The notes beneath the pieces are model-generated. The model was given only the letters and a program-made list of their open reading frames with translations, ran no database searches and had not been told where the DNA came from. This document shows, piece by piece, positions 1 to 64,000 of a DNA stretch of 64,000 nucleotides (within the stretch, counting starts at the first letter, position 1; each line of letters opens with the position of its first letter). The DNA comes from Balneolaceae bacterium. Lineage in GTDB: Bacteria; Bacteroidota; Rhodothermia; Balneolales; Balneolaceae. The position numbers were made by a program, and so were the translations under genes. The DNA lies in the NCBI GenBank assembly GCA_009711805.1, contig VEMX01000004.1, forward strand, positions 1 through 64,000, written 5' to 3'.

Positions 1-49
1 GTAAGTCGATTCCGCAGTAATATGAATGGATACCCGTATATACGTTCAT
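1..49 (-). CDS. IS110-family transposase, N-terminal end only (cut by window edge)
   Basis: The minus strand from position 49 reads M-N-V-Y-T-G-I-H-S-Y-Y-C-G-I-D-L and then runs off the window. The GID-L stretch a few residues after the start is the first acidic motif of DEDD transposases of the IS110 family. A strong AAGGAGGA ribosome binding site lies just upstream (52-62, minus strand). The leader ending in that site resembles the leader of the second IS110 fragment at 2104-2316: both read ATAACAAA, then a C-rich bit, then AAGGAGGA. Only 16 codons are visible, so the family call rests on this short motif and the shared leader. Confidence 0.6.
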   Translation of the reverse strand, partial: MNVYTGIHSYYCGIDL

Positions 50-260
50 GGTTTTCCTCCTTGGGTTTGTTATGAGTTTTTCCAAGCCGTAATGTACGAG
101 CTGGGAGGAGGCCATGAATAATATCAACCGCATTAACGGCGGACGCAGACGTGGCTTTGATTGAATTTATTGCCAATGATTGTTCAAATGAGTAGCTGAT
201 AAATAGCATGACATAATTTACACATTCTGTAGCATAACGTTGTTTACACTTTTTAGTAGA
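50..260 (-). other. Upstream non-coding end of the IS110-like element
   Basis: No gene is visible. This is the 5' flank of the partial transposase. IS110-group elements carry their bridge RNA gene between the left end and the transposase start, so it may lie here. The minus strand holds a small hairpin around 130-146 (CCGCC/GCGG arms). The element boundary cannot be set from sequence alone. Confidence 0.3.
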
Positions 261-297
261 CTCACCTGGCGTAAGCGTCCGCTTGTGCCACCTCTGC
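261..297. repeat. 37-bp direct repeat, copy 1, with internal palindrome
   Basis: It matches 758-794 at 36 of 37 positions. Inside it, GGCGTAAGCG, then TC, then CGCTTGTGCC form a near-perfect hairpin of two 10-base arms. The two copies bracket the DUF1801 gene. Sequence outside the 37 bases does not match between the copies, so the repeat has sharp edges. Confidence 0.85.
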
Positions 298-362
298 ACC
301 ATTGTTGTAGCACATATAAAATGTGCGAAACATTACATTGATAATTTAAAAACTAAAAAGAA

Positions 363-746
363 ATGGGAAAAAAAGGAGCAATGCCAAACTTCAAGACAGT
401 TGACGATTATATCGCCAATCAAACAGAAGAAGCACAAACAATTTTACGTGAACTAAGAAGTCTAATAAAAGAGGCAGTTCCAGAAGTAGTTGAGATTAAG
501 AATTATAAAGTTCCCTCATTTACTCTTATTCCAGGAACAAAACCGGAACAACAAATGATGATAGTTGCTTATGCTAAATACGTTAGTTTTTATCCTTATC
601 AAGCCACTATAGACCATTTTTCAGACGAGTTAAAAAACTTTGAATTGGGAAAAGGGACTGTAAAGTTCCCATTTAACAAACCTCTACCAAAAGAACTGAT
701 TAAACGCATGGTAATTTTTCGAAAGGAAGAACTATTAGGCAAGTAA
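363..746 (+). CDS. DUF1801 (YdhG/YdeI-like) small protein
   Basis: The 127-residue product has the pattern of DUF1801 proteins. An N-terminal VDDYIANQ segment is followed by amphipathic helices, a K-VPSFTL strand, an aromatic YAKYVSFYP stretch, and a terminal G-G-V-KFPF-KPLP-ELI motif near residues 96-113. Members are small cytoplasmic alpha/beta proteins, some annotated as iron chaperones or linked to stress; their biochemical role is not settled. An alternative in-frame start at 381 gives a protein beginning MPNFKTVDDY, which fits the family better, although the AAGGAG before it is very close (2 bases). The gene stands alone between two 37-bp repeats. Confidence 0.75.
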   Translation: MGKKGAMPNFKTVDDYIANQTEEAQTILRELRSLIKEAVPEVVEIKNYKVPSFTLIPGTKPEQQMMIVAYAKYVSFYPYQATIDHFSDELKNFELGKGTVKFPFNKPLPKELIKRMVIFRKEELLGK

Positions 747-757
747 AAATAAAATAC

Positions 758-794
758 CTCACCTGGCGCAAGCGTCCGCTTGTGCCACCTCTGC
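758..794. repeat. 37-bp direct repeat, copy 2
   Basis: Second copy of the repeat at 261-297, with one difference (T to C). It starts 11 bases after the DUF1801 stop codon. Its internal palindrome (GGCGCAAGCG-TC-CGCTTGTGCC) could also act as a weak transcription hairpin. Confidence 0.85.
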
Positions 795-949
795 TCTGCC
801 ACTAAGCATACCAAATAACATTCGTTAAATTGATCCCTGTAAGGAATAGCATGCACAGCTACCCAGCAGTGTGGTTTATGTCTTAACGCTTCATTACCTC
901 AGCTTCTTCACCCATTGCCCTGAGACGGTGGGGTTGGTTATGGAGTGAA

Positions 950-970
950 AAGGCAGAAGGCAGAAGGCAG
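950..970. repeat. Three tandem copies of AAGGCAG
   Basis: A 7-base unit repeated three times without change, directly abutting the 96-bp palindrome at 971-1066. Confidence 0.8.
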
Positions 971-1066
971 AAAAAAGTTCAATAAACTATTATTCAGCCG
1001 CCCCGCCTTCAGCTAAAATAGCTTTCGGAGGACAGGTTTATTTGAAGGTGTTTATTGAACTTTTTT
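971..1066. repeat. 96-bp long palindromic element
   Basis: The outer arms AAAAAAGTTCAATAAAC (971-987) and GTTTATTGAACTTTTTT (1050-1066) are a perfect 17-bp inverted repeat. The centre holds a nested hairpin (CC-rich arm, AGCTA-AAA-TAGCT, GG-rich arm). The whole can fold as one long hairpin, like a miniature inverted-repeat element or a two-way terminator. No gene is seen in the wider gap 795-1183. Confidence 0.75.
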
Positions 1067-1183
1067 GAGCTAATTAATTGGTTTTAAATGTTTAGACTGG
1101 ATTTTAAGGGTGAAAGACATATTTTTATTGCGTGATGAAATGTTCATCAATACTATGTTATGTTGCTTAAAAATAATTCAATT

Positions 1184-1762
1184 ATGAAAACAAAACTCAT
1201 ACTTCTACTTGTCCTAATATTTACATCTTGTGCTAAGGAAACTCAGCAGAATCAAGAGAGCGATCTTGAAATTGATGAAATTGTAGACATTAGAATTTAT
1301 CCAGAGGATCAAGTACGATTCAACGGAAACATGATCAGTGAATCTGGTTTATTTAGTCATATTCAAAGGCTAAATGTTTCCGAAGGTACAAGAGCGCGAA
1401 TAATTTTTGATGAGAATGTTTCATTTGGCGTCATTACCAGTACCCAAAAACTACTCTATAGAAAAGGAGTTAAACAAATTAATGCCAAAGGTCTTTCTTC
1501 AGAAGAATTTAGCAACTATGATGATCGTGTAATTCACATTGATATACTCAATACGGATAAACTTTTTTTTGAGGGAAATCTACTGCATCCAGAAGATTTA
1601 GAAATCGCATTGAGCAATAAAGACTTACCAGATAACATTGAGTTTATTATTTCTGTAAGTAATGATGCTTCTTTCGGAGCTGTCTATGATGTGCAAAAAT
1701 TATTGGCGCTAAATGATTTTGACAATATCTCGAATCAAGACTTTAAGGAGTATCAGTATTAA
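1184..1762 (+). CDS. Lipoprotein with two ExbD/TolR-like repeats
   Basis: The start at 1184 gives a clean signal peptide, MKTKLILLLVLIFTSC, with a lipobox (FTS|C), so the mature protein is a lipoprotein. An upstream in-frame ATG at 1160 would add eight polar residues before it. Two similar halves follow. Each has a strand like IRIYPEDQVRFNGNMI or IDILNTDKLFFEGNLL, then RIIFDENVSFGVITSTQKLL or FIISVSNDASFGAVYDVQKL, ending in a short turn. The V-FG-V---QKLL pattern resembles the periplasmic domain of ExbD/TolR. No ExbD transmembrane helix is present. The link to ExbD is my inference from pattern. The gene is AT-rich and stands alone. Confidence 0.55.
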   Translation: MKTKLILLLVLIFTSCAKETQQNQESDLEIDEIVDIRIYPEDQVRFNGNMISESGLFSHIQRLNVSEGTRARIIFDENVSFGVITSTQKLLYRKGVKQINAKGLSSEEFSNYDDRVIHIDILNTDKLFFEGNLLHPEDLEIALSNKDLPDNIEFIISVSNDASFGAVYDVQKLLALNDFDNISNQDFKEYQY

Positions 1763-1910
1763 ACTTTCCCGCAACATAACCTCTTTAAAAAGGACATTGT
1801 CAAGGGCACATAGTTTCCCCACCGTAGATGTTACGTTTCTCTAATACTCATTATAGCAAAATGCCGTTTCATCCTCTAATGGCGTGGCCGGTCAGGTGAT
1901 CTTTCCGGCG

Positions 1911-2005
1911 CTACCGGCGTTCCCCCGAAGGGAAGTCGTTGGCTCAAACATCTTTACGGGCTTATTTCTGCCACTCCGGGCAGAACTGTTCCAAACCGTT
2001 GGAAC
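1911..2005 (-). ncRNA. Hairpin cluster at the end of the IS110 remnant (possible guide-RNA relic)
   Basis: Hairpins follow one another closely: GTTCCAA-ACCG-TTGGAAC at 1988-2005, TTCTGCC-ACTCCG-GGCAGAA at 1966-1985, TTCCC/GGGAA at 1920-1934, and a CCGG/CCGG pair around 1911. Such density is unusual for spacer DNA in this genome. IS110/IS1111 elements encode a structured bridge (seek) RNA at one end, so this is a candidate. No promoter or exact ends can be assigned. Confidence 0.3.
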
Positions 2006-2103
2006 CATCCCAGATCTAAAACCGAACCAACAACTCATTGTCCCAATCAAACGGTGCGAGCCTGGCTGCCTGGCGGGGCAGCCGCTCTGTTATGCGCCCG
2101 GGC

Positions 2104-2316
2104 TTATGGGTTGTGGCTATTCCACCAGTCGGCCACCCAGTACCAATAGCTGGTGCATTCCACAACGGCCTGAACCGACTGCCCGAATTGGGAAAAGAAC
2201 CGACCCAGACTCACCGGAGTCGTGGATAGCTTCTGCTCATCCAGTAATTTCCCATTGTCATTGATGGCTACAAGTGTCATATTTCGGCTATGTAAATCGA
2301 TTCTTATGTGAATCAT
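2104..2316 (-). pseudogene. Truncated IS110-family transposase
   Basis: Seventy residues remain of a protein normally over 300 long. The RuvC-like N-terminus with the first acidic residue (IDLHS) and the VVECT motif near residue 52 are intact. The central and C-terminal domains, with the catalytic serine, are absent. It is most likely a decayed copy that cannot transpose itself. Confidence 0.65.
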
Positions 2317-2591
2317 GATGTCCTCCTTAGTTTTGTTATTGGGGAATAACTAATCTAAGTGGGGACATCCTTTTTGTAAAGATCAAGCCCATTAAGCGGA
2401 CAGGCCTCTCCAATTTTTGCCCGCTTCCCTTTTATTAGTTAACCTTTCAGTTGTAACAATTTTCAACACGTTGGCGCCTGCAGCTTATACGCAATGTCGA
2501 TCTTTTTTCTAAACAAAAAATCAGATCGATCGTAAGGAGTCAAATTATTTAGAGTTAATAACAAAATATCATTGCTATCAAAGAAAAAAGA

Positions 2592-3863
2592 ATGATTAAA
2601 ATATTTCTGCTTTCATTATGCCTTATTTTTATCCTTACGAGCGTTGCTACTGCTCAGGAATTAAGTGACGATGAAAACAATATCGCTAAACAAGAATATC
2701 CAACTGAAACTCTTTACAGATTATGGCTTGAATATCAAAAGGATGAAAATTCCTTAGTTAGATTCTATAACTCACTGCCCGGGCAGCATATCATTGAACC
2801 AAATGAAAAGAATCCACATGAAGTTGTTGTAACGTACTTTGCAAAGGGCAATGATGATACTGAATATTTCATGCAGTCTGGCGGGCCGGATTTCTACGGC
2901 TTAAGATTCCGGAAGATCGGTGATAGCCCTTATTACTATTGTACACAGATAGTTCCCAGTGATGCTTGGTTTAATTATGGCATTAATGAATTTAAGCGAT
3001 CAAATTCTTCGAATGAAAGTGACCTCTACCAAACATCTATGAATCATGTATATGATGGCGCAATTATTGGACCTGATGCACCATTATCACAATATGTTAA
3101 TAGTTCGTCAGCTATTCCAAAAGGAGAACTTAGGGATGAAAGCTTGTTCAGCAAATTTATGGGTGAAGAACGAAAGTTGATTGTGTATTTACCTCCAGGA
3201 TATTCTAACAAAACAACCTATGATCTCGTTATTCAACTCGATGGCCAGAACTATTTAGGTAATGAGAATAATAGAGAAATTTGGCAGGGATGGACTCCCA
3301 TGCCAACGATACTTGATAACCTGATTGCGGAAAATGATATATCACCAATAATAGGTGTATTCATTATTAATCAGGGTAATCGTTCTGAAGATATGTTAAG
3401 TGAGAATTTCTCTGACTTTATTGCATTAGAGGTATCGTCTTGGGTTACAGAAAATTTTTCTGTTTCAGATTCTTCGAAAATTATAGTTTCCGGGCCAAGC
3501 CGAGCTAGTTTTGCAGCAGCCCAGGCAGCCTATAAGTATCCTGATATTATTAATGGGGTGCTCTCACAGTCTGGTTCTTTCTATTATACGCTTAAGGAGT
3601 CCGAAAACTGGCCTATATATCCTGAATTTGAAGGAAAACTTCTTGATGATTTTAAGAAGTCAGAAAAGCTTCCTATTCAATTTTATCTAGAGGTTGGTCT
3701 GTACGATCTTGGGCTTGGTAGAGTAGGCATGAACCGACAGTTTAGAGATATTCTCGAGCTAAAGGGATATAAGGTGCATTACAATGAGTACAAAGGCGGG
3801 CATTCTCATTTGAACTGGAGACACACTTTATCAACTGGTTTAATGCATTTGTTGAAAAAATAA
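2592..3863 (+). CDS. Secreted Fes/IroD-type esterase
   Basis: The 423-residue protein starts with a signal peptide (about residues 1-22, ending TSVATAQ). Residues 30-150 look like the N-terminal domain of enterochelin esterases. From about residue 170 it is an esterase-D-like alpha/beta hydrolase, with RKLIVYLPPGYS as the entry strand. The nucleophile elbow is unusual, VSGPSRAS (G-x-S-x-A rather than G-x-S-x-G). A candidate aspartate is in EVGLYDLG, and the histidine is in KGGHSHLNWR, a variant of the family's GGH-x-x-x-WR. It may hydrolyse ferric siderophore esters or other esters outside the cytoplasm. No siderophore genes are adjacent. Confidence 0.75.
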   Translation: MIKIFLLSLCLIFILTSVATAQELSDDENNIAKQEYPTETLYRLWLEYQKDENSLVRFYNSLPGQHIIEPNEKNPHEVVVTYFAKGNDDTEYFMQSGGPDFYGLRFRKIGDSPYYYCTQIVPSDAWFNYGINEFKRSNSSNESDLYQTSMNHVYDGAIIGPDAPLSQYVNSSSAIPKGELRDESLFSKFMGEERKLIVYLPPGYSNKTTYDLVIQLDGQNYLGNENNREIWQGWTPMPTILDNLIAENDISPIIGVFIINQGNRSEDMLSENFSDFIALEVSSWVTENFSVSDSSKIIVSGPSRASFAAAQAAYKYPDIINGVLSQSGSFYYTLKESENWPIYPEFEGKLLDDFKKSEKLPIQFYLEVGLYDLGLGRVGMNRQFRDILELKGYKVHYNEYKGGHSHLNWRHTLSTGLMHLLKK

Positions 3864-4203
3864 AACATAACAATACGTTTTTCCTAAGGAGTCCTTCGGA
3901 CAAATCGGGCGCTCTGAATGCTCGGGACAGGCTGGACGGGGTTCGATCGAAACTTGATTGCAAGAATTTAATTTCGCTACTTCAACCAAATCATAATCCC
4001 CACCCGTTTAAGCGCGGGCCGTTATGCTTCTCATTTACTTCCCTTTTTCTCTCTTTTAGTCCTTTCCTTTATAAATTTCACTCAGTTTCTTAGCTCCCTG
4101 CCCAAGGCATGGCTACGGCAAAACAACCAATCTAAAATTAAGAACAAACAGCTTTGCGGTATTTGAGAAATAACCCGTACCTTTAGCGCTAAATTGAGGT
4201 AAT
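3864..4203. other. Gene-free spacer with attC-like ends
   Basis: No convincing gene. A small hairpin, GTCC-TTC-GGAC, lies near 3892-3902. An ACATAAC heptamer sits right after the esterase stop, and a GTTATGC heptamer at 4021-4027, about 150 bases later, is nearly its complement. This spacing recalls integron attC sites, but internal arm pairing is weak. Confidence 0.3.
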
Positions 4204-4617
4204 ATGAACATCACCATAGAACAGACGAACGGGCCCTTTGATTTTGAGGCCAGGAATGAAAGTGGGGCTGTGTTTCCGATTACTGCTTCTGAGAAAGTGG
4301 GCGGATCGGGCAAAGGCTTTCGCCCCATGCAGCTACTGGTTGCAGGGCTGGGCGGCTGTTCATCTATTGATGTCATTAAGATTCTTCAAAAACAACAGCA
4401 GGTAGTTGAGGGATACCGGGTAGAGTTGCAAGCCGAACGGCATGAGGACAAAGTGCCTGCCACTTTCAAAAGTATTACTGTGCATTTTGTGTTGAAAGGC
4501 GACCTTTCCCCAAAGAAAGTTGAGCGGGCTATTTCGTTGAGCCTGGAAAAATACTGTTCAGTAGCTAAAATCCTGGAACCTACCTGCACTATTAATTACG
4601 ATTTCAAAATTCTATAA
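4204..4617 (+). CDS. OsmC-family protein (YhfA-like)
   Basis: The 137-residue protein has the OsmC/Ohr fold signature. An N-terminal beta region contains the PITASEKVGGSGKGFRPMQL motif. Cys52 lies in GLGGCSSIDV at the start of the long helix, and Cys118 in LEKYCSVAK. These two cysteines are the thiol redox pair of the family, used to reduce organic hydroperoxides in Ohr and OsmC. The G-C-S-S-I-D form groups it with the less characterised YhfA branch, so peroxide activity is an inference. It ends 11 bases before metZ and probably shares its transcript. Confidence 0.85.
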   Translation: MNITIEQTNGPFDFEARNESGAVFPITASEKVGGSGKGFRPMQLLVAGLGGCSSIDVIKILQKQQQVVEGYRVELQAERHEDKVPATFKSITVHFVLKGDLSPKKVERAISLSLEKYCSVAKILEPTCTINYDFKIL

Positions 4618-4628
4618 ACTCCCCACCT

Positions 4629-5804
4629 ATGAAGGATAAAGGACAATCCACCCAAGCGATACGAGCACAACTGGAACGATCTCAGTTTAGCGAGCACTCG
4701 GTGCCTATGTATATGACCTCCAGCTATGTATTTGAAGATGCTGAAGAGATGCGGGCCATGTTTGCCAACGAGATTGAAGGCAATGTATACAGCCGGTATT
4801 CCAACCCAAACAAGGCAGAGTTTATACATAAGATTTGTTTGCTTGAGGGAGCTGAGGATGGCTGGGCGATGGCGTCGGGGATGGCCGCTATTTTTTCTAC
4901 CTTTGCCGCATTACTCGACAGCGGGGACGAGGTTCTTTCATCCCGTTCGGTGTTTGGTTCAACACATAAACTGTTTACGGAGATATTTCCCCGGTGGGAT
5001 ATAACCACCAATTATGTATCCATGACGAATTTTGATGAGTGGGAGGATGCCATCACCCCAAAAACAAAAATTCTATACCTGGAGACACCTTCAAATCCTG
5101 CCCTGGATATTATTGATATTGAGATGGTTGGGAAGCTGGCCAAGAAACACAACCTTATCTTTATTGTAGATAACTGCTTTACAACCCCCGTTATCCAGAA
5201 TCCGATTAAATACGGTGCTAACCTGGTGATCCATTCTGCCACCAAGTATATGGATGGACAGGGACGCAGCCTCGGTGGTGTTATCGCGGGTGATGCTGAC
5301 TTGGTTGAGGAAGTAGGAGGGTTTGCACGGCATTCGGGTCCGGCGCTTTCTCCGTTTAATGCGTGGTTGCTTTCAAAGAGCCTGGAGACTTTGCCCCTGC
5401 GTATGGAAAAGCATTCGGAGCAGGCTCTGGAAATAGCTCAGCGTTTAGAGGATCACTCCAATGTAGAGTGGGTTAAATATCCGTTCCTGGAGAGCCATCC
5501 CAATTATGAGACGGCTAAGAAGCAGATGAAGTACGGAGGCGGCATTGTTACCTTTGGTATAGAAGGCGGGCTGGAGGCTGGTCGTGCATTCCTGGATGCC
5601 CTGGAGATGCTTTCGCTCACGGCCAACCTTGGAGATGCACGAAGCATAGCTACACATCCGGCTTCAACCACTCATTCCAAACTCTCGGAAGAGGAACGCC
5701 AGAGTGTAGGGATTACCCAGGGACTGATTCGCATTTCAGTAGGGCTTGAAGATGTGGATGACATCTGGGAAGATATTGACCAGGCTCTCCGGCAGGCGGA
5801 ATAA
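4629..5804 (+). CDS. metZ: O-succinylhomoserine sulfhydrylase
   Basis: A cytosolic PLP enzyme of the Cys/Met metabolism family, 391 residues, the usual length. It should convert O-succinylhomoserine (or the O-acetyl ester) and sulfide to homocysteine in methionine synthesis. The motif VYSRYSNP is at 53-60 and the PLP lysine is Lys206 in HSATKYMDGQGR. The DGQGR continuation is typical of MetZ rather than of cystathionine gamma-synthase. DNCFTTP (181-187) supplies the PLP-ring aspartate. It follows the OsmC gene by 11 bases. No SAM riboswitch is visible upstream. Confidence 0.88.
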   Translation: MKDKGQSTQAIRAQLERSQFSEHSVPMYMTSSYVFEDAEEMRAMFANEIEGNVYSRYSNPNKAEFIHKICLLEGAEDGWAMASGMAAIFSTFAALLDSGDEVLSSRSVFGSTHKLFTEIFPRWDITTNYVSMTNFDEWEDAITPKTKILYLETPSNPALDIIDIEMVGKLAKKHNLIFIVDNCFTTPVIQNPIKYGANLVIHSATKYMDGQGRSLGGVIAGDADLVEEVGGFARHSGPALSPFNAWLLSKSLETLPLRMEKHSEQALEIAQRLEDHSNVEWVKYPFLESHPNYETAKKQMKYGGGIVTFGIEGGLEAGRAFLDALEMLSLTANLGDARSIATHPASTTHSKLSEEERQSVGITQGLIRISVGLEDVDDIWEDIDQALRQAE

Positions 5805-5909
5805 AGAGCGTTGTTCAAGGAAATAAATGCCCTCCCTTTTAGCAAGAGGAAGGACTCGTTGATATACAGGTAGTCAGAACCCTCAATATAAAAGTCCCTT
5901 TTGAGGAGT

Positions 5910-5931
5910 CTCAGGCTTTAATAAGGCCTGG
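5910..5931. repeat. REP-like palindrome, copy 1
   Basis: CTCAGGCTT, a short AT centre, then AAGGCCTG. The same unit, one base shorter in the centre, recurs at 17960-17979. It is palindromic and intergenic in both places. Confidence 0.5.
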
Positions 5932-6064
5932 TATCCCACCGACGCGGCAATCTCCTAAAATATGCCTGGAATCTACATCAACGCTGATCCCGTTAATTGC
6001 CATGAACAGGGAGATCGCCGTGTACTTTCACCTCACCTTGCCGAAGGCACCCCTTATGGGGAAA

Positions 6065-6206
6065 TCCTCTCCTGGAGGAGAGGACTTGTTGGCTACCCAA
6101 TAGATTGTTTACTCACTGTTGAGATTTTGGGATCTATTGAAAAGCTCTCTCCTTTCCCCGTGGGGATGAGGCTTTTATTATTATCCCTCCTCGTCCCGTA
6201 ACGAGG
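6065..6206. terminator. Hairpins between metZ and the converging lipoprotein gene
   Basis: TCCTCTCC-TGGA-GGAGAGGA at 6065-6084 is a perfect 8-bp stem. CCTCGT-CCCGTA-ACGAGG at 6189-6206 sits just beyond the stop of the opposing gene. Neither has a long T run, so they may be weak terminators. The rest of 5805-6211 contains no supported gene. Confidence 0.4.
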
Positions 6207-6211
6207 GAAAG

Positions 6212-6649
6212 TTAAAAATCGGCCACTACTTGTTGAAATTTAACCCAGGTAACAAAACTGGCTGTATCAGCTTGCGAGTTACAGATGGCAGCTTCGAAGC
6301 ATGCATTATGGAAGGCTTTTAATATAGGTTCATCAAAAATTTTATCGGGAGATGACAGAATTCTTTTGTCCAGTATTTCAGCGTCATGGCTTACTATAAA
6401 CTCAATAACAATACGTCCTGTTTTTTTTCCTCTTAATGCTTCAATGGGATACCGGATGTTTTTGCCTACTTCTGGCTTATTGGTTAATACAGGTTTTTTG
6501 AAATTCTCTTTACAAGATTGAGGAGTTGAAAGGGATGCTTCCCAGTTTTTTGTATAAAAAGTAGCATTCGAATTAGAAGCTGTTTTTCCAGAATGACTAC
6601 ATGCTCCGATAAACAATATTAAAATCAGAAGGGTGGATAATTGACGCAT
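6212..6649 (-). CDS. Lipoprotein with TonB C-terminal-like domain
   Basis: It has a signal peptide with lipobox (LFIGAC, Cys17) and 145 residues in all. The second half, beginning RYPIEALRGKKTGRIVIEF and passing through DAEILDKRIL to FDEPILKAFHNA, follows the TonB C-terminal pattern of P-x-x-A-x-x-x-x-x-G-x-V then a V-x-x-x-G/E-I then a helix. TonB proper has an inner-membrane helix and a Pro-rich spanner; both are missing. It may bind a partner in the periplasm. It lies 18 bases after the TPR lipoprotein gene, probably in one operon. Confidence 0.6.
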   Translation of the reverse strand: MRQLSTLLILILFIGACSHSGKTASNSNATFYTKNWEASLSTPQSCKENFKKPVLTNKPEVGKNIRYPIEALRGKKTGRIVIEFIVSHDAEILDKRILSSPDKIFDEPILKAFHNACFEAAICNSQADTASFVTWVKFQQVVADF

Positions 6650-6667
6650 GGCGTGTGGCGTTGGCGG

Positions 6668-7597
6668 TTATTGTTTAGCTAATTCAGCTTCGCTGGCTAT
6701 AAATCCAAAAGAGGCCCAGTTGCCGGCATCGTATACATTCTGCCAAATCTGGTAGGCGCGGTCTTTACGGCCATTGATGTAATGCCAGTTTCCAAGCCCA
6801 TAGCCGAGGGTGGCATTCTCCAGGGCCGTGGCATCATCATCAAGAATATCCTCAGGGGTAAAAACACCTTTAAACACTAACAGGAGCTGATGGTAACTGT
6901 CATTTTCGATGAGCCCCATATCAGCGTCTACCGCCTCCAGCATCTTTCCCGCCTGTACATCATCTCCCATTCTTCTCAGCGACATATAGTACCAGTAAAG
7001 AAAGGCTACCAGCATGTCATCATTTTGAGCAGCCAGTATTCCATTTTCGTAGGCTTCGTTCGCTTTTTTATAATCTTCCTTCAGGTAATGAGCCAGCCCA
7101 AGATGGTACCAGGTATTCGTTTGAAGTGAGCTCAGCGGGGTATTTTGGGGATTCGGGAGCCCATCCTGCTCAATAATATCTTCTTCTCCATTAAATAGTT
7201 CGGCAGCTTTTTCAAAATCTTTGATAGCACGATCAAATTTCCGCAGGGTGATGTAGCGGTGTCCGCGGTGGCGGTACAGTTTGGGTTCAGTTGGAAAATC
7301 TTCGATGGCATCCGAATATATATCGATGGCCGAGCGGTAGTTGCCGTTATAAGCGGCCAGCCGCCCTTGCCAGATCAGGTGTTGTGTGATAAGAGAATCC
7401 TGCAATGCCTGTTTGCTGAGGGAGTCGATACGGGAGACGAGTTCTTCGGGAAGTGTTTGGTTGTCAGAGCGGAGAGAATCGCCCAGCAGAGAGATCGCTT
7501 GAACATTCAAAGGCAATTGTTGGGAAGAAGAGGACTTATTTGTGCAAGAAATAAACAATAATCCAACCAGGATAACACATGCAGTTATAATTCTCAT
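6668..7597 (-). CDS. TPR-repeat lipoprotein
   Basis: The signal peptide ends in the lipobox LLFISC (Cys18). The 309-residue chain contains helical repeats of TPR type. Clear ones are GNYRSAIDIYSDAIEDFP-like near residue 90, a second around 105-135 (RKFDRAIKDFEKAAELF), and a third around 165-195 (LAHYLKEDYKKANEAYENG). TPR proteins mediate protein contacts; no enzymatic motif is visible. It is the first gene of a two-gene minus-strand unit with the TonB-CTD lipoprotein. Confidence 0.75.
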   Translation of the reverse strand: MRIITACVILVGLLFISCTNKSSSSQQLPLNVQAISLLGDSLRSDNQTLPEELVSRIDSLSKQALQDSLITQHLIWQGRLAAYNGNYRSAIDIYSDAIEDFPTEPKLYRHRGHRYITLRKFDRAIKDFEKAAELFNGEEDIIEQDGLPNPQNTPLSSLQTNTWYHLGLAHYLKEDYKKANEAYENGILAAQNDDMLVAFLYWYYMSLRRMGDDVQAGKMLEAVDADMGLIENDSYHQLLLVFKGVFTPEDILDDDATALENATLGYGLGNWHYINGRKDRAYQIWQNVYDAGNWASFGFIASEAELAKQ

Positions 7598-7761
7598 AGC
7601 GATAAGAGGTTTTTTGGAGCTCTGTTTCAGTAGCTCAAATATAATAGAATAAGAGAATTATGTACCATCTATCTTCACGATGCTCTTTTCTTTACAGAAA
7701 GGTGTAGATGTCAGAGAGTTTGAGCCGGTATATGCGATTGTTGAAAATAGATGAAGGTTAA

Positions 7762-9042
7762 TCAGAGCTGTAGATCAAAGGTGAGTTCTTTATCCTTTCG
7801 CAGGATGGTTATAGTGGTTTTTTGTCCTTTTTTCAGCTTGTTCAGTGCCTCCATATATGCATAGATGTCAGCCAGGTCTTCTCCCGCTATTTTGATAATG
7901 ATATCACCAGCTTGTAAACCTGCTTTTTGAGCGGGGCGGTTTTCTGTTACACCGGTTATCTTCATGCCTTTTCCATCATAGCCGTAATCTGGCAGTACTC
8001 CCAGGGTAGGTCCTTCAAGGCTCATGGATTGTTGTTGTTTGCCGGGAGCTTCAACAAAAGCAAAATCAGCTTTATCTATAGAGTCGAGTTGCTGAATTAC
8101 CCGCGCAAGGTGTTTCAAAGCCAACACTTCTCCTTCAGCATTGATATAGTCAGTATCATCCGAAGGTCGGTGATAATCGGCATGGGTATCGGTGAAGTAG
8201 TGAAGTACGGGAATGTTCTTATAGTAAAAACTGGTATGATCGCTGGCTCCCGTGCCTTCTTTAACTAAATCCAGGCTGAGAGAATCCTGATTTGTTTGCT
8301 GAAGGATAGTCTCCCATTGTGCTGTAGTACCGGTTCCAAAAATCATAAGCTGCTGATTGTTCATGCGTCCAATCATATCCATGTTAATCATGGCAAGTGC
8401 ATTGTTGAGGTCTGCGGTGGGGCTGGAAACATAATGAGCTGAACCCAATAACCCCATTTCTTCGCCGGAGAAGGCTATAAAAAGAAGATCAGTATTGGGA
8501 CGATTACCCGAGAAGTATTGTGCAAGTTCAAGAAGACCGGCTGTACCCGATGCATTATCATCTGCGCCATTATGAATACGGGCTTCGCCACTGTAAAGTG
8601 ACCCAAAGGCTCCTTTGCCCAGGTGATCGTAATGCGCACCAATTATAATGAATTCGTTCGACTTACCTGTACCCTGCAGCATTCCCACTACATTTCTTGA
8701 AATTCTTTTTTCACCTGCAGAATCTGATTCATTGGCGTGAGGATTATTCAGCATTGCAGTATTAATAGTGAACTCCTGGAAGTAGGTTCGGTCATCTCCT
8801 GCCGGTTCAAGTCCATAATCACGAAACAGATCGGCAATGTAATTAGCGGCTATAGCTTCTTCGGGGCTTCCCGCTTCCCGGCCATTTAGGGAATCACTTG
8901 CCAAATAGGTGATATGTGAAACTACATCTTGTGCAGAAATACGGGTGGAGGCAGGGGGTTGGTTGTTGGATTGCGGTGAGCAGGAGATGAGTAATATTGG
9001 GATTAGGCTGCCTACAGAAAGAAGGTGTTTAACAGATAGCAT
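7762..9042 (-). CDS. M28-family zinc peptidase with PDZ domain, lipoprotein
   Basis: The longest frame starts at 9087, but the ATG at 9042 gives a proper lipoprotein signal (MLSVKHLLSVGSLIPILLIS|C), so I prefer it. The peptidase domain carries the M28 metal ligands in order: GAHYDHLG, NGADDNASGTAGLLELA (bridging Asp), FSGEEMGLLGS (Glu-Glu, catalytic base and ligand), NMDMIGR, and a late DTHADYHRPSDD histidine. The last 90 residues form a PDZ domain (LGVLPDYG, then AGLQAGDIIIKIAG). It probably trims peptides in the periplasm or at the outer membrane. It stands alone with a 160-base gap to the TPR gene. Confidence 0.9.
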   Translation of the reverse strand: MLSVKHLLSVGSLIPILLISCSPQSNNQPPASTRISAQDVVSHITYLASDSLNGREAGSPEEAIAANYIADLFRDYGLEPAGDDRTYFQEFTINTAMLNNPHANESDSAGEKRISRNVVGMLQGTGKSNEFIIIGAHYDHLGKGAFGSLYSGEARIHNGADDNASGTAGLLELAQYFSGNRPNTDLLFIAFSGEEMGLLGSAHYVSSPTADLNNALAMINMDMIGRMNNQQLMIFGTGTTAQWETILQQTNQDSLSLDLVKEGTGASDHTSFYYKNIPVLHYFTDTHADYHRPSDDTDYINAEGEVLALKHLARVIQQLDSIDKADFAFVEAPGKQQQSMSLEGPTLGVLPDYGYDGKGMKITGVTENRPAQKAGLQAGDIIIKIAGEDLADIYAYMEALNKLKKGQKTTITILRKDKELTFDLQL

Positions 9043-9241
9043 GAGGAATGTATTAGATTGTTTGTGCAAGTTATACAAGAGGGACAATGTAAGGGCTATT
9101 TCGAATCATCAAAATAACAAGAAAAGAAATTGTAATGCCAAGATTTTACAGTTTTTGGTAAGAAGAAGTTATGCAGGGAAAAGGGATACTATAGGAGAAG
9201 CCGAAGGAAGGGTAAAGATGTGTAGCTGTACCAAACATCAT

Positions 9242-9262
9242 AAAACCCCAAACCGGGGTTTT
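9242..9262 (-). terminator. Terminator hairpin between 9299 gene and M28 peptidase gene
   Basis: AAAACCCC-AAACC-GGGGTTTT, 8-bp stem with A/T flanks on both sides, 37 bases past the stop of the outer-membrane barrel gene. Confidence 0.75.
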
Positions 9263-9298
9263 ATGACACAGTATATATTTATATTATTGATGCGCTGG

Positions 9299-9802
9299 CT
9301 AAAGACGCACAGTAAGGCCGGTTTGAATTACGGAGATCCCATAGCCTAATTCAAGATAGGCCCCAATCTTTTCGGTAAAGTGATACCTGCCCCCGGCAAA
9401 GAAAGAATAGGTAAATCCTCCTACGGATGCATTTGCGGTACCTGTACCTTTCCATTCTGCAGATGCTACATTATAGCCAAGCAAGAGCCCGCCATAGGTG
9501 TCAATGTTCTCCACCATTTCTTTATGGTAGGTGCCGCGGCCACCAATGATTAGGTGAGTGTATTCCCATTCTCCAACGCCAAAATTTTCTGAAGTGCTGG
9601 CATAGCCGCCGTAGCCGCCAATGGTTACATTTTCGTTGATTCCATAATCTACGGAAAGCCCGAAAGGCATACCTGAACCCGTTAAATTTGATGCAAGGCC
9701 AATGCCTGCATTGATGTCTAATGATCCTTCGCCGGCATATTGTGCAGTAGCGGCTGCTGGTATTAGTAAGATAGCTGAGAGTATAATTAAAAGATGTTTC
9801 AT
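9299..9802 (-). CDS. Small outer-membrane beta-barrel protein
   Basis: A signal peptide (MKHLLIILSAILLIPAAATA, then Q) is followed by about 147 residues of alternating strands rich in Gly and Tyr, such as LSVDYGINENVTIGGYGGY. The product ends in GLTVRL. This is the pattern of an 8-strand OmpX/OmpA-type barrel. No OmpA peptidoglycan-binding domain follows. The partner and function are unknown. It is a single gene with its own terminator. Confidence 0.7.
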   Translation of the reverse strand: MKHLLIILSAILLIPAAATAQYAGEGSLDINAGIGLASNLTGSGMPFGLSVDYGINENVTIGGYGGYASTSENFGVGEWEYTHLIIGGRGTYHKEMVENIDTYGGLLLGYNVASAEWKGTGTANASVGGFTYSFFAGGRYHFTEKIGAYLELGYGISVIQTGLTVRL

Positions 9803-9958
9803 ATGATCCCCACTTTGTTAGTCTATAATATTCATTGTTAATGGCCTTAAGCCGCTATCAATATCATTATAGGTTAGGGCACTTTATATACTCCATTCTA
9901 GGTATTTTGCAGGAGACTATCCCTCTTTGAAATATGCGGAGAAAGAGGTGTTTGGTTC

Positions 9959-10801
9959 CTATTCCAACATCCTCCTTCGGCTGATTATGCCGGCAACTAC
10001 CCCTTGTCCGTTAATCACATTAGATTGTATACTGGGAAGTCCTATTTCAAAATCATTAAATCCTTTAAAGTCTGGCCATTCCGGGCCGGCGGCGGCAATA
10101 ATCAATTCCCTGGACACCATGTTGATGGCGCTTTGTGATACTTTAATAGAATCGGCTATAGCCAGCATGTCATTGATATTAAACCTCATTTTCCCATCAG
10201 CTCCTTCATATAAACTGTTTGTATGTGGGATAGACATGTCAAAATAGACTTTAGTTTCACCCGTAGGCCCCGTTCTGACAAAAAACCTATAATTGACCTG
10301 TGCGGCGGCAAGTCTGTCAATACCATTAAGAACAACTTGGCCAAATTCTTTGTTTGTTGAATAAGTAACTTCAGGTTCCGGGAATATATCAGGTAAGGTG
10401 GTAGTGGCTTCACTAAAAACTCCATCGGGTCTTTCTACCCGTAGCCTGTAGGTTTCTTTTGGGTATAAGGGTTCATCAGTCCAGTAATTCCAGGCAAGAA
10501 CTCCATTGTCATATGTAAACAGCGAGTCATGAAGAGTGACTTTTTTATCATCGCTTAATCGAGTTAATGTTACGGTAGCATTAAGTGGTTTTTGGCTGTT
10601 TAAGAAAAGGGAATCAGCTATTGGCATAACCCGAACCCACTGAGTGTCTGCCAAGGCATCAAGAGCACCAAAAATGGAATAGTATTTAAGTTCTTTATCC
10701 TGTATTGGATCAAAGGTGTTCTCGCATGATGCTACAAACAGAAAGCTCCCAATAAATATGATGAAAAGGTTTTTGAGGGTTATTTTTTTTAGAAATATCA
10801 T
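9959..10801 (-). CDS. DUF4249 lipoprotein, partner of TonB-dependent receptor
   Basis: It has a lipoprotein signal ending LFVASC (Cys26) and 280 residues. The N-terminal part (CENTFDPIQDKELKYYSIFG) and the later VTLTRLSD, YDNGVLAW and YRLRVERPDG segments match the DUF4249 pattern, a surface-exposed beta-sandwich family found beside TonB-dependent receptors. Its ATG overlaps the stop of the receptor gene by 4 bases (10798-10801), so the two are translationally coupled. It probably assists uptake by that receptor; the substrate is not evident. Confidence 0.8.
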   Translation of the reverse strand: MIFLKKITLKNLFIIFIGSFLFVASCENTFDPIQDKELKYYSIFGALDALADTQWVRVMPIADSLFLNSQKPLNATVTLTRLSDDKKVTLHDSLFTYDNGVLAWNYWTDEPLYPKETYRLRVERPDGVFSEATTTLPDIFPEPEVTYSTNKEFGQVVLNGIDRLAAAQVNYRFFVRTGPTGETKVYFDMSIPHTNSLYEGADGKMRFNINDMLAIADSIKVSQSAINMVSRELIIAAAGPEWPDFKGFNDFEIGLPSIQSNVINGQGVVAGIISRRRMLE

Positions 10802-13065
10802 AGCGTCTCCATTTTTAGTGACATATAGGGATAGAAGGGAAGCTGATCGATTCTTCTATGCCTGTATATATCGTAATAGAAGATGTTATTTTGATTGTAG
10901 GTATTAATAGCCCCTGCCTGAAGGCTTATTTGTGCTGAAGAGAGTTTAAAAATTTGTTCCAAAGAAATATTTAGCGTGTGAAAATCAGGAAGTCTGTTGT
11001 TAAATGGTTTGTCGATAAGCGCGCGTGGCGAGCCATATTCATTTGTTACATCCGGCAGTAAGTCATTGTATTCCAAATACGAATCAAAGCCATACGGCTG
11101 TGTGTAGGGCAGGCCGGAGCCATATTTCCAGTTCATGTTAAAAGAGAAACCTTTGATGTTAATTCCCATTTGGGCATTAAGCTGATGTCTGCGATCGTGT
11201 CCGGGATGATATTTTTGTTTCTCTACTCCAAACCAAGTTGTAAAATTACTTTGTTCAGTTTCATATTCGGTAGTAGAATATCCATACCCCAATGAGGTAT
11301 AAAAATGGTCACGATTATACTTGAGTTGTACATCAATCCCCTCTACGGTTCCCTCAGCTAATTCAAGCTGGGTGCCGAATTTTGCAAAAGTGCTCCATGC
11401 CGCTATAGGAGTATTCTTAAGCCATTTATAGTACCCTTCAACCGATACATCCAGGAAGTTGCCAATAGGTTGCCTCCATCCCAATACTGCATGCACCGCT
11501 TGCATTTGAGCATTTCCTTTGGGGATAGGCATCCAGGCCGAAAAAGAGGAGCCGGCATCTCTAAAGTCAGTGATACCTGCAATTGGTTGAGTATACAAAC
11601 CAATAGAAGCATTTAACTCCTCGCTTGGTTTTTGACGGGGATGCCAGGAAAGTTGTAGGCGGGGTTCGATAGAGGGTTTGAATTTTTTCAGAAAAACAGA
11701 CCCACTAATGCCGGGTTGAATTTCTAATGTTTCCCCAATCTTGAACATGGTTTTTATATAAGCTCCGGATGTTATAAATACGTTTTCATCTTCTTGCGTA
11801 TTGAACAGCAGATCTGAAATGTCGTGGCTAAGCCATCTTAGATTTGTGAAGAAGCCGTAATCCAGTCTTACTTCCTTTACAAATTGAGTTAAATTCAATT
11901 TTGTATTGAAGTTGGTGATGTTGGAGTAGCGTTCGGGATTTTCCTCAGTTCCAACCTGATTGACGGAACGGGAAACAGACACATTTAATTCTGTAAAGGA
12001 TACTGAACTAGATTCGGATATTCCGATACAACGCTCTCCCAAAACAAAATTTTTCCAACTGAAAGAATTGCCATATTCATAGTCCAGCTTACCGCGGTCA
12101 TAGGTTCTCATAAAAATGGTAGAGCAATTCCCGCCATTATTGGTCTTGTTGCTTATTTTTATGAGCTGACTGTTAAAACGCAGAGGTTGCTGTCCGCTGG
12201 GGTATAGCTGGCTGGCTTGTTCAATTAGTGAGCCCCGCCCGAGTATCATAAAGGAGCTTTTTCCTTTTTTTAATGGACCTTCGGCAAAAATCTCAGAGAC
12301 AAAGGGGCTTACAGAAGCTGAGACCTTATGTTCATTATAGTTGCCATTTCTGAGCCTTACATCTAACACAGAGGAGGTTCTGCTGTTGTACTCAGGACCA
12401 AAGCCTCCGGCATAAAAATCTACGTTAGAAACTGCTTTTTCAGGGAAGACAGAGAAAAAACCAACAATATGGAATGGGCGATATACAATGGCACCATCAA
12501 GTAAGGTCAGGTTTTGTGAAGGAGTTCCACCCCTGACAAAAAACTGTCCACCCCGGTCACCCGTTGCCACCACTCCGGGCAGCGTTAGCAGATAGCTCGC
12601 CAGGTCTCCACTGCCAGCCGGAGTTGGAACCCGCTTTAATTCGGTACGGGATATTTTTTGTTGCCCGGCATCCAGATCTTGCTTTCTTCGATTGTCCGTG
12701 ATGTAAAGTTCATCCAGATCCAGTTCGTCTTCTTCGAGTGCGACACTATGTACGTATTTTTCTTTTGTCCAGCTAATATTTAGGGTGTCAATATGCGTTT
12801 TGTATCCAACATAGCTTACGTGGAATATATATTTTCCCGCGGTAACGGTACTAAAATGATAAAGACCGTTATTATCTGTGGCTGTACCCTGTACCGCATT
12901 ATTTTCTAAACTTTGCAGAGATACATTAGCCATACCCAGTGGCTGCCCGCTGGATTTGGCTGTAATAATACCCGTTAAGGTGATGGACTGAGCATTGGCT
13001 TGAGAAGAAAAGAGCAGACAGAAGAAGAAAATCAGGAGCTTGGAAAAATTAATATTTGTATTCAT
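10798..13065 (-). CDS. TonB-dependent receptor with carboxypeptidase-like N-terminal domain
   Basis: The 755-residue outer-membrane protein begins with a signal peptide (residues 1-25) and a CarboxypepD_reg-like domain from about residue 28 (SITLTGIITAKSSGQPLGMA) to 112. A plug domain follows (about 140-240), with RVPTPAGSGDLASYLLTLPG and GGQFFVRGGTPSQNLTLLDG. The rest is the barrel, which ends in FYPYMSLKMETL. It is shorter than SusC-type receptors. With the coupled DUF4249 lipoprotein it forms an uptake pair. No riboswitch or sigma/anti-sigma gene adjoins it, so the ligand is unknown. Confidence 0.88.
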   Translation of the reverse strand: MNTNINFSKLLIFFFCLLFSSQANAQSITLTGIITAKSSGQPLGMANVSLQSLENNAVQGTATDNNGLYHFSTVTAGKYIFHVSYVGYKTHIDTLNISWTKEKYVHSVALEEDELDLDELYITDNRRKQDLDAGQQKISRTELKRVPTPAGSGDLASYLLTLPGVVATGDRGGQFFVRGGTPSQNLTLLDGAIVYRPFHIVGFFSVFPEKAVSNVDFYAGGFGPEYNSRTSSVLDVRLRNGNYNEHKVSASVSPFVSEIFAEGPLKKGKSSFMILGRGSLIEQASQLYPSGQQPLRFNSQLIKISNKTNNGGNCSTIFMRTYDRGKLDYEYGNSFSWKNFVLGERCIGISESSSVSFTELNVSVSRSVNQVGTEENPERYSNITNFNTKLNLTQFVKEVRLDYGFFTNLRWLSHDISDLLFNTQEDENVFITSGAYIKTMFKIGETLEIQPGISGSVFLKKFKPSIEPRLQLSWHPRQKPSEELNASIGLYTQPIAGITDFRDAGSSFSAWMPIPKGNAQMQAVHAVLGWRQPIGNFLDVSVEGYYKWLKNTPIAAWSTFAKFGTQLELAEGTVEGIDVQLKYNRDHFYTSLGYGYSTTEYETEQSNFTTWFGVEKQKYHPGHDRRHQLNAQMGINIKGFSFNMNWKYGSGLPYTQPYGFDSYLEYNDLLPDVTNEYGSPRALIDKPFNNRLPDFHTLNISLEQIFKLSSAQISLQAGAINTYNQNNIFYYDIYRHRRIDQLPFYPYMSLKMETL

Positions 13066-13499
13066 CTAATTTGTTTTTCTGATGTTACCAGATTAGAAAC
13101 ATTAGGAATTAAATAATAATCAAACAATTAAACTAATCGCATATCTATGTTATAGGCTTGGTGTCGCAAAAAAATGTAACGGACAATAAAGAATTTGAAT
13201 GAACGGAGAGTAGATTTTGTCTTGGAAATCGTATGAATGACCGTGTTTACACACAGTGAAGCCAATGAGAGAAAATAAAAGAGGGAAGCGCTACGGAAAA
13301 AGTCAGTGTATGAGGTCATTATATTAAATAAAAATCCCTTTTGTTTAGGTGAAAGGAGCCCTATTTTTAGCTGCCGGAAGAGGGACACACCAAATAAAGA
13401 GAGAATCAAAATTATATGTGGTTTGAGTGTTGATATACACAATAATAACTTCTATCTTATTCGACTTTCCAACTTAGCAAATTCAATAAGAGTTTAATC
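13066..13499. other. Spacer between the divergent receptor gene and rplM
   Basis: No supported gene. It must hold promoters for the receptor pair (minus) and the ribosomal cluster (plus). I see no clear leader structure or consensus promoter. Confidence 0.5.
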
Positions 13500-13943
13500 G
13501 TGGATACTTTAAGTTTTAAAACGTACTCGGCAAAACCCGCTGACATTGAGAAAAAGTGGGTTATCATTGATGCTGAAGACCAGCCTTTGGGTCGGTTGAG
13601 TACTGTTGTCGCAACAATATTGAGAGGTAAGAACAAGCCAACTTTTACACCGCATATGGACACTGGTGATAATGTTATTGTCATCAATGCCGAAAAGGTG
13701 AAGTTGACCGGTAAAAAAATGACGGATAAGCAATATTTCCGCCATACGTATTATCCGGGAGGTGAACGTTTTGTGTCAGCAGAAGAAATGCTGGCTAAAA
13801 AACCTACCTCGCTCGTAACTAAAGCCGTTAAGGGGATGCTGCCTAAAAACAAGCTGTCTAATAAACTCATGACTAATTTGAGAGTTTATGCAGGCCCGGT
13901 ACATCCTCATTCGGCACAAGAACCAGAAATCGTAGAGCTTTAA
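13500..13943 (+). CDS. rplM: 50S ribosomal protein L13
   Basis: 147 residues, the standard length, starting at a GTG. It has the conserved WVIIDAEDQPLGRLST entry, the HMDTGDNVIVINAEKVKLTGKK segment, and YFRHTYYPGG, all typical of L13. L13 binds 23S rRNA early in large-subunit assembly. It is followed by rpsI after 14 bases, the conserved bacterial pair. Confidence 0.97.
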   Translation: MDTLSFKTYSAKPADIEKKWVIIDAEDQPLGRLSTVVATILRGKNKPTFTPHMDTGDNVIVINAEKVKLTGKKMTDKQYFRHTYYPGGERFVSAEEMLAKKPTSLVTKAVKGMLPKNKLSNKLMTNLRVYAGPVHPHSAQEPEIVEL

Positions 13944-13957
13944 TCCATAACTGAATA

Positions 13958-14344
13958 ATGGCACAAGCGAATTATATAGGAAGAAGAAAAACTTCAACCG
14001 CTCGTCTGTATATCCAATCGGGCAAAGGAGACATTCTTGTTAATCACAAGCCAATAGAAGAATATTTTCCAGTAAAGGCACGCCGTAATATTGCGCTGCT
14101 CCCAATGACTGTTACTGAAACAGAAGGGAAGTACGACATTAAGATTACGGTACGTGGCGGTGGGTGTACTGGCCAGGCCGGTGCAATTTCACACGCACTT
14201 GCACGTGCTTTGGATGGCGAGAATGAAGAATTACACAGTATTCTTAAATCCCATGGACTCCTCACCCGCGATGACAGAATGGTAGAACGTAAGAAGTACG
14301 GTCAGCCTAAAGCGCGTAAGAAGTTCCAGTTCTCTAAAAGATAA
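13958..14344 (+). CDS. rpsI: 30S ribosomal protein S9
   Basis: 128 residues with the S9 signatures YIGRRKTSTARLYI at the start, the VRGGGCTGQAGAISHALARAL loop in the middle, and the basic C-terminal tail RKKFQFSKR that reaches the P-site tRNA. It probably shares its transcript with rplM. Confidence 0.97.
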   Translation: MAQANYIGRRKTSTARLYIQSGKGDILVNHKPIEEYFPVKARRNIALLPMTVTETEGKYDIKITVRGGGCTGQAGAISHALARALDGENEELHSILKSHGLLTRDDRMVERKKYGQPKARKKFQFSKR

Positions 14345-14526
14345 TATCGTTATTGGTTACAGGGTAGAGTATCCCGGTAAGCTGATGACAATTCACAAAA
14401 TTAAATCACACATATGTGGCGACCCGGCGTTGGGTGTCTCATGCGTTTTATACTAAAAACGATATGGGATTGACGTCCGGGAAGGACCCGCATAGAGGAT
14501 AAACCTAAAAACACATATATACTATA
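14345..14526 (+). promoter_or_regulatory. Possible rpsB leader region
   Basis: A 182-base gap before rpsB with several short stems: GACCC/GGGTGTC near 14421-14440 and CGGG-AAGGA-CCCG near 14478-14491. Ribosomal operons often have autoregulatory leaders, and this could be one. The fold is a visual estimate only. Confidence 0.35.
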
Positions 14527-15432
14527 ATGCCTAAAGCTGCATCTATTGAAGACCTGTTAAAATCAGGCGCACATTTTGGTCACTTAACCCGTCGATGGAA
14601 TCCTAAAATGAAGGATTTTATCTTCATGCAACGCAACGGGATTCACATCATTGACCTCAAAAAAACACGAAAATACTTACAGGAATCCCTCGACGAAATT
14701 CAAAAAATGGCGCGAGCCGGTAAAACTATTCTCTTTGTAGGTACAAAAAAACAATCTACAGAGATCATCAAGACAGAAGCTATTCGGTGCGGGATGCCGT
14801 ATGTGACTCATCGCTGGTTAGGCGGGATGCTCACAAACTTCAGTACTGTACGTAAGAGTATTTCTCGTATGGAAGAAATCGAACGTATGAAAACAGACGG
14901 TACATTCGATGAACTGACCAAGAAAGAAGGGCTGATGCTCCAGCGCGAGCAGGATAAGCTCGAGGATACTTTAGGCGGTATTGCCAATATGAGCCGCCTG
15001 CCGGGAGCTGTTTTTGTAGTAGATATTATTAAAGAACACCTGGCTGTAAGTGAAGCTATAAAGCTGCATATTCCTATCACTGCTATGGTTGATACCAACA
15101 GTGATCCTGATGTTCCGGATTTCATTATTCCTTGTAATGATGATTCTGCACGTACTATACAATTGGTGACTACCTTAATTGCAGATGCTATTATTGAAGG
15201 TACCGCTGAGCGGGAAGCACAGCAAGAAGAGGACGTGATGGAACAGGCAGCTGCTGATGCAAAAGGTTCTGGTGAAGATGAAGAATCTATGGTTAAAGAT
15301 GCCCAGGCCAAGAAGCTTCGTTCTCGCCGTAAAAGATCAAAATCTGATAAGTCAGACGACAAAAAGGCGGAAGCCGCTAAGTCAGAGTCAGAAGAGAAAA
15401 AAGAAGAATCTTCATCTGACGAAGAAGAATAA
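14527..15432 (+). CDS. rpsB: 30S ribosomal protein S2 with extended C-terminus
   Basis: 301 residues. S2 proteins are usually about 230-260. The core has [28 protein letters not shown] and [12 protein letters not shown], and [14 protein letters not shown]. From about residue 235 a low-complexity tail follows: acidic ([15 protein letters not shown]), then basic ([15 protein letters not shown]), then acidic and Ser-rich to the end. The tail may be disordered. It is followed by tsf, the usual order. Confidence 0.96.
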
Positions 15433-15474
15433 TTAATTAGTAACTCGAACTTATAAAACAAATTTCAAAAACAA

Positions 15475-16308
15475 ATGAGCATTTCTGCTGCTGATGTAAA
15501 GAAACTACGCGACATGACCGGTGCGGGTATGATGGATTGTAAAAAAGCACTGGATGAAGCGGATGGAGATTTTGACCAAGCTGTTGAACTCCTTAGAAAA
15601 AAGGGACAGAAAGTCTCGGAAAAAAGAGCGGACCGCGAAGCAAATCAAGGCTTGATCCTGAGCCGTGTAAGCGATGATGCTTCTAAAGCAACAGCTATTG
15701 AAATTAACTGCGAGACTGACTTTGTGGCTCGAAACGAAGAGTTCCAGGGAGATGCAGAGAACTTCCTGAATGTGGCTTTCGAAAATGATATTGAAAATGC
15801 AGACGACCTGCTTTCAGTAGAATTTGATGGACTTACCGTTGAGAAACACCTTGAAGAAATGGTGGGCAAAATTGGTGAGAAGATTGAAGTTAGCAAAGTG
15901 GTTACTACTACAAGCGAAGGTACTCTCATTTCCTACATTCACCCTGGCAACCAGTTGGGTGTGTTAGTTGAATTTGACGGTGAGCTGAACGACGAAAGCA
16001 TTGGTAAAGATGTTGCTATGCAAGTAGCGGCAATGAAGCCCCTGGCTGTAACTCGCGATGGTGTAGATTCTTCTCTGGTAGAAAAAGAGCTTGAAATCGC
16101 CAAAGAACAATTGTTGAATGAAGGGAAACCCGAGCACATTGCTGAGAAAGCAGCTAAGGGTAAACTTCGTCGCTTTTACGAAGAGCGAGTACTGCTCGAA
16201 CAGAAGTTTGTAAAAGATAACAGTCTTTCTGTTCAGGCTTACCTAGAAGAGAATGATGCACCACTTGTGAAGGCGTTTCACCGGCTTCAGTTAGGTGAAG
16301 ATGCTTAA
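15475..16308 (+). CDS. tsf: Elongation factor Ts
   Basis: 277 residues. EF-Ts recycles EF-Tu by exchanging GDP for GTP. The UBA-like N-terminus VKKLRDMTGAGMMDCKKAL is followed by the core TDFVARNEEF motif and the second core subdomain. It lies 42 bases after rpsB and is closed by a strong terminator. Confidence 0.97.
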   Translation: MSISAADVKKLRDMTGAGMMDCKKALDEADGDFDQAVELLRKKGQKVSEKRADREANQGLILSRVSDDASKATAIEINCETDFVARNEEFQGDAENFLNVAFENDIENADDLLSVEFDGLTVEKHLEEMVGKIGEKIEVSKVVTTTSEGTLISYIHPGNQLGVLVEFDGELNDESIGKDVAMQVAAMKPLAVTRDGVDSSLVEKELEIAKEQLLNEGKPEHIAEKAAKGKLRRFYEERVLLEQKFVKDNSLSVQAYLEENDAPLVKAFHRLQLGEDA

Positions 16309-16326
16309 CGCATTTTTTTTTACATT

Positions 16327-16356
16327 AAGGCTGTCAATTTTGACAGCCTTTTTTTT
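16327..16356 (+). terminator. Rho-independent terminator after tsf
   Basis: AAGGCTGTCAA / TTGACAGCCTT hairpin (11 paired bases at most), followed directly by eight T. It ends the rpsB-tsf unit. Confidence 0.92.
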
Positions 16357-16382
16357 GTCTACTAATTACGATCAAGGAAACT

Positions 16383-17102
16383 GTGGGAAATAAATATAGC
16401 CGGATTTTACTCAAGCTCAGCGGAGAATCCCTTTTAGGAGAGCAAGGGCATGGTATTGACGCTGACATCTTAACTGAATACGCCAAAGAAATTCAATCAA
16501 TACAGGAAGCCGGAGTTCAGGTTTCGGTAGTGATTGGCGGAGGTAACATCTTTAGGGGAGTGAAGGGGGCTACCAAAGGGATGGATCGTGTACAGGGAGA
16601 TTATATGGGGATGCTGGCCACCATGATTAATAGTATGGCATTGCAAGACGCCCTTGAACAAATTGGGGTGCAAACCCGATTGATGAGCGCTATCCGTATG
16701 GAAGCTATTGCCGAACCTTATATTCGCCGACGCGCCGTACGACACCTTGAAAAGGGACGTGTGGTGATTTTCGGAGCCGGAACAGGAAATCCTTATTTCA
16801 CTACCGACACGGCAGGCTCGCTGCGAGCTATCGAAATTGAAGCCGAGGTTATACTTAAAGGAACCCGGGTAGATGGAATTTTCGATTCTGATCCCGAGAC
16901 GAACGGAGACGCAGAGAAATTTGATACAATTACGGGAGATGAAGTGCTGAAGCGACGCCTCTCAGTAATGGATCTTACAGCATTTACCCTTTGCCGGGAA
17001 AATAAAACCCCGATTATTGTTTTTAATATGAACAAGGCCGGGAATTTGAAGAGAGTGGTTGTGGATGGCGAAGATGTGGGAACAACTGTGAGCTGGGAAT
17101 AA
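16383..17102 (+). CDS. pyrH: UMP kinase
   Basis: 239 residues, starting at GTG. It makes UDP from UMP and ATP in pyrimidine synthesis. [15 protein letters not shown] is the phosphate-binding start of the amino-acid-kinase fold. GGGNIFRG and [12 protein letters not shown] are the UMP-binding and hexamer-contact motifs. Only 27 bases separate it from the tsf terminator, so its promoter must overlap that region. Confidence 0.96.
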
Positions 17103-17592
17103 GTTTAATCATCCAATTAACAATAGTTCAATTATTCAATTAAAAATAGATGAGACGGGGAAAAGAATATTCCCAATTCTTCTATTCCTGAATTCTCCCA
17201 TTATTAACTAAAGTCATTCCCTTTCGACGGGGTTATTTTTCCACTTCTGATGATTCCAGAAGTATAGACCTGCTCCCCCCCAACTTATCGCCCGATGTGA
17301 TTTACATATATCCCGGATCTGGTAAATAGTACAGCATGCCAACATTTTTACTGCCCCTGGCGAACTGAGAGACAACGGATATCGCTATGCTCTTAAAATC
17401 TAAAGTCGTATTGAATTACAGGCTGAAAAAATAAAATTTATTCAATAGATAATTATAATTGTTTGTTTATATTTTTATTTGTTTTATAAAATAGCAGTGA
17501 TTTAGTGGCAACACCTGTTTAGCTTATTATAGGGAAATGTTGGTTACAGCTTAGGGTTAATGCAGAAACATTAACACCTAATTTATCGATCT
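17103..17592. other. Gene-free AT-rich spacer
   Basis: No gene supported. Composition becomes AT-rich towards 17580, matching the following accessory genes rather than pyrH. Confidence 0.5.
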
Positions 17593-17901
17593 ATGAAATT
17601 ACCAATAGAAGAAGCTGTTGATGTACTTGAAAAGAACTTAACAGAAATCCTGACCGTCGCAGAATGGGCGGAATTAATGGGATTTAGTTGTGCCAAATAT
17701 TTTTCAAGAGAATTTAGAAATTCTTGGAATCTCCTTCCAAGCGAAATTATAAAGCATAAGAAAATTGAGCTTTTTAAAAGCTTGATTGAAAGCAATCCTT
17801 CTGAGCTAAATTATTGTATTGCTCAAGAAATGGGTTTGAAGGATGAGGTGGTACTGAGTAGATATATCAAGAGGCATACAGGTAGAACTCCTGCTGAATA
17901 G
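17593..17901 (+). CDS. Stand-alone AraC-type HTH protein
   Basis: The 102-residue protein has only an AraC/XylS-like DNA-binding domain. A first helix-turn-helix (EILTVAEWAELMGFSCAKYF, then REF) is followed by a second near the end (IAQEMGLKDEVVLSRYIKRH, then TGRTPAE, a variant of the usual GxTPxxYR). The usual N-terminal sensor is absent. It is probably a transcription regulator. It precedes two AT-rich propeller-type genes within the rplM-smc core cluster. Confidence 0.65.
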   Translation: MKLPIEEAVDVLEKNLTEILTVAEWAELMGFSCAKYFSREFRNSWNLLPSEIIKHKKIELFKSLIESNPSELNYCIAQEMGLKDEVVLSRYIKRHTGRTPAE

Positions 17902-17959
17902 AAAGAAAAAAAGGAAACTAAATGAATTTAAAATCATAACTCTCTTTTTATTACTTGAA

Positions 17960-17979
17960 CTCAGGCTTGATAAGGCCTG
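17960..17979. repeat. REP-like palindrome, copy 2
   Basis: CTCAGGCTT-GA-TAAGGCCTG. It matches 5910-5931 except for the centre length. It lies between the HTH gene and the propeller gene and may also act as a terminator. Confidence 0.5.
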
Positions 17980-18054
17980 TCTTATATTCTAGAACAGCCT
18001 GTTATATTTTTTGCAATTATTTAGGGATAGATGTTTAAACTTGATTCAATATTT

Positions 18055-19071
18055 ATGAAACAACTACTCTTTTTTACTGTATTTCTTTTTGCATCATATT
18101 CCTCATGTTTATTTGCACAGAATATATCAACGAGTAAATTCTATGAGGTGATATCTTTAAGTAAAGCTATTGTTCCTGATTCAGTTTTAGTAGGTGGAGG
18201 ATCAGCTTCCAGTATTAGAAACAATGGTGATTTTATTTACGTTGATAACAGCACCTATCAAGTTTTTCATTTCAGTGAAAGTGGGGCTTTTATTAAATCA
18301 TTTGGTCGAGAGGGAAGGGGGCCAGGAGATTTCCTATATGTCAATGATATTGAAGTAATAGGAAATGAACTATACGTACTTGATTATAAGAATGCTAGGT
18401 TTCAATTATTTGACATAGATACAGGTAGTTTCATTAGAAGTATCAGATTAGATTTTCAGCCTCAAATCAATAGCGAATTTTTTGTCCATAAGGATAAAAT
18501 CTACTTGTTAGGAAGTATATCTGATAATCAAAAGTTTATACATGTGTTGGATATGGAAGGGTATTATCAGTATTCCTTTGGTGAGTTCATTGATTTCAGC
18601 AAATTTTTTATGACTCCAAATGGCATTATTCAATTGACACAGTTACATGCTGCAAAAGATAAAGATTATATCATTTATACGCTTGGGGCACCATATCGTA
18701 TATATGCCTACGATTCTAGTGATTCTTTAAAGTGGGAATTCGAAGATTTGGTTATTCCAAAACCTTGGATAGACCATATAAAAGTTACTCCAGATAGTTA
18801 TAGTGCGAAGTTTTACCCAACTTCATTCAGCTCTGAAATTATAGGTAATTACCTATTAGTTTATTGGATCAATCCTGAGACGAAGAATGCCTATTTAGAT
18901 TTAAGAAATAAAAATAATGGAGTATTAATACAAAGAGCAGAATGGGATTTTGAAAATGCTATAATTGAGATGAAGACATTTCCTGAAATAAATCGGATTA
19001 GATTTCTGACAAAGAATCGGTCCACTGCAGATATTTTTATTCAAGAATTATCAATTAAAAACATCAACTAA
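18055..19071 (+). CDS. Exported 6-bladed beta-propeller protein
   Basis: The ATG at 18055 gives a good signal peptide (MKQLLFFTVFLFASYSSCLF, then AQ); the longer frame from 18031 adds eight residues. The mature part has repeated blade strands, including GDFIYVDNSTYQVFHFSESG followed by FIKSFGREGRGPGDFLYVND. The GREGRGPGDF motif is the hallmark of the Bacteroidota 6-bladed propeller family. No catalytic role is known. It resembles the product of 53937-55013. It lies 13 bases before the next gene, likely co-transcribed. Confidence 0.75.
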   Translation: MKQLLFFTVFLFASYSSCLFAQNISTSKFYEVISLSKAIVPDSVLVGGGSASSIRNNGDFIYVDNSTYQVFHFSESGAFIKSFGREGRGPGDFLYVNDIEVIGNELYVLDYKNARFQLFDIDTGSFIRSIRLDFQPQINSEFFVHKDKIYLLGSISDNQKFIHVLDMEGYYQYSFGEFIDFSKFFMTPNGIIQLTQLHAAKDKDYIIYTLGAPYRIYAYDSSDSLKWEFEDLVIPKPWIDHIKVTPDSYSAKFYPTSFSSEIIGNYLLVYWINPETKNAYLDLRNKNNGVLIQRAEWDFENAIIEMKTFPEINRIRFLTKNRSTADIFIQELSIKNIN

Positions 19072-19084
19072 TCATATACCCACT

Positions 19085-19768
19085 ATGACTTATAAAATAT
19101 TAGTAATTACAATACTGGCTTTTGTATTGTCGATCTTCTTTTTTAGTTGTGAACCTGATGAAGTGGTTTTTGAGCCCAATCCTTTTGAGTCTTTTGATGT
19201 TGAATTGGATATTGTTGATGGAATCAAACACACAAAAACGTTAGTTGATAAAAGTGCCGAAGCTGAAAGGCGGTTATTATCTAACTATCGAATAGCAGGC
19301 GATTTTTTCCATATTGTGAGTTTGGATGATCGAAATGGGCTTGTTTTCTCTCCGACCGACCAAAGACTTACTCTTATAACACACGATGCTGAGTTGAAAG
19401 ATATTGAAAATACCTTAGTAGCCGAAGGCGGTAGGGGACCTGACGAAATAGATAAAGGTATTCACCTGTATAATGATGGAGCAAAAACGTATTTAGTTCA
19501 AAGGAATAGAGTAAGTATTATCGAAAACGACAATGGGCAAATAAAGCTTAATGCCATACAGAGCTTTGGGGAATACTTAAATTACTACTCCACTAAGAAT
19601 ACTTCCGATACTCTGATAATCAACAGTTATAAAGATGATGATCTTAACATGAAATACTTAGGTGAGTCTGATTATTATACAATGCCGGTTAAAAACAAAT
19701 TAGTCCAATTGATAGATGGGTATTTATACTCAGTAGATAATAATTTGATAGATACTGGGGAAGGTTAA
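19085..19768 (+). CDS. Short propeller-like lipoprotein, possibly truncated
   Basis: The signal peptide ends FFFSC (Cys22). The 227-residue product carries GGRGPDEIDKG, which mirrors the GRGPGEF motif of the 6-bladed propellers nearby. Full members have about 350-375 residues, so this one may be a C-terminally shortened copy. The frame ends YSVDNNLIDTGEG. AT-rich, like its neighbour. Function unknown. Confidence 0.5.
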   Translation: MTYKILVITILAFVLSIFFFSCEPDEVVFEPNPFESFDVELDIVDGIKHTKTLVDKSAEAERRLLSNYRIAGDFFHIVSLDDRNGLVFSPTDQRLTLITHDAELKDIENTLVAEGGRGPDEIDKGIHLYNDGAKTYLVQRNRVSIIENDNGQIKLNAIQSFGEYLNYYSTKNTSDTLIINSYKDDDLNMKYLGESDYYTMPVKNKLVQLIDGYLYSVDNNLIDTGEG

Positions 19769-19941
19769 GACAGAAAGGCAAGGTTATGCTTATCTATCCA
19801 ATGTATGTGCCGGCATTTGAAAAGTACCAATTGAGTAATTCTTAATTGACCCATTGATCATTATCCTTCTCTTTGTCCTCATTGCTGTTTTTATTAACTT
19901 CGTCCAGTTAACCAACCAGCTCAGTTTAAATATTCATTGTT

Positions 19942-20511
19942 ATGATAGGCGAAGAACTAAAAGAAATTGTAGAAGAAGCAGAACTTCATATGGCTGAAGC
20001 CACCTCCTTTTTGAAAAAGGAACTTTCTCATATCCGAACAGGAAAAGCAAGTCCTGCACTTATTGAAGGGGTAAAAGTAGAGTATTACGGCTCCCAAACC
20101 CCACTGCAGCAATTGGCCAGCGTTTCGGCTCCGGAAGCCCGGCTGTTAACAATATCTCCTTACGACAAGTCTACGATGGAGGCTATTGAAAAAGCCATCA
20201 TGTCGGCAGGTTTGGGATTAAATCCCAATAATGACGGTGATCGTATTCTCATACCTTTGCCTATGCTTACTGAGGAACGCCGCAAAGAACTGGTTAAAAA
20301 AACCAAGGAAATCGGGGAGAATGCACGAATAAGCATTCGTAACAGTCGGCGAAATGCGAATGATGACATAAAGAAAACAGCAGACAAACACTCCTTATCT
20401 GAAGATGCTAAATACGAAGCAGAAGATAAAATTCAGGAGCTCACCGATACATACATTGATCGTGTAGATGAGCTGTTGAACAAAAAAGAAGATGAAATAA
20501 TGACCGTTTAA
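19942..20511 (+). CDS. frr: Ribosome recycling factor
   Basis: 189 residues. It splits post-termination ribosomes together with EF-G. FLKKELSHIRTGKASPALIEG and the VEYYGSQTPLQQLASV strand are typical, as are the RKELVKK and R-x-SRRNANDDIKK helices. In many bacteria frr directly follows pyrH; here a 2.8-kb stretch with three AT-rich genes separates them. Confidence 0.97.
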   Translation: MIGEELKEIVEEAELHMAEATSFLKKELSHIRTGKASPALIEGVKVEYYGSQTPLQQLASVSAPEARLLTISPYDKSTMEAIEKAIMSAGLGLNPNNDGDRILIPLPMLTEERRKELVKKTKEIGENARISIRNSRRNANDDIKKTADKHSLSEDAKYEAEDKIQELTDTYIDRVDELLNKKEDEIMTV

Positions 20512-20601
20512 GTTTAAACGGCAAGTTTGCAGAGCTAGTAACTGCCGCCTTCCAATACACTGGATTGTGGTATGTGGATTTTGTCATTTCAAATGTAATC
20601 A

Positions 20602-23600
20602 GTGTATATATCCGAACTTAACTTACAGGGATTTAAAAGTTTCGCCCACAAAACCAAGGTGAAATTCGATAGTGGTATTACCTCTATTGTAGGACCGAAT
20701 GGCTGTGGTAAATCCAATATTGTTGATGCCCTGCGATGGGTGCTGGGTGAGCAACGACCAACCCTGCTCCGTTCTTCTTCGATGAGTAATGTTATTTTTA
20801 ATGGGACGGCTCAAAAAAAAGCCCTCGGGATGGCCGAAGTTTCCCTCACGCTGGAAAACAACAGAGGGGTTCTGCCGGTTGAGTATAACGAGGTTACGAT
20901 TACAAGGCGGTTGTATCGCTCCGGGGATAGTGAATATTTACTGAACAATACGACCTGTCGGTTAAAGGATATCATGGGGCTCTTTATGGATACCGGTATG
21001 GGTTCGGATGCCTATTCGGTGATTGAGCTGAAGATGGTGGAGGAGATCCTGAATGATAAAAACAATGACCGGCGGCGATTGTTTGAAGAGGCTGCAGGGG
21101 TAACCCGGTACAAAGATCAGCGAAAGAAAACACTTCGTAAACTCGATCAAACGCGTAAAGATCTTCAACGCCTGGATGATTTGTTGATTGAGCTTCGTAA
21201 AAAAGCCCGTTCTCTTGAAATTCAGGCTGAAAAAGCAGAAAAAGCCAAAGTATATAAAGATGAACTGGAACTGCTGGATAAAGGGCTGACACTGCATGAA
21301 TTCAATAAAACCAAAGCAGAGCTTGAACCCCTTCAGGAGCGCATTAAGAATGCCGAAAAAGAAAAGAAAGAGATAACTTCTGCGATTGAGGAACTGGAGC
21401 AAAATGATGAAAAAGCCCGGGCATCCTTAGTAGAAAAGGAAAGGAATCAGTCGGAAGCTCAACGCAGAGTAAGCCAGTTGCATAATGCGATCAGGGAAGC
21501 TGACACCACCCTTAGGATAACCCGTGAGAAAATTGAGAATGAACGGAAAGTTATTACCGACTACAGCAAAGATATTGAACAAGGTGAAAAAGATCTGAAG
21601 GAGTTAGTGGAGCTGCTGGATTCCAGCCGGAAAAAACTGGAAGGTTTTGATGAAGACCTGGAAAAGTCGGAGAAAGCACTTAAGGATTCCAAAGCCAAAT
21701 ATTCTCAAATTCAGCAGCAGTACAACCGTGAACGCTCGGAACTATATGAAATTGAAGTAGAACTGAGCGCGGCCAATAATGAACTAAACCAGCTGCAGAC
21801 GAAAAGAATTAAGATTGAATCGCGACTGGAGAATACCGAAGGGGATCTGGAGCGTATTAATGATGAGATCATAGATTTGAACGATGAGATTGACAACCTG
21901 AATGGAGAGCAGGGACTCATCGAGAAAAAACTGGAAAACCTGGTAGAAAACCGGGATGAACTGGAAGAAGAACTGGAAACAGCCCGGAAAAAACGAGAAC
22001 AGTTCAGCGATAAGCAGAATGAGATTAAAGATGAGCTAAGAACGCTGTACAGTAAAAAGTCGTCGCTGGAATCTGAAATTGAATTGATGAACGAGCTGGC
22101 AAGTTCAAATGAAGCATTCCCAAGCAGCGTGAAGTATCTGATTGAGAAGCATCGTTTTGATTTCAAGGATTTGACTACTGTTTCTGAAATATTTAACACA
22201 GGCGAAAAGCATGCTGTTGCTCTTGAAGCCATTTTGGGTGACGTGCTTAACTATGTGGTAGTTAAAAGTTTGGATGAAGCCCGCAGAGCTGCTCAAATTT
22301 TGAAAGAGGATAAGAAGGGACGGGCCACTTTTATCCCCCTCGATCAGCTTGCTGCTACTTATGAGGTAAAAAGCGGAAGCTTGTTCGATTCCGTAAAGTC
22401 GAAGCGGGAATATTCGGCCCTAAAGCAGCTGTTGCTTGGAAATGTGATGGTGTATGATTCTGTAGAAGAAGCCTATAGAGAGCTGAAAAACACCAACGCA
22501 GCAGGGGTTACATTTGAGGGGGAAGTGGTAACGGATTCCCGTTTTTATCAAAGTGGTTCCAAGAGTAAAAATGCTGGAATTCGCGTTGGATTGAAAGATA
22601 AAATTGAAAAGCTGGAACAAGAAGAAGCTAAAACTTCCAAAGAAATTAGCAAGCTGGAAGAGTACCTGGGACAAATTGTAGAGAAGTACAATAAGCTTGA
22701 TATTTCCAAGCTAAGCCAGTTACTAAAGGAGAAAGAGCAAGAGGTGCGCAGGCACGAGCAACAGCTTCACAGCCTAAGCTCAAAAGTGCAGGTGTATCAG
22801 AAAAACATTACGGAACTTGTAAACCGTAAAGATCATCTCAAGAGCAGCGAAGGTACCGCCCAGGAGGAGCTGGATTCCATTCATCCCAAACAAAAAGAGC
22901 TACAGAAAAAAATGCTGGAGCTGGATGAAAAGCAAAAGGAAAAGAAAGAACTGCTGAGCCGCCTGGAGGAAGAACGCTCCATTGCTCAAAGCCGCTATAA
23001 TGATACCCAACTAAAGCACCAGGATCTCCGCAATAAAGTGGATAACCTGGACCGGGATATTAAACGGGCTGAAACGGGAATTGAAAATGTAAAATCCCGC
23101 ATTAAAAGCCGCACCTCTATGATGGAGCAGGGAGAAAAGCGGATTAAAGAATTTGCTGCCAAAATTGAACGGGTAGAAGACAAACTTGCCAACAACCAGG
23201 AGCATAAGAAAGAAGCGGATGAGAAGCTGAAAAAAGCTGAAGAAGCCGCGGCAAAACAACGGGGCAAGATAAACGAAATTGAAAAAGAGCTGAAGGAAAT
23301 ACGCCGGAAAAAAGATGTGAATCTTGAATTGGTGCATCACCTGGATAAGGCCAAAGAGAAGATGGAAATGCAGAGCCAGTCGCTTTCGGATCATATCTGG
23401 GAAACCTATGGGATTTTAATGAAGCAGGTGGAGGAGGAACTACCCGAGGATAAAACACCAGAAGAAGCCAAAAAGCGAATCGGTTGGCTGAGACAAAAAC
23501 TGAACCGTATTGGAGAAGTAAATCCGCTGGCTATTGAGGAATATAAAGAAGAGAAAGAACGGCTCGATTTTTATGAAGAGCAGATTCAGGATTTAACAGA

Positions 23601-24126
23601 ATCAGAAGAGCAACTGCTTGAAACCATTGCTGAAATAAATGAAACGGCCACAAACCGTTTTAATAAAACATTTGAACGCATCAGGGTTAACTTTCAGAAA
23701 GTGTTTAAAACGCTGTTTGAAGCAGACGACTACTGCGACCTTCTTATTGAGCAGGATGTGGAAGATCCATTGGAGGCCAAAATTGAGATTAAAGCCCAGC
23801 CGCGGGGCAAACGTCCTTCGGGGATATCGCAGCTCTCGGGTGGAGAAAAGACGCTGACGGCCATTGCACTTCTTTTTGCAATCTACTTGGTTAAACCGTC
23901 TCCCTTTTGTGTGCTGGATGAGGTAGATGCCCCTCTTGATGATGCCAATATTGAGCGTTTTGCCAAGATGATTAAAGAGTTTAGCGAAGAAACGCAGTTC
24001 ATTATTATTACTCACAATAAAAAAACCATGAGTAAGGCTGAAATGATGTACGGCGTTACCATGCCCGAGACCGGGGTGTCTCGCCTGGTGGGGGTAAAGA
24101 TGGATGAGATTGAGGATTTGGGCTAA
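20602..24126 (+). CDS. smc: Chromosome partition protein SMC
   Basis: 1174 residues, starting at a GTG (MYISELNLQGFKSFAHKTKV). The Walker A motif is GPNGCGKSNIVDALRW near residue 32. Long coiled coils (about 165-495 and 670-1010) flank the hinge, which lies roughly at 505-660 with the G-rich turn GSKSKNAGIRVG. The C-terminal ABC signature is LSGGEKTLTAIALLFA, followed by the Walker B CVLDEVDAPLDDANIERF. It condenses and organises the chromosome, normally with ScpA and ScpB, which are not in this window. Confidence 0.97.
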   Translation: MYISELNLQGFKSFAHKTKVKFDSGITSIVGPNGCGKSNIVDALRWVLGEQRPTLLRSSSMSNVIFNGTAQKKALGMAEVSLTLENNRGVLPVEYNEVTITRRLYRSGDSEYLLNNTTCRLKDIMGLFMDTGMGSDAYSVIELKMVEEILNDKNNDRRRLFEEAAGVTRYKDQRKKTLRKLDQTRKDLQRLDDLLIELRKKARSLEIQAEKAEKAKVYKDELELLDKGLTLHEFNKTKAELEPLQERIKNAEKEKKEITSAIEELEQNDEKARASLVEKERNQSEAQRRVSQLHNAIREADTTLRITREKIENERKVITDYSKDIEQGEKDLKELVELLDSSRKKLEGFDEDLEKSEKALKDSKAKYSQIQQQYNRERSELYEIEVELSAANNELNQLQTKRIKIESRLENTEGDLERINDEIIDLNDEIDNLNGEQGLIEKKLENLVENRDELEEELETARKKREQFSDKQNEIKDELRTLYSKKSSLESEIELMNELASSNEAFPSSVKYLIEKHRFDFKDLTTVSEIFNTGEKHAVALEAILGDVLNYVVVKSLDEARRAAQILKEDKKGRATFIPLDQLAATYEVKSGSLFDSVKSKREYSALKQLLLGNVMVYDSVEEAYRELKNTNAAGVTFEGEVVTDSRFYQSGSKSKNAGIRVGLKDKIEKLEQEEAKTSKEISKLEEYLGQIVEKYNKLDISKLSQLLKEKEQEVRRHEQQLHSLSSKVQVYQKNITELVNRKDHLKSSEGTAQEELDSIHPKQKELQKKMLELDEKQKEKKELLSRLEEERSIAQSRYNDTQLKHQDLRNKVDNLDRDIKRAETGIENVKSRIKSRTSMMEQGEKRIKEFAAKIERVEDKLANNQEHKKEADEKLKKAEEAAAKQRGKINEIEKELKEIRRKKDVNLELVHHLDKAKEKMEMQSQSLSDHIWETYGILMKQVEEELPEDKTPEEAKKRIGWLRQKLNRIGEVNPLAIEEYKEEKERLDFYEEQIQDLTESEEQLLETIAEINETATNRFNKTFERIRVNFQKVFKTLFEADDYCDLLIEQDVEDPLEAKIEIKAQPRGKRPSGISQLSGGEKTLTAIALLFAIYLVKPSPFCVLDEVDAPLDDANIERFAKMIKEFSEETQFIIITHNKKTMSKAEMMYGVTMPETGVSRLVGVKMDEIEDLG

Positions 24127-24307
24127 GGTAATAAGCTGCTTGAATGGGTAACCTTTGAAAAGGCAGAAATGAAAGGTGAAAAGTTGTCACTGAATGCATT
24201 CCTAATTGTACTATTCTTAATTGAACTATCCACCGATGAGATGGAACGCTTTCCTTAATAATTCTTATTTTGTGGATGAATTAAAGTGATCAATATACCA
24301 AAATCAT

Positions 24308-25558
24308 TTGGCACGCAAGAAGTTTGATATCCCCGAAATGTACCATTCTCCCATTATCCGAAAGGTGAAGGAGGCCTCCAAGGTGATGGATCCCCGAAAG
24401 AAAAACCTGAAGCCATCCCCCTTGGATTTTGGACCGGTGCAGTTTTATGTACCCCGGTTTTTTGGCTTTTGTTATGGAGTAGAAAATGCCATTGACATTG
24501 CCTACCGAACGGTGGAAGAAAACCCGGATAAAAAGATTTATTTGTTGAGTGAAATGATTCACAACCCCACGGTGAATGAGGATCTGCAAAAGCGCGGAGT
24601 GAAATTTCTGTTCGATACCGATGGGACCGAACGTATCCCTGTTTCCTCATTGAATGAGGATGATATTGTGATCGTTCCAGCTTTTGGAACCACTCTTGAA
24701 ATGCAACACAAGCTCAAGGAGAAGGGGATAGATCCCTATGAGTATAATACAACCTGTCCCTTTGTTGAAAAGGTATGGAAGCGGGGAAAACAGCTGGGGA
24801 ATAAGGAGTATAGTTTGGTAGTGCATGGTAAACATCGCCACGAGGAAACCAGGGCTACCTTCTCTCACAGCGCCGACCATTCAGAAGTAGTCGTTGTCCT
24901 TAACCCGGAAGAAGCCCGGATACTGGCAGAGATACTTACGGAAGAACGTCCCATCTCTGACTTCGAAAAATATTTTGGACATAAGTCGACTGAGGGTTTT
25001 AACCCACTGGAAGATATGGAACGGTTTGGGGTGATCAATCAAACAACCATGCTGGCTACCGAAACCCAGGAGGTAATGGATATCCTGAAGGAAGCAGCCA
25101 TCAAGAGGTTCGGGGAAACCGAGGTGGTTAATCATTTTGCTGATACCTCAGATACACTCTGTTATGCAACCAACGAGAATCAATCAGCTACTTTATCACT
25201 GGCAGAGACCGATGCCGATATTGCTTTGGTAGTGGGTGGGTATAATTCGTCCAATACCATGCATTTGGTTGAAATCCTGGAACATCATTTTCCCACATTT
25301 CATGTGCGGGATGCAGAAGAATTAATTTCTCAACATGAGATACATCATTTTAACCAGTGGAATAAAGAGATGAAAACAACCATCGACTGGCTGCCCGTTC
25401 ATAAAGAGAAGATAAAAGTTGCTATTACGTCTGGCGCTTCCTGCCCGGATGTGTTGGTAGATGAGGTCATGCTGAAAGTGCTGAACTTTTTTGAGGGAAG
25501 CCGGAGTATTGAAGAAATCATACGCCCTTTTGAGGAAAAGATTGAAGCTCAGAAATAG
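24308..25558 (+). CDS. ispH: 4-hydroxy-3-methylbut-2-enyl diphosphate reductase
   Basis: Last enzyme of the MEP isoprenoid pathway, a [4Fe-4S] protein. The three cluster cysteines are in FFGFCYGVENAI (Cys55), NTTCPFVEKVWKRG and TSGASCPDVLVDEV. At 416 residues it belongs to the long form found in cyanobacteria and some Bacteroidota rather than the 310-residue enterobacterial form. The frame opens with TTG (MARKKFDIPE); a later ATG at MYHSPI is the alternative. Confidence 0.93.
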   Translation: MARKKFDIPEMYHSPIIRKVKEASKVMDPRKKNLKPSPLDFGPVQFYVPRFFGFCYGVENAIDIAYRTVEENPDKKIYLLSEMIHNPTVNEDLQKRGVKFLFDTDGTERIPVSSLNEDDIVIVPAFGTTLEMQHKLKEKGIDPYEYNTTCPFVEKVWKRGKQLGNKEYSLVVHGKHRHEETRATFSHSADHSEVVVVLNPEEARILAEILTEERPISDFEKYFGHKSTEGFNPLEDMERFGVINQTTMLATETQEVMDILKEAAIKRFGETEVVNHFADTSDTLCYATNENQSATLSLAETDADIALVVGGYNSSNTMHLVEILEHHFPTFHVRDAEELISQHEIHHFNQWNKEMKTTIDWLPVHKEKIKVAITSGASCPDVLVDEVMLKVLNFFEGSRSIEEIIRPFEEKIEAQK

Positions 25559-25608
25559 TAATAAATGTGATCATTCATTCTATAAATTCTGAGCGTTAAG
25601 CTAAACTG

Positions 25609-26622
25609 TTACTGTTCCAGTACGCTAAAGTAGGCAATAGCTTTAGGCTGAAAGTTTCGAAGCTTGAGCTGATACTGGGTGGCGGTGAGTTCAATATCGG
25701 GTGTGACAAAACCCGTAGAATCTTCCAGTATTTTGGAATAAGGAACATAAACCTGGTATGGCTGAATGGATTGGACCCGGGCATATTGCTCCAGGGGTAC
25801 ATCATAGCGAATGGTGACGGCAGAGGGTGTATAGTTGATGTTTTGACCCCGTGGTAAGTCCCTGGTTTCTATATAAACGGTGGTTTCCCCTTCGGTAAAT
25901 TCGGATACATTTGCCGTATATGTGACCTGATCGTCAGATACATTGATAAGTGGATTGCCAATATCAACAGGCACCGAAGTTTGAATATCGTCCTTAATGC
26001 CCGTCAAAGAAAGTGTATCAGGTAATTCGAGCTGATTAATATCCTGTATCAACGATACAGCCCCGGAAATGATAATACTGTCGGGGGAAAGAGTGGGATT
26101 GCCTACAAGTCCATAGCGTTGCTGAAAACGAAGATCCGTATTAATCTTGACAGGTATCTTCTTTTGTATCCTTTCCTCCATATTGATGGATAAAACCAAC
26201 GGCTGTACTTTGGTAATGTCAACGTCCGGCAGGTAATTTAGCTGCTGACGGATTTGATCAAAGAGATTAATTTCTCCTTCCTGTACATTAATAGCTACAA
26301 CAGGAGGGTCGTTATACAGGTTCAGCAGCTGCCACCCATCTCCGTTCATGCTTACTTGTGCAAATTCAGGCAAAGGCTCTGTAAGGGCTAAATTCTGGCT
26401 CACTGTGCCGGTTTCTATGGGGATATTCAGGCTTATATTAAAGCTTCCATTCAGGTTGACAATAAACCAGAGCGAAACGGCCATTATATAAGCAACTAAA
26501 AAAACGATGATTTGCTCTTTACGGGCAAATTTCACCTGCGCCTCTTCGCTCCCAGGCTTAGTGCCGGGGTTTAGAAGACTTTTTAAACGATTTTTGATAC
26601 TGTTAAGAAGCTGATTGGCCAT
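25609..26622 (-). CDS. YbbR-domain membrane-anchored protein
   Basis: 337 residues. A basic N-terminus (about 1-35) leads into one membrane helix (EQIIVFLVAYIMAVSLWFIV), then a periplasmic or exported region of YbbR-like beta domains: FNISLNIPIETGTVSQNLAL, then KIPVKINTD, VPVDIGNP, and TVYIETRDLPRGQ. YbbR (CdaR) proteins regulate diadenylate cyclase in Firmicutes; no cdaA gene is nearby, so that role is not established here. It is the last gene of the recF-DUF721-ybbR minus-strand unit. Confidence 0.8.
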   Translation of the reverse strand: MANQLLNSIKNRLKSLLNPGTKPGSEEAQVKFARKEQIIVFLVAYIMAVSLWFIVNLNGSFNISLNIPIETGTVSQNLALTEPLPEFAQVSMNGDGWQLLNLYNDPPVVAINVQEGEINLFDQIRQQLNYLPDVDITKVQPLVLSINMEERIQKKIPVKINTDLRFQQRYGLVGNPTLSPDSIIISGAVSLIQDINQLELPDTLSLTGIKDDIQTSVPVDIGNPLINVSDDQVTYTANVSEFTEGETTVYIETRDLPRGQNINYTPSAVTIRYDVPLEQYARVQSIQPYQVYVPYSKILEDSTGFVTPDIELTATQYQLKLRNFQPKAIAYFSVLEQ

Positions 26623-26656
26623 AAATAAATATAGATGCGTGATACTGCTTATTCAA

Positions 26657-26950
26657 CTAACTCCTGATAATTATATCGTGAATTACTTTTCCTTTAACCT
26701 TGGCATTCAATTTTTTGGCTATACTAAAACGATTTGAATGAATCTCATGCCTCCAGGAGGGGTTTTTTACATGGATTACCAACTTATTTCCTTCGAAATG
26801 GAGATTCTCGGCTTCAGAAGCTATACGGATGCCAACTACTTCTTCCCATTTAGACAGAACCATTCCCTGCTTCAGTTTTCGTTTTTGCGGAAACTTTTCC
26901 AGGAAATTTTGGAGTACGTCTTCAATTTTTTCGGGATCGTCAAAGCGCAT
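26657..26950 (-). CDS. DUF721 protein (DciA-like)
   Basis: 97 residues, with the DUF721 pattern: ENVLQNFLEKF-like N-terminal helix, then VLSKWEEVVGIRIASEAENL, then NKLVIHVKNPSWRHEIHSNR and an end of IHDIIIR. Members include DciA, which loads or operates the replicative helicase in bacteria lacking DnaC or DnaI. It follows recF by 18 bases, in keeping with a replication role, but direct evidence for DciA function is absent. Confidence 0.8.
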   Translation of the reverse strand: MRFDDPEKIEDVLQNFLEKFPQKRKLKQGMVLSKWEEVVGIRIASEAENLHFEGNKLVIHVKNPSWRHEIHSNRFSIAKKLNAKVKGKVIHDIIIRS

Positions 26951-26968
26951 GGTTATATACCAATAAAA

Positions 26969-28105
26969 TTATGGGCGATTTGTTAGCGTTACTTTAGCAT
27001 TCTGTACGGTATAATATTGATTATCCGGATCATTAAAATCAATAAAATTTCCGAAAGGTATAGGGTTAGCCGAAGTTATAAAAACCTGTCCTTTGTGGTG
27101 TTCGAGAGCTTGTAAAAGTATTTCTGTTTTATGAAGGTCTAAATCTCCAAACACATCGTCAAGCATAAGGATGGGGAGGTCGTCAAGTTCATCGGAGTAG
27201 TAGTGAAGCTGAGCGAGTTTTAACGAGAGTGCAAACAGCCGGTGTTGGCCTTGGGAACCGTATTTACGAAGTTCAAAGTCATCCAAAAGAAAAAGGATTT
27301 CATCCCGGTGAGGTCCTACGGTTGTTATTTCCCGTTCAATTTCTTTGTCCAAAACCCGATCTAATTCTTTCTCATACTGAGATTTAATGTCATCCACATT
27401 GGTAGAAGGAGTGCAAAACGTTTGATACTCCAGGTTTGTGGAAAGATCCATGCCCGAAATCATGGCATAGTCTTTTTTGAGATATTCTTTAAAGTTTTCC
27501 AGTACTTCATATCTTTTTGCTATGATTTTAGAGCCGGCTTCTACAAGCTGCACATTCCAAGGCTCCAAATACGATTCCAATACATTTAACGGGCCGCGAT
27601 ATTCCTGAAGAAGGGTATTTCTCTGCTTTCTTATTTTTTTATACTCTATGAGATTACGCAGATAGGCAGGTGAAATCTGGCTGATAAACCCATCAATAAA
27701 AGAACGTCTTTCTGCCGGGCCTTCCAGCGTCAATTTTTTATCATCGGGAGTAAGAGTTACCACCGGTACCATTCCGATAAGATCAGAAAGGCGCTCCAGG
27801 GGAGAATCGTTAACAAATATTTTTTTCCCTTCGCCCCGGGAGTAGGAACAGGAAACATCAAACTGGGATCGAATCTGTCCCTGGAAGTGCCCCTTAATCA
27901 TAAAATAGCTTTCACCTTTGTGTACCACGTACATATCAGAAGTAGATACAAAACTGCGCGACATACACAAGTAATGAATAGCATCTATCAAGCTGGTTTT
28001 ACCAGCGCCGTTAGGTCCGGTAATTACGTTGAGATGAGGGGCCCAGTCGATAACTGTTTTGTGGTGGTTTCTAAAATGAAGAATTTCGAGGTGGTCGATC
28101 AGCAT
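26969..28105 (-). CDS. recF: DNA replication and repair protein RecF
   Basis: 378 residues. It is an SMC-like ATPase that loads RecA at single-strand gaps. Start MLIDHLEILHFRNH, Walker A GPNGAGKTSLIDAIHYL near residue 33, signature KYGSQGQHRLFALSLKLAQL, and Walker B PILMLDDVFGDLDLHK are all visible. It heads a unit with DUF721 and the YbbR gene. Here it lies about 5.5 kb from dnaA rather than next to it. Confidence 0.95.
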   Translation of the reverse strand: MLIDHLEILHFRNHHKTVIDWAPHLNVITGPNGAGKTSLIDAIHYLCMSRSFVSTSDMYVVHKGESYFMIKGHFQGQIRSQFDVSCSYSRGEGKKIFVNDSPLERLSDLIGMVPVVTLTPDDKKLTLEGPAERRSFIDGFISQISPAYLRNLIEYKKIRKQRNTLLQEYRGPLNVLESYLEPWNVQLVEAGSKIIAKRYEVLENFKEYLKKDYAMISGMDLSTNLEYQTFCTPSTNVDDIKSQYEKELDRVLDKEIEREITTVGPHRDEILFLLDDFELRKYGSQGQHRLFALSLKLAQLHYYSDELDDLPILMLDDVFGDLDLHKTEILLQALEHHKGQVFITSANPIPFGNFIDFNDPDNQYYTVQNAKVTLTNRP

Positions 28106-28450
28106 ATGTTAATAGTACAAATATTTGTCCCCTAACTGAAGGTAAAAATAAAAAAACTGCCGACTGATGGGTTATCCAGGATGTCTCTAACTTGTAGGAT
28201 TAGATCTACTATAAGCAGGATAACTTAATCACCAAACCGGCAGTTATTCTTCATTTAAACACATTTCAAAAAGCAATGTTCCTTCTTAAGAAATATTTAA
28301 TATAGTGTTAAAAAATCAGCACTTATCTATCCTTTAAGAATATAGGAAACAACGGTGCTAACATAACAAAATCTTATAAAAATGCTATAAAGAATTTAGA
28401 AAAGAAGTAAAAAAAGGAAGCGCTTTAATTAAGAAAGGTGCTGATTGTCC
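28106..28450. repeat. Spacer holding a 91-bp nested inverted repeat (28155-28245)
   Basis: AACTGCCG (28155-28162) pairs with CGGCAGTT (28238-28245). Inside, GTTATCC (28171-28177) pairs with GGATAAC (28218-28224). The stem is interrupted by loops, and A- and T-rich flanks extend it. It may terminate the zinc-ribbon gene or be a small repeat element. No gene is seen in 28106-28450. Confidence 0.55.
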
Positions 28451-28684
28451 TTAAAAGCGAAATAGTCGGGAGAAAAAAGAAGTGATTGGCTTTCGGTTTT
28501 TTTGATCTGATTCGTCAAGTTTCTTTTTTTTGACGTCTATCTGAATTTTACAACGTTGACAAACAGATAAAGATTTACCTTTATAGTTCGTTGTTTCAAG
28601 CCTCACTTTAAATCCATGAAGAGGGTGAGCTTGTCCAGCCTCTGCTTGGCATCTGTCACATTTGGAGATTTTCTTATTAGTCAT
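28451..28684 (-). CDS. Small protein with two CxxC pairs
   Basis: 77 residues. Two metal-binding-like pairs, SKCDRCQAE near the start and SVCQRCKIQ near residue 42, are separated by about 32 residues, as in zinc ribbons. The C-terminus is very basic (KKKKLDESDQKNRK, then FFSRLFRF). I do not recognise a named family. The stop-free frame, an ATG and the paired cysteines support a real gene. Confidence 0.55.
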   Translation of the reverse strand: MTNKKISKCDRCQAEAGQAHPLHGFKVRLETTNYKGKSLSVCQRCKIQIDVKKKKLDESDQKNRKPITSFFSRLFRF

Positions 28685-28831
28685 AACCCCATTCTTTTAC
28701 TGTAAATATGAACCCAATTTGTTGCTGTAAACCCAAGTGTATGTTTACATTAAAAAAGTTTTACATTAATAAAAAATTAGAAAAGTTCAATATTGACCTA
28801 AGCCCAAGTCTGCTTTTTGGCTAAAATAAAA

Positions 28832-28855
28832 AGAGCCTACTGTAGAGTAGGCTCT
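28832..28855 (-). terminator. Terminator after eno
   Basis: AGAGCCTACT-GTAG-AGTAGGCTCT, a perfect 10-bp stem. On the minus strand it is followed by a T-rich run (complement of 28823-28831). It sits 31 bases past the eno stop. Confidence 0.9.
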
Positions 28856-28885
28856 GGCAAGAGTGGTGGATAAAGGTGATTTTTT

Positions 28886-30220
<1,335 letters not shown>

Positions 30221-30296
30221 TTAACATGTCCGTAAAGCACATTCACAGATAGATTTTGTAAATTACGCCAAATCAAAAAATAAAAGAGCTTTCATT

Positions 30297-30983
30297 TTGT
30301 CTGAACAACATCCCTGGATTATTCTTTTCGATATAGACGGCACATTACTTACGGTAAACAGTAATTTCAGCAGGCCAATGCTGAGGGAGATTCTGAATGA
30401 GCTTGAGATTGATTATCCCCAAATGGAGCAGGATACATTTTCCGGGCGAACAGATCACGATATTTTTACTTCGTTCCTGGTAAATCATAATTATGATCAG
30501 CAGTTATATTATGCGTTAAAACAACGATACCTTAAATGCCTGAAAACTCGCCTGAAAGAATCTCATGTTTCCAGGCACAATAATGTAGATGAGACAATTC
30601 GGTTTTTTTCAGGAACGGAATATGTAAAGGGGTTGCTTACCGGGAACTATCCCGCTGCTGCCGCACTAAAGTTAAAGGCTGCAAACATTGATTATAATTT
30701 TTCAGTAGAGGCTTTTGGAGAGCATGACCGGGATCGAAACCGATTACCGTATTTAGCTGTTGATCAGGTGAAACAGGAGATGGGCATTAACCCGGATCCT
30801 TCAAGGTTTATCGTGATTGGGGATACTCCCCGGGATATAATTTGTGGAAAAAAAGCGGGGATGAAAGTGGTTTCAGTAACCACAGGTAAATTTGATGCCG
30901 AAGAATTGGCAAAACATCAGCCGGATGTAATTATTGATAGCCTGGCCAAACCGGAACAGTGGTTTCCCAGGATATCCGGATAA
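30297..30983 (+). CDS. HAD-family phosphatase
   Basis: 228 residues, TTG start. The HAD motif I is FDIDGTLL (nucleophile Asp). Motif II is GLLTGNYP. The motif III/IV area is IVIGDTPRDIICGKKAGM. The helical cap lies between about residues 20 and 95. The layout fits phosphoglycolate phosphatase-like enzymes; the true substrate cannot be told. It is transcribed divergently from eno, with a 124-base shared promoter region. Confidence 0.85.
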   Translation: MSEQHPWIILFDIDGTLLTVNSNFSRPMLREILNELEIDYPQMEQDTFSGRTDHDIFTSFLVNHNYDQQLYYALKQRYLKCLKTRLKESHVSRHNNVDETIRFFSGTEYVKGLLTGNYPAAAALKLKAANIDYNFSVEAFGEHDRDRNRLPYLAVDQVKQEMGINPDPSRFIVIGDTPRDIICGKKAGMKVVSVTTGKFDAEELAKHQPDVIIDSLAKPEQWFPRISG

Positions 30984-30997
30984 AACGATTCAATAGA

Positions 30998-31804
30998 TTA
31001 CCACATCCAGCCAAACACAAAGGTAATTTGGGCTGAACCAAAATATTTACGGGGAGCATTTGCTTCCTCCATAATCAATTCTCCAAGATCGTTATACTGA
31101 GGGACTCCATTATCGAACACAGGTTTCTGGGGTTCCAGAATTTGTATCCCATTGTTGTAATAGTTCATGGTAAAGCCAAACTGTATGGTACTTAGATTGC
31201 TGAAGTTCTCACCAAAGTCGATGCCTATAGCCGTTTCTCCGCCTATGCCCCAGTGTGTTTCAGATTCGTTAAATCCACTAAATATATCATTAACTCTCTC
31301 TTCAAATCCATAAACAAAACGATCATTTTCTCTAAAACCATTGTTGTTGACGTCTGAGAAATAAGGATAGGAAATGGTGAAAACCGGACCGGCACTTAAA
31401 GTAGAAAACACTCTGAAGTTATCGGCAATGTCTTTGGCAAAGAATCTTTTCTTTAAGCCAAAATACAAAGGAAAAGATATTGCCCGCTGATATTTATTGG
31501 GGATAGTTCGAAATCCAAAGCTGTAATTGACGAATGTTTGTTCGGAAGGATCTTTGAGGCTTGCAATTTTAAAAGTTATAAGCGCTTCATTATAAGGACG
31601 TATACCTTTCCGAAATTGTGCGCCGGCACCAAAGCCAAAGTCACTTAGGTTAAGGCTGATACCAAATCCCGTTGTATATCCTTCGTTAAACAAACTACGA
31701 GGATTATCCTTTTTCTGGACGGCTGGCTCTCCAAATTGTGCATATGTTGAACTAGAAAAGGCAAGCAGGCTGAATAATACTGCAAATAGTAGTGAATTTT
31801 TCAT
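30998..31804 (-). CDS. Predicted outer-membrane beta-barrel protein
   Basis: 268 residues with a signal peptide (residues 1-22, SSSTYAQ). Alternating strands such as GFGISLNLSDFGFGAGAQF and TIQFGFTMNYYNNGIQIL end in FGSAQITFVFGWMW, a typical barrel C-terminus with a final aromatic residue. No recognised family. It converges with the HAD gene at 30983, with a 14-base gap. Confidence 0.6.
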   Translation of the reverse strand: MKNSLLFAVLFSLLAFSSSTYAQFGEPAVQKKDNPRSLFNEGYTTGFGISLNLSDFGFGAGAQFRKGIRPYNEALITFKIASLKDPSEQTFVNYSFGFRTIPNKYQRAISFPLYFGLKKRFFAKDIADNFRVFSTLSAGPVFTISYPYFSDVNNNGFRENDRFVYGFEERVNDIFSGFNESETHWGIGGETAIGIDFGENFSNLSTIQFGFTMNYYNNGIQILEPQKPVFDNGVPQYNDLGELIMEEANAPRKYFGSAQITFVFGWMW

Positions 31805-31961
31805 GGATGATGCAGGTTTTTTGTATGCATGGATGTATATTGTAACGTTAAAAACGAAAAATAATTCATTTTCTTATTGTGTTAAGTCAATAACATGTTA
31901 TTTTCCGCAAAATTTTCGAAAATAAAACTCACAATAAACTAACTAATTCAAGCTACAAAGC

Positions 31962-32348
31962 ATGAATTCACACACAACTTATTTTGTATTTGGACCAACC
32001 GCAACGCTTCGCAGGATGTCTTCCAAATTATTTAAAGAACAACAGCCCAAATTTCTATACGAATATTCTCCGGAAGATAGTTCCGAAACCATCTATGTAG
32101 CCGTCTACGAAGAGTATGAAAAACAGATCAATTCCAGTGTTACCCTTACCTGCATAATTGAAAGTTCAGGCAAGCATAACAAAATTGTTCTGAAAAAAAC
32201 AGGCGGCCGAATGGGATTCAGAGGAAGCTCGTTGTCGGAAGAGAGGAATATTGAAGCTGATGTAGTAGACTTTATTCTGGATTTCAGCAAGCGTCACGGT
32301 TTAACTCTTCAGGAAGAAAAGACGTCAGCCGAAAAAGGAGAAGAGTAG
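31962..32348 (+). CDS. Conserved-looking protein of unknown function upstream of prmC
   Basis: 128 residues, soluble, no signal peptide. It begins MNSHTTYFVFGPTATLRRMS. A two-layer alpha/beta fold seems likely, with strands such as SSVTLTCIIESSG and KIVLKKTGGRMGFRGSSL and a C-terminal helix DVVDFILDFSKRHGL. The stop is 4 bases before the prmC start, so the two genes are probably co-expressed. I do not recognise the family. Confidence 0.6.
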   Translation: MNSHTTYFVFGPTATLRRMSSKLFKEQQPKFLYEYSPEDSSETIYVAVYEEYEKQINSSVTLTCIIESSGKHNKIVLKKTGGRMGFRGSSLSEERNIEADVVDFILDFSKRHGLTLQEEKTSAEKGEE

Positions 32349-32352
32349 TTTA

Positions 32353-33213
32353 ATGGCTGAAGTTCCATCTGTTTGGACCGTTTTATCCATGATGGAATGG
32401 GCTACTGCCTTTTTTGAAGAAAAAAATATTCGTTCTCCACGTTTAAGTATTGAGTGGTTACTAGCAGAAACTTTATCCGTAAAGCGGCTGGATTTGTATA
32501 TGTTATATGATCGGCCGCTGTCGGAAGATGAGCTCAATTTGTTGAGGCCAATGGTAAAAAGGCGTGCACTGCACGAACCCCTGCAATATATTACAGGAGA
32601 GACCGAGTTCTACAAAGCAACTATTAAAGTAGAGCCTGGGGTTTTAATTCCCCGTCCGGAAACAGAGCAGTTAGTCGAACTTGTTCTGGGAGAACATGGT
32701 CTGCAAGAAAACCTCAAAGTCCTGGATATTGGAACAGGTTCCGGGTGTATTCCCATTGCTTTAAAAAGTCAGCAGCCTTCATGGAAGGTATATGCAACAG
32801 ATATTTCTGTTGATGCTCTTGGGATTGCCAAAAAGAATGCTACGCTAAATGAAGTAAATATTACCTTTCTTAAAGACGATATTCTAAACCCGTCATACTT
32901 TGAGCCTGATGAGTTTTTCGATCTGATCATTTCGAATCCTCCTTATATATTAAAAGAGGAAAAAGAAATACTTGATGAAGAGGTGAAAAAGTATGAGCCC
33001 GAGCGTGCTCTTTTTTGTTCATCTACCGAACAAATGTATGGAGGAATCCAGAAATTTGCGCGGCAACATCTCCAGCAAAAGGGAGAATTATATTTGGAGT
33101 TACATGAGATTCATGCCGAACAAGTGGAGAAGCTTTTTACAGAGAAAGACTGGCAGGTTCACCTTGAACAAGACTACGATAGAAAGCCAAGGTTTTTGAA
33201 GGCAAGTAAATAA
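32353..33213 (+). CDS. prmC: Release factor glutamine methyltransferase
   Basis: 286 residues. It methylates the GGQ glutamine of release factors. The N-terminal helical domain is followed by ITGETEFYKATIKVEPGVLIPRPETE and the SAM-binding DIGTGSGCIPIAL. The catalytic NPPYIL motif is near residue 198. GIQKFARQHL fits the family end. It follows the 128-residue gene closely and borders the likely oriC. Confidence 0.95.
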   Translation: MAEVPSVWTVLSMMEWATAFFEEKNIRSPRLSIEWLLAETLSVKRLDLYMLYDRPLSEDELNLLRPMVKRRALHEPLQYITGETEFYKATIKVEPGVLIPRPETEQLVELVLGEHGLQENLKVLDIGTGSGCIPIALKSQQPSWKVYATDISVDALGIAKKNATLNEVNITFLKDDILNPSYFEPDEFFDLIISNPPYILKEEKEILDEEVKKYEPERALFCSSTEQMYGGIQKFARQHLQQKGELYLELHEIHAEQVEKLFTEKDWQVHLEQDYDRKPRFLKASK

Positions 33214-33239
33214 AAAAATCACTGGAATTTTTCAAATTT

Positions 33240-33591
33240 TCTCCCCAAAAAAACTTACATTAAAAATGTGGAAAACTTGTGGAAAAGTATTTCATAAGAA
33301 TTCAGGATGAAACAAACTTAGGCTCAGCCAGTGTTATGGCAATATTAACTCAGGAGTACTTGCTTTTTACAAAGTTATTGAATCTTGTTTAATCCTTTGC
33401 ATAGCAGCGACTTATGGAATATAAAGGAGTGTGGATAACTTTTTAAGCGCTGCTAAACTATGGTTTGACATGTGTCCAATAAATCATCATTTTCATCTTC
33501 GAAGAAAGCCAGTAGAGGTGTTTTTTGGTGTGGATAACTGGCATTAGTGATTAGGATATAAATTTTTATACATTTCTGGAGGAATAAGTAA
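33240..33591. other. oriC: Probable chromosomal replication origin (oriC)
   Basis: A 378-base gene-free AT-rich gap directly before dnaA. It has two perfect DnaA boxes, TGTGGATAA at 33430-33438 and 33529-33537, and two one-mismatch boxes, TGTGGAAAA at 33267-33275 and 33278-33286. All lie in the same orientation. An AT-rich stretch around 33350-33400 could unwind. GC-skew data would be needed to confirm it. Confidence 0.7.
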
Positions 33592-35037
33592 TTGCACGTG
33601 GTATCGGCTGAATCAGCATGGGAAAAGTGTCTCGATATTGTAAAGGATAATATTAGTTATCAAAAGTATAAATCTTGGTTTGAACCGATAAAACCGGTTT
33701 CCTTGAAAGAGGGTACACTCACCATACAGGTTCCAAGTCAGTTTTGGTACGAATGGCTTGAGGAACATTACTATAATATGTTGAGATCTACCCTGGCCAA
33801 GGTGTTAGGGCCGGAAGGGAAATTGGAGTACTCTATAGTTATGGAAAAATCGGAGCAGTTTGAGAATAATCGATCAGTTCGTATGCCCCAGCGGCCGATG
33901 GGACCGGTAGAGCCACAAGAATCGAACGGATACCCCGAGTACTACCCCGAAAGAATTGAAAACCCCTTTGTAATACCGGGAATCCGAAAAACAAAAATAG
34001 ATTCCAACCTTAATAACAGCTATGTATTTGAACGGTTCATCGAAGGTGATTGTAATCGGCTTGCCCGTTCTGCTGCTATGGCTATAGCGGATAACCCCGG
34101 AAGCAATTCGTTTAACCCATTTTTTGTATATGGGCCTACCGGTTTAGGTAAAACCCACCTTGTGCAAAGTATTGGGAATAAAATTAAAGAGAAGTTCGGA
34201 GAAGAAAAATCAGTACTATATATATCATCTGAAGCATTTACCAACGAGTTTGTTCATGCTATTCGAAATAACCGGGCCAGCGAATTCTCTATGTTTTACC
34301 GAAATATTGACGTATTAATGGTAGATGATATCCAGTTTTTTAGCGGTAAAGAAAAAACACAGGAAGAGTTTTTCCATATTTTTAATGCACTTCATCAGGA
34401 TGGAAAACAAATTATCCTGAGTAGTGATCGTGCCCCCAAAGATGTACCCGATATTGAAGAGCGGCTGATCTCCCGTTTTAGCTGGGGATTAAGTGCAGAC
34501 CTTAAGATGCCGGAATATGAAACCCGCTATGCAATCCTGGAACGCAAAGCGAATGACAATGGCATAGAAATAGACCCGGAAATCATAGAGTTTATCGCTC
34601 ACAATTTTAAGTCGAATGTTCGAGACCTTGAAGGGGCTATCATCAAGCTGCTTGCTCATGCTTCTCTGCAAAGCATTGATGACATTGACTTGGCTATGGC
34701 CAAGCGCGTGCTCAAGGATATGGTGAAGGAATCACACACGCAGATTTCAATAGAATCTATTCAGAATTATGTGTGTGATTATTTTGGGATTGATACAAAT
34801 AAGGTTCGGGAAAAAACACGTAAACAGGAAATTGTAGAAGCCCGCCAAATTGCTATGTATCTATCCAAAAAATTCACCAAATCGAGCTTAAAAACTATTG
34901 GATTACATTTTGGGGGAAGAGATCACTCTACAGTAATACATGCTATCTCTACTGTAGAAGAACGTATTTCTACCAGCGCTAAGCACAAGCGGATGGTAGA
35001 GGAATTACATCAACGAATAGAAGTAGCCAGTTTGTAA
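33592..35037 (+). CDS. dnaA: Chromosomal replication initiator DnaA
   Basis: 481 residues. The start is TTG at 33592, chosen because GGAGG lies 9 bases before it; a GTG two codons on is too far. Domain I (residues 4-80, WEKCLDIVKDNISYQKYKSW) is followed by a short linker. The AAA+ domain has Walker A GPTGLGKTHLVQSIG and Walker B VLMVDDIQFF. The C-terminal DNA-binding signature is FGGRDHSTVIHAI. It is followed immediately by folB (stop TAA then ATG). Confidence 0.97.
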   Translation: MHVVSAESAWEKCLDIVKDNISYQKYKSWFEPIKPVSLKEGTLTIQVPSQFWYEWLEEHYYNMLRSTLAKVLGPEGKLEYSIVMEKSEQFENNRSVRMPQRPMGPVEPQESNGYPEYYPERIENPFVIPGIRKTKIDSNLNNSYVFERFIEGDCNRLARSAAMAIADNPGSNSFNPFFVYGPTGLGKTHLVQSIGNKIKEKFGEEKSVLYISSEAFTNEFVHAIRNNRASEFSMFYRNIDVLMVDDIQFFSGKEKTQEEFFHIFNALHQDGKQIILSSDRAPKDVPDIEERLISRFSWGLSADLKMPEYETRYAILERKANDNGIEIDPEIIEFIAHNFKSNVRDLEGAIIKLLAHASLQSIDDIDLAMAKRVLKDMVKESHTQISIESIQNYVCDYFGIDTNKVREKTRKQEIVEARQIAMYLSKKFTKSSLKTIGLHFGGRDHSTVIHAISTVEERISTSAKHKRMVEELHQRIEVASL

Positions 35038-35397
35038 ATGGAAACCCTTAATATAAAGGGAATGAAGTTCCGGGGCTTTCATGGAGTACACGCTCATGAA
35101 AAGAAAGAGGGCAACGACTTCGAGGTAGATGTAATTATTGATTGTAATCTTTCGGAAGCTGCAAAAAAAGACGACCTTTCCGCTACCATTGATTATGTGC
35201 AAATAGAAGCGATCGCAAAACAAGTAATGGAAGGCCCTTCAGTAAACCTGATTGAGCACCTGGCTCTGCAGCTGGGTTCCAAAATGAAGGAAATGTTTGC
35301 CCTCCTGAATGAGTTTGAAGTGCGAATCCGAAAACTAAATCCTCCAATTGGCACAGAAACAGATTATACCGAAGTGAGGATGAGATGGCCCAGGTAG
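35038..35397 (+). CDS. folB: Dihydroneopterin aldolase
   Basis: 119 residues. It acts in folate synthesis, splitting dihydroneopterin. It shows MKFRGFHGVHAHEKKEGNDFEVD, with the conserved Gly-His-Gly-like turn. Next come DYVQIEAIAKQVM and LIEHLALQLG, then the C-terminal VRIRKLNPPIG. It abuts dnaA and overlaps folK by 13 bases, so the order dnaA-folB-folK is one tight unit. Confidence 0.9.
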   Translation: METLNIKGMKFRGFHGVHAHEKKEGNDFEVDVIIDCNLSEAAKKDDLSATIDYVQIEAIAKQVMEGPSVNLIEHLALQLGSKMKEMFALLNEFEVRIRKLNPPIGTETDYTEVRMRWPR

Positions 35398-35873
35398 TAT
35401 TGGCACTTGGATCAAATCTGAATAACCCCCATCAGCAATTACAACAAGCCCTTAAATTCTTATCTTCCATCTCAGAAACGGAGGTTAAATGCTCACCTAT
35501 ATATATATCAGAGCCGGTGGGGCCTGCCGACCACGATTTCTTAAATGCGGTGGTGATCATTGAAACCGGGGATGCTCCCAATGAACTTCTGGAGATGTTA
35601 AAAGAGCAGGAACAAAAACAAGGACGCCCTTCCCGCTACCCCAAGTGGACCGCCCGGACAATTGATCTCGATATTATCGGCTATGATGACTTGGTCATTG
35701 AAACAGATAGTCTTATCATACCCCATCGGGAATATACTGAGCGATTGTTTGTTCTATTACCTCTGAGGGATGTTTTGCCCCAATGGACAGACCCGGCAAC
35801 CGCACAAGATATTGATACACTGATAAAACAGGCTCCGGAAATAAAGATATCTCAAACGACATTAGAATGGTAG
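35385..35873 (+). CDS. folK: HPPK (2-amino-4-hydroxy-6-hydroxymethyldihydropteridine diphosphokinase)
   Basis: 162 residues. It adds pyrophosphate to hydroxymethyl-dihydropterin, the step after FolB. It starts VVLALGSNLNNPHQQL. PVGPADHDFLNAVVIIET and RYPKWTARTIDLDIIGYDD are family motifs, the last with the two Mg-binding aspartates. It overlaps folB and lies 3 bases before the kinase gene. Confidence 0.94.
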   Translation: MAQVVLALGSNLNNPHQQLQQALKFLSSISETEVKCSPIYISEPVGPADHDFLNAVVIIETGDAPNELLEMLKEQEQKQGRPSRYPKWTARTIDLDIIGYDDLVIETDSLIIPHREYTERLFVLLPLRDVLPQWTDPATAQDIDTLIKQAPEIKISQTTLEW

Positions 35874-35876
35874 GTA

Positions 35877-36518
35877 ATGCCCAATCAATTTGACTTTATT
35901 GCTATTGAAGGTGTGATTGGTGCGGGGAAAACTTCTCTGGCCAGGTTATTGGCAGAGCGACAAAATGCCCGTTTGGTATTAGAGGAATTCAAAGATAATC
36001 CCTTTTTGCCGAAGTTCTATGAAGATCGTGAACGGTATGCTTTTCAGACACAGTTGGCTTTCCTGGCCAGCCGGTTTAAGCAGCAGGACAATATGATGAG
36101 TAAAGACCTGTTTCATGAACTCACAATTTCGGATTATATCTTCGAAAAAGATCGCATCTTTGCCCGGTTGAACCTGGATCAGGATGAGCTGGCACTTTAT
36201 GATAATATTTTCAACATCATGACAGGTATAGCTGCCCAGCCCGATCTTATTATATATATACAATCGTCGGTAGATAGGCTGATGGAGAATATTAATAATC
36301 GTGGACGAGAATATGAGCAGCAAATATCGCGGGAATATATCCAGGAATTAAATGATGCTTATAATCATTTCTTTCACCATTATACCCGATCTCCGCTGAT
36401 TATTTTAAATGCTACCGAGGTTGATTTTGTTGATAATCAGGAGCACCTGGTTTATATAGAAGAACAGATATTTGAAAACCCTATACATACCAATACGCAC
36501 CTACACATAGCACCGTAG
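35877..36518 (+). CDS. Deoxynucleoside kinase
   Basis: 213 residues with a P-loop, FIAIEGVIGAGKTSLARLLAE at the start. A DRERYAFQTQLAFLASRFKQ helix, a substrate-pocket ISDYIFEKDRIFARLNL segment and the lid SSVDRLMENINNRGREYEQ follow. This is the dNK/dGK family that phosphorylates deoxynucleosides for salvage. The exact base preference is not clear. It lies in the folate unit by position only. Confidence 0.88.
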   Translation: MPNQFDFIAIEGVIGAGKTSLARLLAERQNARLVLEEFKDNPFLPKFYEDRERYAFQTQLAFLASRFKQQDNMMSKDLFHELTISDYIFEKDRIFARLNLDQDELALYDNIFNIMTGIAAQPDLIIYIQSSVDRLMENINNRGREYEQQISREYIQELNDAYNHFFHHYTRSPLIILNATEVDFVDNQEHLVYIEEQIFENPIHTNTHLHIAP

Positions 36519-36520
36519 CA

Positions 36521-36730
36521 ATGTTAAAGACTTTAATACTACTTATTGGGTTGTACTTTCTGGTAAGATATATACGTGGATTGTTTTTACCTTCCACTAA
36601 GAAAAAAACAACTCAGTTCAACTTTTTTAGAGGACAAGGTCCGAGAAGCGGACACACTCGCAAAAAAAGTATAGACCAAATAGAAGAAGCTGAATACGAA
36701 GACATTTCAGATAAAGAGAAAAACGTATGA
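36521..36730 (+). CDS. Small membrane protein, DUF4834-like
   Basis: 69 residues. One N-terminal helix (LKTLILLIGLYFLVRYIRGL, then FLP) is followed by a polar basic stretch and an acidic C-terminus, IEEAEYEDISDKEKN. This pattern is common in DUF4834 of Bacteroidota. Its end overlaps the start of the TPR gene (ATGA at 36727). Function unknown. Confidence 0.65.
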   Translation: MLKTLILLIGLYFLVRYIRGLFLPSTKKKTTQFNFFRGQGPRSGHTRKKSIDQIEEAEYEDISDKEKNV

Positions 36731-37284
36731 ATTTCGAAGAGAAATTAAACAAAGGATTTGAATTACTAAGAGAAAAAGAAATCGACTATGCTTTAGATGT
36801 AGCCAGGGAACTTCAGAAAGAAGATCCCGAATCTCATGAGGCTCATTACTTAGAGGCATTAGTTATGCAACAGCTCAATCAGTACGAAGAGGCCACCAAA
36901 GCCATTCAGAAAGCACTCGAGATTGAAGGAGATAATGCTGCGTATTATAACCTGCGTGGAAATGTACGCATGCAAGTCGAAAAGCTTGACGAAGCTGAAG
37001 AGGATTTTGACAGAGCTATTGAACTCAATGATACCCCGGCGGCACACCGTAACAAAGTAATGCTGATGCTTATGACCGACCGCGGGCAGGATGCAATTCC
37101 CTACCTTATTAAACGCATTAAGGAAAGTCCCCAGGATCCCGAAAACTGGATACTGATGGGCGATATGATTAAAAAGGGCGGACAGGAAGATAAAGCCAGA
37201 ACCTACTACGAACAGGCCTTAAAAATTGACCCCGATAACGACTATGCCCGGCGACAGTTGGAAGAAGAAGGGGATGTATTTTAA
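36727..37284 (+). CDS. TPR-repeat protein
   Basis: 185 residues, no signal peptide. Four tetratricopeptide-like units can be followed: EKEIDYALDVARELQKEDPE, QQLNQYEEATKAIQKALEIE, then NVRMQVEKLDEAEEDFDRAI, and GDMIKKGGQEDKARTYYEQA near the end. It probably scaffolds other proteins in the cytoplasm. It is the last gene of the dnaA-to-TPR run, with a terminator about 100 bases later. Confidence 0.85.
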   Translation: MNFEEKLNKGFELLREKEIDYALDVARELQKEDPESHEAHYLEALVMQQLNQYEEATKAIQKALEIEGDNAAYYNLRGNVRMQVEKLDEAEEDFDRAIELNDTPAAHRNKVMLMLMTDRGQDAIPYLIKRIKESPQDPENWILMGDMIKKGGQEDKARTYYEQALKIDPDNDYARRQLEEEGDVF

Positions 37285-37387
37285 CATTTTTATCGGGTTA
37301 GAACTATGGGATTGAAGGCGTCGTCTCTCTTATGAATAGTAACTTCGCCTAAACCTGAAGGTTATGTCCGATAGGATGTACTTCGAT

Positions 37388-37415
37388 AAACCCCGTTCAT
37401 ATGGACGGGGTTTTT
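37388..37415 (+). terminator. Terminator after the TPR gene
   Basis: AAACCCCGT ... ACGGGGTTT, followed by TT, then G. Nine-bp stem with an eight-base loop. It probably ends the dnaA-folB-folK-dNK-TPR run. Confidence 0.85.
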
Positions 37416-37583
37416 GTATACAGAGTAACACATGGTGCTTTACTCCTCCTGTAGTAAAGCAGAAATTGCTCTCACTAAATCCTCCCTGCCTCTCGGATCT
37501 TCACAATGAAATTGAGAGAGTTTAACGGGCTTTTCCTAATCCCCCCAAGGTTTGGACCCTGGCAATTGATTGCTAATAAGCAA

Positions 37584-37614
37584 AAAACCCCACCCGATTA
37601 AGGAATGGGGTTTT
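37584..37614 (-). terminator. Terminator after the chelatase-like gene
   Basis: AAAACCCCA ... TGGGGTTTT with a 13-base loop, 30 bases beyond the stop at 37644. On the minus strand, T residues (complement of 37582-37587) follow the stem. Confidence 0.7.
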
Positions 37615-37643
37615 CATTGGGTTAACAATTGTAAACTTGTTAC

Positions 37644-39395
37644 TTAATGGGAGGGATGACGTTCTGCACCTGTTGTAGGTGAGTGGCTCACTCCGGTGGG
37701 TACATTTTTTCCGTTATTGAAGTAATCCAGTGATTCCTGAATGAGTCCCTCTACCCATTGTACAAATAATGGATGAGGTGCAAAACCTTCCCCATCGTGT
37801 CTGAATTCCAGGTCACCCAGCCAACGCCGGGCATGTCCGCCCTGAGTTGTCCGAGCCGGGATTACAATGGCCGTACCACCATCTTTCCCCGCTTCTTTTA
37901 CCATGCTTCGAACGTTTTTAATACGCTTTTCCCTCAGTTTCGGCCAGTCTTCACGCCAGTTTTCGTATTTAAAACCGCGGAATTGGTACCCTTTTTCTCT
38001 GGCTGTTTTTTCCATATGCTCCGTAATGCTTTTCAGATTTTCCAGCCAGCGCGTATTTCCTTCTTCCGTGCGGGTACCATGGCCCACCAGTATTATGGTT
38101 TCTTTTTCAGGGTTTTCGCTCAGTGCTATTGCACGATCCAGCAGGGCTTCAGCAAACAGCGGAGAATCTTCGAGGCCGCCGGTGGTATAAAATATACTGC
38201 CACTTCTTATTCTTGGGGGCATTCCGGCGCCGTGCATCATGTGAGCGTTACGGCCGATATCTTTACGAAGGCCTAAAAGAAATTCCGTGGATTTCTTAAA
38301 GCTGGATTCGAGGGAAAAAATCCGCAGTACTGTTATGGCTGTAGCTCCGCGTTTCTCCAGTTTACGGGCAGCCTGTTCAATCAGGTCGGCATCGCCCATG
38401 CTAAAGGCATACTCAATTTTATACTCATTGTGGAGTTCGGCAATGGCATCCATCATGGTCCGGTTCCAGTTATAATCGGAGCCATGAGGCATAAACACCA
38501 CTCCGAGATTTTCTTTGGTAACCGGCAAATAACTATTAGCCTGTTTGGCCAGCCAAAGCTCTACATCTTTATGCGGAGTAAGATCTTTTCCATTGTAAAG
38601 CGCCCCATATTTGTACGTTAAAGGCTGGATTCTGGAGCTGAATGCCATCATGCCATCCAGTTTTTGGGTCAGGCCGAATGGAATAACAACTGGTGTAAAT
38701 CCTTTGTTCTTGATTTCGGAAAGGTTTTTTTCCAGCTTTTTTTGGGAGTTTTCCGAACGGGCGCCCTCATTACCAAAAACAACCACGGCTTCACTGTTAA
38801 AAGCAAACCGGCCGTGATTCATATGCACTACCTGTTCCAGATCAGCTTTTATGGCTTCTTTCTCTTCTTCAGTAGAAGCGCCGGTGGTTACCAGCACTAA
38901 AGCTTCTTTCTCCGGATGCTGGCTAAGCTCAGTGATACGGTCCGCCAAAATTTCTCCCACCAGGTAATTCTGGCTCATGGGTTCTGCAAATTCAATGGGT
39001 AGATTTGTAAGATTCCCATTATTTAAACGTTCTAAACCCAACTTGTACAGCGGATGATTATCCGATAAAAACATGGGAATAACCACCAGCTTGCTTACAT
39101 CTTCGTTTTGGAGCTTTTTAACTGCCTCGGCAAGAAACCGGTCGGTTTCTTCTGGAGTGATAAAAGCCAGGCTGGTGGTATAGTGTTCATCAAAGCCAGC
39201 ATGCAGGTCTCTGATTTCCTGGTTCCCCATAAAACCACGATCAGGGGCAAGTACAAGGAAACCTGTTTTATCCTGCTGTGCAAAAGCGGACACAGAGATC
39301 AGCATCACCCATGCAAAAGCCAGCATTTTCTTTATTGTAGATATATTCATGGTCTTGGTAAATAAATTCATGGTTTTGTTTTTTAGATTGATCAT
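37644..39395 (-). CDS. Exported CbiX-like chelatase superfamily protein
   Basis: Up to 583 residues. There are several ATGs; the third (MNISTIKKMLAFAWVMLISV, then SAFAQ) gives a clear signal peptide. The mature protein contains repeated CbiX/SirB-type units. Glycine-rich motifs with a histidine include FMPHGSDYNWNR and ILVGHGTRTEEGNT, and the first unit starts GFLVLAPDRGFMG. CbiX/SirB insert metal into sirohydrochlorin in the cytosol, so an exported form is unusual. Its start overlaps the stop of a truncated receptor gene (ATGA), so it seems coupled to uptake of a metal or tetrapyrrole. Confidence 0.65.
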   Translation of the reverse strand: MINLKNKTMNLFTKTMNISTIKKMLAFAWVMLISVSAFAQQDKTGFLVLAPDRGFMGNQEIRDLHAGFDEHYTTSLAFITPEETDRFLAEAVKKLQNEDVSKLVVIPMFLSDNHPLYKLGLERLNNGNLTNLPIEFAEPMSQNYLVGEILADRITELSQHPEKEALVLVTTGASTEEEKEAIKADLEQVVHMNHGRFAFNSEAVVVFGNEGARSENSQKKLEKNLSEIKNKGFTPVVIPFGLTQKLDGMMAFSSRIQPLTYKYGALYNGKDLTPHKDVELWLAKQANSYLPVTKENLGVVFMPHGSDYNWNRTMMDAIAELHNEYKIEYAFSMGDADLIEQAARKLEKRGATAITVLRIFSLESSFKKSTEFLLGLRKDIGRNAHMMHGAGMPPRIRSGSIFYTTGGLEDSPLFAEALLDRAIALSENPEKETIILVGHGTRTEEGNTRWLENLKSITEHMEKTAREKGYQFRGFKYENWREDWPKLREKRIKNVRSMVKEAGKDGGTAIVIPARTTQGGHARRWLGDLEFRHDGEGFAPHPLFVQWVEGLIQESLDYFNNGKNVPTGVSHSPTTGAERHPSH

Positions 39396-39787
39396 TCAAT
39401 AACCAGTTTTCCGTCAATCATGATGAGCATATAACCGGGGATAAAATCCTGAACCTGAATTCCGGTTCCGTGATCATTTAGAATACTCAGGCCTGATTGC
39501 TCACTCAGAATATTACTGAGTGGCATGTTTCCGGTTTGGTTAATTTCTTTATTGGAAACTGCCGTTGCCGGGATATTCACCTCTTCGATAGAATGTTGGG
39601 TGCGGGTAGCTGTGATCACCATGGTCCCCGAAGTGGTGATAGTGGTTTCCCCGGACTCTTTTATATATACATGCGCTTTTTCGAATGGATCACCATCTTC
39701 ATTTTGTACAATACCCGGAATATTTTGTGCATGAGAAGAAATGGAAAACAATAAAAGCAGAAAGCTAAATGTAATTTTAAGCTGCAT
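39392..39787 (-). pseudogene. Truncated TonB-dependent receptor N-terminus
   Basis: 131 residues. A signal peptide (residues 1-20, SSHAQ) is followed by a start of a carboxypeptidase-like domain (GIVQNEDGDPFEKAHVYIKE) that breaks off early. A plug beginning then follows: VITATRTQHSIEEVNIPATA, QSGLSILNDHG and YMLIMIDGKLVIE, then a stop. Intact receptors have a full regulatory domain and continue for over 500 residues of barrel. Both the internal and the C-terminal deletion argue for decay. The stop overlaps the chelatase start, so the frame still may couple its translation. Confidence 0.65.
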
Positions 39788-39906
39788 CAGCTCAGTTTTT
39801 GATTGCAGGTTAACGGGATTATTCCGCCGTTAAATTTATTTAGACTTATTTTTAATAACAACTTTATTTAGAATAATTATAAATAATATTTCAAAATAGT
39901 TTACAG

Positions 39907-40021
39907 TAGCACTTTTAAAATTGTACCGGGCTTTTGCTCAAGAAAAGCCCGGTATCCCCTTCATTTTTAAAAGGGAATATTTTTAGAGGATTACATTGAA
40001 TTTTGAAAACTAAAAGTGCTA
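39907..40021. repeat. 115-bp nested palindrome
   Basis: The outer arms TAGCACTTTT (39907-39916) and AAAAGTGCTA (40012-40021) match. A second perfect 12-bp stem, TACCGGGCTTTT (39924-39935) with AAAAGCCCGGTA (39943-39954), lies inside, with a 7-base loop. It is intergenic, between the truncated receptor gene and the tRNA. Its right arm overlaps the tRNA promoter. Confidence 0.65.
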
Positions 40022-40027
40022 TCTTTG
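39996..40027 (+). promoter_or_regulatory. Promoter of the tRNA-Leu gene
   Basis: TTG (39996-39998), 21 bases, then TATCTTTG (40020-40027), which fits the Bacteroidota TTG / TAnnTTTG consensus. The start of transcription would be near 40034, about 110 bases before the tRNA. Confidence 0.55.
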
Positions 40028-40143
40028 TTGCCCTTCTGGATGTTCCTGTGACAGGGCCTCCCTCCACAAATATTTCGGAAGGCGGGTTATGATAGTTTTA
40101 AGCTCGTTTGTTTTACTTGCTGACTCTTATTTATCCCATGTAT

Positions 40144-40227
40144 GCTCACGTGGTGGAATTGGTAGACACGCACGCTTGAGGGGCGTGTGGCCTAACGGCC
40201 GTGGAGGTTCGACTCCTCTCGTGAGCA
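40144..40227 (+). tRNA. tRNA-Leu (anticodon GAG)
   Basis: Acceptor arms GCTCACG (40144-40150) and CGTGAGC (40220-40226) pair perfectly. The anticodon stem CACGC/GCGTG encloses TTGAGGG, giving GAG. A long variable arm (GGCC-TAAC-GGCC) marks a class II tRNA. The T arm GGAGG-TTCGACT-CCTCT is normal. CCA is not encoded: ACAC follows the acceptor stem. A 3' partial copy at 40566 still reads ACCA. Confidence 0.95.
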
Positions 40228-40301
40228 CACTTTTTAACGTCTGTTTCTTAAAAATTAAGGAACAGACTTTTTTATTTATATCTGGTATTATAAGCTTAGT
40301 G

Positions 40302-40550
40302 ATGTATACCGTGTATGCCATATCCAGTCTTTCCCGAAATTATATTTACGTGGGATTCTCTTCGCAGCTGCCCGAAAGGCTTAAGAGGCACAATGAAGGT
40401 AAAAACAAAACTACTAAGCCTTATGCTCCTTTTGAGTTGATTTATACAAAAGGCTTTGATACCCGAGTTGAAGCCAGGAAGTATGAAAAGTATCTAAAAT
40501 CGGGTTCTGGTAAAGAGTTTTTGAAACGTTTGGTAAAGAAGAAAGAATAG
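40302..40550 (+). CDS. GIY-YIG nuclease-domain protein (UvrC-N/YhbQ-like)
   Basis: The frame is open upstream through the tRNA, but the ATG at 40302 gives an 82-residue single-domain protein. It starts YTVYAISSLSRNYIYVGFSS, the two-strand GIY...YIG core. RLKRHNEG holds the conserved Arg, and EARKYEKYLKSGSG holds the catalytic Glu62. It probably nicks or cuts DNA with one metal ion. It begins 75 bases after the tRNA-Leu end and ends 15 bases before a repeated 3' part of the same tRNA, so it lies between tRNA-derived repeats. Confidence 0.85.
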   Translation: MYTVYAISSLSRNYIYVGFSSQLPERLKRHNEGKNKTTKPYAPFELIYTKGFDTRVEARKYEKYLKSGSGKEFLKRLVKKKE

Positions 40551-40565
40551 ATGCACATTAGTTAC

Positions 40566-40647
40566 CGCACGCTTGAGGGGCGTGTGGCCTAACGGCCGTG
40601 GAGGCCTGCCTGCCGGCAAAGGCAGGTTCGACTCCTCTCGTGAGCAC
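40566..40647 (+). pseudogene. Partial repeat of tRNA-Leu (3' portion) with a 22-base insertion
   Basis: 40566-40604 repeats 40169-40207 without change (39 bases, anticodon arm and variable arm). A 22-base palindrome, CCTGCC...GGCAGG (40605-40626), is inserted at the T-stem/loop edge. Then 40627-40647 repeats 40208-40228 without change. The repeat ends ACCA, so the CCA tail is present here. The 5' acceptor arm and D arm are absent. It looks like the attR side of a tRNA-site insertion. Confidence 0.85.
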
Positions 40648-40790
40648 CAAATAATTAAGCCAAGTAACATTATATTAGTTACTTGGCTTTTTTATTGTTG
40701 AGTTTTTGTACATTTTTTGTGCAACTACATCGCGACTCTGACTCCTCGCCCGTGCCCAAAACCTATCAAAATTATCGGCTACCTCGTAGG

Positions 40791-41006
40791 CTACACCTGA
40801 AAAGTACTTTCTTCCTCAACCTTTTTTTCTACAGCTCTTAGGATATTATTGAAGAGTGATCCTTTGGTTTCTACTGCGAAATATATTTTTGGTTGTATTA
40901 CGAATTGAGTAGAGTCCATATATGTTCTGTTCTCCAGTTTTGGCAACCAAGAGCAACTTGATTTATGAATTTCGTGAGCATCATTATTCACATAATATTT
41001 ATCCAT
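40791..41006 (-). CDS. Small protein with an H-x-C motif, unknown
   Basis: 71 residues. The N-terminal half, YYVNNDAHEIHKSSCSWLPK, then NRTYMDS, resembles a small domain with conserved His and Cys seen in various bacterial proteins. The second half does not continue that pattern, so the end may be altered. It is divergent from hsdR, with a 106-base gap. It may be a degraded gene or a genuine short protein. Confidence 0.4.
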   Translation of the reverse strand: MDKYYVNNDAHEIHKSSCSWLPKLENRTYMDSTQFVIQPKIYFAVETKGSLFNNILRAVEKKVEEESTFQV

Positions 41007-41112
41007 TACTGTCCCTTTTTTTGATTAGTTATTTACACAGAATATCATTTCACAGCAAACTTGTCTGATATTTGATTATACTAAGGGCTAAACAAAATAA
41101 AACAAATAAATA

Positions 41113-43827
41113 ATGCCCTTAACGCCTGAACAGAAAGCTCGTCAAAAGATAGACCGTATGCTTGCACAAGCCGGTTGGGTAGTTCAGGATTATCGAAAAA
41201 TTGATTTTAAAGCCGGAAAAGGTATAGCGGTTCGGGAATACCCTACCAATACCGGTCCTGCCGACTACATGTTGTTGGTGGATAAAAAGCCCGTTGGAGT
41301 GATTGAAGCTAAACGGGAAGATGAAGGACATCGCATCTCTAAAGTTGAGGAACAAACTACCCGGTATGCCACCAGTGAGCTGAAACACTTTGGGGAAGTT
41401 GAAATCCCATTTCTATATGAAAGTACCGGAGAGATTACACGTTTTACCGATCAGCGAGATCCCAAGCCAAGAGCCCGTGAGGTTTTTTCTTTTCATCAAC
41501 CAGAAACATTGCTAAAAAGAACAGAACAGCGTTCCCTTCGGGATCGACTTCAGGATTTACCCGAGTTGAATGTTGATGGGTTACGCGAGTGCCAAGTCAC
41601 AGCCATCAATAATCTTGATCAGTCTTTTAATGAAGCCCGACCAAAGGCATTGGTTCAGATGGCGACCGGCTCAGGGAAGACTTTCACAGCTATCACCACC
41701 ATTTATCGGCTGCTAAAACATGCCGGTGCCAAGCGGGTACTTTTCCTGGTGGATACAAAGAATCTCGGGGAGCAGGCGGAGCAGGAGTTTATGCAATACA
41801 CGCCTTCCGATGACAACAGAAAGTTTACCGAGTTGTATCCTGTTCAGCGATTGCAATCCAGTTATATCGCACCTGATAATAAAGTGACGATCAGTACCAT
41901 TCAGCGACTCTACTCCATGATGAAAGGCGAAGAAATTGGTGAGTTGGAAGAGGAGAAAAATCCTAATGAACTACATATGCCGGATGAGCCGCTGCCGGTA
42001 GTTTATAATGAAGAGATGCCTATTGAGTTTTTTGATGTAATAGTGATTGATGAGTGTCATCGCTCAATCTATAATCTCTGGAAACAGGTGCTCGATTACT
42101 TTGACAGTTTTCTTGTTGGTTTAACAGCCACACCAGATAAACGCACCTTTGCCTTCTTCAACGAAAATGTGGTGAGTGAATATTCCCATGAAAAAGCTGT
42201 AGCCGATGGAGTGAATGTTGGGTATGATGTTTATACCATCGAGACAAAGATCAGCAAGGAAGGCGCTAAGATTGAAGCAGAAGAATATGTAGATAAGCGG
42301 GAAAAGCTTACCCGAAAGACCCGGTGGGAACAGCTGGAAGATGAGGTGGAATATACCGGCACCTCGTTGGATAAAGACATTGTGAACCCCAGTCAAATAC
42401 GCAACATCATCAAGGCGTTTAAACATAAACTGCCTGAAATTTTTCCCGGAAGAAATGAAGTTCCCAAAACCCTCATCTTTGCCAAAACTGACAGTCACGC
42501 CGATGACATCATTGGAAAGGTGAGAGATGAATTTGCTGAAAGAAATGAGTTTTGTAAAAAGGTGACGTACAAAATTGAGGAAGATCCTAAATCAGTATTA
42601 GCCCAGTTTCGGAATGAGTATTACCCGAGGATTGCAGTCACCGTAGATATGATTGCCACCGGTACGGATGTGAAACCGTTGGAGTGCCTGCTGTTTATGC
42701 GGGACGTGAAGAGCCGGAACTATTTCGAGCAGATGAAAGGTCGGGGTACCCGAACCCTTGATAAAGAAGGACTGATCAAAGTAACACCCTCTGCCAAAAC
42801 CGATAAAACCCATTTTGTGATCGTTGATGCGGTTGGAGTGACTAAATCCGTGAAAACCGATAGTCGCCCTTTAGAAAGGAAAAGAACCGTTCCGCTTAAA
42901 GACTTACTCTTTGGCATTATGATGGGAAGTGAAGATGAAGATTTCTATACCTCCGCAGCTAACCGCCTGGCCCGGCTTGAACAACAACTGGATGACAGCG
43001 ATAAGGAAGACTTTAAAGAGAAAACCGGCAAGAGCATTAACCGGGTAACGCATGAACTGCTAGATGCCTTCAACCCGGATGCCATTGAGGACTTGGCAGA
43101 GAGTGAAGGAATTGAACCCGATGAAGCCCGGAAACAACTCATTGAAAAAGCCTCTTCTATTTTTACCGGTGATATCATTGACTACATCGACAATGTTCGG
43201 AAGACCAAAGAACAAATCATTGATGTGGTGAATACCGATGAAGTCACTTATGCCGGATGGGACAAAGAACAGAAGAAGCAGGCGGAAACCCTGGTTGAAA
43301 ACTTTAAAGCATTCCTGGAAGAACACAAAGATGAAATTACGGCACTCTCCATTTTCTATAACGAACCCTACCGGCGCCGGGAAGTCACTTTTAAGATGCT
43401 GAAAGAAGTGCTGGATTTGATCAAGCAAAAGAAGCCTCAGATGGCTCCGCTGAATGTATGGAATGCCTGGGAGCAGGTGAAAGGTGCGAACGGCACCTCC
43501 CCTAAAAATGAACTCATAGCGTTGGTTTCACTAATTCGTACGGCCTCGGGGATTGATGAGCAGCTTACCCCTTACGATAAAACCGTAAACAAGAACTTCC
43601 AGGATTGGATCTTTGCCAAACATGCCGGAAAGCCCAAGTTCAGCGAAGAGCAAATGAACTGGCTGCGGATGATCAAAGATCATATTGCCACCTCCGTACA
43701 TTTCAGTAAAGATGATCTGGATTATGCTCCATTTGATGCCAAAGGCGGGATTGGGAAAATGTACCAGCTATTCGGGGATGTGATAGATCGCATTATTGAA
43801 GAGATGAATGAAGAGTTGGTGGCTTGA
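41113..43827 (+). CDS. hsdR: Type I restriction enzyme, R (restriction and translocase) subunit
   Basis: 904 residues. The N-terminal nuclease holds the PD-(D/E)xK core (GPADYMLLVDKKPVGVIEAK, residues 48-67 or so). Two RecA-like motor domains carry MATGSGKTFTAI (Walker A), VIDECHRSIYN (motif II), VGLTATPDKR (motif III) and the GRGTRT motif VI. The last 250 residues resemble the EcoEI R C-terminal domain. It cuts unmodified DNA after translocation, together with HsdS and HsdM. It is the first gene of a seven-gene locus on the plus strand; hsdS and hsdM lie farther downstream, which is unusual. Confidence 0.95.
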   Translation: MPLTPEQKARQKIDRMLAQAGWVVQDYRKIDFKAGKGIAVREYPTNTGPADYMLLVDKKPVGVIEAKREDEGHRISKVEEQTTRYATSELKHFGEVEIPFLYESTGEITRFTDQRDPKPRAREVFSFHQPETLLKRTEQRSLRDRLQDLPELNVDGLRECQVTAINNLDQSFNEARPKALVQMATGSGKTFTAITTIYRLLKHAGAKRVLFLVDTKNLGEQAEQEFMQYTPSDDNRKFTELYPVQRLQSSYIAPDNKVTISTIQRLYSMMKGEEIGELEEEKNPNELHMPDEPLPVVYNEEMPIEFFDVIVIDECHRSIYNLWKQVLDYFDSFLVGLTATPDKRTFAFFNENVVSEYSHEKAVADGVNVGYDVYTIETKISKEGAKIEAEEYVDKREKLTRKTRWEQLEDEVEYTGTSLDKDIVNPSQIRNIIKAFKHKLPEIFPGRNEVPKTLIFAKTDSHADDIIGKVRDEFAERNEFCKKVTYKIEEDPKSVLAQFRNEYYPRIAVTVDMIATGTDVKPLECLLFMRDVKSRNYFEQMKGRGTRTLDKEGLIKVTPSAKTDKTHFVIVDAVGVTKSVKTDSRPLERKRTVPLKDLLFGIMMGSEDEDFYTSAANRLARLEQQLDDSDKEDFKEKTGKSINRVTHELLDAFNPDAIEDLAESEGIEPDEARKQLIEKASSIFTGDIIDYIDNVRKTKEQIIDVVNTDEVTYAGWDKEQKKQAETLVENFKAFLEEHKDEITALSIFYNEPYRRREVTFKMLKEVLDLIKQKKPQMAPLNVWNAWEQVKGANGTSPKNELIALVSLIRTASGIDEQLTPYDKTVNKNFQDWIFAKHAGKPKFSEEQMNWLRMIKDHIATSVHFSKDDLDYAPFDAKGGIGKMYQLFGDVIDRIIEEMNEELVA

Positions 43828-43870
43828 CTGGGGAATTAACTATGCCAACAGTTTAACCCTAATTCATCGA

Positions 43871-44100
43871 TCAGACGGCTCTTTGCAGGATTTGAAAGTA
43901 TGGGGCGTAAAATCAGCCGTCAGATCGGGTTCGGAGGTTAATTTCAGGCACTTCGGTCTGACGGCTCAAAGTCCGTCTGACCGATTGTTTGGCGCGAATA
44001 CCCAAACCTTTATTCAAGCCCATTGGAATATAGATTTCCTTATTCTAATGAAACAACATATATTAGAATAAATGATTTTATAATACAACGCATTAGAATA
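43871..44100 (+). promoter_or_regulatory. Spacer before fic with palindromes and CATTAGAATA boxes
   Basis: TCAGACGG (43871-43878) and CCGTCTGA (43973-43980) form imperfect arms of a 110-bp palindrome. After it come CATTGGAATA (44021-44030), TATTCTAATG (44041-44050), TATTAGAATA (44061-44070) and CATTAGAATA (44091-44100, ending on the A of the fic ATG). These boxes are likely binding sites for a regulator, perhaps the Fic protein, whose C-terminus is helix-turn-helix-like. Confidence 0.5.
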
Positions 44101-45185
44101 TGGAAAATATTAAGTACCACAATCTGCCTCTGCTCCCTCCTGAAAAGGATGTTGTACCTCCTTTGAAGCTGATCACAGAAGCTTACCATGCAATCGGTGA
44201 ACTAAAGGGAAGGATGTATCGGGATGTTATAAATCCCAACTTGATTGTAGGACCGCTTCTGAATAAAGAGGCGGTGGCCAGTTCAAAAATTGAGGGGACG
44301 CAAACCACCGTTGAAGAAGTCCTGCGATATGAAGCCGGAGATCGTAAAGAAGAAGACCCCGACATTTTGGAAGTATTGAATTACCGGCAGGCAATTTATG
44401 AATCCATAGAGTATTTAAAGCAAAAGCCTTCAGGAGAAAATCTTGTAAAGGCGCTTCATCAAACCCTGCTTTCTTCGGTACGAGGAAAGGAAAAAGATCC
44501 AGGCAATTTCAGGAGGGCAACGGTTCATCTTGGCAAACCGGGAAGTAAAGTGGATGAGGCAGCATACATCCCGCCTAAACCGGATGATATTACCGGATTG
44601 ATGAAGAACTGGGTTGAGTTTGTGCATGACTCAGACATGGATTTGTTGATAAAGGTAGCGATTGCGCATTACCAGTTTGAGGCTATTCACCCTTTTATGG
44701 ATGGAAACGGCCGGGTGGGAAGGCTTATGATCCCTATCATTATGTTTGAACAGGAAATGATCCCTTATCCCTATTTCTATATCAGTGAGTATTTTGAACA
44801 GCACCGGTCAGAGTATTACGAAGCTTTGCGGTTGGTGGACCGTGAACGGGATTGGGATGCCTGGGTTAATTTTTTCCTGGTAGCGGTGAAAGAGACGGCC
44901 ATACAGATGCAGGCAAAAGTGGTAAGTATGTATGAACTGTATGGGCGGGTGAAAGAGGAGATTGTAACGATGAACTCTCAATATGCCCAGGTATTCCTTG
45001 ATTTGCTGTTTGAACGACCGATCATCTCCGGAAAGGAAATACCGCAAAGACTCGAACAGCCCAGTACCCAAACCATTTACAATTTGACGAAGAAATTTGA
45101 GAAAGCGGGAATTATCCGGGAAATAACCGGACAGAAAAGAAACCAGGTATATGCCTTTGATGCCCTGCTCGACATCATTAAGTAA
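44100..45185 (+). CDS. Fic-domain protein (AMPylator-type) with C-terminal winged HTH
   Basis: 361 residues. An N-terminal region carries the inhibitory motif SSKIEG (61-66; S/T-x-x-x-E-G), which in class II Fic proteins blocks the active site. The active-site motif HPFMDGNGRVGR (197-208) is perfect. The tail after residue 300 looks like a winged helix (PQRLEQPSTQTIYNLTKKFE). Fic enzymes transfer AMP or similar groups to proteins. Placed between hsdR and tcmP, it may control or accompany the restriction system; the target is unknown. Confidence 0.9.
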   Translation: MENIKYHNLPLLPPEKDVVPPLKLITEAYHAIGELKGRMYRDVINPNLIVGPLLNKEAVASSKIEGTQTTVEEVLRYEAGDRKEEDPDILEVLNYRQAIYESIEYLKQKPSGENLVKALHQTLLSSVRGKEKDPGNFRRATVHLGKPGSKVDEAAYIPPKPDDITGLMKNWVEFVHDSDMDLLIKVAIAHYQFEAIHPFMDGNGRVGRLMIPIIMFEQEMIPYPYFYISEYFEQHRSEYYEALRLVDRERDWDAWVNFFLVAVKETAIQMQAKVVSMYELYGRVKEEIVTMNSQYAQVFLDLLFERPIISGKEIPQRLEQPSTQTIYNLTKKFEKAGIIREITGQKRNQVYAFDALLDIIK

Positions 45186-45239
45186 TTCTTATTCCAGTCC
45201 ATTGGACTATGGAATTTCTTAATCTAAAAAACCAAAGAA

Positions 45240-45249
45240 CATTGGAATA
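45240..45249 (+). promoter_or_regulatory. CATTGGAATA box after fic
   Basis: The same decamer as at 44021-44030. A short hairpin (AGTCC-ATT-GGACT) and ATTCC / GGAAT arms lie at 45191-45215. This spacer may carry a promoter for tcmP. Confidence 0.4.
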
Positions 45250-45303
45250 AGGGTGACGGGGGTTGACACTCTTAGTAATTATCATCAAACAAGAGGTGCA
45301 AAA

Positions 45304-46428
45304 ATGAAAGATTCACAAATGAACATGATGGAGCACTCTGAAGCTAAAATCGAGTTGCTAAGTAAATATATGGATAGATTTTTAAACATCATGAATCAGA
45401 ATAGCTACATCCATGATGTTCATTTATACGATTTATTCTGTGGAGAAGGTATATATCCAAATGGAGGAAAAGGCAGTCCAATTATCTTTTTAGAAAAAAT
45501 CAAAAATCTTCATTTTGTAAATAAGGCGAAATCTCATCCTCATGTTGATTTTCATTGCTTTTTCAATGATTTAGACGATGAAAAACTTTTAAAATTAACT
45601 GCTTCAATTGAAGAAAAGAATCTCCATTATGAAGAAATGGGAACCCTGAAAATCTCTAACCAGGATTATAAAGATAAATTAGAGGAAGTAGTTTCAATCC
45701 TGGAAAAGCTTAAAGGAAGTGAGAAAGCTTTCATTTTTATTGATCCCTATGGTTACAAAGAAATAAAGGCAGATGATATTAAAAGACTTCTTTCATCAAA
45801 CAACTCTGAGGTTCTTCTTTTCTTGCCAACACAGAATATGTTCAGATTTGAAACTAAGGGAACACCGGAAAGTTTACAAAGATTCATCTCTGAACTTGTG
45901 CCAATTGAAGAATGGCCTAAAAGTGAAACAGGGCTTAATTTTATTGAAACATTACTCGACAAATTCAGAGAATATTTAGGTTCTGAATATTTTGCCGACT
46001 CTTTTATTATCACAAGAGATACTAACCAATACTTTTGCCTCTTCTTCTTCACCAGTCATATACGTGGTTTTGAAAAAATGCTTGAGGCTAAATGGGCCAT
46101 TGATGAAGAAGAAGGCAGAAGTTGGAAACAAGGCATGAGGACAGATTTATTTGCAGATCAAGAAAAAATTGCAAAAACAGAAAAATTAAAATCTGCCCTT
46201 TACCATTATCTTGAAGAGGAAAGAACCAATGGTGATCTGTATAAATTTGGTTTGAAGCAGGGATTTCTACCTAAGCATGTCAATTCAGTTCTAAAAGAGT
46301 ATCAGATAAATGATATTATAACAGTTGAAAAAACAGATGGAAGTAAAATTAGAAGAGGTGCATTTTATACTGGTTATGAATATTTCAGAGATGAGCCTTC
46401 AAAAATCATAGTTATTAGACGGAGATAG
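45304..46428 (+). CDS. tcmP: Three-Cys-motif partner protein TcmP
   Basis: 374 residues from the ATG at 45304. A GTG at 45253 would add 17 residues, but AGAGGTG is close before the ATG. The N-terminus (HSEAKIELLSKYMDRFLNIM), the DLFCGEGIYPNGGKGSP loop and FIFIDPYGYKEI (D-P-Y-G) are TcmP family marks and look like a methyltransferase-like Rossmann fold. TcmP genes occur beside three-Cys-motif (Gp37/Gp68) genes, as here, with 2 bases between. The reaction is not known. AT-rich compared with hsdR and hsdM. Confidence 0.8.
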   Translation: MKDSQMNMMEHSEAKIELLSKYMDRFLNIMNQNSYIHDVHLYDLFCGEGIYPNGGKGSPIIFLEKIKNLHFVNKAKSHPHVDFHCFFNDLDDEKLLKLTASIEEKNLHYEEMGTLKISNQDYKDKLEEVVSILEKLKGSEKAFIFIDPYGYKEIKADDIKRLLSSNNSEVLLFLPTQNMFRFETKGTPESLQRFISELVPIEEWPKSETGLNFIETLLDKFREYLGSEYFADSFIITRDTNQYFCLFFFTSHIRGFEKMLEAKWAIDEEEGRSWKQGMRTDLFADQEKIAKTEKLKSALYHYLEEERTNGDLYKFGLKQGFLPKHVNSVLKEYQINDIITVEKTDGSKIRRGAFYTGYEYFRDEPSKIIVIRRR

Positions 46429-46430
46429 TT

Positions 46431-47165
46431 ATGTCAAAATCATCAATCGAATGGACAGAATTAACTTGGAATCCTGTAACAGGATGCACAAAAGTATCAC
46501 AAGGGTGTAAATTTTGCTATGCAGAAGTCATGGCAAAGCGACTTAAAGCAATGGGTGTAGAAAAGTATAAAGACGGGTTTAAAGTTAGAACTCATCCAGA
46601 CACACTTGAAGAACCCTACAAGTGGAAAAAATCACGAGTAGTGTTTGTTAACTCAATGAGTGATTTATTCCACCCTCAAGTACCCATCGAGTTCATTCAG
46701 GATGTATTTAAAGTAATGAATGATAATCCACGCCATGTATTTCAAATTCTAACTAAAAGAACTGAATTACTTTTAGAATATGATAAGGCCGGACTCTTGA
46801 ACTGGACTGATAATATTTGGATGGGGACTTCTGTAGAAGACAATCGTGTGAAAGAAAGAATTGATGTATTAAGTAAGACCAACGCACACACAAAATTTCT
46901 TTCTTGTGAGCCACTTATCGGGCCTTTAACAGATATGAATTTATCGAACATTGATTGGGTGATTGTTGGTGGAGAAAGTGGTCATAATCCCCGCCCTATG
47001 AAACCTGAATGGGTTATTGATATTAAAGCTCAATGTGAGAATGCTTCTGTACCGTTCTTCTTTAAACAATGGGGTGGTAGAAACAAAAAGAAAAACGGTA
47101 GGAAATTGATGAAACGGACATGGGATGAGATGCCGGAAATGCCTGAACAATTTGCAACAGCTTAG
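46431..47165 (+). CDS. Three-Cys-motif protein, phage Gp37/Gp68 family (DUF5131)
   Basis: 244 residues. The cysteines Cys19, Cys26 and Cys29 lie in GCTKVSQGCKFCYAEVMAKR, the pattern C-x3-S-x-G-C-x2-C-Y-A that recalls a radical-SAM-like iron-sulfur site. MSDLFHPQVP, FQILTKR and VGGESGHNPRPM are the other family blocks. These are found in phages and bacterial mobile DNA, normally with TcmP. The substrate is unknown. It starts 2 bases after tcmP and ends 3 bases before hsdS, so the four genes share a transcript. Confidence 0.85.
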   Translation: MSKSSIEWTELTWNPVTGCTKVSQGCKFCYAEVMAKRLKAMGVEKYKDGFKVRTHPDTLEEPYKWKKSRVVFVNSMSDLFHPQVPIEFIQDVFKVMNDNPRHVFQILTKRTELLLEYDKAGLLNWTDNIWMGTSVEDNRVKERIDVLSKTNAHTKFLSCEPLIGPLTDMNLSNIDWVIVGGESGHNPRPMKPEWVIDIKAQCENASVPFFFKQWGGRNKKKNGRKLMKRTWDEMPEMPEQFATA

Positions 47166-47168
47166 TTT

Positions 47169-49217
47169 ATGTGGAAAAAAAAGCAGTTAGGTGAAGTAGC
47201 TGAATATGTTAATGGTAGAGCCTTTAAGCCAAAAGAATGGAAAAAAAGTGGATTACCGATTATTCGTATTCAAAACCTTAATGATGAAACAGCACCCTAC
47301 AATTATTCAGATGAAAAACACAAAGATAAATATTTAGTCAAGAATGGTGATCTATTATTCGCATGGTCGGCATCGTTAGGTGCATACATTTGGAAAGGAG
47401 GCGATGCATGGTTAAATCAACATATTTTTAGAGTAGATCACGATGAATCTATAAACAAAAAATATTTGTATTACTGTTTGACTAATGTAGTTGAAGAACT
47501 GTATGCTAAAACGCATGGCTCAGGAATGGTTCATGTAACTAAAGGGAAATTTGAAGAAACAGAAGTACCAGTTCCTTCAATTGAAGAACAAAACCGTATC
47601 GTAGAAAAAATAGAAGAGCTATTCAGTGAGCTGGATAATGGGGTAGAGAACCTGAAGAAAGCCCAAAAGCAGCTCAAGATCTACCGGCAGGCGGTGCTGA
47701 AGGATGCCTTTGAAGGCAAGCTCACCAAGGAATGGCGGGAGCAACAAGATGACCTGCCCACCCCGGAAGAACTTCTTCAGCAAATCAAAGCTGAACGCAA
47801 AGCCCACCGCCAACGCGAACTCACCGAATGGGAAAAGGAAGTGGAGCAATGGGAGAAGGATGGTGAGCCTGGGAGGAAACCAAGGAAGCCGAGTAAACCA
47901 AAAAATCTACCTCAGATTACGAAAGATGACTTGAGTTCCTTGCCGGAAATCCCATCTACTTGGAGGTACACATATTTATATGACCTTGGCGATCTTGGAA
48001 GAGGTAAGTCTAAGCATAGACCAAGAAATGATGATAAGTTATTCAAAGATGGAACAATCCCTTTCATACAAACAGGAGAAGTAAAAGCCGCTACAAAATA
48101 CCTTAGGACTTTTGAAGATACTTATAATGAGTTTGGTTTAAGCCAAAGTAAATTATGGCCAAAGGGTACTTTATGCATAACCATTGCAGCCAACATAGCT
48201 GAAACTGCAATTTTAGATATTAATGCTTGTTTTCCTGATAGTATTGTTGGCTATACGAGTTACGCCTCAATTACTGATAAACTTTTTGTCTTTTACTTTA
48301 TCCAATCTGTACAAAAAAGATTGGAAGCTTTTGCTCCTGCAACTGCTCAAAAAAATATCAATCTAACCACTCTTGAAAATTTATTAGTACCTCTTTGTTC
48401 ACTTAAAGAACAAAAAGAAATCGTTAACGAAATCGAATCCCGCCTTTCCGTGGTTGATCAATTAGAACAAACCATAAAAGAAAACCTGCAAAAAGCGGAG
48501 GCTCTACGGCAGAGTATTTTGAAGAAGGCTTTTGGTGGGGAGTTGGTGAAAGAAGAGCCTGCTAAAATCCTTGAGTTTCAACAATCTCCACAAAGATATT
48601 ACAAGAATAAACCAACAGATCTACATGCAGGCTTAATGTGTAAGATTATAGATGCCCATTACAAAAATGAAAAGCATCTTCAAAAATTGAATCATGTGAA
48701 ATGTGAAAAGATTATCCACATGCTCGAATCACATGAAGGAATTGAACTGGAGCGAAAACCAGTAAAAGATGCTGCCGGTCCAGACGATTTTCCTAAACTG
48801 AAAAAGATAGAGCACAGAGCAAAATTCAAAAATTGGTTTGAGAAGGATAAATCTCTTGGGGGAAAGTTTGGCTATGGCTATAAACCCAAAAAAAGTTTGG
48901 GATATGCAATATCAGATCTGGAAAAAATAGAAGGATTGCCCTTGGAAGCCATTGATAAGATGATAGGCCTCTTTCTAAAAATGGATAAAGAAAGAGCGGA
49001 AATAGTAGCTACACTTTATGCAGCCTGGAATAATTTTTTGATTGATGGCCATCAACCATCTGATGAAGAGATTGTGCGTGCTGCCCGTGAAGACTGGTCA
49101 AAGCAAAAGTTAAATATTAAAAGGCATAGATTCTTTAAAGCCTTGCCCTGGATGAGAAAAAATGGGTTAATTCCAGCTGGAAAAGGTAAAAGAGTTCTAT
49201 CGAGAAACAGTAAATGA
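47169..49217 (+). CDS. hsdS: Type I specificity subunit S with extra C-terminal domain
   Basis: 682 residues. The first ~460 are a normal HsdS: TRD1 (about 1-145), a conserved coiled region (150-245) including NRIVEKIEELFSELDNG, TRD2 (about 255-415), and a second conserved coil ending LRQSILKKAFGGELV. The remaining 222 residues (461-682) are an added domain of unknown fold with LHAGLMCKIIDAHY and GYGYKPKKSLGYAI. Conserved coils are GC-rich and the TRDs AT-rich, as if exchanged. It defines the DNA sequence recognised by the complex. Confidence 0.9.
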   Translation: MWKKKQLGEVAEYVNGRAFKPKEWKKSGLPIIRIQNLNDETAPYNYSDEKHKDKYLVKNGDLLFAWSASLGAYIWKGGDAWLNQHIFRVDHDESINKKYLYYCLTNVVEELYAKTHGSGMVHVTKGKFEETEVPVPSIEEQNRIVEKIEELFSELDNGVENLKKAQKQLKIYRQAVLKDAFEGKLTKEWREQQDDLPTPEELLQQIKAERKAHRQRELTEWEKEVEQWEKDGEPGRKPRKPSKPKNLPQITKDDLSSLPEIPSTWRYTYLYDLGDLGRGKSKHRPRNDDKLFKDGTIPFIQTGEVKAATKYLRTFEDTYNEFGLSQSKLWPKGTLCITIAANIAETAILDINACFPDSIVGYTSYASITDKLFVFYFIQSVQKRLEAFAPATAQKNINLTTLENLLVPLCSLKEQKEIVNEIESRLSVVDQLEQTIKENLQKAEALRQSILKKAFGGELVKEEPAKILEFQQSPQRYYKNKPTDLHAGLMCKIIDAHYKNEKHLQKLNHVKCEKIIHMLESHEGIELERKPVKDAAGPDDFPKLKKIEHRAKFKNWFEKDKSLGGKFGYGYKPKKSLGYAISDLEKIEGLPLEAIDKMIGLFLKMDKERAEIVATLYAAWNNFLIDGHQPSDEEIVRAAREDWSKQKLNIKRHRFFKALPWMRKNGLIPAGKGKRVLSRNSK

Positions 49218-49218
49218 A

Positions 49219-49887
49219 ATGAATCAAAAAATGAGTGAGAAATACTTCCTACAGGTAGAATATAAAATGGTATCAGATGTGCCTAATTATGAACCTGACA
49301 GATACATTAATACATACCAGCTGAGTGTATTGGCAAGCACATTAGAAGAAGAAAAATACTATGAAATTGGTAGGGGTGAAGTAAGACTTATTCTGGAGAG
49401 TTTAGCTGTAAATGATCACTTCGATATGTTTAATGTATTTGACAGCTTTCATACTACAATGGAGCTTGGTGGAGAAATATATGATTTTGATGAGAGACAG
49501 ATAATAGATGAGATTAGACAGTTTTATGATGATGACATCTTATATCCGAATATTCTCTTGTTAGAAAGACTGGAATTAGCAAAAGAATACAGGGGGCTTG
49601 GAATTGGGAAAAGAGTAATAAAAGATATTGTAGAAAGATTTTCGTTCTGTGCTGGACTAATTGCTCTAAAAGCATTCCCCTTGCAATTAGAAAGTGGACG
49701 AGGTTTGGATGATGATTGGAAGAAAAGAGTAGCATTGGAGGAATTAGAAAGAGATGAGGAAAAAGTGAAGTATAAACTATATCACTATTACCAAAATCTT
49801 GGTTTCGAAAGTCCTTTAAATAATGAGTTTTTCTTTATTAACCCCGCTTTAAAAAATAAAAAATTTGAAAGCATTTCACTTGAGTAA
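49219..49887 (+). CDS. GNAT-family acetyltransferase-like protein
   Basis: 222 residues. The acetyl-CoA loop ELAKEYRGLGIGKRVIKDIV (R-x-x-G-x-G) lies near residue 120-140, followed by the second motif region (FCAGLIALKAFPLQLESG). The last helices (YHYYQNLGFESPLNNEF) match the GNAT end strand. The start codon is 1 base after the hsdS stop. Its substrate is unknown. AT-rich, like hsdS-tail and tcmP. Its position between hsdS and hsdM suggests a role in the locus. Confidence 0.75.
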   Translation: MNQKMSEKYFLQVEYKMVSDVPNYEPDRYINTYQLSVLASTLEEEKYYEIGRGEVRLILESLAVNDHFDMFNVFDSFHTTMELGGEIYDFDERQIIDEIRQFYDDDILYPNILLLERLELAKEYRGLGIGKRVIKDIVERFSFCAGLIALKAFPLQLESGRGLDDDWKKRVALEELERDEEKVKYKLYHYYQNLGFESPLNNEFFFINPALKNKKFESISLE

Positions 49888-49923
49888 AAAACCTCAATCT
49901 AACTCAGAATTTTAAAACTGAAT

Positions 49924-49968
49924 ATTACCGCCAATGGAATCATACAAAAGATCTGGAATTTCTGTCAC
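49924..49968 (+). pseudogene. Vestige of a second hsdM 5' end
   Basis: These 15 codons match hsdM codons 1-15 at 38 of 45 bases, with the last 24 identical. ATT takes the place of the hsdM ATG. The reading frame then leaves the homology (LSRIAKEG). It is a scar of replacement or insertion at the hsdM front edge. Confidence 0.8.
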
Positions 49969-50110
49969 TTGTCAAGAATAGCTAAAGAAGGGTGTTTAAT
50001 AGGCGGCAATGAAAACCATAGACAAAAAAACCCGGCTTCATAACCGATATGGGAGTCGGAAGAGGAAGTACCGGGACTGCGGTTGAAAGATAATAATTAT
50101 AAAAAAAATA

Positions 50111-50194
50111 AACTGTGATATTTGTGATAGGCGAGATAATCTGTGATACATCCGAGCCATCATGGATATCAAAAATATCACACCCATCACAGTT
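50111..50194 (+). promoter_or_regulatory. Palindrome of TGTGAT / ATCACA boxes before hsdM
   Basis: TGTGAT at 50114-50119, 50123-50128 and 50142-50147, and ATCACA at 50177-50182 and 50186-50191. The AACTGTGAT / ATCACAGTT ends are perfect complements. The outer boxes on each side are spaced 9 bases apart. It looks like a repressor or CRP/FNR-like operator region, or a hairpin leader of hsdM. Confidence 0.55.
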
Positions 50195-50212
50195 AAAAAT
50201 AAGAAATAGACT

Positions 50213-51688
50213 ATGACCACAAACGGAATTGTGCAAAAGATCTGGAATTTCTGTCACACTCTAAGAGACGATGGGGTGGGCTACGGGGATTACCTGGAGC
50301 AAATTACCTATCTGCTGTTTTTGAAGATGGCGCATGAATACAGTCAGCCACCCTACAACCGAGATACCAACATTCCTGAAGAATACAACTGGGAAAGCCT
50401 GGTGGAAAAGAGCGGTTCCGAATTGGAGCAACACTATGTTACCCTGCTTCGGGAGTTAGGGAAAGAAGACGGGATGCTTGGACAGATCTTCGTGAAAGCC
50501 CAAAACAAAATTCAAGACCCGGCCAAGCTCTACAAACTCATCCAAATGCTGGACGCTGAAAATTGGGTGATGTTGGGTGCGGATGTTAAAGGAGATATCT
50601 ATGAGGGATTGCTGGAGAAGAATGCGGAGGATACGAAGTCGGGAGCCGGACAGTACTTCACGCCCCGTGCGCTGATCAAAACCATGGTAGAGTGTGTCCG
50701 ACCGGAACCCCAGAAAACCATAGCCGATCCTGCAGCCGGAACCGGAGGCTTTTTCCTTGCCGCCTATGATTATCTGCTCGAAAACTACGATCTCGACAAA
50801 GAACAAAAGGAGTTTCTAAAGTACAACACCTTTAAAGGCTGGGAGATCGTGCCCAATACAGCTCGCATGGCTCTTATGAATCTCTTTCTTCATAACATTG
50901 GGGATATCAATTCAACCCCGCCCATTGTCCGAAATGATAGCCTGATCTCAGAACCTGATAAGAAGTTCGACTATGTGTTAGCTAATCCCCCTTTTGGAAA
51001 GAAAAGCAGTATCACCGTCACCAATGAAGACGGCACCCAATCCAAAGAAGCCCTCACTTACAACCGTCAGGATTTTTGGGCAACCTCATCCAACAAACAA
51101 CTCAACTTTGTTCAGCATATCAATGCCATGTCGAAAGCGGATGGAGAAGCGGCGGTAGTAATTCCGGATAATGTATTGTTTGAAGGCGGTGCCGGTGAAA
51201 TGGTAAGAAAGAAACTTCTGCAAAATGCAGATGTCCACACGGTACTCCGATTGCCTACCGGTATATTTTATGCTCAGGGAGTAAAGGCAAACGTAGTTTT
51301 CTTTGATGCCAAACCCGCCTCCAAAGATCCCTGGACCAAAGAAGTGTGGTATTACGATTATCGAACCAACATCCACCACACCCTAAAGAAACACCCACTC
51401 AGCTTTGATGATCTCAAAGATTTTGTAGAGCTGTACAATCCGGAAAACCGGCACCAACGCAAAGAAACCTGGAGCGAGGACAATCCCGATGGTCGCTGGA
51501 GAAAGTACACCTACGAAGAGATCACCAACCGGGACAAAACCAGCATGGATATCTTCTGGATCAAAGACGATGATCTCACCGATTTGGAAAACCTGCCCGA
51601 CCCTGATATCCTTGCAGTAGAAATTGTGGAAAATATCGAGGCGGGGCTGGAGAGTTTCCGGGAGATTGTGAGTTCGTTGGAGGAGTAA
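50213..51688 (+). CDS. hsdM: Type I DNA methyltransferase subunit M
   Basis: 491 residues. The HsdM N-terminal helical domain covers about 1-125. The catalytic domain follows, with GAGQYFTPR (146-152 or so), the SAM-binding DPAAGTGGF (172-180) and the N6-adenine NPPF at 258-261. It methylates the recognition sequence together with HsdS, protecting host DNA, and forms the restriction complex with HsdR. It is the last gene of the locus, preceded by an operator-like palindrome and a vestigial copy of its 5' end. Confidence 0.96.
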   Translation: MTTNGIVQKIWNFCHTLRDDGVGYGDYLEQITYLLFLKMAHEYSQPPYNRDTNIPEEYNWESLVEKSGSELEQHYVTLLRELGKEDGMLGQIFVKAQNKIQDPAKLYKLIQMLDAENWVMLGADVKGDIYEGLLEKNAEDTKSGAGQYFTPRALIKTMVECVRPEPQKTIADPAAGTGGFFLAAYDYLLENYDLDKEQKEFLKYNTFKGWEIVPNTARMALMNLFLHNIGDINSTPPIVRNDSLISEPDKKFDYVLANPPFGKKSSITVTNEDGTQSKEALTYNRQDFWATSSNKQLNFVQHINAMSKADGEAAVVIPDNVLFEGGAGEMVRKKLLQNADVHTVLRLPTGIFYAQGVKANVVFFDAKPASKDPWTKEVWYYDYRTNIHHTLKKHPLSFDDLKDFVELYNPENRHQRKETWSEDNPDGRWRKYTYEEITNRDKTSMDIFWIKDDDLTDLENLPDPDILAVEIVENIEAGLESFREIVSSLEE

Positions 51689-52205
51689 TTTATTATTAAC
51701 CAAATATTATTTTATATACACAGGTTTTCTCCCATATTCTTTCGGCGTATGTTGTAAAGAGTACATTCGGCAAAATGTTGAAACGAATGTGTTAGAATAT
51801 GCTCTGGCAACTTTGCAACCTGGTAGTGTCAATTCAGAATTTTCAAGCAGAAACTGTGCACACATCAGAGAAAAATGAACAATAATTATGGTAGGATTGT
51901 ATGTGATGTAACGTAATTTCCCAGCCATTCCAGATGAAATATGGTTCCATTATCTCAGGATAAAAGATGATCAAAAGATCAATAAACCATGCTGACCAAA
52001 TCGTTGGTTCGGCTGTAAATCATTGGCCTGAATAGTATTAGCTAATCAAAGAAATGTGGCAGAATGTTCACTTGGTAAAGGCGATAATACTGGAAGTTCT
52101 GTTTCTTCTTTGATGATAGGAAAACATAAACCTAATTATAAATAATTTGTAATAAATGACCTGCCGGTTACTCTTGTTATTGGTTGGTCAGGAGAGTTCA
52201 ATAAG
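51689..52205. other. Gene-free spacer after hsdM
   Basis: About 517 bases, AT-rich, no supported gene. Short open frames are out of keeping with local codon use. The terminator follows at 52206. Confidence 0.5.
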
Positions 52206-52248
52206 AAGCCACTTTCTATTCATCAAGATAGAGCAGTGGCTTTTTTTA
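52206..52248. terminator. Terminator between the hsd locus and the propeller gene
   Basis: AAGCCACT ... AGTGGCTT (52206-52213 and 52235-52242), inner CTAT/ATAG pairs, then a run of T reaching the stop codon region of the opposing gene. It can act in both directions. Confidence 0.8.
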
Positions 52249-53532
52249 TTCTTGAACTTCGATACTCCGAATTTGGATAACCGGCCAATCTTTTAATTCG
52301 GGATTATTTTCACTGTCATAAAAGGCCCAGGGGCTGTTCGATATAAAATAAAGCTGACCATGGTGGATGGTTCCAAGAGTTGGTTCGTTTAAATCAGGGT
52401 GCGAGGCATCAATCACTTCCAGAGATCCATCAACAGCCATTCCCCGCTTATCAACTTGCACAGAGGATAGCCGGAATGGACGGGTTCCGTTTTGCATCAG
52501 GTACAGATGCCCGTTTGCATAGTACAAACCGTCGGTACCTCTCAGTTTCTGGTTTTGGTCGGTAATGGATTTAACTTCTGATGTAGTTGTGTTAATCGCA
52601 TACAGGCCGGTGATATAATCCGATATAAAAAGTCGATTAGCCGATAAAGCCAGGCCCTGGAGGTTCCAAAACCTGTGGTCTTGTACAAATTCCCGGGCAC
52701 TGCTTGCTCCTGTTGGGATATGATAAACAGCAGGGTTCATGGAATCTGTAAAAAAGACCTCACCTTTTTCAGAGATCGTTAAATCGCCAAATACATGCTT
52801 TCCCTCTACAGTGAATTCCTTTAAGACTTTTTGCTCGCTTAAACTAAGAAGGAGAATCACTGATGCGCCTTCCAGGGTTTCGCTATACTGGCAGTAATTG
52901 GGCAGGGCACTGCTGCTTACCCAGAGGTGATCTGCATTACGAGGATCAATAGCCATGCCCATAGCTCCCCAATATCCATGTTCTTTTAAATCGAATACAG
53001 TTTGTATGTTTTTCCCCTTAGAATCAACACGGATGATTTTTCCACACCGGACATCACTCAGTAAAAATGCATTGAAACTGGGAGCATAGACCATACCTTC
53101 GGGATGAAAACCGGTACGATCGAATTTAAATACAAGCTTAGATTGTTGTTGGGGAGTATTTGCCTGTTCGATACTTGCAAGAAGATCACGGTATCTCTGA
53201 CGTGAGGTAAGTGGGGTAAATATGCTATCCTCGCTAAAATCATCAAGGGCATAAAAATCGGCCCGGTACCCGAGTACATCCAGGGATTTTTCAGGCTGTT
53301 GATTGAGGGCATGAGCCGCTGCCAGCCGATACAGGATTACAGGATGGTTAGGGCGCAGGGAATCGGAAAGTATGAGATGTTTAAGAAAGGCTGGGTAATC
53401 TCCTTCCTCCAGGGCTTTTAAGCCCTCGGCATAAGCCTGGCGAAAATCGGTTTGGGCATTACAAAGGATGGGGGAAAGAATAACAATGAACAGAAAAAAG
53501 CCCTTTGGTATGCCGGAATAAAGATTGTTCAT
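52246..53532 (-). CDS. Exported protein with TPR-like N-terminus and SMP-30/NHL-type propeller
   Basis: 428 residues with a signal peptide (residues 1-26, ILCNAQ). Residues 27-115 form helical repeats of TPR type (YAEGLKALEEGDYPAFLKHL). The rest is a beta-propeller of SMP-30/gluconolactonase type, with FHPEGMVYAPSFNAFLLSDV, DHLWVSSS and GDLTISEKGEVFFTDSM strands. Sugar-lactonase or sensing roles are known in the family; none can be chosen here. It is a single gene. Confidence 0.7.
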   Translation of the reverse strand: MNNLYSGIPKGFFLFIVILSPILCNAQTDFRQAYAEGLKALEEGDYPAFLKHLILSDSLRPNHPVILYRLAAAHALNQQPEKSLDVLGYRADFYALDDFSEDSIFTPLTSRQRYRDLLASIEQANTPQQQSKLVFKFDRTGFHPEGMVYAPSFNAFLLSDVRCGKIIRVDSKGKNIQTVFDLKEHGYWGAMGMAIDPRNADHLWVSSSALPNYCQYSETLEGASVILLLSLSEQKVLKEFTVEGKHVFGDLTISEKGEVFFTDSMNPAVYHIPTGASSAREFVQDHRFWNLQGLALSANRLFISDYITGLYAINTTTSEVKSITDQNQKLRGTDGLYYANGHLYLMQNGTRPFRLSSVQVDKRGMAVDGSLEVIDASHPDLNEPTLGTIHHGQLYFISNSPWAFYDSENNPELKDWPVIQIRSIEVQE

Positions 53533-53712
53533 AAGAATAGAGTCAAATTCTGGTGTTCAAATATTATTCTCGCAAACTTAGCAATTCTGCTATTCACTTT
53601 TCAAAGTATTCCTTGGTCTCACAACTAGAAGTCGTCTTCGGTTTCCAAATTTAAGCTACCCAGCTTTCTCTTTTCCCCAATTCATCACAAATATCCTATC
53701 TATTTCCCCATC

Positions 53713-53766
53713 ACCATTAAACCGGAAAAGAAGCTTTGTCGTCACTCCGTGAATCGGTTTAATGGT
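53713..53766. repeat. Inverted repeat ACCATTAAACCG / CGGTTTAATGGT
   Basis: Perfect 12-bp arms at 53713-53724 and 53755-53766, 30-base loop, in the divergent gap 53533-53936. It may be a hairpin or a paired operator. Confidence 0.55.
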
Positions 53767-53858
53767 TTTGGGTTTTAGTTTAAATATATTACTATTTAAT
53801 TAGTATTATTTAGGCCTATTGGAATTGATACTCCATCTACCAAGATTGTACCATTTAT

Positions 53859-53890
53859 TTCACCGGTTATAATATTGGCTAACCGGTGAA
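53859..53890 (+). promoter_or_regulatory. Palindromic site TTCACCGGTTA / TAACCGGTGAA
   Basis: Perfect 11-bp arms with a 10-base centre (53859-53890), just before the propeller lipoprotein gene. It spans the GTG at 53886, so that GTG is unlikely to be the start. It looks like an operator or 5' UTR hairpin. Confidence 0.55.
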
Positions 53891-53936
53891 CTGGAAGAAC
53901 AAAGCATTTATTCTAAAACCAGATCCACTATCTTTT

Positions 53937-55013
53937 ATGAAGATGACTCCCAGTGAATACAGGTATTTCTTTCTTGCTCTTATCATCATTTCTGTTGCTT
54001 TTCAGGGGTGCAACAATCAGAATGAAAAGTCGGCTGATAAACCAATCACTATTCAGAACTTTGAAATTGACACGCTTAAGGTCTTTACCAGTTTTGAAAC
54101 GCATGACATTGCTCAGCCTTCTGATGTGAAGATTTTGAAAAACGGACATATAGCGATAGCAGATTACGGCCAGCAAACCATCAGTATACTTAAGAAGGAT
54201 GGCTCGCTAATTCATTCTTTTGGCAGACAAGGGCGTGGACCGGGAGAGTTTCTCAACATCAGGGATATTCTTACTATAGGAGAGCATATTTCGGTGTATG
54301 ATAGTCATCAAAATAGGCTTGTGGTTTTTAATTATTCGGGCGAATTACTTCGGAGTGAGTCGTTTTCATCAGCCAGTATGAACAAGGAAACAACGCTTAT
54401 TAACGACAGCTTATACGTGATAGGAATTGAAGGTGTCAGCGGTTCTCTCTTGCAGGTTCAAAATTTCAAATCAGATTCTGTGTTTAACTTTGGTACTCCC
54501 AAGGCTGAGAAAGAACAGGGGCTGGATTTGAAGAAAAGTAAACGGCAGTTAAAGGCAGGAAAGGTTCCGAACTTTTTTAAAAACAAGGTGATTCTTAACT
54601 CAGATGGAACACATATATATGCTTTTTTTGAAGCACTAAGTGAACTTCAGAAATATGATCTGCACGGAAATTTACTATGGAGCCGTATGATTGATCTCCC
54701 AAACAATAAACAAATTTTTGAGGATATTGTTGAAAGCGCCAAAGAGAATACCAATGCTCGTTCTATTCCTGTTCTCAATTATATAGCCGATTTTCTGATC
54801 ATCGAAGATAATATGTTCATCCTGACAGCACGCCCTTCCGGCGGATCTCAATATATAGTAAAGCTCAACAAACAAGGCGAAATTGTTGCTGAATACAGCA
54901 TGCCAGAAAATGCAACTTACGGTTACGATATAGATATTAACCCAGAGGATAATACTGCATACTTTACTTCATGGAGTGCTGGTATAGTTTATAAGGGGAT
55001 ATTACCGGAATAA
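53937..55013 (+). CDS. 6-bladed beta-propeller lipoprotein
   Basis: The ATG at 53937 gives a lipoprotein signal (SVAFQGC, Cys25 of the trimmed product). The frame extends up to a GTG at 53886, but a palindrome lies there. It is 358 residues from this start. SFGRQGRGPGEFLNIRDILT is the family hallmark also seen at 18055-19071. Blades end with YAYSFAS-like strands; the last ends SWSAGIVYKGILPE. Outer-membrane or periplasmic, function unknown. Confidence 0.75.
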   Translation: MKMTPSEYRYFFLALIIISVAFQGCNNQNEKSADKPITIQNFEIDTLKVFTSFETHDIAQPSDVKILKNGHIAIADYGQQTISILKKDGSLIHSFGRQGRGPGEFLNIRDILTIGEHISVYDSHQNRLVVFNYSGELLRSESFSSASMNKETTLINDSLYVIGIEGVSGSLLQVQNFKSDSVFNFGTPKAEKEQGLDLKKSKRQLKAGKVPNFFKNKVILNSDGTHIYAFFEALSELQKYDLHGNLLWSRMIDLPNNKQIFEDIVESAKENTNARSIPVLNYIADFLIIEDNMFILTARPSGGSQYIVKLNKQGEIVAEYSMPENATYGYDIDINPEDNTAYFTSWSAGIVYKGILPE

Positions 55014-55149
55014 TGCTCCATTTAGATCAATAATCCAAAAAGAAACGAAGACCTCGATGGGTTTTGTTACGGATTTGTGATACAAAACCGGGCAGACCGT
55101 TCTATACTGTTATTGAAAAAAATTAAACGGAAACGAATTTAACGCTGTT

Positions 55150-55767
55150 ATGAAGTCTTTAATAATTACAGGCCTTATAGTAAGCCTGACAACATTTTCA
55201 TTATTTGCACAGGAAAAGGAGAAAAATTTGGAGAAAGCAACATTTGGCGCCGGATGTTTTTGGTGTGTGGAAGCCATTTATGAACTCGTTGAAGGTATTG
55301 ACCATGTAGAAGCCGGTTATTCAGGCGGGCATGTTGAGAATCCTTCCTATAAAGAGGTGACAATGGGAACAACGGGGCATGCCGAGGTAGCCCGTATTCA
55401 TTTCGACCCGGAAGTGATTTCATATGAGGAATTGCTGGAAGTGCTCTGGCATACACACAATCCAACTACCCTAAATCGCCAGGGTAATGATGTGGGCCCT
55501 CAATACCGCTCAGTAATATTCTATCATAATGAGGAACAAAAACGTATTGCCGAACAATCACTTCAGAAAACGGATGCATCTGATTTATGGAAAGATCCTA
55601 TAGTAACTCAGATTCAACCACTTGAAAACTATTATGTGGCCGAGAACTACCATCAGGATTATTATGAAAATAATCCCAATGCAGGTTACTGTTCGTACGT
55701 GATTGCTCCCAAGGTGAAGAAGTTCAAAAAAGAGTTTAAGTATTTGTTAAAAGATCAGGAATCTTGA
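55150..55767 (+). CDS. msrA: Exported methionine sulfoxide reductase A
   Basis: 205 residues. MsrA reduces methionine-S-sulfoxide in proteins. A signal peptide (residues 1-21, SLFAQ) leads into TFGAGCFWCVEAIYE with catalytic Cys36. GYSGGHVENPSYKEVTMGTT and the H-x-x-x-NP helix YHQDYYENNPNAGYC, with a resolving Cys, follow. Export suggests repair of oxidised envelope proteins. It precedes the amidohydrolase by 79 bases. Confidence 0.92.
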   Translation: MKSLIITGLIVSLTTFSLFAQEKEKNLEKATFGAGCFWCVEAIYELVEGIDHVEAGYSGGHVENPSYKEVTMGTTGHAEVARIHFDPEVISYEELLEVLWHTHNPTTLNRQGNDVGPQYRSVIFYHNEEQKRIAEQSLQKTDASDLWKDPIVTQIQPLENYYVAENYHQDYYENNPNAGYCSYVIAPKVKKFKKEFKYLLKDQES

Positions 55768-55846
55768 TTTAGATGCTTTCTTTATAATCATTCTACCTGT
55801 ATAATGGGCTGGCACCTATAACATGTATGCTACAACTAACTACAGA

Positions 55847-56950
55847 ATGAAAAGAATAAGCCTATTATTAATGCTGCTGATAACAAGCAGTGTTGTATTT
55901 GCTCAACAGCCCGATACCACAATGACTTTTGAAGAGTACGACCCAGAGTCTACCCTGGTGGTGCCGGGAGAAATTATTGAGCACGCCAAGTATCCTTTTA
56001 TTGATGTACACAGCCACCTGTGGCGTATGGCTTCCATGGATCTTAAAGAAACAGCCCGGGAAATGGACAGCCTGAATATGAAAGTGTTGGTAAACCTGAG
56101 CGGGCGTTCCGGAGATCAATTAAAGGCGATGGTGGATGCGGCTGAAAAACAGGCACCGGGCAGGTTTGTCATTTTTGCGAATTTGAATTTTGATGGTATT
56201 GATGACCCGGACTGGACGGAGCGTACGGTTAAACAGCTGGAAGAGGATTATAACAATGGAGCCCGCGGACTCAAGATTTTCAAAAACCTGGGCCTCACCG
56301 TCACCGATTCGGAAGGAAGTCGTGTGCACACCGATGATCCCCGCCTGGATCCTGTATGGGCCAAGGCTGGTGAGTTGGGAATGCCGGTTCTCATTCATAC
56401 CGGTGAACCTGCCGTGTTTTGGGCTCCCATCAATAAAAAAAATGAACGCTGGCTGGAAATGAAAAACTTTCCCCGCCGCCACCGGGGCGATTCTACCCGT
56501 TACCCAAGCTGGGAGGTAGTGATGCAGGAGCAGTGGAATGTGTTCCGCAAGCATCCCGGCACAACTTTTATAAATGCACATTTTGGATGGATGGCTAACG
56601 ATCTGGCTCGGCTGGGACAACACCTGGATGAGTTTCCCAATGTATATACCGAAACGGCCGCAATCATTGCAGAATTGGGGAGGCAGCCTCGTTTTGCGAA
56701 AGAATTTTTCATCAAGTACCAGGATCGTCTGCTATTTGGAAAAGATACCTACCGCCCTCACGAATACTGGACCTATTTCAGAGTGCTGGAAAGTGATGAC
56801 GAATATTTTGATTATTTCCGCAAACGCCATGCCTTCTGGCAAATGTATGGATTGGATTTGCCGGATGAAGTTTTGAAAAAAATATACTACAAAAACGCTT
56901 TGCGTATTTTGCCAGGAATAGAGAAGTCTCTATTTGAAAATGTAAACTAA
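55847..56950 (+). CDS. Exported amidohydrolase (TIM-barrel metal hydrolase)
   Basis: The ATG at 55847 gives a signal peptide (MKRISLLLMLLITSSVVFAQ). A longer frame from 55823 adds 8 residues. The 367-residue product has YPFIDVHSHLW (H-x-H of the metal site), VLIHTGEP (metal His), FINAHFGW (His) and LLFGKDTYRP (Asp), the ligand order of amidohydrolase family 2. Substrate unknown. It lies between msrA and the DUF2911 gene, 29 bases before the latter, likely co-transcribed. Confidence 0.8.
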   Translation: MKRISLLLMLLITSSVVFAQQPDTTMTFEEYDPESTLVVPGEIIEHAKYPFIDVHSHLWRMASMDLKETAREMDSLNMKVLVNLSGRSGDQLKAMVDAAEKQAPGRFVIFANLNFDGIDDPDWTERTVKQLEEDYNNGARGLKIFKNLGLTVTDSEGSRVHTDDPRLDPVWAKAGELGMPVLIHTGEPAVFWAPINKKNERWLEMKNFPRRHRGDSTRYPSWEVVMQEQWNVFRKHPGTTFINAHFGWMANDLARLGQHLDEFPNVYTETAAIIAELGRQPRFAKEFFIKYQDRLLFGKDTYRPHEYWTYFRVLESDDEYFDYFRKRHAFWQMYGLDLPDEVLKKIYYKNALRILPGIEKSLFENVN

Positions 56951-56979
56951 TAACTAACCATTAATTAAAGTATCGATCC

Positions 56980-57540
56980 ATGAGAAAACTATTAACGACT
57001 TCTATCTTAGTGATTGTGACTTTGTTCTTTGCTGCCGATTTTGCTGTAGCCCAGGAACGGGGAAACAACAGTGCACGACCAAGTCCTAATGCAACAGTAA
57101 GCCAGACCGTTGGAACTACTGTGGTAACCGTGGGATATAGCCGTCCCGGTATTAAAGGGCGCTCTTATTTTGAAGAAGGAGCCGACCTTGCTCCGGCCGG
57201 AAGTGTATGGCGTACAGGAGCCAATGAATCTACAACTATAACTTTTTCTGATAATGTAGTATTTGGCGGAGAAGAAATAGAAGCGGGAACCTATTCCCTG
57301 TATTCTATTCCGAACGGCGATAGCTGGACATTAATCATTAACAGTAAACTTTCCTGGGGTACCCAGTATGATTCTGCTGAAGATTATGCCCGTGTTGATG
57401 CTGCAGTGATAGATAATGGTGCGTCAAATATGGAGCGGTTTACGATCTATTTTGATACACTTTCTAACAATAAGGGGCATCTGAACCTACACTGGGGAAC
57501 TACAAAAGTTGCCGTACCAATTACTATTCCAGAGATGTAA
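56980..57540 (+). CDS. Exported DUF2911 protein
   Basis: 186 residues. A signal peptide (residues 1-24, DFAVAQ) is followed by SPNATVSQTVGTTVVTVGYS, then RPGIKGRSYF, WRTGANESTTITFSDNV, and IEAGTYSLYSIPNGDSWTLI. The WR-GANE and AGTYSLY blocks define DUF2911. Function not known. Last gene of the msrA-amidohydrolase-DUF2911 run. Confidence 0.85.
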   Translation: MRKLLTTSILVIVTLFFAADFAVAQERGNNSARPSPNATVSQTVGTTVVTVGYSRPGIKGRSYFEEGADLAPAGSVWRTGANESTTITFSDNVVFGGEEIEAGTYSLYSIPNGDSWTLIINSKLSWGTQYDSAEDYARVDAAVIDNGASNMERFTIYFDTLSNNKGHLNLHWGTTKVAVPITIPEM

Positions 57541-57563
57541 CGGGATATTTGTTTTTGATGACG

Positions 57564-57593
57564 GGGGACATGGGATACCATGTCCCCTTTTTT
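57564..57593 (+). terminator. Terminator after the DUF2911 gene
   Basis: GGGGACATGG-GATA-CCATGTCCCC, a perfect 10-bp stem, followed directly by six T. Confidence 0.95.
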
Positions 57594-57770
57594 ATTGGGG
57601 ATCTTAAACCTGGGGCTTGGTTAAAGCCTTGGTGATTTGAATTTAAGCTCCCCTTTTCACTTCCTCCTTGTTCGCAGTGAAGCAAGACCAGGGAGGTCCC
57701 GATAATCGGGGTAGAGTCAGGGAGGGTTCGGTAACGTCAAGAAATGATTAATGATCCGGCAAATAAAAAA

Positions 57771-57791
57771 GGATGCTTTTAAAAAGCACCC
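57771..57791 (-). terminator. Terminator after the thiamine-receptor gene
   Basis: On the minus strand: GGGTGCTTTT, short loop, AAAAGCATCC, then TTTTTTATTT. It follows the stop at 57827 by 36 bases. Confidence 0.85.
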
Positions 57792-57826
57792 TTTAAATGA
57801 TCAGTTAAAATGTACGAACCGGGGGG

Positions 57827-60277
57827 TTAAAATTTCCATTTAACCTGGAACAGAAAGTTGGTTCCCGCTTGCGGATAGTAGTAGTTATAGTGGGTAGGTG
57901 CGCCATCATACAACCAGCCAAAGGTATAGCCATTGGTTTCGTACTTGTGGTTGAAGATGTTATTTATCTTCAGAGAAGCTGTTATGCCTTCCAGAAAAGA
58001 TATGTCATAAAAAGAGTAATCAATCTTCAGGTCGTTTACGAAATAAGGATCAATAGAACGGCTTTGGATTTGGGTGTTATCCAGGTACTGCCGCGATACG
58101 TATTTGGAAATTAGCTCAGCATTGAATCCGCCTTCCCGAAATCCAAGCACTCCATTGGTGATGACCGAAGGGGAGAAGGCAATGTCGGTGTCTTCATAAA
58201 CCTCTGCTTTTTGGCCGATATAACTAAAGCCGGCATCGTACTGAGCCGTGTATTGGGTGTATTCAACAATTTTATTCTGGCTGAAGGTAGCATTTACCGA
58301 AGCACTTAATTGATCAGTAAGGCTCACCCCGCCCTGTAGTTCCAGTCCAATACGGTAGCTGTCAGCTACATTCTCACGTACTATTTCACCTACATCATTA
58401 ATAGCCCCGGTAGGAACCAGCTGATCGTTGTAAAACATTCCATATATATTAGCTCCCAGGAAGTACCGGTTGAAATCACCACGATATCCCGCTTCAACAT
58501 TATAGAGTTTTTCAGCAGAAGGGCGGCTGTCTGGGGTAGAATTTACATATTCATCCCGGGTGGGTTCTTTACCGCCCACTGCAAAAGAAGCATATAATCG
58601 CTGACCTTCTCCAGGATTGAAAACTAAGCCAAACTTAGGGTTGAAGAACAGAAGATCTTCTTCCTGCTGCAACGAAATAAGACTGTCCTGTACATTTGGC
58701 TGAGAGCCTGTTTGTATGATATCATTTCCGAGAAACTGATAGTTGACTCCCCGAAGTTGTACATCAACATAAGTATTTAGCTGATCAGTAAGTTTGTATT
58801 GCAACTTGCTGTAGAAGTTGAAATCCTTTTTGATGCCGTCATTATCATAGTAGCGGTCTTCAAACTCACTGGTTCCGGCATAACGCGCCCATATTACTTC
58901 CCCAAAATGAGCACCTTCATAGTAGCTATACCCGCCGCCAAAGGTGATATTCCAAGTGTCGGAATGAGTGTATTTGGTAGAGAATAAAGTTCCGTAGAAA
59001 TCATTGTCCAACCAGCGTCGGCGAATTAAATCCGATTCTGTAGGATCGCTGGGGTTGGCGGGTTCAATGTTATACTCAGCCAGGTCTTCTCCTCCTTTAT
59101 ACTCTTCGTAATAGCCAAACCCTTTGGTGTAGAAAAGAGAAGTATTGACCAGCCAGTTTTGCTGCAGTTGGTAAGAGTAGTGCAGCTGGTAGTAATTCTG
59201 TTGGTAGTTGTCTACCTGGTTTTCGTAAGGTTCTCCATCTTTATCAGTGCCGGCTTCATTAAAGGTGCGATCGTTTTCCAGTACACTTTCCTCAACGCCA
59301 TACCATGCCTGATATGTACGTTCTTTGCCGGTAAATACATCAGCACGAAGTAAACTACGTTCTCCATGATGGCTGGCTGAAAGAAAATAGGACCCCAGGT
59401 CGGATGAAGCGCGGTCGATGTAACCATCACTATCAATCTTGGACAGGCGGCCTTCAAACTGCCATCCGTTATCCATAAGACCCGAACCTACCTTAACATT
59501 ATATTTGCGGGTGTTAAAGGAGCCAAAGCCTGTATTTATTTCCCCATACGGTTCCGGCGATGAAGGACTGGTTTGCAGGTTAATAGTAGCACCAAAAGCA
59601 CCAGGGCCATTGGTTGAAGTACCCACACCGCGTTGAATCTGGATATTCTCTATAGATGAAGCCAGGTCGGGCAAGTCAACCCAGAATACCCCATGCGATT
59701 CGGCATCATTAACAGGAATACCATTAATGGTGACATTAATGCGTGCCGGATCAACACCGCGAATACGAATTCCGGTATATCCAATACCGGCTCCTGCATC
59801 AGAAGTGGTAGTTACCGAAGGAGTGTTTTGGAGCAAGTATGGAACATCTTGTCCCATATTCCGCTCTTCTATTTCGGCACGGTTAATGTTTGTATAAGTG
59901 ATAGGTGTTGATTCATCTCCCCGAACCCCCTGTACAAATACATCATCAGCTACATAGGTATCAGGGTACATGAAGATCTCAAGTCCCTTTTGCGTGGATG
60001 ATACATCAAGTTTCTGGTCTTTATATCCCAGAAAAGTAACCCGAATTTGCTGGCGGCCATTATCGGAAAGGGTAAGTTCAAACGAACCGTCATCGTTGGT
60101 TACCGCCCCCCGGCTTGTGCCCAATTGCTTGATGGCAGCACCTGCAAGCGGGTCCCTGTTCTGCACATCCAGGACGGTTCCGGTTATGGTTTGTGAAAAG
60201 GCATTCTGAGAAAACAGAATGGGTAATAATAATAGTATAAAAGCCGAAAGAACCGACTTTTTTTGAATTGATAACAT
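57827..60277 (-). CDS. TonB-dependent receptor, probably for thiamine
   Basis: 816 residues from the ATG at 60277. An upstream ATG at 60289 is in frame but overlaps the GGAGG (60287-60283) that serves the second ATG. Signal peptide about 1-27 (LLLLPILFSQNAFSQ), carboxypeptidase-like domain 30-110 (TITGTVLDVQNRDPLAGAAI), plug about 120-225 (GDESTPITYTNINRAEIEER, GVFWVDLPDLA), then the barrel ending FLFQVKWKF. A TPP riboswitch lies just upstream, so the cargo is probably thiamine or a derivative. No pnuT or thiamine-kinase gene follows. Confidence 0.85.
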   Translation of the reverse strand: MLSIQKKSVLSAFILLLLPILFSQNAFSQTITGTVLDVQNRDPLAGAAIKQLGTSRGAVTNDDGSFELTLSDNGRQQIRVTFLGYKDQKLDVSSTQKGLEIFMYPDTYVADDVFVQGVRGDESTPITYTNINRAEIEERNMGQDVPYLLQNTPSVTTTSDAGAGIGYTGIRIRGVDPARINVTINGIPVNDAESHGVFWVDLPDLASSIENIQIQRGVGTSTNGPGAFGATINLQTSPSSPEPYGEINTGFGSFNTRKYNVKVGSGLMDNGWQFEGRLSKIDSDGYIDRASSDLGSYFLSASHHGERSLLRADVFTGKERTYQAWYGVEESVLENDRTFNEAGTDKDGEPYENQVDNYQQNYYQLHYSYQLQQNWLVNTSLFYTKGFGYYEEYKGGEDLAEYNIEPANPSDPTESDLIRRRWLDNDFYGTLFSTKYTHSDTWNITFGGGYSYYEGAHFGEVIWARYAGTSEFEDRYYDNDGIKKDFNFYSKLQYKLTDQLNTYVDVQLRGVNYQFLGNDIIQTGSQPNVQDSLISLQQEEDLLFFNPKFGLVFNPGEGQRLYASFAVGGKEPTRDEYVNSTPDSRPSAEKLYNVEAGYRGDFNRYFLGANIYGMFYNDQLVPTGAINDVGEIVRENVADSYRIGLELQGGVSLTDQLSASVNATFSQNKIVEYTQYTAQYDAGFSYIGQKAEVYEDTDIAFSPSVITNGVLGFREGGFNAELISKYVSRQYLDNTQIQSRSIDPYFVNDLKIDYSFYDISFLEGITASLKINNIFNHKYETNGYTFGWLYDGAPTHYNYYYPQAGTNFLFQVKWKF

Positions 60278-60282
60278 GAATT

Positions 60283-60315
60283 CCTCCATTTATAAAACTA
60301 CTTGATTAATGGAGG
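60283..60315 (-). promoter_or_regulatory. Hairpin covering the receptor's ribosome binding site
   Basis: CCTCCATT (60283-60290) and AATGGAGG (60308-60315), 8 perfect pairs with a 17-base loop. On the minus strand, the 3' arm holds the GGAGG of the receptor start. It fits translational control by the riboswitch. An alternative pairing with the aptamer was not worked out. Confidence 0.65.
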
Positions 60316-60341
60316 AGGTAAACTTGCGTACCTTTGCGGAA

Positions 60342-60420
60342 TAGGTTTCCCTTCGCCGGTATTACCCGGATCAGGTATTAGGGTATGATCTCAGCCCACA
60401 ATGCAAGCACCCCCAACCTT
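60342..60420 (-). promoter_or_regulatory. TPP riboswitch (THI element)
   Basis: On the minus strand it reads GGGGGTGCTTGC, GGCTGAGATCATACCCT, ACCTGATCCGGGTAATACC and GGCGAAGGGAAACC, which are the thiamine-pyrophosphate aptamer consensus segments in order. AGGTT and AACCT close P1. It precedes the receptor gene by 65 bases to the chosen start. Confidence 0.95.
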
Positions 60421-60679
60421 GTGAGCGGAAAAGATACGGGCTTATATAATAGCATGTAAAGCAAAATGATAGATTTTTTTAGTGAAGAGCAGGAGAGTCG
60501 ATTTGAAGTTGTATTTAGTTGTAGGTAGCCGGCAGGTCCACACTCTTTATGGTTTTATAAAAGTCGCATACGGGCCGTATTTTTACTCAATATGAATAGA
60601 GAGTTGGTACAAGACAAAGCGCCAAAAGATTTGTACCTTTGGTTGCTATAGAACGAAATTCAAAAATTTTATATAAACG
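60421..60679. other. Spacer between the receptor riboswitch and acnA
   Basis: 259 bases with no gene. TACCTTTG (60634-60641) fits the TAnnTTTG part of a promoter for acnA, but the TTG element spacing (27 bases) is longer than usual. Confidence 0.4.
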
Positions 60680-63385
60680 ATGAGCGACACACTGAAACAA
60701 ACCCGAGTAGAATTTGATACCGGTTCAGGGAAAGCCTTTCTTCATAGTCTTCCCAAGCTGAAGGAACTGGGATACGATAATATTGACAAGCTCCCCTTTT
60801 CTATAAAAATATTGCTGGAAGCAGTCCTGAGAGAGCTGGACGGTTACTCCGTTACTAAAAGGGATGTGGAAGCCCTGGCAAACTATAATCCTAAAAACCC
60901 GCAGGGAGAAATTCCATATAAGCCTTCCAGGGTTGTACTGCAGGATTTCACTGGTGTACCTGCTGTGGTAGATCTTGCCGCACTCCGTTTTGCCATGCAA
61001 CGCATGGGCGGAAAAGCAACCGATATTAATCCGCAGGTTCCTGTAGATCTGGTTATTGATCACTCTGTGCAGGTAGATATGTTTGGGCGAGAAGCTGCTC
61101 TCATGTTCAATGTTGAAAAAGAAATGGAGCGAAATAATGAACGCTATGAATTTCTGAAATGGGGGAAAGAAGCTTTTGATAATTTCCGGGTGGTACCCCC
61201 GGGACGTGGAATCGTTCACCAGGTAAACCTTGAGTATTTAGGACGTGGTGTATTTACCCGTGAAGAAGAAGATGGGTCAACAACGGCCTATCCCGATACT
61301 CTTGTAGGAACCGACTCTCATACCACCATGATTAATGGTTTGGGTATTCTTGGATGGGGTGTGGGCGGAATTGAGGCAGAAGCCGCTATGTTGGGGCAGC
61401 CCATTTCCATGCTGGTTCCTGAAGTTGCCGGAATGAAACTCACCGGTAAATTAAGAGAAGGTGTTACTGCTACCGACCTTACCCTTACCGTTACGCAAAT
61501 GCTGCGTAAGCATGGAGTGGTTGGTAAATTTGTAGAATTTTATGGAGACGGTCTCAGTAATATGAGCCTTCCTGATCGCGCTACCATTGCGAATATGGCC
61601 CCTGAATATGGTGCAACCATGGGATTCTTTCCAATTGATGATGAGGCGCTCCGGTATATGAGGAGAACCGGACGTTCAGAAGAATTGGTACAACTGGTTG
61701 AAAATTACACTAAAGCCCAGGGATTATTCAGAACGGATGATACACCTGATCCTGAATTTTCTACTACCTTGGAGTTAGATCTTAGTACTGTTGAGACTTC
61801 CCTTGCAGGACCAAAGCTGCCTCACGACCGTATTGTGCTTAACAAGATGAAAGAGACGTTTAAGAATTGCCTGACCAGTAATGATCCAACGATGGGCTTC
61901 AACCTGGAGCAGGAAAAACTGGCCAATAAAGGAGTGTATAAAAACGGCCAGGAAATAGAAATGAAGCATGGCGATGTAGTTATTGCTGCCATCACCAGCT
62001 GTACCAATACCTCGAACCCAAGTGTAATGCTGGGTGCCGGTATTGTGGCCAAAAAAGCGGTAGAACGTGGACTTAAAGTTCCCGCATATGTGAAAACATC
62101 ACTGGCTCCGGGCTCCCGGGTTGTAACCGAATACCTGAAAGAAGCAGGCTTGACAGATTATATGGATAAGCTTGGCTTTAACCTGGTGGGGTATGGATGT
62201 ACCACTTGTATAGGAAATTCCGGGCCGCTGCCAGAAGCTGTAGAAAAAGCTATCAGGGAAGGAGATCTGATTGCTGCCGGTGTACTTTCAGGAAACAGAA
62301 ACTTTGAAGGACGTATTCACCCATGGGTAAAAGCCAATTACCTGGCTTCTCCACCGCTGGTAGTAGCATATGCTCTGGCAGGGAGTGTGGATATTGATCT
62401 CAGTAAGGATCCGATTGGAAAAGATAAAGACGGGAAGGATGTTTACCTGAAAGAAATATGGCCAACAACAGAAGAAATTGCTGAACATCTGGACGATGCT
62501 ATACGCCCAGACCTATTTGATTCTATGTACAGCGATATCTTTGAATCGCCCACATGGGAAGCTATTCCTGTTTCAGGCGGAGATCTGTTTGACTGGAAAG
62601 AAGAATCAACCTATATACAGGAACCTCCATTCTTTATGGGGATGTCAGAAACTCCAGACCCCATCAAACCTATAACAGGTGCCAGGGCATTGGTTAAGGT
62701 GGGAGACTCCATCACAACCGATCACATATCACCCGCAGGTAATATTGCGGAAGATTCTCCGGCAGGGAAATACCTGAAAGATCACAGTGTCCAAAAATCA
62801 GATTTCAACTCTTACGGTTCACGCCGCGGTAACGACCGCGTGATGACACGCGGAACTTTTGCGAATGTAAGGTTTAAGAATCAGTTGGCTCCTGGAACAG
62901 AAGGTGGATATACCAATTACTGGCCAGATAATGAGATAACCACTATTTATGAAGCATCGCTGAAGTATAAAGAATCCAATACCCCCTTGGTTGCTTTGGC
63001 AGGCAAACAATATGGTACAGGTTCGTCTCGCGACTGGGCAGCCAAAGGTACTGCATTATTAGGGGTAGAAGCGGTGATTGCTACATCGTATGAGCGTATT
63101 CACCGCTCCAATCTTATCCAGATGGGAGTGCTTCCCCTTCAGTTTAAAGAAGGCGAAAGTGCAGATGCCTTAGGTTTAGATGGGTCGGAAACATTTGATA
63201 TCCATGTAGATGATAATGTTCAGGCTCGGGATGAAATAAAGGTAACAGCAACTACAAAAGAAGGTAAAACCATTGAGTTTATAACCGACTGCCGTATTGA
63301 TACACCAGTTGAGGTAGATTATTATCGCAACGGTGGAATTTTGCACACCGTACTGCTCGATTACCTGAAGAAAAGCAAAAGCTAA
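60680..63385 (+). CDS. acnA: Aconitate hydratase A
   Basis: 901 residues. It converts citrate to isocitrate in the TCA cycle, with a [4Fe-4S] cluster. [35 protein letters not shown] (one cluster Cys) and [15 protein letters not shown] (two cluster Cys) are present. The swivel domain has [19 protein letters not shown] and [14 protein letters not shown]. It lies alone, with a strong terminator. Confidence 0.97.
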
Positions 63386-63404
63386 AGACTCTTGTATAAG
63401 CTCG

Positions 63405-63438
63405 AAAGGACGCAGAATTGCTCTGCGTCCTTTTTTTT
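63405..63438 (+). terminator. Terminator after acnA
   Basis: AAAGGACGCAGA-ATTGC-TCTGCGTCCTTT with the last T continuing as an eight-T run. Confidence 0.95.
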
Positions 63439-63668
63439 ATTTTGTTAAAAAAAAGCATCGGTTTAGCAGCGAAGACGACAGATAAAAGCATTTATTGTTT
63501 TTAACTATTTATTCGTTAATGGTTTGTATGTACTTAAATACATAGGAAAATGAACGAGTAGATAATATATCGCGGAAGGTGGGTTGATAATAAGGTTCTT
63601 GTGGGTTTTATCCTGTCTTTTTAGTATATAGGATTACTTAAATTGTTGAGGAGTCTATTAAGGAATCA

Positions 63669-64000
63669 GTGAAAAATACCAGGTTAAAAGAGCTTCCTGC
63701 GGATCATTCGAAGTTATTGCTACATGTAATCGAAGGAATAAACCGCACGGTTAAATTAAAGGAGTTGCTTCAAAAATGTATGCGTGCAGCCTGCACAGTT
63801 ATGCAGACTGAGGCTAGCTCTCTTATGCTATTGGATGAACAGACGGGAGAATTAAATGTAAGTATCCCCACTGGGCCGGTACAAGAGAATATTGAAGGAA
63901 TCAGCATTCCAAAAAATAAAGGAATAGGTGGATGGGTACTTCGGCATAACAAACCCTATTTTTGCAATGATATTAGCAAGAGTGAATTGTTTTGGAAAGA
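63669..64000 (+). CDS. GAF-domain signalling protein (cut by window end)
   Basis: The frame opens with GTG at 63669 (AAGGAAT just before) and remains open to the window end, 110 codons. The start is MKNTRLKELPADHSKLLLHV, then VKLKELLQKCMRAACTVM and SSLMLLDEQTGELNVSI, then GISIPKNKGIGGWVLRHNKP and FCNDISKSE. This is a GAF sensor domain. The output domain lies beyond the window. GAF proteins bind small ligands and often control a kinase, cyclase, or PP2C phosphatase. Confidence 0.7.
   Translation, partial: MKNTRLKELPADHSKLLLHVIEGINRTVKLKELLQKCMRAACTVMQTEASSLMLLDEQTGELNVSIPTGPVQENIEGISIPKNKGIGGWVLRHNKPYFCNDISKSELFWK

What the first reader, a model, noticed from the sequence alone, without database searches (positions are those of the whole stretch)
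40144..40647. GIY-YIG nuclease gene sits between tRNA-Leu and a repeated 3' part of the same tRNA
Seen directly: tRNA-Leu(GAG) at 40144, an 82-residue GIY-YIG gene at 40302, and at 40566 the exact 3' part of that tRNA (39 + 21 bases). The whole unit is about 0.4 kb with no integrase. GIY-YIG domains are known in homing endonucleases. The inference is that this is a minimal mobile element using tRNA-Leu as its target and restoring the gene on insertion.
Basis: partly seen in the sequence, partly recalled or inferred. Interest (0 to 1): 0.75.

Follow-up and report, generated by a model that had tools for sequence, protein, structure and literature searches.

The report
Tiny nuclease element parasitising tRNA genes
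A 0.3-0.4 kb stretch holding one very small nuclease gene and a broken copy of part of a tRNA gene is one member of a widespread family of minute mobile elements that settle beside tRNA genes, and at the best-resolved site insertion leaves a working tRNA behind.

Summary
In detail: an intact tRNA-Leu(GAG), a terminator, an 82-aa GIY-YIG gene, then the tRNA's 3' part (positions 26-85) broken at the T-loop by a 22-nt palindrome. It is not a one-off. Relatives of this bare GIY-YIG domain occur in 92 of 296 sampled genomes of the phylum and in Ignavibacteriota, Omnitrophota and Patescibacteria. In the loci fetched, 131 of 169 units lie within 600 bp of a tRNA, always on its strand (108 distinct tRNA sites, 24 with tandem arrays). 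Of 135 units tested, 119 have a tRNA fragment on the far side of the gene; control tRNAs had such copies at 2 real loci among 30. Protein clades track tRNA identity across phyla. The same tRNA gene is occupied or empty in species of one genus. One pair (94-96% identical flanks) shows a 299-bp element plus a 62-bp duplication that leaves the tRNA whole; its tRNA fragment differs from the host's tRNA. dN/dS is mostly 0.05-0.4. Best reading: a minimal homing-type mobile element whose nuclease targets tRNA genes. Cleavage is inferred; the palindrome's role is unresolved. T-even phage SegB is the closest known thing. Nothing on it was found in open-access literature.

The parts
40144..40228 (+). 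intact tRNA-Leu(GAG), the target gene
   Evidence: ARAGORN; Rfam RF00005; orthologous empty tRNAs in same-family genomes
40239..40267 (+). intrinsic terminator hairpin of the intact tRNA copy
   Evidence: sequence; fold -15.4 kcal/mol, z -6.3
40302..40550 (+). 82-aa bare GIY-YIG nuclease gene, the only gene of the element
   Evidence: conserved Y5, YVG 16-18, R26, H30, E62 in 30 relatives; AlphaFold mean pLDDT 92
40566..40604 (+). tRNA remnant, positions 26-64 (anticodon arm, variable arm, 5' T stem)
   Evidence: exact repeat
40605..40626 (+). 22-nt palindrome interrupting the remnant at the T arm
   Evidence: equivalent hairpins in other remnants
40627..40647 (+). tRNA remnant, positions 65-85 (T-loop to acceptor), followed by CA completing CCA
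   Evidence: exact repeat
40657..40689 (+). second terminator hairpin, after the remnant
   Evidence: fold -20.5 kcal/mol, z -6.7

Best explanation
This is a minimal, integrase-less mobile element: one gene for a bare GIY-YIG nuclease domain plus a tRNA fragment, sitting at a tRNA gene. Shown by comparison: it is gained or lost at particular tRNA genes, it always lies on the tRNA's strand, its protein lineage keeps to one tRNA type across hosts, and at the best-resolved site insertion leaves an intact tRNA plus a broken fragment on the far side of the nuclease gene. Inferred: the nuclease cuts an empty tRNA gene, and repair copies the element in, using the tRNA sequence at its two ends as homology arms, so that it can move between species with unrelated flanks. 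The tRNA repeats then also allow unequal recombination, giving tandem arrays and loss. Least certain is the palindrome: it may be the element's end, a target-disrupting insert, or a generic loop-seeking repeat that persists because the remnant is not functional.
For: Association: 131/169 units within 600 bp of a tRNA, 131/131 same strand; 108 distinct tRNA sites, 24 with tandem units. Far-side tRNA remnant in 119/135 units, versus 2 real loci (both hairpin-bearing, probable relics) plus one weak 11-nt match among 30 control tRNAs. Target fidelity: 148-protein tree, tRNA amino-acid labels need 36 changes against 89.5 shuffled, 0/200 as low, with the Leu clade spanning Bacteroidota, Balneolota, Ignavibacteriota, Omnitrophota and Patescibacteria. 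Presence/absence: tRNA-Met occupied in 5 and empty in 4 species of one genus, tRNA-Leu(CAA) occupied in 2 and empty in 8; tRNA-Leu(GAG) occupied and empty among related genomes. Junction: G293 against G330, 96.2% over 1623 bp left and 94.5% over 1163 bp right, net insertion 361 bp = 299 + 62-bp duplication from T-loop to terminator. The remnant's GTTCCTTCGGGAGTTCGGG matches neither host's tRNA yet is shared by the elements of G293 and G327. Selection: dN/dS mostly 0.05-0.4. Relics: decayed GIY copy (L219), gene-less remnants L063 and L070.
Against: No cleavage data. The protein has no separate DNA-binding module (82 aa), unlike known homing endonucleases. The intact tRNA beside the element can be identical to an empty one (L219 against L220), so self-cutting has to be limited in some unknown way. 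In several loci (L253, L222, L206, L167) both copies have nearly the same terminator, which looks like local duplication rather than import; in the window they differ. 30 units lack a nearby tRNA; 9 of these have tRNA-like flanks and one clade of 8 is a different, inverted-repeat element. The best junction is one pair of genomes.
Confidence: 0.7

Rival explanations
1. The GIY-YIG protein is a transposase-like mobiliser of small palindromes that enter hairpin loops (an analogue of RAYT/REP); the tRNA fragment is a by-product and the palindrome is the real mobile unit.
For: 68/73 inserts lie in cloverleaf loops against 0.63 expected, p=2e-9. Genomes with the exact palindrome carry GIY units more often (18/23 against 74/273, Fisher p=1.6e-6). 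At the one precise junction the element appears to end with the hairpin. A related GIY clade is flanked by inverted repeats CACCCCGT...ACGGGGT.
Against: Most palindrome copies lie far from any GIY unit or tRNA. Palindrome sequences differ between elements while tRNA association is constant. Genome co-occurrence may be shared ancestry.
Confidence: 0.15
2. Host-side explanation: a vertically kept gene beside tRNAs (for tRNA processing or repair), with tandem duplication making the tRNA fragments.
For: Purifying selection; same-strand placement suggests co-transcription.
Against: Sporadic presence within a genus, side switches 21 times on the tree, foreign tRNA patch in the remnant, pseudogenes and relics, spread across phyla by tRNA type rather than host.
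Confidence: 0.08
3. The tRNA repeat is an att-site scar of an island or prophage that used tRNA-Leu, and the GIY gene is a passenger.
For: tRNA 3' ends are classical att sites; a type I restriction locus follows in the window.
Against: No integrase among the neighbouring genes examined. Mirror-image units (5' remnant, gene, intact tRNA) are nearly as common as 3' ones, 47 against 61 sites. The repeat brackets the GIY gene, about 0.3-0.4 kb apart.
Confidence: 0.04

Closest known systems
T-even phage SegB, free-standing GIY-YIG homing endonuclease (PMC13096335, PMC2988022)
   Same: GIY-YIG nuclease gene without intron or intein, next to tRNA genes of many isotypes; shown to cut tRNA-region DNA and to drive tandem amplification of a tRNA-segB unit.
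   Different: SegB is phage-borne. The present protein is 82 aa with only the catalytic fold, is chromosomal, had no match to the window protein in the phage or plasmid collections searched, carries a tRNA fragment interrupted by a palindrome, and its lineages keep to one tRNA type.
UPF0213 proteins and Slx1-type GIY-YIG domains
   Same: Best sequence and fold relatives among solved structures: 1ywl, 1zg2 and Slx1.
   Different: UPF0213 entries are structural-genomics proteins of unknown function; Slx1 is a branched-DNA nuclease working with Slx4. No mobility is attached to either here.
tRNA-integrating islands and prophages (tyrosine recombinase, att in tRNA 3' end)
   Same: A tRNA gene is kept whole and part of it is repeated at the other border.
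   Different: No integrase; one ~80-aa gene; 5' and 3' versions both common; fragment interrupted by palindromes.
REP/RAYT systems
   Same: Small palindromes linked with a small nuclease gene (from general knowledge of RAYTs).
   Different: RAYTs are HUH (Y1) enzymes; here a GIY-YIG fold and a tRNA target.

Membership tests
free-standing GIY-YIG homing endonuclease (Seg type) | GIY-YIG catalytic motifs | tested here: met
   Pfam; conserved Y5, Y16-V-G18, R26, H30, E62 in 30 relatives
free-standing GIY-YIG homing endonuclease (Seg type) | not inside an intron or intein | tested here: met
   tRNA uninterrupted; no group I intron match among Rfam hits around the gene
free-standing GIY-YIG homing endonuclease (Seg type) | occupied and empty alleles of one target site in close relatives | tested here: met
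   (relatives' sites; same-family empties only for the window's own site)
free-standing GIY-YIG homing endonuclease (Seg type) | site-specific cut in the empty allele | not testable with these tools
   needs protein
free-standing GIY-YIG homing endonuclease (Seg type) | biased inheritance with co-conversion of flanks | tested here: inconclusive
   foreign tRNA patch in the G293 and G327 remnants suggests transfer; no cross was done
free-standing GIY-YIG homing endonuclease (Seg type) | catalytic domain joined to a DNA-binding module (PMC2988022) | tested here: not met
   82 aa, catalytic fold only; so it is described as working like one, not filed as a Seg protein
tRNA-integrating island (tyrosine recombinase) | integrase gene | tested here: not met
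   none in the element; the neighbours scanned are restriction and Fic genes
REP/RAYT | HUH Y1 transposase | tested here: not met
   GIY-YIG fold instead

The most novel reading that the evidence does not exclude
A phylum-crossing class of about 0.3-kb mobile elements in which a bare ~80-aa GIY-YIG domain alone recognises particular tRNA genes (perhaps as folded hairpins), moves by tRNA-sequence homology while keeping the host tRNA working, collects or mobilises loop-seeking palindromes, and at times carries a whole tRNA gene to new places.
Probability: 0.35. Interest if true: 0.9.

Novelty: new variant of a known kind. Interest (0 to 1): 0.78.

Why it matters
If right, tRNA genes of many bacteria host what may be among the smallest autonomous mobile elements, with one ~80-aa gene, likely overlooked because the genes are short and read as stray GIY-YIG or 'excinuclease' ORFs. 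It offers a natural system for site choice by a GIY-YIG domain without a DNA-binding module, a possible source of tRNA fragments and tandem tRNA-linked arrays, and a possible route for tRNA genes to be copied and moved (G018 carries tRNA-Ser(CGA) with two units where the two comparable congeners have no tRNA). It also makes a clean question testable: how an element can target an essential gene and leave it working.

Tried and rejected
Palindrome as a high-copy REP: rejected; exact copy in 23/296 genomes, 1-12 copies, reversed control 0, and the window's 22-mer occurs 4 times in its genome within 3 mismatches. Palindrome as exclusive to GIY elements: rejected; most copies lie elsewhere. Hairpin at one fixed cut site: rejected; mostly D-loop when the remnant is 5', mostly T-loop when 3', some in anticodon or variable loops, even within the Leu clade. 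Recoded, cut-proof rescue tRNA: no support; an occupied copy equals an empty copy (L219, L220). Island att scar: see rivals. Phage or plasmid vector: no match in phages or plasmids, 3 loci in viral contigs, not followed up. The tRNA-less clade as targeting another known RNA: no Rfam match. Tree limits: 77 columns, many forks unresolved. Literature: ten full-text searches of open-access papers found no description of the chromosomal elements; subscription papers and preprints were not searchable.

Full report
OBSERVATION. The break in the repeat is a 22-nt palindrome, CCTGCCTGCCGGCAAAGGCAGG, at 40605-40626. Both tRNA copies are followed by their own terminators, which differ. The intact tRNA is therefore the functional gene and the second copy a broken 3' fragment.

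THE PROTEIN. It is a bare GIY-YIG domain (Pfam E=4.6e-17) with Y5, Y16-V-G18, R26, H30 and E62 kept in nearly all of 30 aligned relatives. AlphaFold gives a confident single domain (mean pLDDT 92). The nearest solved relatives are UPF0213 proteins and Slx1, then UvrC and I-TevI catalytic domains. There is no separate DNA-binding module. Pairs of related copies, including tandem copies, show dN/dS mostly between 0.05 and 0.4, so the protein is under selection.

A FAMILY AT tRNA GENES. A search with this protein returned 42 loci from Bacteroidota, Balneolota, Ignavibacteriota, Omnitrophota and several Patescibacteria. A profile found close relatives in 92 of 296 genomes of the phylum, up to 16 per genome. 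Of 169 distinct units in the fetched loci, 131 lie within 600 bp of a tRNA and all 131 are on the tRNA's strand, 73 with the tRNA upstream and 58 downstream. This is 108 distinct tRNA sites: Leu 43, Ser 22, Arg 15, Asn 9, Cys 6, Met 5 and others; 24 sites carry two or more units. Of 135 units tested, 119 have a fragment of that same tRNA on the far side of the gene. Among 30 control tRNAs without the gene, only loci L063 and L070 had a real second fragment, both hairpin-bearing and probably relics, plus one weak 11-nt match. There are two mirror-image layouts: intact tRNA, gene, 3' fragment (as in the window) and 5' fragment, gene, intact tRNA.

TARGET FIDELITY. On a tree of 148 proteins, tRNA amino-acid identity needs 36 changes against 89.5 for shuffled labels (0 of 200 as low). 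The Leu lineage spans several phyla, while the side of the tRNA changes 21 times and the Leu anticodon 13 times. The alignment has only 77 columns and many forks are open, so branching detail should not be leaned on; near-copies also add to the clustering.

MOBILITY AND JUNCTIONS. Same-family genomes have tRNA-Leu(GAG) followed by a terminator and no GIY gene. At the orthologous Leu(GAG)-Leu(TAG) locus of another family of the order, three genomes are empty and two occupied. Within one genus tRNA-Met is occupied in five and empty in four species, and tRNA-Leu(CAA) occupied in two and empty in eight. The best pair is G293 (occupied) and G330 (empty): flanks match at 96.2% over 1623 bp and 94.5% over 1163 bp. 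The occupied allele has 361 extra bp: a 299-bp element and a 62-bp direct duplication running from the tRNA T-loop to the end of the terminator. The element's right end is a stretch of tRNA (GTTCCTTCGGGAGTTCGGG) that differs from the G293 tRNA and from the G327 tRNA, although both elements carry it, followed by the palindrome, which abuts the host's TTCGAGTCC. So the element brings tRNA sequence of foreign origin and leaves an intact tRNA. This is shown for relatives; for the window it is inferred from the same anatomy.

A tRNA AS CARGO. In G018 a tRNA-Ser(CGA) with two 5'-type units occupies a place where the congeners G354 and G237 have both flanks (about 79-82% identity) some 120 bp apart and no tRNA. 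This suggests that a whole tRNA gene moved with the element; it is a single case, and loss in the others is not excluded.

THE PALINDROME. Of 73 distinct inserts in remnants, 68 lie in cloverleaf loops against 63% expected (p=2e-9), mainly the D-loop in 5' fragments and the T-loop in 3' fragments; 63 contain a stem of at least 5 bp. The exact 20-mer CCTGCCTGCCGGCAGGCAGG occurs in 23 of 296 genomes, 1-12 copies, mostly away from tRNAs. In the window's genome the other copies of the 22-mer lie in a different repeated, hairpin-like sequence. It therefore looks like a general loop-seeking repeat, although genomes that have it carry the GIY family more often (Fisher p=1.6e-6; shared ancestry not corrected). 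Whether it ends the element, spoils a cleavage site or merely accumulates in a dead tRNA copy is open.

MECHANISM. The most economical reading is homing without an intron: the nuclease cuts the tRNA gene of an empty allele, one broken end pairs with the element's intact tRNA and the other with its tRNA fragment, and repair copies the unit between them. This explains tRNA sequence on both sides, the intact tRNA, both orientations of layout, foreign tRNA patches and movement across species whose flanks are unrelated. Unequal recombination between the repeats explains arrays (five units at 450-bp spacing in G271) and loss. The cut itself, the recognised sequence or structure, and how the intact copy escapes are not shown. 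The identity of an occupied and an empty tRNA (L219 and L220) means protection is not by recoding. Similar terminators at some loci point to local duplication at least in part.

COMPARISON. SegB of T-even phages is the closest known system: a free-standing GIY-YIG homing endonuclease tied to tRNAs that drives tandem amplification of a tRNA-segB unit (PMC13096335, PMC2988022). The present family works like it in outline but fails the feature of a separate DNA-binding module, and was not found with this protein in the phage or plasmid collections. I therefore call it a new variant of a known kind and not a Seg protein.

Noticed in passing
L170, L175, L180, L194, L195, L198, L201 (and L181): A sister clade of the GIY-YIG gene is flanked by inverted repeats (CACCCCGT.A...T.ACGGGGT) and sits inside protein genes, twice apparently near the same motif of a tyrosine-recombinase gene: an IS-like ~0.3-kb element whose only gene is GIY-YIG.
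   Followed up: partly
L195 (G034), minus strand about 719-1130: A GIY unit follows a truncated start of an rfbB-like gene (MNKRIIVTGGAGFI) and is followed by a complete rfbB-like start (MNILVTGGAGFIGSN), the same remnant-gene-intact layout on a protein gene.
   Followed up: partly
L288 (G018 C4:49000-53000) against L282 and L283: tRNA-Ser(CGA) with two GIY units at a locus where two congeners have the flanks but no tRNA; candidate for a tRNA gene carried by the element.
   Followed up: partly
L291, L293, L294 (window's genome, contigs 6 and 91); also L125, L126, L156: The CCTGCC palindrome sits inside longer repeats starting TAACGACCCAGCG or TAACGACGTTG that look like integron attC sites (resemblance only), and in L117 and L144-L146 inside GTCATTGCGA-type repeats; it may prefer hairpin loops in general.
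   Followed up: partly
window 41113-51688: Type I restriction locus (hsdR, Fic/DOC protein, GMT-wHTH protein, DUF5131, hsdS-type specificity protein, hsdM) directly downstream of the remnant, no integrase among the proteins scanned.
   Followed up: partly
L091 (G328), L026, L042: Orphan units with tRNA-Leu fragments but no intact tRNA beside them, suggesting loss of the tRNA or movement of the unit alone.
   Followed up: no
L003/L005 (G000 C80), L007, L008, L011: The window's own genome has further GIY units beside tRNA-Met (two in tandem), tRNA-Asn, tRNA-Ser and tRNA-Gly.
   Followed up: partly
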